A stretch of 37,241 nucleotides of DNA from Candidatus Hebobacterum abditum (GTDB lineage Bacteria > Armatimonadota > Hebobacteria > Hebobacterales > Hebobacteraceae): NCBI GenBank assembly GCA_029821875.1, contig JALGXW010000034.1:1-37241 (forward strand). Reading direction: 5' to 3'. The translations under genes and the position numbers were made by a program. How positions within the stretch are numbered: position 1 is the stretch's first letter; every line of letters starts with the position of its first letter. The notes under the pieces were generated by a model that was given only the letters and a program-made list of their open reading frames with translations, searched no databases and was not told the DNA's origin. Positions 1 through 37,241 of the stretch are shown one piece after another.

Positions 1-192
1 CTGCAAACCAACCAGCACCGCCAAACCAAGGAAAAACCCCCCCTCCCACACCAGCGATACCTCTACCCCTTGCTCCCACCGCCTCCCCAATAACCACAAC
101 AAAATTACCCAGCCGGCAAGGCCGACGCTGAGTAGATAGGGATGCACGAGCTTAGCTTGATTGTGGTTGGCGGTGTTGTTCTCGCCCCGCAT
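1..192 (-). CDS. N-terminus of a membrane protein, cut by the window edge
   Basis: The minus strand is open from an ATG at 192 to the window edge, giving 64 residues that begin MRGENNTANHNQ. Two strongly hydrophobic stretches follow at about residues 19-35 and 48-64 (LLSVGLAGWVILLWLL and GGFFLGLAVLVGLQ), so this is the start of an integral membrane protein. A GAGGG ribosome-binding site sits about 7 nt before the ATG. The start lies 41 nt after the stop of the HD-GYP/GGDEF gene, so the two are probably co-transcribed and it may be another signalling protein with a membrane sensor. No catalytic domain is visible. Codons such as GTA, TTA and TTG are more frequent than in the neighbours. Function is unknown. 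Confidence 0.65.
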   Translation of the reverse strand, partial: MRGENNTANHNQAKLVHPYLLSVGLAGWVILLWLLGRRWEQGVEVSLVWEGGFFLGLAVLVGLQ

Positions 193-233
193 CACTTGCC
201 CTCAGAATGAGCTCCCGGAAGACAGGGCTCTCT

Positions 234-2354
234 TCAGGGATCGGACGCTCTTGCAGAGGAGACTACTTCGTTCCCAGCCCGCGCCTCTTGACGGCCGGCA
301 AGGAGATCTGCCTGGTGACTCAGCCGCTTGTCGGCATACATCGCTCGGTCAGCGACGGCCATCAGCTCCTGTGAGTCTTCCGCGTCGCCGGGGAATGTTG
401 CCACACCGAAGGCGGCGCTCAAGCTCACAGAGCGATCAGGCCGCATTTGGACCTTTGTCTCTCGCACGGCCGTCTTGATGCGATTGGCCGTCTCGACGGC
501 CTCCTTGTTGCTGGTGTTCGGAAGGATTATGAAGAACTCGTCCCCGGCGTACCGGACAACCGTATCGGTGTCACGCACGTGGCGTGCGCAGATCTCGGCG
601 ACGAGTCGAAGCACGCGGTCTCCCTGCTGGTGCCCGAAGTTGTCGTTGACGTACTTGAGGTGGTTCAGGTCGATGGCAATGAGCGAAACAGGTGTCTGTT
701 CTTGGCGCGCCCTGTCCAACTCCTGCTCAAGTGTCATGAAGAAACATCGGGCATTAGCCAGGCCCGTGAGCTGGTCGGTGAGAGCAGACTGGCGGGTGAG
801 TGCGTATTGCTGGGCGTTCTTGACGGCGATCGCCGCCTGCCTCGCAATGGTGCTGGCAAGCCTTGCATCATCCTCGGTGAACGGCCGGCTCGCGGGACGG
901 TAGAGAGCGATCACGCCGATGGTGCCCTGCTCTTCGACGAGTGGGGCCGCCACGACCTCGGTCAGAGAGCACTCTGTCACGGCAGGTCCAAGCAAATGCG
1001 ACAAATCCTCCATGGCCGAGCGCCCCACTCCGGACGGCACCCCGCTGAGCGCCACAGCGCCGCTCACACCTGTGCCGGAGGGCAACAGGCGTCCCTGAAT
1101 GAGGTCCGAATACGGCCCGGAGGCCGCTACCACGACAAGATCGTCGCCCTCTTCCTGGGTGAGATACAAGACACATGTCGCGAAGTCGATTATCCGCTTG
1201 GTCTTGCTGATGATCAGGTCTGCCGTCTCCTCCATGTTGAGGCTCTGCCCCATCGTCTGGACGATCTCATAGAGGGCAAATACCTCCTGGTGAGCTTGGG
1301 CCATGCCCTGGTAGACGGCTCGCTGGCCGGGTGAATCGGGGTCTCCCTCGAGAACGGCCCCTTCAGAGTTGAAGATGAACCCGAAGCGGTCTTGCGCGCG
1401 GGCGGACGAAAGGACTCGGAAACACGTGCTCAGCACCTCAGGGTCAAACTGTGTCCCGGAGCGTTCCTGCATGAAGGAGATAGCCTCTTGCGCCGTCATC
1501 GCGGGCCGGTACGGTCGGTGTGACAGGAGTGCGTCGTAGACGTCCGCGACCGCGAGGATGCGCGCTGCCAAAGGAACCTGCTCCCCGGCGAGCTTGTCGG
1601 GGTAGCCGCAACCATCATGCCATTCGTGGTGGCTCCGGATGATCGGCACAACCGGCCAGGGGAACTCGACGGACTCGAGGATGGCGGCGCCCACCAACGT
1701 GTGGGTCATCACCTTCTTCATCTCCTCGTCGGTGAGCGAGGCGGGCTTGGAGAGGATGTAGTCGGGCACCGCGAGCTTGCCAATGTCATGCAACATCGCG
1801 GCAGTCTTCAGCGCGTCGATCTCATCCTGGGTCAGGCCCATGTCCTCGGCGATCATGACGGCGATGTCCCTCACGCGCTGAGTATGTCCGTGCGTATGCT
1901 GGTCCTTCGCGTCTATCGCCATCGCGAAGGAAGCAATGACAGCAGCATTGAGGTCGGCCATCTGCTGGGCCCTGTGGTGGGCCGCGTGCAGGCGCGTCAC
2001 TTCACCCTTGTTCCGCCGTTGCACCAGCGCCACAAGCGCCAGCGCGAGCAGTGTAGCTCCACCCGCGGCCTGGGGCGCCCAATAGGGTAGGGCATCGATC
2101 TCGACGAGAGTGAGGAGGAGGGAGCCGGCAGCGAACAGGAGTCCAAGAGCGACAAGTGAGCGCGATGCCCCAAGGAGGCGGAGGTAGGCCGGACGCCGCG
2201 GCGCTCCGCTGGACTCCGCAGCCTGAGAAGGAGAGCGGGCCCCAAGCGCGGCGCCCTCGGTCGCCTCCGAGGAAGCGAGTCTGTCCTCTGCCCTCGCTTC
2301 TCGGTCAGGCTGCCGCTGCTCCCCGTTCATCTGCCGACCGCGTCTGCCCAACAT
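234..2354 (-). CDS. Membrane HD-GYP / GAF / GGDEF cyclic-di-GMP signalling protein
   Basis: A 706-residue hybrid that could both make and break cyclic-di-GMP. After a charged N-terminus there are two membrane segments (about 66-85 and 95-112). An HD-GYP phosphodiesterase domain follows (about 135-315) with HDIGK at 189-193 and HHE...GYP at 242-252, matching the family metal ligands. A GAF-like sensor domain lies at about 355-515 and a diguanylate cyclase domain at about 525-685. The cyclase signature is AGDEF (603-607); Ala at the first position is often compatible with activity. An inhibitory-site motif RDTD (594-597) stands exactly five residues before it. The ATG has GAGGTG 5 nt upstream. 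A c-di-GMP-I riboswitch lies in its leader, so its expression probably responds to its own substrate/product. Which activity dominates cannot be told from sequence. Confidence 0.95.
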   Translation of the reverse strand: MLGRRGRQMNGEQRQPDREARAEDRLASSEATEGAALGARSPSQAAESSGAPRRPAYLRLLGASRSLVALGLLFAAGSLLLTLVEIDALPYWAPQAAGGATLLALALVALVQRRNKGEVTRLHAAHHRAQQMADLNAAVIASFAMAIDAKDQHTHGHTQRVRDIAVMIAEDMGLTQDEIDALKTAAMLHDIGKLAVPDYILSKPASLTDEEMKKVMTHTLVGAAILESVEFPWPVVPIIRSHHEWHDGCGYPDKLAGEQVPLAARILAVADVYDALLSHRPYRPAMTAQEAISFMQERSGTQFDPEVLSTCFRVLSSARAQDRFGFIFNSEGAVLEGDPDSPGQRAVYQGMAQAHQEVFALYEIVQTMGQSLNMEETADLIISKTKRIIDFATCVLYLTQEEGDDLVVVAASGPYSDLIQGRLLPSGTGVSGAVALSGVPSGVGRSAMEDLSHLLGPAVTECSLTEVVAAPLVEEQGTIGVIALYRPASRPFTEDDARLASTIARQAAIAVKNAQQYALTRQSALTDQLTGLANARCFFMTLEQELDRARQEQTPVSLIAIDLNHLKYVNDNFGHQQGDRVLRLVAEICARHVRDTDTVVRYAGDEFFIILPNTSNKEAVETANRIKTAVRETKVQMRPDRSVSLSAAFGVATFPGDAEDSQELMAVADRAMYADKRLSHQADLLAGRQEARAGNEVVSSARASDP

Positions 2355-2378
2355 GCACGCACCTCAGTTATCGAACGG

Positions 2379-2405
2379 CAGGCCTCGGCTTTCTTCGGCA
2401 GCCTG
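2379..2405 (-). promoter_or_regulatory. Possible riboswitch expression platform
   Basis: Just 3' of the aptamer the transcript contains CAGGC (2405-2401), which overlaps the 3' strand of the aptamer's closing helix, and a perfectly complementary GCCTG (2383-2379). Pairing these would compete with aptamer closure. The GAGGTG ribosome-binding site follows at 2365-2360. No terminator with a U-tract is visible, so translational control is more likely than attenuation. This is inference from complementarity only. Confidence 0.3.
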
Positions 2406-2478
2406 GCAGTCGTGGCCCCGGCGGACCGTAGACCCATGGCTTTGCGTCCGCGCCTTTCGACGCGTTTGCCTTTGTCGG
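2393..2478 (-). ncRNA. Cyclic-di-GMP-I (GEMM-I) riboswitch
   Basis: Read on the minus strand, the leader of the HD-GYP/GGDEF gene carries the conserved landmarks of the GEMM-I aptamer in order. GGCAAAC is at 2470-2464. A 6-bp P2 helix (CGCGTC/GGCGCG) is closed by a GAAA tetraloop at 2458-2455. The hallmark GACGCAAAGCC is at 2448-2438. The GGGTCTA segment that opens P3 is at 2435-2429. A 3' CTGCCGAAG is at 2401-2393, whose TGCC can pair with the first GGCA to close P1. The downstream gene encodes c-di-GMP synthesis and hydrolysis domains, a target type known for this riboswitch class. The class is confident; exact ends and the on/off sense are not. Confidence 0.9.
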
Positions 2479-2577
2479 AAACCGTTCGCCCTGTTTCACC
2501 CGTATTGGTACTGGTACACAGTATTTGTTCCACAACCGGGCCGGGGGCTTGAGATCGGGCGCTGGGCGGCTTCAGCG

Positions 2578-3498
2578 CTAGTCGCGACGTCGGTCCATCA
2601 CGAACTGACTTCCCGCCAGTTCCTTCGCGTAGGTCTTCACCTCGGCGGCGATCTCGGCGAGCTCCAGGTAGCTCTCGACGCGCCGGCGGCTCGTATCCAC
2701 TCCGCCGATGGAGACCGTCATCAGCGGATACCGCTCGGGCTCTCCCCTCCGACTGGGCGCCTCAATGTAGCCGAGCTCCTTTGCCTCCTGCGAGTAGAGC
2801 TCGGGGGCCTTCGCGTCGAAGGCAGAGATGATTTGCTCGGCGATGGCCTGAGCGCGCTCCGTGCCTGTGATGACTGCGAAGTCGTCACCGCCGATGTGGA
2901 CGGCGATGTCCTCGGGGCCGCCGTGGACCCGCGTTGCTTCAATCAGCTCGCGCCCAAGCATGCGGATCGCGAGGTCACCGCGGGCGAACCCATAGACATC
3001 GTTGAAAGCCTTGAAGTTGTCGATGTCGAGGTAGAGGAAAACGAAGCGCTCGTCGGCCACCAGGCGCTGCTCGACTTTGGCACGCAGCATGGGGCTACCG
3101 GGAAGACCCGTGAGGGGGCTCACCGGAGTCCGCGCCTGCGCCGCGAGCACTGCACGCACAAGTCGCTGCACCAGCTCCTCCGGCTTGAGCTTCGACACGC
3201 GCTGCGGCAGAGCGACCTGTATCTGCCCCGTCGGCGTTGGCTCGCCATCCTCCGCCGGAGTGATGATGAATACGGACTCGGCCAGCCGGCGGCGCCTCAG
3301 ATCATCGGCCAGTTCGGTTGCCAGATCTAGGCGGCCCGCGACGGCCACTATATCGGGCCGCGCCGCGGCGAGGCGGCGCGCAAGCTCCTCGGTGGTCGTC
3401 CGCCACAGGCTTTCCCCTCGCAACTCGACGTTGAACCGACAGACTCGCGCCCGCCCGGGTTCCACGATGAGCACGGCGAAGGACTGCGTCCCCGTCAC
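2578..3498 (-). CDS. GGDEF-family protein with degenerate signature and receiver-like N-terminus
   Basis: A 306-residue protein. Residues 1-120 resemble a response-regulator receiver in length and pattern (start AVLIVEP, a later FIITP strand, then a KPEEL helix). Where the phospho-acceptor Asp is expected there is DIVAVAGRLD, so it looks like a pseudo-receiver. Residues 125-300 form a GGDEF domain (DPLTGLP-like SPLTGLPGS, then LDIDNFKAFND), with the active-site signature GGDDF at 203-207. The inhibitory-site Arg is replaced (GPED instead of RxxD). It may be a weak or feedback-insensitive cyclase, or a nucleotide-binding effector. The GTG start is chosen because GGAGG lies 9 nt upstream. It is followed by the riboswitch-controlled HD-GYP/GGDEF gene. 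Confidence 0.9.
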   Translation of the reverse strand: MTGTQSFAVLIVEPGRARVCRFNVELRGESLWRTTTEELARRLAAARPDIVAVAGRLDLATELADDLRRRRLAESVFIITPAEDGEPTPTGQIQVALPQRVSKLKPEELVQRLVRAVLAAQARTPVSPLTGLPGSPMLRAKVEQRLVADERFVFLYLDIDNFKAFNDVYGFARGDLAIRMLGRELIEATRVHGGPEDIAVHIGGDDFAVITGTERAQAIAEQIISAFDAKAPELYSQEAKELGYIEAPSRRGEPERYPLMTVSIGGVDTSRRRVESYLELAEIAAEVKTYAKELAGSQFVMDRRRD

Positions 3499-3927
3499 GA
3501 TCGTGGTCCTCCGTTTCCGACCGTTCGGCGCATATGAAGTCGCCCGCCTTTTCGCCAGGCCTGGCCACCTTATTCCACAGGTTGCCGTGAAGGTCAGTCC
3601 ATTTGGCGACGCCTGCCCGGCGTCAACCGGCGCCCGTTGTCACAAGATCACACCAAGGCCGGCGCCAGCATCTCTGAACGTGTCGGTCCCGGCTGTCGAT
3701 GCAGCAGCTGAGCACCGCGCCCCGCAAGCGGAAGCCTACGCGAGACACTGGGAAGGGCCGGAGGCGGCGTCCGGCCTGCGCTTCTCGCTGCAGACACGCC
3801 CGCAGACTGAGTCCCCAGCGCGCCGCGGTGCTCGTCGCCAGCTCGAGTTCCGCCTGCTGCCTGTTTTGTGCTATACTCTCTGGAAGCGGCGCCAACGCAT
3901 CATCGCCGTTTGGGAGAGAGTTCCAGT
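3499..3927. other. Divergent intergenic region between GGDEF gene and rplY
   Basis: About 430 nt without a convincing gene. It holds the ribosome-binding site of the GGDEF gene at its left end and the rplY promoter at its right end. There is a 12-bp perfect palindrome GCCAGGCCTGGC at 3554-3565 and a hairpin GACGCC-TGCCC-GGCGTC at 3608-3624. Neither has a U-tract. I looked for a second GEMM motif (GACGCAAAGCC) and found none. Short open frames here lack plausible ribosome-binding sites. Confidence 0.5.
3848..3877 (+). promoter_or_regulatory. Promoter of rplY
   Basis: A good -10 box TATACT lies at 3872-3877. The best -35 candidate at an 18-bp spacer is TTCCGC (3848-3853), which is weak. The predicted transcript starts near 3884, about 44 nt before the rplY ATG. 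The 18-bp spacer matches the other readable promoters in this window. Confidence 0.5.
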
Positions 3928-4623
3928 ATGAGAGCTGAGCAAGTCGCGGTACCGGCTACTGTGCGCACAGAGGTCGGCACGAGAGCCAGCCGGCGCCTGA
4001 GGGCCCAAGGGTTGATTCCCGCGGTCGTATATGGTCCGGGCAAGGAGCCCGTGGCCCTAGCTGTGAGCGCGGCGACCTTCGCCAAGGCGGTCCCGGCAGC
4101 GGGATGGTACTCGACGCTGATCAGCCTCAACATCGAAGGAGCGGGCGACGGCGAGAGTCCGACGGTGATGGTGAAGGAGGTCCAGCACGACCTTGTGCGG
4201 CGGCAGATCATCAGCATCGACTTCCGGAGGGTGTCACTTCAGGAGACGGTCCAGACACATGTGCCGATCCGGCACGTCGGCGAGAGTCCGGGAGTGAAGC
4301 TTGGCGGGATCCTGGACCAGGTCACCCACGAGGCGATGGTGGAGTGTCTCCCCACGAACATGCCCGATCACCTGGAAGCGGATATCTCCGCCCTTGAGAT
4401 AGGGGACAGCGTCCGAGTGAGGGACCTGATGGTGCCGGACGGAGTGAAGGTCCTGGCTGCGGAGGATGACGTGGTGATCGTCATCGCGCCGCCTCTGCGC
4501 GAAGAGGAAGTCGCGGCTCCGGTCGAGGAAGAGGAAGGGGCTCTCGTCGAGGAGATCGCCGAGCCAGAGGTCATCAGCGAGTCGCAGCCCGAGTCGGAGA
4601 AGGAGCCGGAGGGCCCGGGATAG
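3928..4623 (+). CDS. rplY: 50S ribosomal protein L25 (general stress protein CTC type)
   Basis: A 231-residue two-domain L25/CTC protein that binds 5S rRNA in the large subunit. The N-terminal L25 domain (about 1-92) contains the family segments RTEVGTRASRRLRAQGLIPAVVYG and VQHDLVRRQIISIDF. The C-terminal CTC domain (about 100-185) has VPIRHVGESPGVKLGGILDQ. An acidic Glu-rich tail (about 190-231) ends the protein, as in many long L25 proteins. The ATG at 3928 is chosen because GGGAGAGAG lies 7 nt before it; an upstream in-frame ATG at 3868 has no ribosome-binding site and overlaps the promoter. It converges with the glmU-prs unit. The rplY/prs/glmU neighbourhood is a known conserved grouping, although here rplY is on the opposite strand. 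Confidence 0.95.
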   Translation: MRAEQVAVPATVRTEVGTRASRRLRAQGLIPAVVYGPGKEPVALAVSAATFAKAVPAAGWYSTLISLNIEGAGDGESPTVMVKEVQHDLVRRQIISIDFRRVSLQETVQTHVPIRHVGESPGVKLGGILDQVTHEAMVECLPTNMPDHLEADISALEIGDSVRVRDLMVPDGVKVLAAEDDVVIVIAPPLREEEVAAPVEEEEGALVEEIAEPEVISESQPESEKEPEGPG

Positions 4624-4652
4624 CGAGGCCGGGCTGCTCGCCGCGGAGCGGT

Positions 4653-4669
4653 CTTGGGGGCGCGCCAAG
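4653..4669. terminator. Hairpin between convergent rplY and the small basic ORF
   Basis: CTTGG (4653-4657) and CCAAG (4665-4669) can form a short stem with a GC-rich 7-nt loop, 30 nt after the rplY stop. There is no U-tract on either strand, so it is at best a weak or factor-assisted end for the two convergent transcripts. Confidence 0.25.
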
Positions 4670-4679
4670 CCAGCAACGG

Positions 4680-4808
4680 TCAGGGCAGGAAGCCGGATCG
4701 CTCCTGCGTTCGCTTCTCTCGCTTTTCCTTCCGGCGCTGCTTTATGTCTTTCTTCGGCTTCTTCTTCTCTTTCTTGAGGTGACGTTTGTCGCCCCGAACC
4801 GTCGGCAT
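4680..4808 (-). CDS. Small Lys/Arg-rich protein of 42 residues
   Basis: A 42-residue, extremely basic protein beginning MPTVRGDKRHLKKEKKKPK and ending QERSGFLP. About half its residues are Lys or Arg. The start at 4808 is chosen over an upstream in-frame start at 4880 because a near-perfect ribosome-binding site GGGGAGGAG lies 6 nt before it. It lies 71 nt downstream of the prs stop in the same direction, so it is probably the last gene of glmU-prs. No domain is recognised. The charge suggests RNA or DNA binding, possibly ribosome-associated, but that is inference. The strong ribosome-binding site is the main argument that it is real. Confidence 0.65.
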   Translation of the reverse strand: MPTVRGDKRHLKKEKKKPKKDIKQRRKEKREKRTQERSGFLP

Positions 4809-4879
4809 CTCTAGCTCCTCCCCGTGGGCAGTGCCCGGAGGCCCATCAACGGCATCCAGGCTCCTTCCCGGTGCTTCCA

Positions 4880-5860
4880 CTATTTCCTGTCGTCACGCCA
4901 ATGCCGGTCGAGTATGGCCGACACCGAGACGTTCGCATGTACCCGCCGAATGGCCTCCGCGACGATTGGGGCAACCGACAGCACCCGAATCCTGGCGCTT
5001 CTCTTCCCGGACGGGAACGGAATGGTGTCGGTTACCACGACCTCCTTGATCGGCGCGGCATCTAGTCGAGCGACAGCATCTCCAGACAGTAAGGCATGGG
5101 TCGCGTAGGCGTAGGTTTCCGCAGCGCCGCGCTCTGTCACCATCTCCGCCGCAGAGACGACGGAGCCCGCGGTGTCGATCATGTCGTCAATCAGCACGGC
5201 CCGCTTTCCGGCCAGCTCGCCGATGACCTGTATTACCTCGACGAGGTTGGGCTCGGGACGCCGCTTCGTGATGATCGCCAGGGATGCGCTGAGCCGGTCG
5301 GCGAGCGCTTTCGCGGTGCCAACGGCGCCAACATCCGGGGACACAACTGCAATGTCCGGACCCGTCAAGCCTCGCGAGATCAGGTCGTCCGCGAGTATCG
5401 GGCCCGCCGGGATATGATCCACAGGCATGTTGAAGAAGCCCTGAATAGACTGGACATGTAGATCCATGCTAAGGATCCGATTGGCTCCCGCGACAGATAT
5501 GAGGTCGGCCACCAGCTTCGCGGAAATCGGCTCGCGCGGGTTCATCTTTTTCTCCTGCCGCGCATAGCCATAGTAGGGGATGACCGCCGTGGTGCGCCGA
5601 GCCGAGGCCCGCTTGAGCGCGTCGAGGATGATCAGCAGCTCCATGATGTTCTCAGAGGTGGGCGGACACGTCGGCTGGATGACGAAGACGTCGGCTCCGC
5701 GCACACTCTCCTCGATGCGGACGCGGATCTCGCCATCCGCGAAGCGGCTGAGCTCCATTTGCGAAAGAGGGACGGAAAGGTGGTCGGCAATGGCCTCGCT
5801 GAGCGGCCGGTTGGCATTTCCGCTCAGGATGCGCAGATCGTCTGCCTGCTCTCCCTCCAC
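4880..5860 (-). CDS. prs: Ribose-phosphate pyrophosphokinase
   Basis: A 326-residue PRPP synthetase. It transfers pyrophosphate from ATP to ribose 5-phosphate and so supplies nucleotide, His and Trp synthesis. Family motifs seen include the N-terminal LSGNANRPLSEAIA, the ATP-binding flexible loop YYGYARQEKKM, the metal/ATP segment SMDLHVQSIQGFF, and the PRPP loop VLIDDMIDTAGS near residue 223. The length is normal. The start is GTG at 5860, supported by GGAGG 7 nt upstream; the first 10 residues are not conserved in the family. It follows glmU by 24 nt, the widely conserved glmU-prs order. Confidence 0.97.
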   Translation of the reverse strand: MEGEQADDLRILSGNANRPLSEAIADHLSVPLSQMELSRFADGEIRVRIEESVRGADVFVIQPTCPPTSENIMELLIILDALKRASARRTTAVIPYYGYARQEKKMNPREPISAKLVADLISVAGANRILSMDLHVQSIQGFFNMPVDHIPAGPILADDLISRGLTGPDIAVVSPDVGAVGTAKALADRLSASLAIITKRRPEPNLVEVIQVIGELAGKRAVLIDDMIDTAGSVVSAAEMVTERGAAETYAYATHALLSGDAVARLDAAPIKEVVVTDTIPFPSGKRSARIRVLSVAPIVAEAIRRVHANVSVSAILDRHWRDDRK

Positions 5861-5884
5861 CGAACTGCCTCCGCAGACCAGCGA

Positions 5885-6655
5885 CTAGGCACCCCCGCCG
5901 CTGGTTGACAACTGCTGCGCGCGCGCGAGGTCCTCTGCGGTGTCAACGCCCATGCCGTTGTGCGGGAGCTGAAGCGCAACGGCATCAACGCGCTCTCCGC
6001 GCGCCACAAACATCCCGATGGCATCGGTCAGGTAGTACTGACCTTGCGCGTTGTCTCGCCGCAGGCCGGTGAGGACCTCGAAGATCAGCGGTGCCTCGAA
6101 GCAGTACACACCGACGTTGATCTCCTGGATCTCAAGTTGCTCGTCTGTAGCGTCACGGGCCTCGACGATTCCCGCCACACTCCTGTCGGCCGACCGCATG
6201 ATGCGCCCAAGAGTTCCAGGCTTGGCCAGGACCGCGGTGAGCATAGTGGCCGCCGACCGCGACAAGACATGGTGTTCCACCAGCCTGGAGATGTCATCTT
6301 CCGTGATCAAGGGGATGTCTGCGTAGGCGATGACGACCGGACCCTCATATTGGGCCAGCGCCGCCCGAGCGCACCGGGCCGCATGCCCGGTCCCGAGCTG
6401 TTCTCCCTGGACGACGAACTCAACGTCCCCGCCGACCGCGGCACGAACATCCTCGGCGCGATGCCCGACGACAGCTATGATACGCGCGATGCCCGCGCCG
6501 CGCATAGCGTCAGCTACACGCGCAACCATTGGCCGTCCGCCGACGCGCACGGCAGCCTTTGGCTCTCGCGTGCGCATCCGTGTTCCCTTCCCTGCTGCCA
6601 GTATTACTGCGGGGATAGCTGCTGGACATGACTTGCCTCGACTCTTGCTGCTCAC
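5885..6655 (-). CDS. glmU: GlmU-type uridylyltransferase, N-terminal domain only
   Basis: A 256-residue nucleotidyltransferase equivalent to the N-terminal half of GlmU, which makes UDP-GlcNAc from GlcNAc-1-phosphate and UTP. It carries LAAGKGTRM, the EPK lysine, GEQLGTGHA, YADIPLI and GQYYLTDAI, in GlmU spacing. Full bifunctional GlmU is about 450 residues. Here the left-handed beta-helix acetyltransferase half is absent, and the frame ends cleanly with GVDTAEDLARAQQ. The missing step must be done elsewhere if this protein feeds UDP-GlcNAc. It could instead act on a related sugar phosphate. The start is GTG at 6655, with GAGAGG upstream. It lies immediately before prs. Confidence 0.85.
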   Translation of the reverse strand: MSSKSRGKSCPAAIPAVILAAGKGTRMRTREPKAAVRVGGRPMVARVADAMRGAGIARIIAVVGHRAEDVRAAVGGDVEFVVQGEQLGTGHAARCARAALAQYEGPVVIAYADIPLITEDDISRLVEHHVLSRSAATMLTAVLAKPGTLGRIMRSADRSVAGIVEARDATDEQLEIQEINVGVYCFEAPLIFEVLTGLRRDNAQGQYYLTDAIGMFVARGERVDAVALQLPHNGMGVDTAEDLARAQQLSTSGGGA

Positions 6656-6675
6656 CTGATGCCTCTCTGTGGTGC

Positions 6676-6699
6676 CTCAAATCGGCCGCAACGCGGCCG
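6676..6699 (-). terminator. Terminator-like hairpin between tRNA-Gln and glmU
   Basis: On the minus strand a perfect 7-bp stem CGGCCGC/GCGGCCG (6699-6693 with 6689-6683) and a 3-nt loop are followed by ATTTGAG. It lies about 50 nt past the tRNA 3' end and 28 nt before the glmU start. The U-tract is poor, so it could be a partial terminator or a processing signal separating tRNA from mRNA. Confidence 0.4.
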
Positions 6700-6749
6700 C
6701 TGTCGCCGTAAGCTCCTCTCCCCTGTTTCCCGACTGCCCGCATCGTCAG

Positions 6750-6824
6750 TGGCTGCCGGGCCAGGACTCGAACCTGGAAGAGAGGCTCCAAAGGCCCCTG
6801 TGTTGCCAATTACACCACCCGGCA
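6750..6824 (-). tRNA. tRNA-Gln (anticodon TTG), CCA encoded
   Basis: A complete cloverleaf. The acceptor TGCCGGG pairs with CCCGGCA, the D-stem is GTGT/ACAC, and the anticodon stem GGGGC/GCCTC holds the loop CTTTGGA with anticodon TTG (91-89 in 6789-6791). The variable loop has 4 nt, and the T-arm is CCAGG-TTCGAGT-CCTGG. The discriminator is G and the CCA tail is genomically encoded (6752-6750). It has its own strong promoter 15 nt upstream. Confidence 0.95.
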
Positions 6825-6838
6825 GGGCAGCCTGACTG

Positions 6839-6868
6839 ATTCTAGCACCGCAAAGATGGTAGCGTCAA
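6839..6868 (-). promoter_or_regulatory. Promoter of tRNA-Gln
   Basis: TTGACG (6868-6863), an 18-bp spacer, then TAGAAT (6844-6839): five of six matches in each box. Transcription should begin near 6832, about 8 nt before the mature tRNA. It probably also serves glmU-prs if read-through occurs. Confidence 0.8.
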
Positions 6869-6885
6869 TCACGGCCCTCCCGGAT

Positions 6886-7632
6886 TCATTCCGCTGATTC
6901 CACATATTCAGCCTTAACCTTGACGACTCGCCACCCGTCGAGCAATGAGCGCACCGGCTCCTCTCCAAGACCTCCCGATGCTGCGCTCACCAGTTTCCCG
7001 CTCGCCGCCATCTCCCCAAGCACCTCGCGGACACGCCGCCAGGCAGGATTGTCTCTCACACTCTCCGGGCCACGCGGGCCCCCAGTATTCCTGTCGGATC
7101 CGTAGTGCAACTGGAAGGTCTGGTCGTGCATGATCTCGAGCACGTACCCGGCGAGGTCGCCGCGAGTTTTTGCCACCAGCTTGCCGGTTGCTATGTTGCG
7201 GACCGAACATACGATGCCCTTGATCGCCTCCGCTCCGCGTGCACCGCGGGCAATGGCCGGGTCGTACCGCCCGATCTGATTCCTCGCCTCCGCGGGGAAG
7301 CGCACCGCATCGCCGACCGCAACCGCCTTCAACCCCTTCTTCTCCCTGCCCCGTCTCGAGCGGCGTCTGGCCTTCTTCGCTCCCGTGGCCTTCCCGGTCC
7401 CCTTGGCCCTCTTCGCTCCCTTGGCCTTCGCGGTCCCCTTGGCCTTCTTCGCTCCCTTGGCCTTCGCGGTCCCCTTGGCCTTCTTCGCTCCCTTGGCCTT
7501 CGCGGTCCCCTTGGCCTTCGCGGCCCTTTTGGCCTTCTTCGCTCCCTTGGCCTTCGCGGTCCCTTTGGCCTTCGCGGCCTTCTTCGTCTTCGCGGCCTTC
7601 TTCGTCTTCTGAGTCTTCTTGCGAGCCGGCAC
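6886..7632 (-). CDS. Histone-H1-like Lys/Ala-repeat protein with unknown C-terminal domain
   Basis: A 248-residue protein. Residues 1-100 are almost only Lys, Ala, Gly, Thr and Arg, built from the repeats KAKGAK and KAKGTA, like the DNA-binding tail of eukaryotic H1 and bacterial histone-like proteins. The rest (about 101-248) is an ordinary, non-repetitive domain that begins LKAVAVGDAVRFPAEARNQ and contains YVLEIMHDQTFQLHYG and a C-terminal GWRVVKVKAEYVE. I do not recognise it. The tail should bind DNA or RNA non-specifically and the C-terminal part may confer specificity. The start is GTG at 7632, with AGGAGGAG about 10 nt upstream. The underlying DNA is a 36-bp tandem repeat, so tail length could vary between strains. 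It stands alone upstream of tRNA-Gln. Confidence 0.85.
   Translation of the reverse strand: MPARKKTQKTKKAAKTKKAAKAKGTAKAKGAKKAKRAAKAKGTAKAKGAKKAKGTAKAKGAKKAKGTAKAKGAKRAKGTGKATGAKKARRRSRRGREKKGLKAVAVGDAVRFPAEARNQIGRYDPAIARGARGAEAIKGIVCSVRNIATGKLVAKTRGDLAGYVLEIMHDQTFQLHYGSDRNTGGPRGPESVRDNPAWRRVREVLGEMAASGKLVSAASGGLGEEPVRSLLDGWRVVKVKAEYVESAE
7369..7566. repeat. 36-bp tandem repeat inside the histone-like gene
   Basis: Five near-identical 36-bp units start at 7369, 7405, 7441, 7477 and 7531, with an extra 18-bp half-unit at 7513-7530. Each unit is two 18-bp halves encoding KAKGAK and KAKGTA on the minus strand. The copies at 7441 and 7477 are identical. The unit length is a multiple of three, so copy-number changes keep the reading frame. 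Confidence 0.9.
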
Positions 7633-7891
7633 TTGTCAGACTCCTCCTGGAAGCGAGAGCCCTGAGGCCCATCGCTTCGGGAATCACATCAACCGGCCGG
7701 CGACAGACACCGCGGCTGGCCCATCGCAGAACGATCTGACGACCGGTTGGGATGGCCAGCACTTTCGGCGTAGTCTGGCCCGCCTCCTCTGGGCGGACCG
7801 ATCCTGCACGCGGATACCTGACTCGGCCTCTCGCTGGTCGCTGGGCGCCACCCCTGCCAGCGATCTTCTCGTCCTCGTCCCAAACGTGCTC
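7633..7891. other. Intergenic region between mogA and the histone-like gene
   Basis: About 260 nt between the mogA stop and the GTG of the histone-like gene. No consensus promoter of the TTGACA/TAGAAT type seen elsewhere was found here. An open minus-strand frame crosses it and runs into the repeat, but it is a frame-shifted shadow of the histone-like gene. The only clear signal is the AGGAGGAG ribosome-binding site near 7642-7649. Confidence 0.4.
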
Positions 7892-8371
7892 TTACTCGTG
7901 TCCGGCTCCTGCGATCATCTCGAGGGCATGTCCCAGTGCTGGCAGGAGAATGTCAAGGCATTCCCTTGCCCCGCGTGGGCTCCCCGGAAGGTTGACGACC
8001 AGAGTGTTGCCCCGGATTCCTGCCACACCGCGGGAGAGCATTGCCATCGGTGTCTGAGCAATACCTCCTACGCGCATGGCCTCTGGTATCCCAGGCGCGG
8101 GCCGGTCAATGACTGCGGCCGTCGCCTCCGGTGTCACGTCCCGGGGGCCCAGTCCTGTGCCGCCGCTAGTGAATACCACGTCCGCGCCCACTTGATCGGC
8201 AAGCCTGACGAGTTCCGCCTCGATGCGCGCGCCCTCGTCGGGAACCAGACGCAACTCGACCACCTCGAATCCAGCGGCCGCCAGCACGTCACTGAGCAAC
8301 GGACCCGTGACGTCCTCCCTTTCTCCTCGGGAGCACCGATCACTGACGGTCAGCAGTGCAACTTTCGCCAT
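7892..8371 (-). CDS. mogA: Molybdopterin adenylyltransferase-type protein (MogA/MoaB family)
   Basis: About 159 residues of the MogA/MoaB family, which adenylates molybdopterin before molybdenum insertion. Seen are MAKVALLTVSDRCSRGEREDVTGP at the start, the signature FTSGGTGLGPRDVTPEAT, and VNLPGSPRGARECLDILLPAL near the C-terminus. The ATG at 8371 is preferred to a TTG at 8383 because GGGG lies just upstream and family members start at this point. It overlaps the 3' end of the MOSC gene by 32 nt. The order moaC-MOSC-mogA points to one pathway unit. MogA and MoaB cannot be separated by sequence alone. Confidence 0.9.
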   Translation of the reverse strand: MAKVALLTVSDRCSRGEREDVTGPLLSDVLAAAGFEVVELRLVPDEGARIEAELVRLADQVGADVVFTSGGTGLGPRDVTPEATAAVIDRPAPGIPEAMRVGGIAQTPMAMLSRGVAGIRGNTLVVNLPGSPRGARECLDILLPALGHALEMIAGAGHE

Positions 8372-8816
8372 CAGCGTCCCCAAGCAACTCCATTGTGTCG
8401 CCCGGCCTCACTCGGCCGCCGACGACGACCTCCGCGAACACGCCTTCAGTCGGCATGACGCATTTGCCGGCCAAGCGCCTGATTTCGCAGTCGGAGTGGC
8501 AGGCTTTCCCTATCTGAGTCACTTCGAGCACCGCCGACCGGCCAACGCGGATGCGCGTTCCCAATGGGAGAGCGTGCAGTTCGAGCCCCGACACCGTGAG
8601 GTTCTCCGCGAAGTCGCCTGGGCCAAGCGTGAGCCCCTCCTTCCGCATCTTGTCGACGCTTTCTTCGGCGAGCAGACTCACCTGTCTCCCGGTGCCCGCG
8701 TGAGAGTCGCCGACGATGCCATAGGCCTCCCGGAGATCGCCTTCCGGGATCGGACTCTTGCGCGTGCCCGATTCCTCGCTGATGCAGACTGCGATCAGTC
8801 TGCCTTTCGCTCCCAC
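8340..8816 (-). CDS. MOSC domain protein
   Basis: About 158 residues, a stand-alone MOSC domain, the fold of the molybdenum-cofactor sulfurase C-terminus. Seen are GRLIAVCISEESGTRK, the segment YGIVGDSHAG, GPGDFAENLTVSG, and GKACHSDCEI with the Cys expected to carry sulfur chemistry. The GTG at 8816 is chosen because family members begin at this residue; the longer frame upstream merely shadows moaC. It overlaps moaC by 22 nt and mogA by 32 nt, so the three are surely co-translated. Such proteins are placed in cofactor maturation or metal-sulfur transfer; the exact reaction is unproven. Confidence 0.85.
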   Translation of the reverse strand: MGAKGRLIAVCISEESGTRKSPIPEGDLREAYGIVGDSHAGTGRQVSLLAEESVDKMRKEGLTLGPGDFAENLTVSGLELHALPLGTRIRVGRSAVLEVTQIGKACHSDCEIRRLAGKCVMPTEGVFAEVVVGGRVRPGDTMELLGDADGESCTADRQ

Positions 8817-9235
8817 AGCCCCTTCTTTCCTCCCGACTTCCGGACCAGATGTATGGAGCGTATCTCCGCGGCGGGGTCGATTCCCTTGCACATGTCGTGG
8901 ATGGCAAGGGCGGCCACCGCAACGGCCGTCAGCGCCTCCATCTCCACGCCCGTTGCGGCATGGGCGCGCGCGGTAGCCGTGATGTCCACTTCCCCCCTCT
9001 CGGATACTACCTCGAAGTCAAGATCAACATAGGAAACTGGTATTGGGTGGCAGAGGGGGATCAACTGGGAAGTTCGCTTACCTGCCATGATTCCCGCTAT
9101 CCGAGCGGCCGACAGCGCATCGCCCTTCGGGAGACGGTTGGCGGCGAGAGCCTCCAGGGCGGACGCGCTCATGTGTATGCGGCCGACCGCAACAGCCTCA
9201 CGATCGGTCTCCTTCTTGCCTCGAGTGTCGATCAT
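8795..9235 (-). CDS. moaC: Cyclic pyranopterin monophosphate synthase (MoaC)
   Basis: 146 residues of MoaC, the second enzyme of molybdopterin synthesis. It has LIPLCHPIPVSYVDLDFEV, the signature GVEMEALTAVAVAALAIHDMCKGID with catalytic Asp and Lys, and LVRKSGGKKG at the end. The first ATG (9235) corresponds to the internal MVDVS-type Met of typical MoaC, about 14 residues late. The in-frame codons just upstream read GGPGRAQCD, which looks like the missing N-terminus (compare DEKGRAR), but they contain no ATG, GTG or TTG. No clear ribosome-binding site precedes 9235. It lies 35 nt after tpiA and may be translated by coupling. Confidence 0.92.
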   Translation of the reverse strand: MIDTRGKKETDREAVAVGRIHMSASALEALAANRLPKGDALSAARIAGIMAGKRTSQLIPLCHPIPVSYVDLDFEVVSERGEVDITATARAHAATGVEMEALTAVAVAALAIHDMCKGIDPAAEIRSIHLVRKSGGKKGLWERKAD

Positions 9236-9270
9236 ATCGCACTGTGCCCGGCCGGGCCCACCGATGTTCC

Positions 9271-10101
9271 CTAGACGTATCGCATGTCCTTGGCTATTAC
9301 AGACGCCACCTGTACGATCTGCGAGAACTTCGACGCATCGAGGCTCGCGCCGCCCACGAGCCCGCCGTCGATCTCTGGCTGAGAAACCAGATCATGGGCG
9401 TTCTGCTCGTTGACGCTGCCACCGTACTGAATCCGAACCGCCTTCGAAGCGTCCGCGCCGAATGTGTCGCCCACCACTGATCGGATCACTCCGCACACCC
9501 GGTTGGCCTCAGGCGCTTCGCAAGCGCGGCCCGTTCCTATCGCCCACACGGGCTCGTACGCGAGGACGAGGCCCGACACCTGCTTGGCACTCAGGCCCGC
9601 CAGGCACGACTGCACCTGGTTGCCCACGATCTCATCCGTGCGCCCGGCCTCCCGTTCGGGGAGCGTCTCGCCGACGCATACAATGGGGATAAGTTTGTGT
9701 TCGAGCACGGCCTTGACCTTCAGGTTCACGCTGACGTCCGTGTCGCCGAACACCCTCGCCGCCTCCTCGCTCAGGGACTCGTCGGGCTTGCCGAACCGGC
9801 CTCGGCGCTCCGAATGCCCGACTATGGCGTAGGTGCAGCCGACGTCGAGCAGCATCAGCGGACTGAGCATGCCGGTGAAGGCTCCTGAGTCCGCCCAGAA
9901 GACGTCCTGCGCGCCAAGGGCCACTTCCGAGTCGGCCAGGGCCTCGCCAACCGAGTGCAATGCTGTCGCCGGGGGACATACCGCGATGTCCACTCCGCCG
10001 AGGCCGTTGACTCGGGGCATCAACTCCTTGACGAGAGCTACGCCCTCTGCGACGGTCAGGTTCATCTTCCAGTTGCCTGCGATAAAGGGAACACGTGCCA
10101 T
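9271..10101 (-). CDS. tpiA: Triose-phosphate isomerase
   Basis: 276 residues; interconverts dihydroxyacetone phosphate and glyceraldehyde 3-phosphate. It begins MARVPFIAGNWKMN with the catalytic Lys, has the catalytic His in YAIVGHSERR, the catalytic Glu and flexible loop in AYEPVWAIGTGRA, and phosphate-binding YGGSVNEQNA and GLVGGASLD. Length is slightly above the usual 250 residues. The ATG has AGGGAG about 11 nt upstream. It is third in gap-pgk-tpiA and is followed closely by moaC. Confidence 0.97.
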   Translation of the reverse strand: MARVPFIAGNWKMNLTVAEGVALVKELMPRVNGLGGVDIAVCPPATALHSVGEALADSEVALGAQDVFWADSGAFTGMLSPLMLLDVGCTYAIVGHSERRGRFGKPDESLSEEAARVFGDTDVSVNLKVKAVLEHKLIPIVCVGETLPEREAGRTDEIVGNQVQSCLAGLSAKQVSGLVLAYEPVWAIGTGRACEAPEANRVCGVIRSVVGDTFGADASKAVRIQYGGSVNEQNAHDLVSQPEIDGGLVGGASLDASKFSQIVQVASVIAKDMRYV

Positions 10102-10139
10102 TAGTCTGAAGTCTCCCTGGGGTGTGCTCCAGCCCTACG

Positions 10140-11345
10140 TCACCGGTCTGGGAGCGCGGCGATACCGGGGAGTTCCTTCCCCTCCAGGAACTCCAGCGAA
10201 GCCCCGCCTCCTGTGCACACGTGGCTGAACTTCTCGGCGAATCCCAATTGCTCGACGGCGGCGACAACATCGCCTCCGCCGATGACGCTGTAAGCGTCAG
10301 AGTCGGCAACGGCCCGCGCCACCGCGCGAGTGCCTTCCGTGAACTCCGGGATCTCAGCGATGCCCATGGGCCCGTTCCACACGACGCACCGCGCGTTCCC
10401 GATCGCTTCGGCGAAGAGCTTCCGTGTCTCCGGCCCGATATCGACACCCATCATATCCGCTGGGATGGCATCGCTTGCCGCCACCTCGATTGGCGCCCCC
10501 TCCACCCGCTTGACGGTCGGCTCGAACTCCACACCTTCCGGAGTCGTGACAACTACGTCGACAGGAAGCAGGAGCTGCGGCCGGCCGCCCTCGGTCTTCG
10601 ACAGAATGCCTTTTGCGAGCTCGAAACTGCCTTCGTCAAACACGGACTGACCGATCTCGAGCCCCTTCGCCTTGAGGAAGGTGTAGGCCTGGCCGCCCCC
10701 GATGATGAGTGTATCGACCTGCGCCATGAGATTCTCGAGCACGCCGATCTTGGCCTTCACCCCGCCGAGGGCCGCAGCGAAGGGCCGCTCCGGGTCCTCG
10801 AGGAGTTGGGTCAGGACTTGGACTTCCTTCTCGACGAGGAGCCCTGCCGCCGATGGGAGGAACTGTGCGATCACGGCCGTGGATGCATGAGCCCGATGCG
10901 CCGCGCCGAAGGCGTCGTTCACGTAGAGGTCGGCGAGCCCCGCAAGCTGCTTGGCGAGAGCTTCGTCGCCCTTCTCTTCTTCGGCGTGGAAGCGAACGTT
11001 CTCCAGCATCACGACATCGCCCGGCTTGAGGCCGCCGGCCGCCTTCTCGACGTCAGGACCGATGCAGTCCGACAACATCTTCACAGACCGTCCGATCAAC
11101 TCCTCAAGGCGACGCGCGACCGGCGCCAACGAGAGCTCTGGCTTGACCTTACCTTTCGGCCGACCCAGGTGCGAAGCGATGATCAGGCTGGCGCCACGAT
11201 CCAGAAGATCATTGAGGGTGGGCAGCGCGGCCTTGATTCGGCTGTCATCCACTATCTTGCCGTCCTGCAGGGGAACGTTGAAATCGACGCGCACGAACAC
11301 GCGCTTGCCCTTCGGGTCGACGTCCCGGACGGTCTTCTTCTTCAT
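10140..11345 (-). CDS. pgk: Phosphoglycerate kinase
   Basis: 401 residues; makes ATP from 1,3-bisphosphoglycerate. Seen are KRVFVRVDFNVPLQDG, SHLGRPKG, VMLENVRFH, NDAFGAAHRAHAS, VVWNGPMGIAE and TGGGASLEFLEGK. The ATG at 11345 is chosen because AAGGAG lies 6 nt before it; the GTG at 11360 is inside that site. One oddity: the usual GGAKVxDKI segment that contacts nucleotide phosphates reads GGVKAKIGV here, two residues shorter, bringing its two Lys from four to two positions apart. The reading frame is intact. It lies after a terminator-like hairpin downstream of gap. Confidence 0.96.
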   Translation of the reverse strand: MKKKTVRDVDPKGKRVFVRVDFNVPLQDGKIVDDSRIKAALPTLNDLLDRGASLIIASHLGRPKGKVKPELSLAPVARRLEELIGRSVKMLSDCIGPDVEKAAGGLKPGDVVMLENVRFHAEEEKGDEALAKQLAGLADLYVNDAFGAAHRAHASTAVIAQFLPSAAGLLVEKEVQVLTQLLEDPERPFAAALGGVKAKIGVLENLMAQVDTLIIGGGQAYTFLKAKGLEIGQSVFDEGSFELAKGILSKTEGGRPQLLLPVDVVVTTPEGVEFEPTVKRVEGAPIEVAASDAIPADMMGVDIGPETRKLFAEAIGNARCVVWNGPMGIAEIPEFTEGTRAVARAVADSDAYSVIGGGDVVAAVEQLGFAEKFSHVCTGGGASLEFLEGKELPGIAALPDR

Positions 11346-11374
11346 CACCGACTCCTTCACAGAGCAGAGGCGAG

Positions 11375-11410
11375 CAAAAGGGCCCGACGGCCACGCACCG
11401 CCGGGCCCTT
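11375..11410 (-). terminator. Terminator-like hairpin between gap and pgk
   Basis: On the minus strand a 9-bp stem AAGGGCCCG/CGGGCCCTT, extended inward by CGG/CCG past one mismatch, is followed by TTTTGCTC. The short U-tract suggests partial termination, which would give more gap than pgk-tpiA message. It lies 15 nt after the gap stop and 30 nt before the pgk start. Confidence 0.6.
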
Positions 11411-11424
11411 GTTCCGGCCAGGGA

Positions 11425-12462
<1,038 letters not shown>

Positions 12463-12575
12463 TCATCTGTGTGGTGTGACTGACCCGACGGGGAGGCCGG
12501 CTGTGAATGAAGACTGCTTCCGTCGCGGCTTGCCCCGAGAGACAGAGAGGCCGAGGCACTGCCCCAGCCCGGCGT

Positions 12576-12605
12576 ATTCTAGCTGAGGCCACCGAGCCTT
12601 GTCAA
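12576..12605 (-). promoter_or_regulatory. Promoter of the gap-pgk-tpiA-moa unit
   Basis: TTGACA (12605-12600), an 18-bp spacer, then TAGAAT (12581-12576): a perfect -35 and five of six in the -10. Transcription should start near 12569, giving a leader of about 120 nt before gap. Confidence 0.82.
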
Positions 12606-12725
12606 GGTTGGGGCCCGCACAGCGCTCGCCAGTGGCGAGGCCACAGGAGATGATCGGCCGGCACCCGCCTGGCCCGCGAAGAGCACTGGAGGGCAGCGCC
12701 GCTGGGACGACTCCTGTGTTGAGCT

Positions 12726-13163
12726 CTAGGGGCGTTCGCGACCGGCCCTGAACAGACCGGTGAGCACTGTCGTCAGCACGCTCATGATGATCGCCCCGGC
12801 CGCGGCGGGAAGGAATCCGTGGACCTGAAAGCCCCAGCCCAGGGCCCCCACGAACTGGAACACGAGGACATTCACGAGAAAGGAGAGCAGGAAAGTCCAA
12901 AGCCCCAGCGTGAGACAGGACAGCGGAAGTGTGACGATGTGGAGGACGATGAGGAGGGGCAGGGCGAGCACGTTGAGCAGGCCCAGCGCGGCGGTGGCCG
13001 CAAAGACCCCCAGCGCACTGCCACTCGGCTCGATCCCCGGCACAATGTGTATCGTGATCAGCAGCGCCACTGAGGCGAGCACCCACCGCACTAGCAGTCT
13101 CGCAGCTCCCCCCGCGGGCGGCCGTTTCCGGCGCGAGGCGTCTCGTGGGTCCTGGCGTGTCAT
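12726..13163 (-). CDS. Small membrane protein of the phage-holin-like family (PF04020 type)
   Basis: 145 residues with a basic N-terminus (MTRQDPRDASRRKRPP) and four hydrophobic segments at about 22-40, 48-62, 64-90 and 110-130. Pattern and length fit the small four-helix family annotated as phage holin family 4 or DUF360; the name does not imply a phage origin. The start at 13163 is chosen because its ATG overlaps the ogt stop in the arrangement ATGA. A longer upstream frame is a shadow of ogt. It is the last gene of the uvr-ogt block. Function is unknown. Confidence 0.75.
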   Translation of the reverse strand: MTRQDPRDASRRKRPPAGGAARLLVRWVLASVALLITIHIVPGIEPSGSALGVFAATAALGLLNVLALPLLIVLHIVTLPLSCLTLGLWTFLLSFLVNVLVFQFVGALGWGFQVHGFLPAAAGAIIMSVLTTVLTGLFRAGRERP

Positions 13164-13732
13164 CGTCTCCGGTCGCAGATGACCTGGCCGCGGACAACTC
13201 GGATTCCCTCCAGTTCGAGGAGGTCTCGCTTCATACGCGCGCCGCCGCCGAATCCACCGAGGGCCCCGTCGGCTCGCACGACTCGATGGCACGGGATCAC
13301 CAGCGGCAGCGGGTTCCGGCTCATGGCGCGACCTGCCGCGCGCGACGCCGCTGGGTTGCCAGCCGCCTCGGCCAGCCAGGCATAGGAGCGGACCTCACCA
13401 TAGGGGATCCGCCGAGCGGCCGACAAGGCACGCCGGTGGAATGGGGGGTGACGCCTCAAGTCGACGGGGTAGTCTGTCAGGTCAACGCCTTCCCCGTCGA
13501 AGTAGTGGCATAGATCCTCGGCGAGTCTGAGCAGCAGCGCCGCCGTCTCGTCGAATGACACCTCAGCAGGGAGGCCGCGCAGCGCCTCATCGCGCGTCGG
13601 CCGGGGCAGCGTCATATAGACAAGTCGGCCTGCGTGGGCCACGGCCCCCACCCATCCCATAGGTGTGCTGATCACGTGGCCGGTAGCGCCATGGTGAGGT
13701 GACTGTGCGCGGCGTGTTGGCTCAGTATCCAT
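13160..13732 (-). CDS. ogt: Methylated-DNA--[protein]-cysteine S-methyltransferase
   Basis: 190 residues; removes alkyl groups from O6-alkylguanine by irreversible transfer to its own Cys. The active site is in PLVIPCHRVVRADGALGGFGGG, preceded by the helix-turn-helix region YGEVRSYAWLAEAAGNPAASRAAGRAMSRNP. A short N-terminal domain precedes it. It overlaps the acetyltransferase gene by 11 nt and the small membrane protein by 4 nt. Its place behind uvrC links direct alkyl repair with excision repair. Confidence 0.95.
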   Translation of the reverse strand: MDTEPTRRAQSPHHGATGHVISTPMGWVGAVAHAGRLVYMTLPRPTRDEALRGLPAEVSFDETAALLLRLAEDLCHYFDGEGVDLTDYPVDLRRHPPFHRRALSAARRIPYGEVRSYAWLAEAAGNPAASRAAGRAMSRNPLPLVIPCHRVVRADGALGGFGGGARMKRDLLELEGIRVVRGQVICDRRR

Positions 13733-14738
13733 CCCGGTACCAGAGAATCGGAGGATCGGAGCGGAACAAATGCTCTATGGCGTCATTCACACTACGCAGT
13801 CCGGCCGGTGCAAGCCATCCGCGGTTCGGCATGAGGACCATCAGTCCGGGACCGACCTCCACCTCCAGGGGGACCCCGCCGGCGCGAAGATGCGGCATGA
13901 TCGGCGCGTTTCCACCCAGCTGGAGCACAGTGCGGCCGCTCGCCCCGACGAGATAGCGCGCGGCGGCTTCCTTGAGAAGCGTGAGTCCGCCCTGTTCGTG
14001 GCCGCGAACGTGGGCGAGATCTGTGACGGAGAGGTGGTCTTGCTCGGCGGAGACGCTGGCCCCTAGATAGGCCACCAGGTCGTCCGCGTGCTCCGCAAGA
14101 AGCCCAATCGCGCCCAGGCGCGCCGAGAACCCGTGCGGGAAGGTTCCCCGGCGCGGCCACGTCTCCCAGAAGCGGTGGTCCCTGAGCTGGAGGCCCGTAA
14201 GGCCAACGCAGTACTGACGGTATATGCTTGCCACCACGCGCCAGTCGCGGTTGTAGTCGAGCTTGTGGATAGTGTAGGGATTGCCTGGCTCGAGGCGGGA
14301 CAGTGCTCTGGCCGAACACTCGAAGCCGCCGACCTTCGGCACCTCTCGGAAGCCGAATCGGGAGAAGAACCTTGGCAGGCGCGTCGTGAGCATCGCCATA
14401 TCATAGCCCTGGTTCCTGATGAGCCGCAGTGCGTCTTGCACGACTCGGGTCCCGAATCCCTGCCTTTGATAAGCGGGATGCGTGCAGACAGCGGTGATTC
14501 CAGCCACGGAGATGACCTGGTTGCCGACGTAGACGGCCCGATGGAGTATAACCACCTGGCTCACGATGCGGCCGTCGAGGAGCCCCACGCGGACGCGCTC
14601 AGGATGGAAGTACGGGTCGTTGATGAGCGAGTTCCGCACCACCGCGATGCTCGCGTCATCGACCTGGAACGCGTCCTGAAAGCAGAGGAGCAGCCCATCC
14701 AGCTCACCCCTCTGAAGTGCTCGCACGCGAAACGCCAT
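13722..14738 (-). CDS. GNAT-family N-acetyltransferase (Eis-like)
   Basis: 338 residues. The N-terminal half is a GNAT domain: VAGITAVCTHPAYQRQGFGTRVVQDAL holds the acetyl-CoA pyrophosphate loop (RxGFGT in place of RxxGxG/A). The remainder resembles the second GNAT-like part of Eis-type predicted acetyltransferases. The substrate is unknown. The ATG at 14738 is 1 nt after the uvrC stop (TGA-G-ATG), which suggests translational coupling; the longer TTG start at 14753 is less likely. It overlaps ogt. Why an acetyltransferase sits in a DNA-repair unit is not evident. Confidence 0.82.
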   Translation of the reverse strand: MAFRVRALQRGELDGLLLCFQDAFQVDDASIAVVRNSLINDPYFHPERVRVGLLDGRIVSQVVILHRAVYVGNQVISVAGITAVCTHPAYQRQGFGTRVVQDALRLIRNQGYDMAMLTTRLPRFFSRFGFREVPKVGGFECSARALSRLEPGNPYTIHKLDYNRDWRVVASIYRQYCVGLTGLQLRDHRFWETWPRRGTFPHGFSARLGAIGLLAEHADDLVAYLGASVSAEQDHLSVTDLAHVRGHEQGGLTLLKEAAARYLVGASGRTVLQLGGNAPIMPHLRAGGVPLEVEVGPGLMVLMPNRGWLAPAGLRSVNDAIEHLFRSDPPILWYRDGY

Positions 14739-14739
14739 C

Positions 14740-16641
14740 TCAGTTCGAGTCAATCTCCCTAAGGTGCTCGACCACGCCGGCCGCCACCGATGTGCCGCAC
14801 CCTGCGACCTCTGCGATCTCCGCCGCCGAGGCCGCCTTCAGGCGGCCCATGGTTCGGAAGTGCCGCAGCAGCCTCTGCTTTCGCGCGGCGCCGATCCCCG
14901 GGACCTCGTCCAGCACGCTCTCCCGGGCGCGCCGAGCATGAAGTGTGCGATGGTAGCTTAGAGCAAACCTATGTGCCTCATCTCGAACACGCTGCAGCAG
15001 GTGCAGGGCACGCGAGTGAGACGGTAGAGCAAGCGGACGCGCTCGTCCAGCCACGTAGAGGTGCTCATGTTCCTTCGCAATGCCGGCTGCAGGCATGCTC
15101 AGGCCGAGTTCCGCCATCGCCTTGCTCGCGACACTCAGTTGCCCCGCTCCTCCGTCAACGAGAAGGAGATCCGGCAAGTGCTGGAACTTCACGTTGCCGG
15201 ATACCGCTGCCGTCAGCCGCCGGGATAATACCTCCGTCATCATCTCGTAGTCGTTCGGCCGTCCCTCAGAGAGGCGAATCCGGAACCGTCGATACTCGCT
15301 CTTCCTCGGCTGACCGTCCTGAAACACGATCATCGATCCAACCGCATGAGTGCCAGATACATTCGAGATGTCGAAGGCCTCGATTCGGCGCGGAGGCACG
15401 GGCAGCCCTAGCACCTTCTGTAGATCGGAGACGGCCTCCTCCCCCCTTCGGCGCTCGGCGCTTTCCCTCTCGAGCACGCTCCGTAGGTGCTGTTCCGCAT
15501 TCTCCGTGGCCATCGCGACCAGGTGCCTCTTCGTGCCGCGCTGTGGGGCCGCGACCCGGACTCTCTGACCGCGTCGCTCGGCCAGCAGCTCCTCGATTGT
15601 GCTCGCCTCCTCAATCCTCAGGGGAAGCAGCACCTGCTTCGGCGCGCCGGCAACCTTCTGGTAGTGCAACTTCGTGAACCCGTTGACCACTTCCGCGGCG
15701 GGAACGCCGGAGACTCCATCCAGAAGGTAGTGGTCTTGCCAGATGACCCGTCCCTCTCGCACTTGCAACACCGCTACGCAGCCGGTGTCCTCCTGCAGAG
15801 CATACCCAAGCGCGTCCACGTCGTCGCCGGCGGGAGAGACGACACGCTGGCCGCCCATCGTCTTCTCGAGGGCATCGACCTGGTCGCGCATCTTCGCGGC
15901 CAGCTCAAACCGCATATCCTCCGCGGCCTGCTGCATTCCCCCGCGAAGCTGGTTTAGCACATGCTCGTACTTGCCTTCTAGAAAATCGCAGACCTGCCCA
16001 ACGACCTGTCCGTATTCTGCAGCCGTCACCGCGCCGACACACGGGCCGACACACCGTCCCACGTGGTAGTCCAGACACGGTCTCTTTCTCTGTCCCTTTG
16101 CCGGCGTCCACGTGCAGCCGCTGCGCCTCTTCGCGGAGACGATCGTTCGCTGGCAGATGCCGAATACGCGTCGTACGAGGCGGATGGTCGCCCACATGGC
16201 GCGGCTTGAGATATAGGGCCCGAAGTACCGCGCCCCGTCTCGCGCCACGGCGTGCTGACGGACAATGCAGAGCGCCGGATACTCCTCTCTCAGATCGATT
16301 CGGATGTAGGGGTAGCTCTTGTCATCCCGATAGCGCACATTGAAGCGCGGCCGATGCCTCTGGATCAAGCTGAACTCGAGGACGAGCGCCTCCACCTCGG
16401 AGCTGGTCACCACGAAGTCGAGATCGCGGACCAGCCCGAGCATGAGCCTCATCCGAGGGGCGAGGTCTGCACTCGGCTGGAAGTAGGAACGCACCCGAGT
16501 ACGGAGGGACTGCGCCTTGCCCACGTAGAGGACATCCCCCGAGACGTCCTCGTACATGTAGACACCAGGCCGGTCGGGCAACTCCTCTATCTTCTCCTCA
16601 AGCGTTGCAGGAGCACACATAGCTATGGAGATGATACCCAT
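14740..16641 (-). CDS. uvrC: Excinuclease ABC subunit C
   Basis: 633 residues (626 if the second ATG at 16620 is used). It makes both incisions in nucleotide-excision repair. The N-terminal GIY-YIG nuclease has PGVYMYEDVSGDVLYVGKAQSLRTRVRSYF. A Cys-containing segment (CLDYHVGRCVGPC) and a UvrB-binding UVR motif (MRFELAAKMRDQVDALEK) follow. The RNase-H-like nuclease has IEAFDISNVSGTHAVGSM and DLLLVDGGAGQLSVA, and tandem helix-hairpin-helix motifs are at the end (VPGIGAARKQRLLRHF). Neither candidate start has a good ribosome-binding site. It is preceded by the amidohydrolase gene and followed with 1-nt spacing by the GNAT gene. Confidence 0.96.
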   Translation of the reverse strand: MGIISIAMCAPATLEEKIEELPDRPGVYMYEDVSGDVLYVGKAQSLRTRVRSYFQPSADLAPRMRLMLGLVRDLDFVVTSSEVEALVLEFSLIQRHRPRFNVRYRDDKSYPYIRIDLREEYPALCIVRQHAVARDGARYFGPYISSRAMWATIRLVRRVFGICQRTIVSAKRRSGCTWTPAKGQRKRPCLDYHVGRCVGPCVGAVTAAEYGQVVGQVCDFLEGKYEHVLNQLRGGMQQAAEDMRFELAAKMRDQVDALEKTMGGQRVVSPAGDDVDALGYALQEDTGCVAVLQVREGRVIWQDHYLLDGVSGVPAAEVVNGFTKLHYQKVAGAPKQVLLPLRIEEASTIEELLAERRGQRVRVAAPQRGTKRHLVAMATENAEQHLRSVLERESAERRRGEEAVSDLQKVLGLPVPPRRIEAFDISNVSGTHAVGSMIVFQDGQPRKSEYRRFRIRLSEGRPNDYEMMTEVLSRRLTAAVSGNVKFQHLPDLLLVDGGAGQLSVASKAMAELGLSMPAAGIAKEHEHLYVAGRARPLALPSHSRALHLLQRVRDEAHRFALSYHRTLHARRARESVLDEVPGIGAARKQRLLRHFRTMGRLKAASAAEIAEVAGCGTSVAAGVVEHLREIDSN

Positions 16642-16709
16642 GTCGGACGAGAGGAGTCAACGCAGCCTCGATCCCGCTGAGCCAGCGGCACGCGCCCGAG
16701 GGCACTCGC

Positions 16710-18299
16710 TCACCCATGGTCTCTTCGTCGATAGGCGACGTGTCCGCCGACGATGACAAGATCGGGCCGAACGTCGAGTAGGCCACGGCCGCGCAGGCGC
16801 GAGATACTCCTTGGCAGTACGACGATATCGGCGAGGTAGCCGGGCGCGAGGCGACCCTTGAGATGTGCCTCGCCGGTGGCGGTGGCGGGTCCGACCGTGT
16901 AGGCGCGGGCCGCCTGCGCCACGGTGATGCCCTGCTCTCTGCGATGCCATCCGCTGGCTGGCCGTCCATCCACCGTCCGGCGCGCCACGGCCGCGTAGAT
17001 CCCGGCAAGCGGATCGGCCGTCTCAACGGGCGCGTCGGACCCGAAGGCAAGCGTCGCGCCTGCGGACAGCAGGGATTTGATGGGGTACGCGTGTCGGGAC
17101 CGCCTCCCCCAGTAGCGGTCGGCCGCATCGATGTCTCCCAAGATGTGGCAGGGCTGCATCGACGCGATGACGCCGAGCCCCGCGAAGCGCGGCACGTCCC
17201 CTGGGCGCACGAGCTGACAGTGCTCCACGCGGTGAGGCAGAGGGGGAGGGATGTCTCGGACCGCCTCCAGCGCGTCGAGCGCCTCCGCGTTGGCTCGGTC
17301 GCCGATAGCGTGTATGGCGCAGGCGATGCCGGCCTGCGCCGCTCGGCGGACGTGATGGCGCAATTCCTCAGGAGAGACTTGGGGTACGCCACAGCTTGCC
17401 GGGGCCGTGTTGTCGTAGGGCTGGAACAGCCAGGCCGTCTGGCTGCCCAGGCTCCCGTCCATGAAGAGCTTCACCCCGCCGAAGCGCAGCCACTCGTCGC
17501 CCAGGCCGCTCCGCATGTCAGCGGCGATAAGACCGTCCAGCGCAGCCGACGAGCGGTAGATCGTGACTCGCGCTGCTAGTTGTCCTCTCTCCCGCAGAGC
17601 CTGAAGAGCAGAGAAGATGGGCATCTCCTCCATCAGATGAACGGATGTGATCCCCTGGCGAGTCAGCAGCCGGAGCGCCTTCGCCAAGTCTCCCGGCAGT
17701 GGCCGACTCTCGTCGAACGCAGGCGACTCGTGGACCAACGCAGTTGCCGCTTCCTGGAGGATGCCGGTCGGCTCGCCTCGCTGATCCTGAGCGATGACGC
17801 CACCCGGCGGGGTGGGCGTTCCAGAGGCGATTCCACAGACTTGCAGTGCGAGTGAGTTCAGCCACAGAGTGTGGCCGTCGCGCGAGCGCATGACAGCCGG
17901 GTTGCCGGGCGCAGCGCGGTCGAGATCGTGCCGAGTGGGGAACTCTTCTCCCCAGCGGTTCTTGTCGAATCCCTCGCCCGTTATCCAGGCGCCTCGGGGG
18001 GTCCTGCGGGCGCGAGCGCGAACGAGCTTGAGCGCACCTTTGAGGCTCCCCGCAGAGTCCAGCCGTACTCGCGATAGCCGCAGGGCCAGCGCCGCGAGGT
18101 GGACATGGCTGTCGGTGAACCCCGGCAGAGCAGGCCTCCCGCGCAGGTCGATTACGCGAGTACGCCGGTCGCGCAGAGGGACTAGCTCGGCGTCGCGGCC
18201 CACCGCGAGGATACGGCCGCCGGCCGAGGCGATGGCGCTGGCCGAGCGTCCGCACATCGTGAGGACGCGTCCGTTGAGCAGGAGGAGGTCAGCTCGCAT
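16710..18299 (-). CDS. Amidohydrolase (YtcJ-like, amidohydrolase 3 family)
   Basis: 529 residues of the metal-dependent amidohydrolase superfamily. Metal-binding features are DSHVHLAAL near residue 63, the Lys segment VKLFMDGSLGSQTAW, HAIGDRANAEAL, HRVEHCQLVRP and LAFGSDAPVETADPLAGIYAAV. The C-terminal small beta-domain ends LAPGYLADIVVLPRS. Family members hydrolyse amides, ureas or carbamates; the substrate cannot be told. It sits between uvrA and uvrC, 27 nt after uvrA, and has no known role in excision repair. It may simply share the transcript. Confidence 0.88.
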   Translation of the reverse strand: MRADLLLLNGRVLTMCGRSASAIASAGGRILAVGRDAELVPLRDRRTRVIDLRGRPALPGFTDSHVHLAALALRLSRVRLDSAGSLKGALKLVRARARRTPRGAWITGEGFDKNRWGEEFPTRHDLDRAAPGNPAVMRSRDGHTLWLNSLALQVCGIASGTPTPPGGVIAQDQRGEPTGILQEAATALVHESPAFDESRPLPGDLAKALRLLTRQGITSVHLMEEMPIFSALQALRERGQLAARVTIYRSSAALDGLIAADMRSGLGDEWLRFGGVKLFMDGSLGSQTAWLFQPYDNTAPASCGVPQVSPEELRHHVRRAAQAGIACAIHAIGDRANAEALDALEAVRDIPPPLPHRVEHCQLVRPGDVPRFAGLGVIASMQPCHILGDIDAADRYWGRRSRHAYPIKSLLSAGATLAFGSDAPVETADPLAGIYAAVARRTVDGRPASGWHRREQGITVAQAARAYTVGPATATGEAHLKGRLAPGYLADIVVLPRSISRLRGRGLLDVRPDLVIVGGHVAYRRRDHG

Positions 18300-18326
18300 C
18301 AGGCGTGGGCGAGAGATCGCATGGAC

Positions 18327-21239
18327 TCACGCGGGGACTTGCAAGGCCCGCTTCTTGCGCCGGGCGCGGGTCCGCGAGGAGCTCTTCTGCGACTTCTTCG
18401 CTCGGGCCGCGAGGACACGTCTCAGCAGGCTCCCGGTGTAGGATTCGGGGTCCTTGGCGACTTCCTCGGGGGAGCCTTCTGCTACAACATGGCCTCCGAG
18501 GTCGCCTCCCTCCGGCCCGAGGTCTATGACGTGGTCGGCGCACTTGATCACGTCGGGATTGTGCTCGATGACGAGAACGGTGTTCCCGGCCTCGGTGAGC
18601 CGCCGCAGCACCTGGAGCAGTTTCCTGATATCGTCGAAATGCAGGCCCGTGGTGGGTTCGTCGAGCAGGTAGAGAGTCTTGCCGGTATCTCTCCGTGCGA
18701 GCTCGGTGGCAAGCTTCACGCGCTGTGCCTCTCCTCCGGAGAGGGTCGTTGCCGGCTGCCCAAGCTTGATGTAGTCAAGGCCAACGTCGTGGATGGTCCG
18801 CAGGCGGGAAGCGATGGGCGGGATGTTGGCGAAGAACTCGAGCGCCTCACTCACCGTCATGTTGAGCACATCTGCGATCGACTTGCCCTTGTAGGTGACC
18901 TCCAATGTCTCCCGGTTGTAGCGAGCGCCGCGGCAGACCTCGCACGGCACGTATACGTCGGGAAGGAAGTGCATCTCGATCTTGATGATGCCATCGCCGC
19001 GGCATGCCTCACAGCGGCCGCCTCGGACATTGAAGGAGAAGCGCCCCGGCTTGTACCCGCGCATCCTCGCCTCCGGAGTCTGCGCAAAGAGCTGCCGGAT
19101 CCGGTCGAAGACGCCGGTGTACGTCGCAGGGTTGGATCGCGGCGTACGGCCAATGGGGGACTGGTCGATATCAATGACCTTGTCAATGTGCTCCACACCC
19201 TCGATGCTGTCGTGCGCTCCCCACATCGTGCGGGCGCCATGCAGCCGGTGGGCAAGGCGACGGTAGAGTATCTCCTCCATGAGGGTCGATTTGCCCGACC
19301 CCGATACGCCTGTCAGGCAGGTGAAGATGCCCAGCGGGATAGTGACGTCGATGTCCTTCAGGTTATGGTGACGGGCTCCACGGACAGTGAGGAAGTTGCC
19401 ATTGTGCTGCCGCCGAGAGGGCACAGGTATCGAACGACGCCCGGCCAGATAGTCGCCGGTTATCGACTCCGAAGTCGAGCACAGCTCCTCGACGGTGCCC
19501 GAGACGATGATCTCGCCGCCATTCTCCCCCGCCCCCGGACCGATGTCGATGATCCAGTCGGCCGTGCGGATGGTTTCCTCATCGTGCTCGACTACGAGAA
19601 TCGTGTTCCCGAGATCCCGTAACCTGAGCAGCGTAGCCAGGAGGCGCCGGTTGTCTCGCTGGTGGAGGCCGATCGAGGGCTCGTCCAGGATGTAGAGCAC
19701 GCCCATCAGTCCGGAGCCGATCTGCGTGGCCAGCCGAATACGCTGCGCCTCTCCGCCGGCGAGGGTGGCGGCGGCCCGATCCAGAGTCAGGTAGTCCAGG
19801 CCAACGTTCAGAAGGAAGCCAAGGCGCGTTCGAATCTCCTTGAGCACCTGACGAGCTATGCGTCGCTCGCGGGCAGTGAGAGGCAGCTCATCGAAGGAAT
19901 CCATCGCCTTTCGAATGGACAGGGCGGCCACCTGGGCTATGTTCTTGCCATCTATGGTCACCGCAAGGCTCTCAGGCTTGAGCCGCGCGCCGCGGCAGGC
20001 CGGGCAGGGCTTCACGGCGGTGAAGGCATCGAGGTAAGCTCGAGTCGAAACCGACTCTCCCTCCTCGTATTCCTTCTGGAGATAGTGCAGAATGCCCTGG
20101 AAACGCGTGTTGTATATCCGAAGTCGGCCGCCGCGGCCGCGGTAGCGAACACGAATGGGATCGGGCGCTCCGTGAAGCAGGGCCTCGATCTTTGACTTCG
20201 CCAGACGGCCGACCGGTGTATCCAGGCCGATGTTGAACTCGCGGCACACTGCCCTCAGCAGCGCCTTATGGTACTGCGAGCTCAGGCTGCGCCACGGCAG
20301 TATGGCACCCTCGTTTATGGTCAGCTTGGGATCTGGGATGATGAGATTCTCGTCCAGCTCATTGCTCGTGCCCAGGCCCATGCAGTCGGGGCACGCGCCG
20401 TAGGGTGTGTTGAAGGAAAAGAGCCTGGGCTGAAGCTCCTCGAAACTCCGCTGGCACTGAGTGCACGCGTACCGCTCGCTGAAGGTCAGTTCCTCAGCCG
20501 AGTTCCCCTCCTCGTCCAACACCTGCACGAGAGCGACGCCGCCGCCCACTCGCAGCGCAAGCTCCATCGAGTCTGCCAGGCGCTTCCGGGAGCCTGGGCG
20601 AACGACGATACGGTCCACGACGATCTCGATGGTGTGCTGTTTGTAGCGAGCCAACCTGAGCTCAGCGGCCTCCTCGAGGAGCACGACCTGGCCGTCCACT
20701 CGGACTCGGGCGAACCCCTGCCGGCGGATGTCCTCCAGTATCTGGCGGTACTCGCCCTTGCGGCCTCGGATCACCGGGCCGAGAATGAGGATTCGCGTTC
20801 GTTCTGGAAGCTGGAGGACCTGATCGACGATCTGCTCCGACGTCTGCTGGACTATCGGTCGGCCGCACTCGGGGCAGTGCGGCTTGCCGATCCGGGCCCA
20901 CAGCAGGCGCATATGGTCGTAGATCTCGGTGACCGTCGCCACAGTGGAGCGCGGGTTCCGGCTTGTGGATTTCTGATCGATGGAGACTGCCGGGGAGAGA
21001 CCCTCTATCATGTCGACGTCGGGCTTGTCCATCTCCCCGAGGAACTGCCGGGCGTAGGCCGACAGGGACTCGACATACCGGCGCTGTCCTTCGGCGTAGA
21101 TGGTGTCGAATGCCAGCGACGACTTCCCCGACCCCGACAGGCCCGTTATCACCACGAGCCTGTCGCGGGGAATCTCGACCGTGATGTTCTTCAGGTTGTG
21201 TTGTCGCGCGCCGCGGACGACGATCTTATCGGCGGCCAT
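18327..21239 (-). CDS. uvrA: Excinuclease ABC subunit A
   Basis: 970 residues; the DNA-damage-recognition ATPase of excision repair. It has two ABC ATPase modules: Walker [10 protein letters not shown] near residue 33 and GVSGSGKST near 640. ABC signatures are [12 protein letters not shown] and [12 protein letters not shown], with [10 protein letters not shown] and [10 protein letters not shown] as Walker B. Zinc modules are [14 protein letters not shown]...CPDC and CEACRGDG...CEVC. The C-terminus is Lys/Arg-rich ([13 protein letters not shown]), slightly longer than usual. The ATG has GAGG about 9 nt upstream. It follows uvrB by 45 nt. Confidence 0.98.
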
Positions 21240-21284
21240 GCGAGTCGCCTCTGCTCTCGGCGGGAGTGATGCGGCGGACTGCGG

Positions 21285-23297
21285 TCAGCGCCTCTTGCGC
21301 CGCCGGACAGTTCGTTTGGCATACGTCTTCGGCGCAGACGGAGCAGCACCTTGGAGGGATCTGATTCGGTCTCTCAGCTTGGCCGCCTCCTCAAAGCGCA
21401 GGTCCTGCGCGGCGAGCTTCATGTCGAATTCCAGCTCCGCGATGACATCCGAGATGTCCTGTCCCGGCTCGCCCTCGCCGTAGATGGGTGTCTCCTCCGC
21501 CACCTCCTCCACCAGGAGGTCTCGCACCGCCTTCTCCACCGACCGAGGCTTCACTCCGTGCTCTTCGTTGTAGTCGATCTGCTTCTGCCGCCTCCGGTTG
21601 GTCTCGGCAATCGCCCGCTCCATCGAGTCCGTCACATTGTCCGCGTACATGATGACCTGACCGGAGATGTGCCGGGCAGCTCTGCCCATGGTCTGGATAA
21701 GAGAGGTCTCCGAGCGGAGGAACCCCTCCTTGTCGGCGTCGAGGATCGCCACCAGGCTTACCTCCGGCAGATCGAGACCCTCCCTCAGCAGGTTAATCCC
21801 CACGACGACGTCGTAGACGCCCAGGCGGAGGTCTCGCAGAATCTCCGACCGCACCAGTGTCTCGACCTCGGAGTGGAGGTAGTGGACCTTGATGTCCATT
21901 TCGGCCAGGTAGTCAGCCAGGTCCTCGGCCATCTTCTTGGTCAGAGTTGTGACCAGCACCCGTTCGCCGCGCCCGGTGCGCTCCCGGATCTCCCCGATGA
22001 GATCGTCGATCTGCCCCTTTGTGGGGCGGACGATCACCTCCGGGTCCACCAGGCCGGTGGGCCGCACAATCTGCTCGGCCACACGGTCGCTCACCCGGTG
22101 TTCGTAGGGACCGGGAGTTGCTGAAGTGAATATGATATCCCCCGCGCGCTGCTCCCACTCCTCGAAGGTGAGCGGTCTGTTATCATAGGCCGATGGCAGC
22201 CGGAATCCATGTTCGACCAAGCTGTCTTTCCGGGAGCGATCCGCCGCGTGCTGCCCCGCAATTTGAGGGATCGTTTGGTGGCTCTCGTCGACGATCATCA
22301 GGAAGTCGTCGGGGAAGTAGTCGAGGAGCGTGTAGGGCGCCTGACCTGGCGAGCGGCCATCGAAGTGACGGGCGTAGTTCTCGATCCCCTGGCAGTAGCC
22401 GATCTCGCGGATCATCTCCATGTCGTAGCGCGTGCGCCGCTCCAGGCGCTGGGCTTCGAGCAGGCGGCCTCTCTTATGGAAGTACTCGAGACGCTCGGCC
22501 AGCTCCGCTTGAATGGACTCCAACGCCTGCTCCTGCTGCTCGACGTCGGAGACGTAGTGGGTGGCGGGGAAGATCATCGCCCCCTCTCTCTCCTCCATGA
22601 CCTCGCCCGTCACCGGGCTGATAGAGAGAATGCGCTCCACCTCATCGCCGAACGTCTCTACACGCGTGATTCTCTCCTCGTCCACGGGGAAGATCTCGAG
22701 GACATCTCCCCGCACGCGGAACTTGCCGCGAGTGAGATTGACGTCGTTGCGCTCGAATTGCATGGAGACGAGGCGGCGCAGGAGACGATCTCTATCGGTG
22801 ACCTCACCCCGCCGCACCTGGAACGTCATGCGCTCGTACTCCTGCGGGCTCCCGAGCGCGTAGATGCAGGACACGCTGGCGACGACGATCACATCTCTCC
22901 GTTCGAAGAGGGATTGCGTCGCATAGTGCCGCAGTCGGTCGATCTCGTCGTTTATAGATGAGTCCTTCTCGATATAGGTATCGGTGGTCGGGAGGTAGGC
23001 CTCGGGCTGGTAGTAGTCGTAGTATGAGACGAAGTAGCCAGCCGCGTTGTGAGGGAAGAACTCCCTGAACTCACCGCAAAGCTGCGCGGCCAGCGTCTTG
23101 TTGTGCGCGATGACGAGCGTGGGGCGCTGAAGGCGTGCGATGACATTGGCCATCGTGAATGTCTTGCCGGAGCCTGTGACCCCGATGAGCGTCTGCTTGC
23201 GGCAGCCGCGCTGGATGCCGTCTGCCAGTTGCTCGATGGCCTGCGGTTGGTCGCCCTTGGGGGCGAACTCGGAGATGAGCTGGAACTGCCGGGCCAT
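21285..23297 (-). CDS. uvrB: Excinuclease ABC subunit B
   Basis: 670 residues; the helicase-like damage-verification subunit. Seen are the Walker [18 protein letters not shown], the beta-hairpin region [16 protein letters not shown], the DEAH-like motif MIVDESHQT, the helicase motifs [18 protein letters not shown] and QTMGRAARH, and the C-terminal UVR motif [14 protein letters not shown] that contacts UvrA/UvrC. The ATG at 23297 is chosen because GGGAG lies just before it and family members start MxxFQLxSEF. An upstream in-frame ATG at 23315 overlaps a TATAAT-like sequence. It heads the repair unit. Confidence 0.98.
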
Positions 23298-23367
23298 GAC
23301 TCCCACCGGCGCCATTATAGCACGAACGGCAAGTCCGCAGAAGTTGGGGACAGCGGACGCGTCAGTG

Positions 23368-23382
23368 CGGCGGAGGCCGCCG
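23368..23382 (-). terminator. Hairpin after the LptD-like gene
   Basis: CGGCGG (23368-23373) and CCGCCG (23377-23382) form a 6-bp stem with a 3-nt loop, 10 nt past the stop of the LptD-like gene. There is no U-tract. It may only stabilise the message end. Confidence 0.3.
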
Positions 23383-23391
23383 GAGCGACAT

Positions 23392-25485
23392 CTAGTAGCC
23401 GAGGGCGCTCAGCTCGATCCAGAGATGCCGGCCGCCCGAGTAGGTGTAGCCGTAGCCGTCGAGGTTGATCCAGGGCTTGCTCTCATAGCCGCCGCCGCCC
23501 TGTGGTGAATAGCACAGGGCAAGCCGGTATCGCCCCACTGCCCTGCTGAGAGCGATGCGAGAGCTGGCCAGATTGTAGTCTGAGAAGTGTGAGAACATCT
23601 GGCTGCCATGAAGCCGCCAGAGAGGGCTGCCGCCGGCGTCCTTCCCCCACGGCAGAGAATGCGCCAACGTCAAGTGCCCAAAGAGTCGGTCGCCTCCGAT
23701 TTCCTGCGAAGCGTTGAACCGAAGATGCCAGTCCTTGAGGCTCACATTGCCGTTCAGACTCAGTCTCTGTCGACCGATCGCGAAGGCGGACGGCTGAAGG
23801 CTTGCCGGCCTTCCGGAGTAGCTGTAGTCGAGTTTGAGGTACTGGGTCGCACCCAGTCGGTGGACGAGGCCGAACCGCCCGTCGAGCACTGATCGGGGGC
23901 CGCCCTCGAGGCCCCAGGCATACCCGGTCATGAGTGACGCCGTCAACTGTGTTGTCTCGCTGATGCTGCGCCTCGGTAGGCTGAAGGACAGATCGAAGCC
24001 CGGCGAGGTCGTCCTGCCCGTGTCCGCCGCTGATATCTCGAGCACTTCGCCGGTCTCTGGATCAACCAGCACCTCGTCCCCGTCGCTATGTCTGACTGAA
24101 TGGCGTACATGGACGACGGGGCTGACAAGGATGCCGGATCCGAGACGCGTACTCCGGAGGCGATAGGCCATCCCGCTGTAGTAGTGTCGAGAGCTCCCGT
24201 AGTCGCTGCCGGAGAGCGAGAGCGAGAGCCGGCCGACTGAGAGTGGCTGGAAGTAGGTCAACCCGCCGGCGCGCAGCGTCGGGGCATCGTCCTCGAATGT
24301 CGCTGTGCTCGCGTCGAGACTGAGCGCAGCCCCGCGGCCCAGCTTCAGCTGGTGCCGCCAGGAGGCCCCCCGTCCGGGACTGGTTATATCCTCAACCGCG
24401 AAGACCCCCTCACTGTGCCCTTCGCGGAAGTACTCCTCTTTGATCCCGAGGCCCCAGCCTGGACCAGATCCTGCTCCTCCAAGTGCCCGGTTGCGTTTTA
24501 TGTGAAGCGCCCCGACCTGATTGCCACTCGCGCGATAGTAGATCGGCACGTCCAGATCGGCCCCCAGTATCGAGCTATACCCGAACGTATTCCCGAAGAT
24601 CGCGCCGCCCGTGTGCGGATCCAGCACATGTCGGCGCAGGGCCATGACTCGCAGGTCGTTGACATACACCGCGGCGTGGTCGAGTATGACCTTCTTCCGC
24701 GGGCTCACCACGGCGCTCCGCGCCTTCACCCACGTATTGAACTCGGCCTGGGGTACGGGATACCAGAGACAAGGATCGCCCTCCGCATCAGGCCGCGTTT
24801 GAAGCTTGTGTCCCTCAACCAGGAGCAGCTCGGCCTCATCTGTCACGCGAAGCAGACGGCCTCTGAGAGAGTCGAGATCGTAGCGGAGGGCGTCAGCGCG
24901 CAGCTCGTGGCTGCCGGACCTGAGCACGACATCGCCCTGGGCGCAGACGACGTTGCTCATGACTTCGTACTGGAATGCGTCCGCGGTGATCTCGATCATC
25001 TCGTAGGTGAGGCGCGCGGAGGCGCCAGCGACAAATGCCCTTCGTTCTGCGTTGTAGGAGAGGTCCTCTGCCGAGAGCTCGATCATGCGCGACCCGACGG
25101 AGGCGCTGCCCGGCGTGCCTGTGAACTCCACCTCGAGCGACACGCGGGCCGATCCGACCATCACCGACACCAAGGCCGTGCCGGCCGCATTCGAGGGGCT
25201 AAGGACGGTCTGCGCGATGCCGCCGACGGTCTCTACGGGGGACACGATCTCCCCCATCGTAGTGACGAAGTACACCGAGGTGCCGTCCGCGACGGGCACC
25301 CCAGACGCACTCAGCACCTCGACCGAAATCGCTACGGGAGTGCGGCCGTCGGCCGGCGCACGCTGGGGGTCAGCTCGGAGGGTCAACTGGACGCCAACGA
25401 GAGAGGCGTGTGCGGCGGCGGCAACAGAGGCCGCCGCCAGAAGGCACAGGAGAACGAGAGTCCAGTATTCGCGAGGCCGAGGCAT
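23392..25485 (-). CDS. LptD/OstA-like outer-membrane protein with N-terminal Ig-like domain
   Basis: 697 residues. A signal peptide (about 1-28, hydrophobic core [16 protein letters not shown]) is followed by an invasin/intimin-type bacterial Ig-like domain (about 30-120: [53 protein letters not shown]). An OstA/LptA-like beta segment comes next (about 135-290: [37 protein letters not shown]). Then comes a long beta-barrel-like region rich in alternating polar and aromatic residues, ending in [10 protein letters not shown]. Standard LptD inserts lipopolysaccharide into the outer membrane; the Ig-like addition is not usual. The ATG at 25485 has GGGGGA upstream; a TTG at 25506 is less likely. 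It probably shares a transcript with the secreted-protein gene before it. Confidence 0.8.
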
Positions 25486-25519
25486 GTATCCCCCGTGCTC
25501 TGGCAAGAATCGCTGACAA

Positions 25520-25550
25520 GGCGGGCCGGGCTAGTCGCGCCCGGCCCGCC
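25520..25550 (-). terminator. Strong GC hairpin between the secreted-protein and LptD-like genes
   Basis: A perfect 12-bp inverted repeat (GGCGGGCCGGGC with GCCCGGCCCGCC, 7-nt loop) lies 12 nt past the stop of the secreted-protein gene. On the minus strand it is followed by TTGTCAGCGATTCTT, not a true U-tract. It may attenuate transcription or protect the upstream message from 3' decay. Confidence 0.5.
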
Positions 25551-25562
25551 CGTAGTCCTGCG

Positions 25563-27665
25563 TTACTCGGCCCGCAGCACCCTATCGGTCGCCGCAGCCC
25601 GAGGCACTCTAGCCGCGGCCGCGCGGGCCGCCGAGAGGGCCTCCCGCTGCTTGTGCATCAGCTCCGCGCGGCTGACGGCGGTGATCTGGAAGGCGTTCCG
25701 CGGCGACCACACGAACCCGCTGTCATTGAGGTCGCCGATGGGAAATGTGCGCGCCAAACGTGTGTCGGCTGAGTTGCGGGCGCCGATTCGCCACCAGAAC
25801 AGCCCCCCCACGCCAGGGACGAGAGACAGATCGATGCCGAAGTTCGACTTGATCTGGCCCGGATCGGGTAGCTGCGGGGGCACCGAGAAGTTGGCAACCG
25901 CGGGCGGTGCGAACCGGACGTTTGGATCACGCGAAACCTGCAAGACGATCTCGTCTGCGCCGAAGGGGTAGTAGAAGAAGAAGGTGGCCGTGTTGCCGAG
26001 AACCTGGGGGTTCGGCATCGTATCCCAGATCTCGTAGGGGCCGTTCATTCCCGCGAACACATAGTGCGCGCTCGGGGTGAAAGCCGGGGCGACGCCGACC
26101 ACCTGGTTGGGCGAGGTGCTGAACTCGGTTCCGTGGTCGATGTACCAGAAGCCATTCCGGTCCCTCTGCACGAGGATGGGCTTGATCGTGTACTGGTAGA
26201 ACACCTGGGGGAACATCCCCCCGACCTCATCGCCCGGCAGCATGGAGGGGAACCAACCCCATTCTATGGAGGTCCTGGTGACGAAGATACCGGCATCGTC
26301 CGCCCAGTCCTCGAAGAAGTCCCCCCATGGGTTGTCGAATTCGCCAGTCTCAGGATCCCAGTCGCCCGGGTCCCAGACCTCGACCTCCGTGTCGTACGAA
26401 GCGACGCCGCCGCTGCCCTCGTCTATCTCGAGGATCGCCGTTACGAACGAGGGGAAGCTGTTGCTGTCGAACAGCCAATACGTTTCACCGAACTCGAACA
26501 CGAGGATCGCCACGATATCCATCATGGAGTAGGAGCGCCGTATCTCGTACCCTACTAGGCGGCTGACTTCGGTGCCCTGATAGCCCTCCCACGTGATGAG
26601 TGCCGCGGGATGCGGCTGCCAGTCTCGGGTCGGATAGATGCTGGGGCCATAGCCCGAAGCGCCGATCTCGGCCCCGTTGGCCAGGTTGGAGGCCTGGAAA
26701 TTCGGCGCGGCGGTATCCCCTTCCCCCAGTCTCCGCGAGCGAGAGGCGTACTGGCCAAAGCCTAACAGGACGGCACCCAAGATGACCATCGATTCGAAGG
26801 TCTTCTTCTTCTTCCCCGATGTCACTGCCAGCTCGGGGCCGGCGTCAGGAGGGAGCACGTAGACCGCTCGCAACTGGTCTCCAGTGCGCAGCGGCGGGCC
26901 CTGAACCACCCGGACGTATGCGCCGAGCGCGTCGGCCTGATCGACCTCTACGAGCCCTATTCGCTCGCCGCCGCGGACGGCCGCCAGCTGCATTCCGGGA
27001 CGCAGCCCTCCTCTGGCGCCCACGTTCAGGTAGGCGATGTCGCCACGCGTCCACAGCACCATGGCCGCGATCGTAGGGCGGGACTTCATCAGCTCGACGG
27101 CCTCGAAGGCGGCCTGCTGGAGCGCCTTGTCCAGGAGCACCTCGTCGCTAGCATCAGGCGAGGCGGGCCCCTTGCCTACAACAAGGGCCCCGTTCGTATC
27201 CACTTTGGCGACGCTGTCGAACAGGCGCACGGCAAGGACCACCTCGCCATAGCGCCCCTCGGGCCCGGACAGCACCCGGGCGCCACGCACCTCGCCGGAT
27301 GCGAGCAGAGCCACATCGAGTTCAGAGGCCAGCCGAATCAACTCCGGCTTGCTCAGGGGCACCTGCAGGCCGAGAGTGCGCATCTGGAGCACGACGTCGG
27401 CTTTCGGCAGCACGTCCACCAACAGCCGGTCTCTGAGCTCAGTCGTAACCGCTGCGGAAGCTTCGTCACCGAAGGTCTCGGGGCGGAAACTCGACCTGTT
27501 CTCGAAAGGAACCACAGCCACCGATTGGCTTGTCGCCGCTCGAGTGACGACCTGCGCTCCGGCCGGGTGGCAGGTCAGCCCGACGAGCCCTGCAGACCAG
27601 CCGAAAGCAGCCGTGAGTAGATACGCGACGCTTCGCGCTAGCCGACCCTCTGAAAACGTGCGCAT
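25563..27665 (-). CDS. Large secreted protein with CsgG/FlgT-like N-terminal region
   Basis: 700 residues, function unknown. The signal peptide ends PAGAQ (about residue 38), a normal signal-peptidase I site. Residues 47-150 (SVAVVPFENRSSFRPE, TTELRDRLL, then ASELDVALLASGEVRG) resemble the periplasmic nucleotide-binding-like fold of CsgG/FlgT-type proteins. Residues 205-270 (GDIAYLNVGARGGLRPGMQL... GDQLRAVYV) resemble the C-terminal domain of FlgT. KKKK and a short hydrophobic stretch follow near 287-304. Residues 330-680 are aromatic- and Asp/Gly-rich, with fibronectin-like pieces. The ATG at 27665 is chosen because AAGGAG lies 10 nt upstream. Its neighbour encodes the LptD-like protein, so an envelope role is likely. 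Confidence 0.7.
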   Translation of the reverse strand: MRTFSEGRLARSVAYLLTAAFGWSAGLVGLTCHPAGAQVVTRAATSQSVAVVPFENRSSFRPETFGDEASAAVTTELRDRLLVDVLPKADVVLQMRTLGLQVPLSKPELIRLASELDVALLASGEVRGARVLSGPEGRYGEVVLAVRLFDSVAKVDTNGALVVGKGPASPDASDEVLLDKALQQAAFEAVELMKSRPTIAAMVLWTRGDIAYLNVGARGGLRPGMQLAAVRGGERIGLVEVDQADALGAYVRVVQGPPLRTGDQLRAVYVLPPDAGPELAVTSGKKKKTFESMVILGAVLLGFGQYASRSRRLGEGDTAAPNFQASNLANGAEIGASGYGPSIYPTRDWQPHPAALITWEGYQGTEVSRLVGYEIRRSYSMMDIVAILVFEFGETYWLFDSNSFPSFVTAILEIDEGSGGVASYDTEVEVWDPGDWDPETGEFDNPWGDFFEDWADDAGIFVTRTSIEWGWFPSMLPGDEVGGMFPQVFYQYTIKPILVQRDRNGFWYIDHGTEFSTSPNQVVGVAPAFTPSAHYVFAGMNGPYEIWDTMPNPQVLGNTATFFFYYPFGADEIVLQVSRDPNVRFAPPAVANFSVPPQLPDPGQIKSNFGIDLSLVPGVGGLFWWRIGARNSADTRLARTFPIGDLNDSGFVWSPRNAFQITAVSRAELMHKQREALSAARAAAARVPRAAATDRVLRAE

Positions 27666-27697
27666 AATCCGTCGTCTCCTTGCTGTGCGCGATCGGC

Positions 27698-27815
27698 CTG
27701 TCGGCCATTCGTGCACGCAACACGCGTGCACGAAGAGTGAAGTAATGAGGGCACCGACAGCGCCCCCATTACCCTCTTCCGCCTCCTACCCCTCCCCAGT
27801 CGCCACTGATTGGCG
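27698..27815 (-). other. Structured 5' leader of the secreted-protein gene
   Basis: The predicted leader is about 147 nt. It contains an 11-bp perfect hairpin, TTCGTGCACGC/GCGTGCACGAA with a 5-nt loop (27708-27734). Outside that is a flanking 7-bp helix, CTGTCGG (27760-27754) with CCGACAG (27704-27698), enclosing the hairpin. Near the 5' end is a third short hairpin, CGCCA/TGGCG (27815-27801). No known riboswitch class is recognised. Confidence 0.5.
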
Positions 27816-27818
27816 CGC

Positions 27819-27848
27819 ATTCTACCACAGCCCCCCGTGCGTTGTAAA
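27819..27848 (-). promoter_or_regulatory. Promoter of the secreted-protein and LptD-like unit
   Basis: TTTACA (27848-27843), an 18-bp spacer, then TAGAAT (27824-27819): five of six in each box. Transcription should start near 27812. It lies just after the coaE stop, separating this unit from sppA-polA-rpsA-coaE. Confidence 0.75.
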
Positions 27849-27872
27849 GCACACTCAGCCGATTAGACGCGG

Positions 27873-28478
27873 TCACAGGCGAATAAGTTCTCCCCACACG
27901 CCTTCGAGCTGCCGGAGTACCACTGCCCTGCTGCCGGTCGTATCCACGATCCAGTCAGCGCGGCGGCGCTGCTCCTCAACCGGCATCTGCCGCTCCATGC
28001 GCTCTTCCACTTCCTCCGGCTTCAGCCCGTCTCGCTCTGCCACACGACGCACCCGCTCCCCATCGTCTGCGACCATCAGCAGAACTCGATCCACTCCTCG
28101 ACCCCGGCCCCAGCCGACTTCGAGCAGCAGAGGCGCCACCACGCAGGCGATCGGCGTCTGGCCCTCGGCCGCCGCCTCGGCCAACCTGCGCCGTATGGCC
28201 GCCATGATCGGCGGGTGAGTGATCTCGTTGAGGCGGGCAGTCGCTTCGGGATTCCCGAAGACGCTCGCCCCCAGCTTGCGCCGATCGAGCTCTCCGCTGT
28301 CCAGCACGAACTCGGAGCCGAACTCAGCGGCAATGCGCGCCGCCAGGTCCGTGCCCGGCTTCGTCATCTCCCGCGCCACCTCGTCCGCATCAACAACGGC
28401 GGCACCGCGGCTGCGAAAGAACTCAGTCGCTAGTCCTTTTCCGCTTCCGATTCCGCCGGTGATTCCGAGGACGACCAT
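27873..28478 (-). CDS. coaE: Dephospho-CoA kinase
   Basis: 201 residues; performs the last step of coenzyme A synthesis. The P-loop is GITGGIGSGKG at residues 5-15, followed by the substrate segment VVDADEVAREMTKPG, then FGNPEATARLNEITHPPI and PLLLEVGWG. Length is normal. The first 49 nt overlap the end of rpsA in another frame, so the P-loop is encoded inside rpsA coding sequence. No strong ribosome-binding site is visible, so coupling to rpsA translation is likely. Confidence 0.96.
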   Translation of the reverse strand: MVVLGITGGIGSGKGLATEFFRSRGAAVVDADEVAREMTKPGTDLAARIAAEFGSEFVLDSGELDRRKLGASVFGNPEATARLNEITHPPIMAAIRRRLAEAAAEGQTPIACVVAPLLLEVGWGRGRGVDRVLLMVADDGERVRRVAERDGLKPEEVEERMERQMPVEEQRRRADWIVDTTGSRAVVLRQLEGVWGELIRL

Positions 28479-29971
28479 GCCGCTTCCGCGTCTGCGCTGG
28501 ATTCGCCTTCCTCCTCCTCTGCCTCTGGCACGGCCCCGCGGCTCGCCTCAGCGCCCGACCCGGCCTCGATCTCGTCGGCCTCTGCCCCGCCGGGATCCTC
28601 GGGCACCGGCTCGCCAGCCTTCACCTCCGCCGCGGGCTCCTGCGCCTGATCGTCCTCCTGGTCGCCGGGTGCGGCGGCCTCATCAGGGGAGGGTGGCATC
28701 TCCGCTGGCGACTCGGCCACCTCGGGTTCCTGTTCCGCCTGCTGCTGGGCCGCCTGGGTGCCGGCCAGGACGCTCCCGAAGAGGTCGCCAATGGTCACGC
28801 GGCTGTCCGCTTCTTGGCGCTGCATGTATTCCTTGATCTGCTGACGCTCCTTCGCTTGCTCGAACTGGCGAAGGCTCAAGGTCATGCGTCGCTCCCCCGA
28901 CCTGATGTTCACGATCTTGACGTCGACGCCCTGGCCGGAGGCCAGGGTATCTGCCGCGCGCTTCCCCCGCTCGCTGGGAAGCTCTGCGTTTGGGATGATG
29001 CCCTCGATGCCGCTCTCCAGCCGCACGAAGGCGCCGAACGGCACCACCCGCGTTATCGTGCCGTGGACGATCTGCCCGACGCTGTATTCCTTGGGCACCC
29101 CTTCCCATGGATCGGGCAGTATCTGCTTCAGGCCAAGAGAGATTCGGTTCCGGTCCCGATCCAACCGGAGGATCATCACATCTATCTTGTCGCCGAGCTT
29201 CACGACGTCAGAGGGATGATCGATGCGAGTCCACGACATCTCCGTTATGTGGAGAAGGCCGTCCACGCCCCCCAGATCCACGAACGCACCGTAGTTGGTG
29301 ATCCGCCGCACGACGCCGTGGTACACCTTGTTCTCCTCAAGGGAGGAGAGCGTCTTGTCTCGGCGACGCCGCCTTTCTTCCTCGATGGCGTTCTTATGGG
29401 AGACCACCACCCGCTTGCGTCCCCGATCGACCTCAATGATCTTCACCTTGAGAGACTGACCGATAAACCGGTCGAGCGCGTGAACATTGCGGGTGCGCAC
29501 GTGTGAAGCGGGAAGGAATCCCCGAAGGCCCAAATCCACCACCAGTCCGCCCTTGACTCGGTCGGTCACCATCGCCGAGAGGACTTCGCCCTTCTCATGT
29601 GCGTCGATGACGCGTCGCCACACACGCTCGTAGTCGGCACGCTTCTTGGAGAGAACGGGGCGCCCTTCGTCGTCCTCGGGACGGACTACGTAGACCGATA
29701 TCTTGTCCCCTATCTCCAGGGGCTTGCCGTCGTCGGTCGTCCCACCCGCCAACTCCCGGGCTTCTACGTGGCCCTCCGACTTGGTCCCCACATCCACGAG
29801 GGCCCCGTCGTCGTCTATGTGGACTATCAGCCCCTCCACGATTTGCCCGCGGGTGAGCGGTGCTACTGCGGCTTCCATCTCGTCCTGGGTGCGCGGGACA
29901 GGCCCCTCGCCCTGCTCCGCTGGTTGAACTTCACTGCCCTCAGGCCCCAGGTCCGGCTCGGGTGTGTCCAT
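28430..29971 (-). CDS. rpsA: 30S ribosomal protein S1
   Basis: 513 residues. Four S1 RNA-binding repeats can be read at roughly 42-112, 130-198, 214-283 and 300-368, with typical pieces GLIVHIDDDGALVDVGTKSEG, AMVTDRVKGGLVVDLGLRGFLPASHV, GVVRRITNYGAFVDLGGVDGLLHITEMSW and GTITRVVPFGAFVRLESGIEGIIP. S1 helps mRNA bind the 30S subunit. Enteric S1 has six repeats; four is common elsewhere. After residue 400 comes a long acidic, Ala/Glu/Pro-rich tail of about 110 residues with low complexity. The ATG has only a distant AAGGA. It overlaps coaE by 49 nt. Confidence 0.95.
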   Translation of the reverse strand: MDTPEPDLGPEGSEVQPAEQGEGPVPRTQDEMEAAVAPLTRGQIVEGLIVHIDDDGALVDVGTKSEGHVEARELAGGTTDDGKPLEIGDKISVYVVRPEDDEGRPVLSKKRADYERVWRRVIDAHEKGEVLSAMVTDRVKGGLVVDLGLRGFLPASHVRTRNVHALDRFIGQSLKVKIIEVDRGRKRVVVSHKNAIEEERRRRRDKTLSSLEENKVYHGVVRRITNYGAFVDLGGVDGLLHITEMSWTRIDHPSDVVKLGDKIDVMILRLDRDRNRISLGLKQILPDPWEGVPKEYSVGQIVHGTITRVVPFGAFVRLESGIEGIIPNAELPSERGKRAADTLASGQGVDVKIVNIRSGERRMTLSLRQFEQAKERQQIKEYMQRQEADSRVTIGDLFGSVLAGTQAAQQQAEQEPEVAESPAEMPPSPDEAAAPGDQEDDQAQEPAAEVKAGEPVPEDPGGAEADEIEAGSGAEASRGAVPEAEEEEGESSADAEAAWSSSESPAESEAEKD

Positions 29972-30278
29972 GCCGACGCCTATCCTTCCTCGCCAGGTGC
30001 GGACCCCGCTCGGCCGCCCTCGATGGGCTGCTGCCCCGAGCGTCGCCCCTGGTCGGCGTTCGCCTGTGCGGCGCGCCCACCAGTCTCAGTTGTCGTTCCC
30101 TGCTCTTTCTTGCCGGTCGCGGCAAGGCGCCTTGGCGCTCACGTGGATTACACCGGAGAGAACCTGCTCTGCGGGTCTCCTCTGCCGGTCTGATGTGTCT
30201 TTCTGCACCCCCGGAAAGGGTCCTTCCCGCTCTCGCCAGATGGTTCCGCCCTGCGGCAGGGCGGCGCCGGGGCGAGGC
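29972..30278. other. Intergenic region between polA and rpsA
   Basis: About 307 nt with no convincing gene; no minus-strand ATG occurs between the two coding regions. It has an 8-bp perfect hairpin, CCGCCCTG/CAGGGCGG with a 3-nt loop, at 30246-30264, 15 nt after the polA stop, and a 7-bp hairpin, CTTGCCG/CGGCAAG, at 30109-30126. Neither has a U-tract. The length suggests an rpsA leader that could serve S1 autoregulation, but no consensus promoter was identified. Confidence 0.45.
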
Positions 30279-32933
30279 TCAGGACAGTGGCCGCATGTCG
30301 AGCCAGTTCCCTCCAGCCTTCACGTCGACCTTCAGGGGGACGCGAAGCTCGTACGCACTCGACATGCACTCAGCCACGAGCGCCGAAACCTCACCCACTT
30401 CGGGCTTCGGCACCTGCAAGACAAGCTCATCGTGGACCTGGAGCAGCATCTGGGCCCGGAGGCCCCGGTCTTGCAGGGACTCGTGCACGCGCAGCATCGC
30501 GAGCTTGATGATGTCGGCCGCGCTGCCCTGCATAGGGGTGTTGATGGCCATCCTCTCGGCCGCTTGACGAACGGCCGCCGCGCGGGTGCGCAGCTCCGGC
30601 AAAGGCCGGCGCCGGCCCATCAGGGTGGTCACGTACCCATCCCGCCGGGCCCGCTCCGGCATCTCTCGCGTGTACTCGTGCACTCCGGGGAACTGCGCGA
30701 AGTAGCGCTCCATGTAGCTGCGCGCGTCCGCCAGGGGGATGCCCATCTCGCGGGCCAGGCGGAAGTCGCTGATACCGTATGGGATTCCGAAGTTGACCAT
30801 CTTCGCGAAGGCGCGCATTTCCGGCGTTACTTCCTCCGGGCTCACGTCGAAGATCTCCATGGCCGCCGCGCGGTGGAGATCCTCGTCCCGACGGAAGACG
30901 TCGATGAGATTGCGATCCTCGGTGATGTGGGCCAGTATCCGCAACTCTATCTGCGAGTAGTCAGCCGACAGCAGGACACTGTCGGGAGACCCGGCCACGA
31001 ACGCGCGCCGGATTTCCATGCCAGCGGCCGTCCGAACAGGGATGTTCTGGAGGTTCGGACTGGTGCTACTCAGCCGGCCGGTCGCAGTTACGGCCTGGTT
31101 GAACGATGTGTGGATTCGGCCGGTCTCGGGATCCACGAGTGGCGGCAGCGCGTCGACGTACGTCGATTTCAGCTTCGTCACTTCGCGGTATTCGAGGATC
31201 TTGGCGACGATCTCATGTTCACTCAGCCCCGCCAGCACGTCGGCCGCTGTCGAGTAGCCTGTCTTTGTTCGCTTCGTCTTGTCGGGCGGCAGGCCGAGCT
31301 TCTCGAACAGTATGTGCCGAAGCTGGGCCGGAGAGCCTATGTTGAACTGCTCCCCCGCGATGGCGTGTATCTCCCTCTCGAGTTCAGCGGCCCGCGCTCC
31401 GAGCTTGTCCGAGAGAGCTTGTAGCGCATCGCAATCGACCGCCACACCGGCCTGCTCCATCGACACGAGGACCGAGATCAGCGGCATCTCGAGATCGCGG
31501 AAGAGCCCCTCCAACTCCGTCGCGGACAGCTGCTCCTCGAGGACCCTTCTGAGGGAGGCGAGGTGCTGCACGGCGAGCGCCGCGGCAGAGGCGTCGGGCT
31601 TGCCGTCGGCGATGGAATCGGGGACTCCAGCCTCGAGGTAGTCAGATACGACTGACGCGAGTTCCTGGGCACGCCGATCCGGGTTCACGAGGTGAGCCGC
31701 CATCATCGCATCGAATGACAGCCCCTCCAGAGACACTCCGTGACGCGCGAGCAGCAGCGCGCATCGCTTGAGATCGTGTCCCACCTTCGGCCTCTTGGGC
31801 GACTCCAGCAGCGCCTTGAGGGGGGCCAACAGCTTGCCGATGTCTGTCCTCTCCGCGAGGAGCACTCTCGGCTCGCCCTCGCCCATGAGGGCGACTCCGA
31901 GAAGCGGCTGTCTGAGGCTCGGGCCCGGCGACGCGAGCGGGTGGATCACGACCTCGTCGCATCCCTTCAGTTCGCCAGCGATGGACTTCGCACGGGCCAC
32001 CGACTTCGCGACCTCGTAGCCGCCGGAAGTTACATCGGCCGCTCCTTCGAATCGCCTGAGCAGAGAGCGGAAGTCAAGCCGTCGGAAGATCTCGCGGAGC
32101 CTATCCTCGTCGAGGGAGCGAAGCATCAACTCGCCCTCATCGAACTCGATCGGCAGGTCGCAGACGATGGCAGACAGCTCCTTCGACCGGCGGGCCACTT
32201 CGGCATGGGCTTCCAGGGCGGCCGCAACGCGCGCCGGCCTCACTCGCTCGATGTTCTCCAGCACCTTCTCAAGCGAGCCGAACTCCCCGATGAGCTTGGC
32301 GGCAGTCTTGTCCCCTATCCCGGGGACGCCCGGGATGTTGTCGCTGGTGTCCCCGCGGAGGGCCCGGAAGTCGACAAGCTGCTCCGAGGCGAGGCCGTAC
32401 CGCTCCAGCACCGCAGCTCTGTCGTAGACTTTCGTATCAGTGATGCCCCGACGAGTGACCATGACCGACACGCTATCGGAGACGAGTTGGAGCTCATCCA
32501 GGTCACCCGTGACGATCAGAACGCGGGCGCCGCCCCCTTCGGCCTTCGCTGCCAGTGTGCCGATGACGTCATCTGCCTCGTAGCCCTCCGCCTCATAGAC
32601 CGGTATGGCCATGGCTTCCAGGATCTCGCGCGCCATGTCGATCTGGGGCGAAAGCTCATCCGGCATGGCGGCACGAGTGGCCTTGTACTCCTCGAAGATC
32701 TCGTGTCGGAAGGTGGGACCGGGGAGGTCGAAGGCGACTGCGATCATCTCCGGCTGCTCTTCGTCGATGACCTTGAAGAGCATGGTCGTGAACCCGTAGG
32801 CCGCGTTCGTGACCTCGCCCTGGGCATTGGTGAGGGGCGGAAGCGCGAAAAAGGCGCGGTACAGGAGGCTGTTGCCGTCTATGAGTACAAGTCCGCCCCG
32901 AGGCGTCCGCTTCCTGGCTGCCGGTGGGCTCAC
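30279..32933 (-). CDS. polA: DNA polymerase I
   Basis: 884 residues; fills gaps in repair and removes RNA primers. The N-terminal 5' nuclease (about 15-290) has LVLIDGNSLLYRAFFALP, EGYEADDVIGTLA, TGDLDELQLVSD and GDTSDNIPGVPGIGDKTA. The polymerase has SADYSQIELRILAHI, the O-helix RAFAKMVNFGIPYG and LLQVHDELVLQVP. In the middle domain the 3'-5' exonuclease residues are mostly gone: no DxE at its start, HDLKRCALLL in motif II, and no YxxxD near the end. Proofreading is therefore probably absent, as in many bacteria. The GTG start overlaps the sppA stop as GTGA. Co-translation with sppA is likely. Confidence 0.97.
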   Translation of the reverse strand: MSPPAARKRTPRGGLVLIDGNSLLYRAFFALPPLTNAQGEVTNAAYGFTTMLFKVIDEEQPEMIAVAFDLPGPTFRHEIFEEYKATRAAMPDELSPQIDMAREILEAMAIPVYEAEGYEADDVIGTLAAKAEGGGARVLIVTGDLDELQLVSDSVSVMVTRRGITDTKVYDRAAVLERYGLASEQLVDFRALRGDTSDNIPGVPGIGDKTAAKLIGEFGSLEKVLENIERVRPARVAAALEAHAEVARRSKELSAIVCDLPIEFDEGELMLRSLDEDRLREIFRRLDFRSLLRRFEGAADVTSGGYEVAKSVARAKSIAGELKGCDEVVIHPLASPGPSLRQPLLGVALMGEGEPRVLLAERTDIGKLLAPLKALLESPKRPKVGHDLKRCALLLARHGVSLEGLSFDAMMAAHLVNPDRRAQELASVVSDYLEAGVPDSIADGKPDASAAALAVQHLASLRRVLEEQLSATELEGLFRDLEMPLISVLVSMEQAGVAVDCDALQALSDKLGARAAELEREIHAIAGEQFNIGSPAQLRHILFEKLGLPPDKTKRTKTGYSTAADVLAGLSEHEIVAKILEYREVTKLKSTYVDALPPLVDPETGRIHTSFNQAVTATGRLSSTSPNLQNIPVRTAAGMEIRRAFVAGSPDSVLLSADYSQIELRILAHITEDRNLIDVFRRDEDLHRAAAMEIFDVSPEEVTPEMRAFAKMVNFGIPYGISDFRLAREMGIPLADARSYMERYFAQFPGVHEYTREMPERARRDGYVTTLMGRRRPLPELRTRAAAVRQAAERMAINTPMQGSAADIIKLAMLRVHESLQDRGLRAQMLLQVHDELVLQVPKPEVGEVSALVAECMSSAYELRVPLKVDVKAGGNWLDMRPLS

Positions 32934-34030
32934 ATTTCCCCTGGGTCAGGCGTGCGAGACTCGACCCCGGCGGGCCACAGCCCGCCGTACGCGAGCCGCG
33001 CCGCCAAGCCGTCGTAGAGGAGCCCACCCGTCACCGTCACTGGACGCTGTTGGGCCGAGCTGCTCCCAGTCAGCCACCGAAGGAACGAAGGCGCCCCGTA
33101 GTCTATCATCTCCGGCTTGCCCGTGATGCCGGCCCTGCTGCCGGCCTCCATGAGCGCCTCATGCAGGCCGCCGAGGTGATCCACGAGGCCATTATCTACT
33201 GCTTGCTGTCCTATGTAGATCCGGCCGTCCGCGCGCAAGAGCACGTCACCCTTGGCCATTCCCCTGCCCTCGGCCACCGCAGTTACGAATTGGTCGAAGA
33301 CCTCTTCGATCACTGTCGTGATGACCTCTCGCGCCTCCGGGGCCAGGGGACCCATGGGGTGACCCATGTCCTTGAGTTCGCCGCTCTTGATGATCTCAGT
33401 CTCAACGCCAAGTTTATCCAGCAGCCCGGACATGTCGTCGTGCAACGCTACCGCGCCAATGCTGCCAGTCGTCGTAGCCGGGTTGGCGAAAATGACATCG
33501 GCGGGCGCGGCGACGTAGTACCCTCCCGATGCGGCCACATCGGCCATCGAGGCGACGACCACTTTGCCCGCGTTTCTGGCACGGTTGATCGCGCTGTATA
33601 TCTCCTGCGAGCCCGCCGCCGACCCGCCAGGGCTGTTGATCCGCAGCAGTATCGCCTTTGCGTCCTCATCCTCTATCGCGCTCTCGATCTGCTCCACGAT
33701 GTCGTCCGAGCCGCTGGCGGCGCCGCCGAGGAAGGAGAAGCCTGACTGCCCGGCGACGATGATCCCCTCGATGCGTATCAGAGCAACGTGCTCCCCAGCG
33801 GCCTCGAACCCGTCCATGCCGCCAAGCGTCGTCATGACGGCCACCAGCACGAGGAAGATGCCCAACAGCACGGCGAGGAGACACCCCGCGAGGCCGAGGC
33901 CGCATCCCCACTGCCATACGGAACTGCGCCGCTGCGGTGGTGGCTGGTAGCTTGGCGGCGGGGCCGCCGTCGGCGGCTGGTACGGCGGGGTCGGCGGCTG
34001 GTACGGCTGCGTCGGCGGCTGCTCTGTCAT
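32930..34030 (-). CDS. sppA: Signal peptide peptidase SppA, short form
   Basis: 366 residues; a membrane serine protease of the S49 family that degrades cleaved signal peptides. The N-terminus is Pro/Gln/Tyr-rich (MTEQPPTQPYQPP and further repeats, about 1-35), then one membrane segment (about 43-70, LGLAGCLLAVLLGIFLVLVAV). The catalytic Ser is in VAASGGYYVAAPAD and the Lys base in IIKSGELKDMG, the Ser/Lys dyad of this family. The ATG at 34030 is chosen because AGGAGG lies 7 nt upstream. It overlaps polA by 4 nt and is divergent from tRNA-Leu. Confidence 0.95.
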   Translation of the reverse strand: MTEQPPTQPYQPPTPPYQPPTAAPPPSYQPPPQRRSSVWQWGCGLGLAGCLLAVLLGIFLVLVAVMTTLGGMDGFEAAGEHVALIRIEGIIVAGQSGFSFLGGAASGSDDIVEQIESAIEDEDAKAILLRINSPGGSAAGSQEIYSAINRARNAGKVVVASMADVAASGGYYVAAPADVIFANPATTTGSIGAVALHDDMSGLLDKLGVETEIIKSGELKDMGHPMGPLAPEAREVITTVIEEVFDQFVTAVAEGRGMAKGDVLLRADGRIYIGQQAVDNGLVDHLGGLHEALMEAGSRAGITGKPEMIDYGAPSFLRWLTGSSSAQQRPVTVTGGLLYDGLAARLAYGGLWPAGVESRTPDPGEM

Positions 34031-34064
34031 GTTCGTCCCTCCTGGGAAGCGCGGGTGCGGCACC

Positions 34065-34094
34065 TTGACACGCGCCGCCCGGCCACACTATACT
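34065..34094 (+). promoter_or_regulatory. Promoter of tRNA-Leu
   Basis: TTGACA (34065-34070), an 18-bp spacer, then TATACT (34089-34094): perfect -35 and five of six in the -10. The expected start is near 34101, four nt before the mature tRNA. Confidence 0.85.
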
Positions 34095-34104
34095 CGCGCG
34101 ACGC

Positions 34105-34187
34105 GCCGGTGTGGCGGAACGGCAGACGCGCCTGACTCAAAATCAGGTGGGCGCAAGCCCGTGGGGGTTCGACTCCCTCCACCGGCA
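34105..34187 (+). tRNA. tRNA-Leu (anticodon CAA), CCA not encoded
   Basis: A complete class II cloverleaf. The acceptor GCCGGTG pairs with CACCGGC, the anticodon stem CCTGA/TCAGG holds loop CTCAAAA with anticodon CAA (34138-34140), and the long variable arm has the stem GGGC/GCCC. The T-arm is GGGGG-TTCGACT-CCCTC and the discriminator is A. The next bases are CTG, so CCA must be added by enzyme. Confidence 0.96.
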
Positions 34188-34281
34188 CTGCTCGATTGCG
34201 AGAGCCGAGGGGGCGGCCTCAGTTGGCGCTCTGCCCGAGATGCCGCTTCCCTCATCCTGGCTGCGCCCGCGATCTCCGTCG

Positions 34282-34298
34282 GCGGCCATCCGCTTTTT
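34282..34298 (+). terminator. Possible terminator after tRNA-Leu
   Basis: GCGG (34282-34285), a 4-nt loop, CCGC (34290-34293), then five T (34294-34298). The stem is only 4 bp, but the T-run is the best in the region, 95 nt past the tRNA. The rest of the tRNA-Leu to accA gap has no visible gene, only a 12-nt palindrome CCCGGGCCCGGG at 34407-34418. Confidence 0.35.
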
Positions 34299-34431
34299 CG
34301 ACTCGCCACGCTGACAGCCTTCCCGCGCCCGGGCAACTGCGTCTCGCTGCTATCCGCCGGCCGCGACGGCCGTAGAGCCGACGCAGGCGAGTTCGCCTCC
34401 TCATCCCCCGGGCCCGGGTCTCAGAGCCATG

Positions 34432-35415
34432 CTACTGCTCCTCGTAGTGCCGGAGGTTGCGGATCTTCGCATAGCGGGCCGTCACCAGCGTTTCGGTCGG
34501 GATACTCTCCAACCGCTGGATTGCTTTGATGATGGCCTTCTTCACGCGCTCGGCAGCGCCGCCCGGATCGCGGTGAGCCCCTCCCGGAGGCTCTGGGATC
34601 ACCTCATCGACGGCGCCCAGCTCGAGCGTCCGCTGCGCTGACAGGCGCAGTGCCTCAGCCGCTTCCGGCCCCCGCTTCGGATCGCGTCCGAATGCCTCCA
34701 GTATCACCGCGCAAGACTCCGGCGGGATGACCGAGTAGATGGCGTGCTCCAGCATCATCACGTGATCGGCAACGGCCGTCCCGATGGCGCCGCCGCTTCC
34801 GCCCTCGCCAACAATCACTGCCACTATCGGCGTGGCAAGGGAGGACATCACGAGCATGTTCTCTGCTATTGCGTTGGCGATGCCGCGCTCCTCCGCCTCC
34901 AGACGCGATTCGGCCGCGGGCGTATCCACGAAGCTGACGACCGGATATCCCAGCCGTTCAGCAAGACGCATGACTCGTCGAGCCTTGCGATACCCCTCCG
35001 GCCGCGCGCTGCCGAAGTTCCTGAACTGGCGCTCCTTGACGTCTCGGCCCTTCTGGTGGCCAACGACGGCAATCGTCCGACCCTCCAAGGGGGCGAGCCC
35101 GGCGACGATAGCTGGATCGTCGCCAAAGCGGCGATCCCCATGGAGCTCCACGAAGTCATCGAAGATGGCCCCGATGTAGTCGAGCGTGTAGGGCCGGTCC
35201 GCGTGCCGGGCAAGCAGCACGTTGTCCCAGGCGGTCAGATGGGAGAACACCTCGCGCACGATCTGTTCCTCGCGCTGGCGAATCTCCGCGATCTGCGCCC
35301 TCACCTGAGACCTTCGCTCTTCACTTATGCTGGGGGCGGCGAGCAGCCGCTCCAGCTTCTGGATATCCTCGTCCACCTCTCGCAGCCGCCTGTCGAAATC
35401 AAGCCACCGACTCAC
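34432..35415 (-). CDS. accA: Acetyl-CoA carboxylase carboxyltransferase subunit alpha
   Basis: 327 residues. With AccD it transfers carboxyl from biotin to acetyl-CoA, making malonyl-CoA for fatty-acid synthesis. Seen are LDYIGAIFDDFVELHGDRRFGDDPAIV, VVGHQKGRDVKERQFRNFG, GEGGSGGAIGTAVADHVMMLEHAIYSVIPPESCA and the C-terminal helix. The usual DTPGAYPGxxAEERG reads DTPAAESRLEAEERG (about 164-178) with no length change, an unusual loss of conserved Gly, Tyr and Pro. The GTG start overlaps the accD stop as GTGA, with GGAGG 10 nt upstream. It forms one unit with accD. Confidence 0.95.
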   Translation of the reverse strand: MSRWLDFDRRLREVDEDIQKLERLLAAPSISEERRSQVRAQIAEIRQREEQIVREVFSHLTAWDNVLLARHADRPYTLDYIGAIFDDFVELHGDRRFGDDPAIVAGLAPLEGRTIAVVGHQKGRDVKERQFRNFGSARPEGYRKARRVMRLAERLGYPVVSFVDTPAAESRLEAEERGIANAIAENMLVMSSLATPIVAVIVGEGGSGGAIGTAVADHVMMLEHAIYSVIPPESCAVILEAFGRDPKRGPEAAEALRLSAQRTLELGAVDEVIPEPPGGAHRDPGGAAERVKKAIIKAIQRLESIPTETLVTARYAKIRNLRHYEEQ

Positions 35416-36254
35416 TCCGCATCTGCCTCCCGGCGCGGCGACACCAGCCGCAGTATGCGCACCAGCAGCGGCTGAAGCTCCCGCCGCGAGACCACGATGT
35501 CTACCATGCCATGCTCGAACTGGAACTCCGCGGTATGGCTACCCGGAGGCAGCTTGATCTTGAATGCTCTCTCGATCACTCGCGGGCCCGCGAAACCGAC
35601 CAGGCTCTGCTGCTCCGCGATCACGATATCCGCCACCGATGCGAAGCTGGCGAAGACGCCTGCTGTGAGCGGGTCAGTGTAGACGACGATGAACGGAACA
35701 GCAGCCCGTCCCATCTGCCCAACGGCAGCCGTCGTCTTCGCCATCTGCAGGAGGGAGACGATGCCCTCCTGCATGCGCGCGCCGCCGGAGCAGGCGAACA
35801 CCAGGAGCGGGATCCGGCGTTCGATAGAATGTTCGGCCGCGCGGACGAACTTCTCCCCGACCACCGCGCCCATGCTTCCTCCGCGGAAGCTGAAGTCCAT
35901 CGCCGCAAACGACACCGGGATCCCGTCGATGGTGCATTCGCCCCATACCAGGGCGTCTCGCAGGCCGATCTGTGCCTCGTCCTCCCGCAGCTTCTCGAGG
36001 TAGCCGGGGAAGTCCAGCGGATCGCTGGTCCTCATGGCTGAGTCGTGCTCGCGGAAGGACCCCTCGTCGGCCGTGATCGCAATCCGCTGCCGAGCGGTGA
36101 GCCTGCTGTGGTGCCCGCAGTGGCGACAGACGTAGAGGTCGTCACTCACCTCCGGCTGGTAGAGCATGTTGCCGCACTGACGGCACTTCGTCCACAGCCC
36201 CTCGGGGACGGCCTCGGCACCGCTTCTGTTGTCTGTCGGCCGGTGCTGGCTCAA
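35412..36254 (-). CDS. accD: Acetyl-CoA carboxylase carboxyltransferase subunit beta
   Basis: 280 residues; partner of AccA. The N-terminal zinc ribbon has Cys at about 24, 27, 43 and 46 (KCRQCG and VCRHCG). Then come MDFSFRGGSMGAVVGEKFVRA, the signature FACSGGARMQEGIVSLLQM, and VYTDPLTAGVFASFASVADIVIAE. The start is TTG at 36254, chosen because a perfect AGGAGG lies 5 nt before it and no ATG or GTG occurs between it and the zinc ribbon. It overlaps accA by 4 nt and is divergent from pheA with 90 nt between, where I could not read a convincing promoter. Confidence 0.95.
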   Translation of the reverse strand: MSQHRPTDNRSGAEAVPEGLWTKCRQCGNMLYQPEVSDDLYVCRHCGHHSRLTARQRIAITADEGSFREHDSAMRTSDPLDFPGYLEKLREDEAQIGLRDALVWGECTIDGIPVSFAAMDFSFRGGSMGAVVGEKFVRAAEHSIERRIPLLVFACSGGARMQEGIVSLLQMAKTTAAVGQMGRAAVPFIVVYTDPLTAGVFASFASVADIVIAEQQSLVGFAGPRVIERAFKIKLPPGSHTAEFQFEHGMVDIVVSRRELQPLLVRILRLVSPRREADAE

Positions 36255-36344
36255 ACTCGCCTCCTAGCGGGTCCAACTAGAGGGTGCGCCCGCCGCTCTG
36301 GAGAAACTACTGGCCTGACTCCTCAACATCCTTCGGGGGCCTTC

Positions 36345-37241
36345 ATGGATATCGGCGATCTCAGGCGTGAGATAGACGACCTCGACGATGCCATCCTCGA
36401 GTTGCTGAACCGCCGGGCCGAGAAAGCGATCGAGATCGGTCGAGCTAAGGAACAGGCCGACCGAGAGGTCTTCGACCCATCCCGGGAACGTCAGGTCCTC
36501 GACCGCCTGGAGGCGGCCAGCAAGGGACCCCTGCCGGTGGAGGCCATTCGCGAGATCTACGGCTCCTTGTTCGCCGCAAACCGGCTGCTCGAAAGACGGC
36601 TTGCCGTCGCCTACTACGGGCCCGCCGGCACTTTCACCCACATCGCCGCGAGCGGGAAATTCGGCGCGGCCGCCGACCTTCGTCCGGTCGACACCATCGG
36701 AGACGTGTTCCTGGCCGTCCAGAAGAAGGCCGCCGACTTCGGCGTCGTGCCGGTCGAGAACACGACGGCCGGCGTCGTGCCGCTCACTCTCGATGCCTTC
36801 ATGGAGTCCAACCTCACCGTGTGCGCAGAGATCTACGTCGACATCGAGCATAACTTGCTCTCCCGGGCGACGGCCCTGGAGGCGGTCAAGCGCGTCTACT
36901 CCCACCCCTCGGCCCTCGCTCAGTGCCGCGTGTGGCTTCGGGCAAACCTCCCGACGGCCGAGATCATCCCCGTCGGCAGCACGGCTCGGGCCGCCGAACT
37001 CGCCGCCGGCGAGAGCGACTCCGGCGCGATCGGCCCGGCCCTCGCAGGCGAGCTTCACGACATCCCCGCAATGCGAGCCAAGATCCAGGACCAGGCCGAC
37101 AACCGGACGCGCTTCGTCGTCGTGGGTCGCGTCGCTGCAGCTCCCAGCGGAGCGGACAAGACGTCGCTTCTGTTCTCGGTGCCACATAGGGCTGGCGCGT
37201 TGCATTCGGCTTTAGGGGTCCTCAGTAGTCATGAGATCAAC
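36345..37241 (+). CDS. pheA: Chorismate mutase / prephenate dehydratase, 3' end beyond the window
   Basis: Open from ATG at 36345 to the window end, 299 codons. The fused P-protein makes phenylpyruvate for Phe synthesis. The chorismate mutase domain (about 1-85) starts MDIGDLRREIDDLDDAILEL with NRRAEKAIEIGRAK. The prephenate dehydratase domain (about 88-270) has AYYGPAGTFTHIAA, FGVVPVENTTAGVV, VYSHPSALAQC and the catalytic-site motif NRTRFVVVG. The start of a Phe-sensing ACT domain follows (KTSLLFSVPHRAGALHSAL, from about 273). The ribosome-binding site GGGGG lies 6 nt upstream. It is divergent from accD. Only the last part of the ACT domain should be missing. Confidence 0.95.
   Translation, partial: MDIGDLRREIDDLDDAILELLNRRAEKAIEIGRAKEQADREVFDPSRERQVLDRLEAASKGPLPVEAIREIYGSLFAANRLLERRLAVAYYGPAGTFTHIAASGKFGAAADLRPVDTIGDVFLAVQKKAADFGVVPVENTTAGVVPLTLDAFMESNLTVCAEIYVDIEHNLLSRATALEAVKRVYSHPSALAQCRVWLRANLPTAEIIPVGSTARAAELAAGESDSGAIGPALAGELHDIPAMRAKIQDQADNRTRFVVVGRVAAAPSGADKTSLLFSVPHRAGALHSALGVLSSHEIN

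Follow-up and report, generated by a model that had tools for sequence, protein, structure and literature searches.

A c-di-GMP-I riboswitch ahead of a predicted dual c-di-GMP enzyme in Candidatus Hebobacterum abditum, with a candidate anti-aptamer partner inside the gene

In the c-di-GMP-I aptamer Vc2 of Vibrio cholerae (RF01051), the bases that contact c-di-GMP are G20, A47, and C92 (PMC4744006), and the joining stretch reads C46 A47 A48 A49 G50 (PMC7288161). The Cd1 c-di-GMP-I riboswitch of Clostridioides difficile is an OFF switch in which ligand promotes a terminator, and the 3',3'-cGAMP riboswitch of Geobacter pilM has been studied experimentally as an ON switch (PMC9262584). In the pilM leader, the aptamer and the OFF structure are mutually exclusive, an aptamer strand lies within the OFF hairpin, and the output is a transcriptional terminator in untranslated RNA. 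Genes of c-di-GMP metabolism have been called rare targets for c-di-GMP-I riboswitches (PMC6366702). Here, we describe an aptamer ahead of such a gene in a window of 37,241 nucleotides, the whole stretch of DNA analyzed, from Candidatus Hebobacterum abditum (Armatimonadota, class Ca. Hebobacteria; 4.3-Mb genome). The sensor belongs to a known class, and its use for feedback on c-di-GMP metabolism is uncommon and rarely reported. The features of the aptamer region and its flanking genes are as follows.

2394..2480, minus strand: c-di-GMP-I (GEMM-I) aptamer (RF01051, 84.6 bits; RF03167, 73.4 bits)
2464-2449, minus strand: P2 with GAAA loop, part of the aptamer
2396..2406, minus strand: aptamer 3' strand CCAGGCTGCCG, able to exchange partners in duplex analyses
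234..2354, minus strand: HD-GYP/GAF/GGDEF gene, 706 aa from ATG 2354 or 698 aa from ATG 2330
2578..3498, minus strand: upstream neighbor, gene for a GGDEF-domain protein of the GGDDF type

A covariance-model search of the whole genome matched RF01051 to minus strand 2480-2394 over the full length of the model (positions 1-87), with E = 4.9e-17 and a score far above the gathering score of 35. Rfam cmscan reported a single riboswitch in the window, as a full-length match to RF03167 (c-di-GMP-I-GGC), whose parent family is RF01051, on minus strand 2479-2393 with E = 9.5e-16. All 18 of the aptamer pairs checked were standard, and the joining region GACGCAAAGCC, the GAAA-capped P2, and the P3 closure, landmarks from which an initial annotation had proposed a GEMM-I riboswitch, were each present, as was the RF01051 match that it had suggested looking for; its 3' end at 2379, by contrast, overshot the aptamer by ~15 bases. 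The window aptamer thus shares with Vc2 the full-length covariance match, the capped P2, the GACGCAAAGCC stretch, and all three contact bases, which align, in Vc2 numbering on the minus strand, as G20 at 2470, A47 at 2443, and C92 at 2398. With Cd1, it shares aptamer class and ligand but not the proposed direction of switching, which is ON for the window.

The best E-value in the Rfam scan belonged to RF03167, whose gathering cut-off the window also exceeds, and would place the aptamer in the c-di-GMP-I-GGC group, sensing a ligand other than c-di-GMP. By our own reading of the model, "GGC" names the three contact positions. The RF03167 consensus GACGCGAAGCC has G at position 47, which we take from that consensus as the diagnostic base, but the window has A; G20 and C92 are canonical too, RF01051 scores more bits, and A occupies position 47 in every aptamer of this genome. 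Of 93 aptamers gathered across the phylum, 91 matched A47 by regular expression, and inspection showed A in the other two. The label arose because clan competition in Rfam is decided on E-value and not on the diagnostic base. On that base we reject GGC-variant identity, and a different ligand on these grounds is scarcely credible. The "GGC" label may therefore mislead about ligand when the diagnostic base goes unchecked.

The window also has G, at 2470, where the 3',3'-cGAMP (GEMM-Ib) riboswitches are marked by G20A. An A at position 20 is the base change that allows 3',3'-cGAMP to bind, and two aptamers elsewhere in the set carry it, with AGCAAA instead of GGCAAA (G248:C33:21751-21840, L122; G073:C77:70954-71038, L154). 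The former precedes a hybrid gene broken by stops. Another aptamer (G239:C210:44258-44352, L126) has C at position 20, yet no other aptamer in the set has so strong an anti-aptamer hairpin.

Could the aptamer be present but have lost its function in this genome? P2 carries its GAAA loop, while the P3 tetraloop receptor is CUACG...CCACGA in the window (CUACGG...CCACGA with the next base) and differs from the commonest form, CUAAG...UAUGA (CTAAG...TATGA in DNA letters); the aptamer is also missing altogether from the family members G005 and G007. However, the 18 pairs and the contact bases are intact, three family members keep the aptamer at 79-81 bits, and a CCACGA-type receptor side is common to other aptamers of the same genome and class. 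Loss of function is, on this evidence, very improbable.

The gene behind the leader is an HD-GYP/GAF/GGDEF gene, as initially annotated, and its domains bear this out. The HDIGK and HHEWHDGCGYP motifs are intact and the cyclase motif is AGDEF, so that the motifs of an HD-GYP phosphodiesterase and GGDEF cyclase hybrid are all intact or a tolerated variant; an AGDEF cyclase from V. cholerae is experimentally active (PMC3974145). An RDTD sequence (RxxD inhibitory site, or I-site) lies five residues before AGDEF. A 3',3'-cGAMP phosphodiesterase and 4mcw are among the solved structures nearest to the HD-GYP part. The hybrid is thus predicted both to make and to degrade c-di-GMP, and the earlier statement that it does so holds at the level of catalytic motifs. 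The GGDDF-type neighbor gene is kept in all six family members examined. Elsewhere, one aptamer is followed by an HD-GYP frame and a separate GGDEF frame (L047, G008:C135:15753-17443), and at L031 the coding sequence meets a stretch of N near position 1049473 of G002:C1, so an apparent loss of GGDEF there is probably an assembly gap.

The pairing of sensor and enzyme recurs. Counting aptamers that precede an HD-GYP/GAF/GGDEF gene on the same strand by no more than ~1 kb, we found at least 17 loci in families f1, f2, f9, f14, f20, and f24. Most genomes with the linkage have 1-6 aptamers each, and the association lies far above chance, even though the loci are related. The gene itself occurs in 66 of 291 genomes (E <= 1e-60), in some cases without an aptamer. 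Within the window's own family, G001, G002, and G006 have the aptamer ahead of their orthologues. That the linkage recurs so often, and across six families of a single phylum, suggests that direct RNA-level feedback on c-di-GMP turnover is maintained. Covariance models, canonical contact bases, and linkage across the six families make a c-di-GMP-I riboswitch acting on a hybrid c-di-GMP enzyme a well-supported prediction from sequence, and aptamer, ligand class, and target gene are, taken jointly, very likely to be correctly assigned.

How might ligand binding be coupled to expression? The answer depends on the region between the aptamer and the first codons of the gene, where these features lie.

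2328..2330, minus strand: start codon ATG 2330, 63 nt downstream of the aptamer and shared by four orthologues
2352..2365, minus strand: alternative start, a Shine-Dalgarno-like GAGGTG with 5-nt spacing to ATG 2354, in frame with ATG 2330
2306..2315, minus strand: candidate anti-aptamer CGGCAGCCTG, codons 6-9 from ATG 2330, a 10-bp complement with a duplex energy of -22.9 kcal/mol

Comparison of orthologues favored ATG 2330 over ATG 2354 as the conserved start, and the same-strand spacing from it puts the aptamer in the 5' leader. ATG 2354 and its Shine-Dalgarno sequence are missing from the three aptamer-bearing orthologues G001, G002, and G006, and an earlier start is excluded in G002 by an in-frame TAA lying 15 nt before the conserved one. 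Because ATG 2354 has a good GAGGTG in the window, both starts may be used there; with ATG 2354 as the start, the pairing described next would fall 40 nt into the gene.

Codons 6-9 are an exact complement, over ten bases, of the aptamer strand CAGGCTGCCG, and several analyses bear on whether this complementarity is functional. First, its position relative to the aptamer, 79-90 nt downstream, is identical in G000, G001, G002, and G006, the four orthologues to which the arrangement is confined. Second, the pairing is strong in three of these, the window, G006 (-27.5 kcal/mol), and G002 (-26.2 kcal/mol), and in three of the four the first windows, at codons 6-9, give the strongest duplex among 455 windows along the gene. 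Third, the pairing beats synonymous recodings with P of about 0.02-0.05 each, values that are not independent because the sequences are related. The N-terminal peptide around codons 6-9 is poorly conserved; part of it (RQP) could be conserved for its own sake. Fourth, in comparison with shuffled sequences, the window pairing is modestly exceptional (1/60, z = -2.6). In the nearest relative, G001, pairing is weaker (-17.5 kcal/mol; shuffles 10/60) and the aptamer state is more stable. Finally, constrained folds place the aptamer and anti-aptamer states within ~2-7 kcal/mol of each other, and the unconstrained minimum-energy fold of the window differs from the anti-aptamer pairing. The leader folded without most of the coding region, and hence without the codon 6-9 partner, is no more stable than shuffles (z = 0.62).

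The initial annotation had placed the switch partner in the leader itself, at a GCCTG (2383-2379) pairing with the aptamer 3' strand. These letters are present, but their pairing amounts to ~-12 kcal/mol, and orthologues have GCCTA, GCTCC, or GTCTG instead. Such weak and unconserved pairing does not support GCCTG as the switch partner. The same annotation was right that an intrinsic terminator is absent; neither this nor a sigma-70 promoter was found in the window leader. A genuine aptamer could nevertheless act by another route: access to GAGGTG and ATG 2354, pairing of the leader GCCTG, or Rho-dependent termination. The spacing of GAGGTG before ATG 2354, the weak GCCTG pairing, and the missing terminator would suit such a route, whereas the absence of ATG 2354 with its Shine-Dalgarno sequence from three aptamer-bearing orthologues and the drift of GCCTG among them argue against it. 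We regard these routes, taken together, as a serious but rather unlikely alternative.

The preferred reading is an ON switch that works through codons 6-9. At low c-di-GMP, the aptamer 3' strand CCAGGCTGCCG would pair with CGGCAGCCTG, which would break P3 and the binding pocket and form a long hairpin enclosing the ribosome-binding site and start codon, so that little enzyme would be made. When c-di-GMP is bound, the aptamer would retain its 3' strand, codons 6-9 would be free, and translation could proceed. The aptamer and the hairpin have one strand in common, so ligand should favor expression, as in the pilM ON switch; compared with pilM, the window partner lies within the coding sequence, no U-run follows it, and the ligand is c-di-GMP and not cGAMP. 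From the missing U-run, we infer control of translation. Start-region unpairing in constrained folds was nearly equal in both states, and start-site accessibility does not discriminate between them, so the way in which the OFF state would block translation is a proposal. Should HD-GYP activity prevail in the cell, the circuit would provide negative feedback, bringing a raised c-di-GMP level down again; with GGDEF activity prevailing, feedback would be positive and limited by the I-site. Computation supplies the aptamer, its canonical contact bases, the linkage, the enzyme motifs, and the complementarity; that the switch is ON, that it acts on translation, and which net sign the enzyme has are inferences on our part.

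That the leader senses c-di-GMP and controls the hybrid enzyme as an ON switch via codons 6-9 is the best explanation and somewhat favored by the evidence; for the ON switch through codons 6-9 considered by itself, our confidence ranges from nearly balanced to mildly favorable. If it is correct, one coding stretch would be constrained both as RNA partner and as peptide, and a dual c-di-GMP enzyme would be made only when c-di-GMP is high. An in-gene anti-aptamer partner would plausibly be new if confirmed.

Leaders of sister families offer a comparison. The same complement occurs in f20 and f9, where it completes a long terminator-like hairpin beginning in the aptamer strand, mostly with a U-rich tail, which is poor in G248 and G241. 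A terminator on the same aptamer strand would exclude the aptamer, implying an ON switch at the level of transcription. Anti-aptamer pairing was stronger in hybrid-linked leaders (mean z = -3.6) than in the others (mean z = -0.5; Mann-Whitney P = 4e-7); over all 92 leaders jointly the enrichment was weak (mean z about -1), being concentrated in the hybrid-linked ones. Changes on both sides of a pair were seen at only 3 of the 18 pairs of the terminator set, and covariation of the anti-aptamer helix carries no information, the aptamer strand being nearly invariant. The wider proposal, in which the expression platform now lies inside the gene, codons 6-9 serve as both anti-aptamer and peptide in a translational ON switch for a dual enzyme, and sister families use a terminator, is tentative, falling slightly on the doubtful side of balanced.

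The genome holds six c-di-GMP-I aptamers. By our reading of the translations, the other five precede genes for surface/SLH-like proteins, a response regulator, and minor (pilin-like) pilins, with one unassigned stretch, and the targets fit a c-di-GMP regulon, as expected. A literature search restricted to open-licence papers found none on c-di-GMP riboswitches in Armatimonadota. Ahead of the other five aptamers (L007, L008, L010, L011, and L012), by ~15-30 nt, is a GTTCTTTGAAAAC-like sequence that the window copy does not have; L058 is grouped with these loci. This sequence resembles rRNA boxA antitermination elements, and our literature search found no description of a boxA-like element combined with a c-di-GMP aptamer. 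The window copy has a different upstream block.

2520..2534, minus strand: conserved block TGTGGAACAAATACT, occurring once in the genome, ~40 nt ahead of the aptamer

A TGTGGAACAANTAC-like block occurs at the same place in G001, G002, and G006 (L027, L031, and L028), and thus in all four aptamer-bearing orthologues, and is missing from G005 and G007; the 2534-2520 block is possibly a promoter element. Elsewhere in the phylum, c-di-GMP-I aptamers also occur as close pairs on one strand (G023:C116:12661-12861, L034; G233:C32:102320-102841, L140; G232:C297, L149), and the G023 pair sits directly after a hybrid gene and before the next gene.
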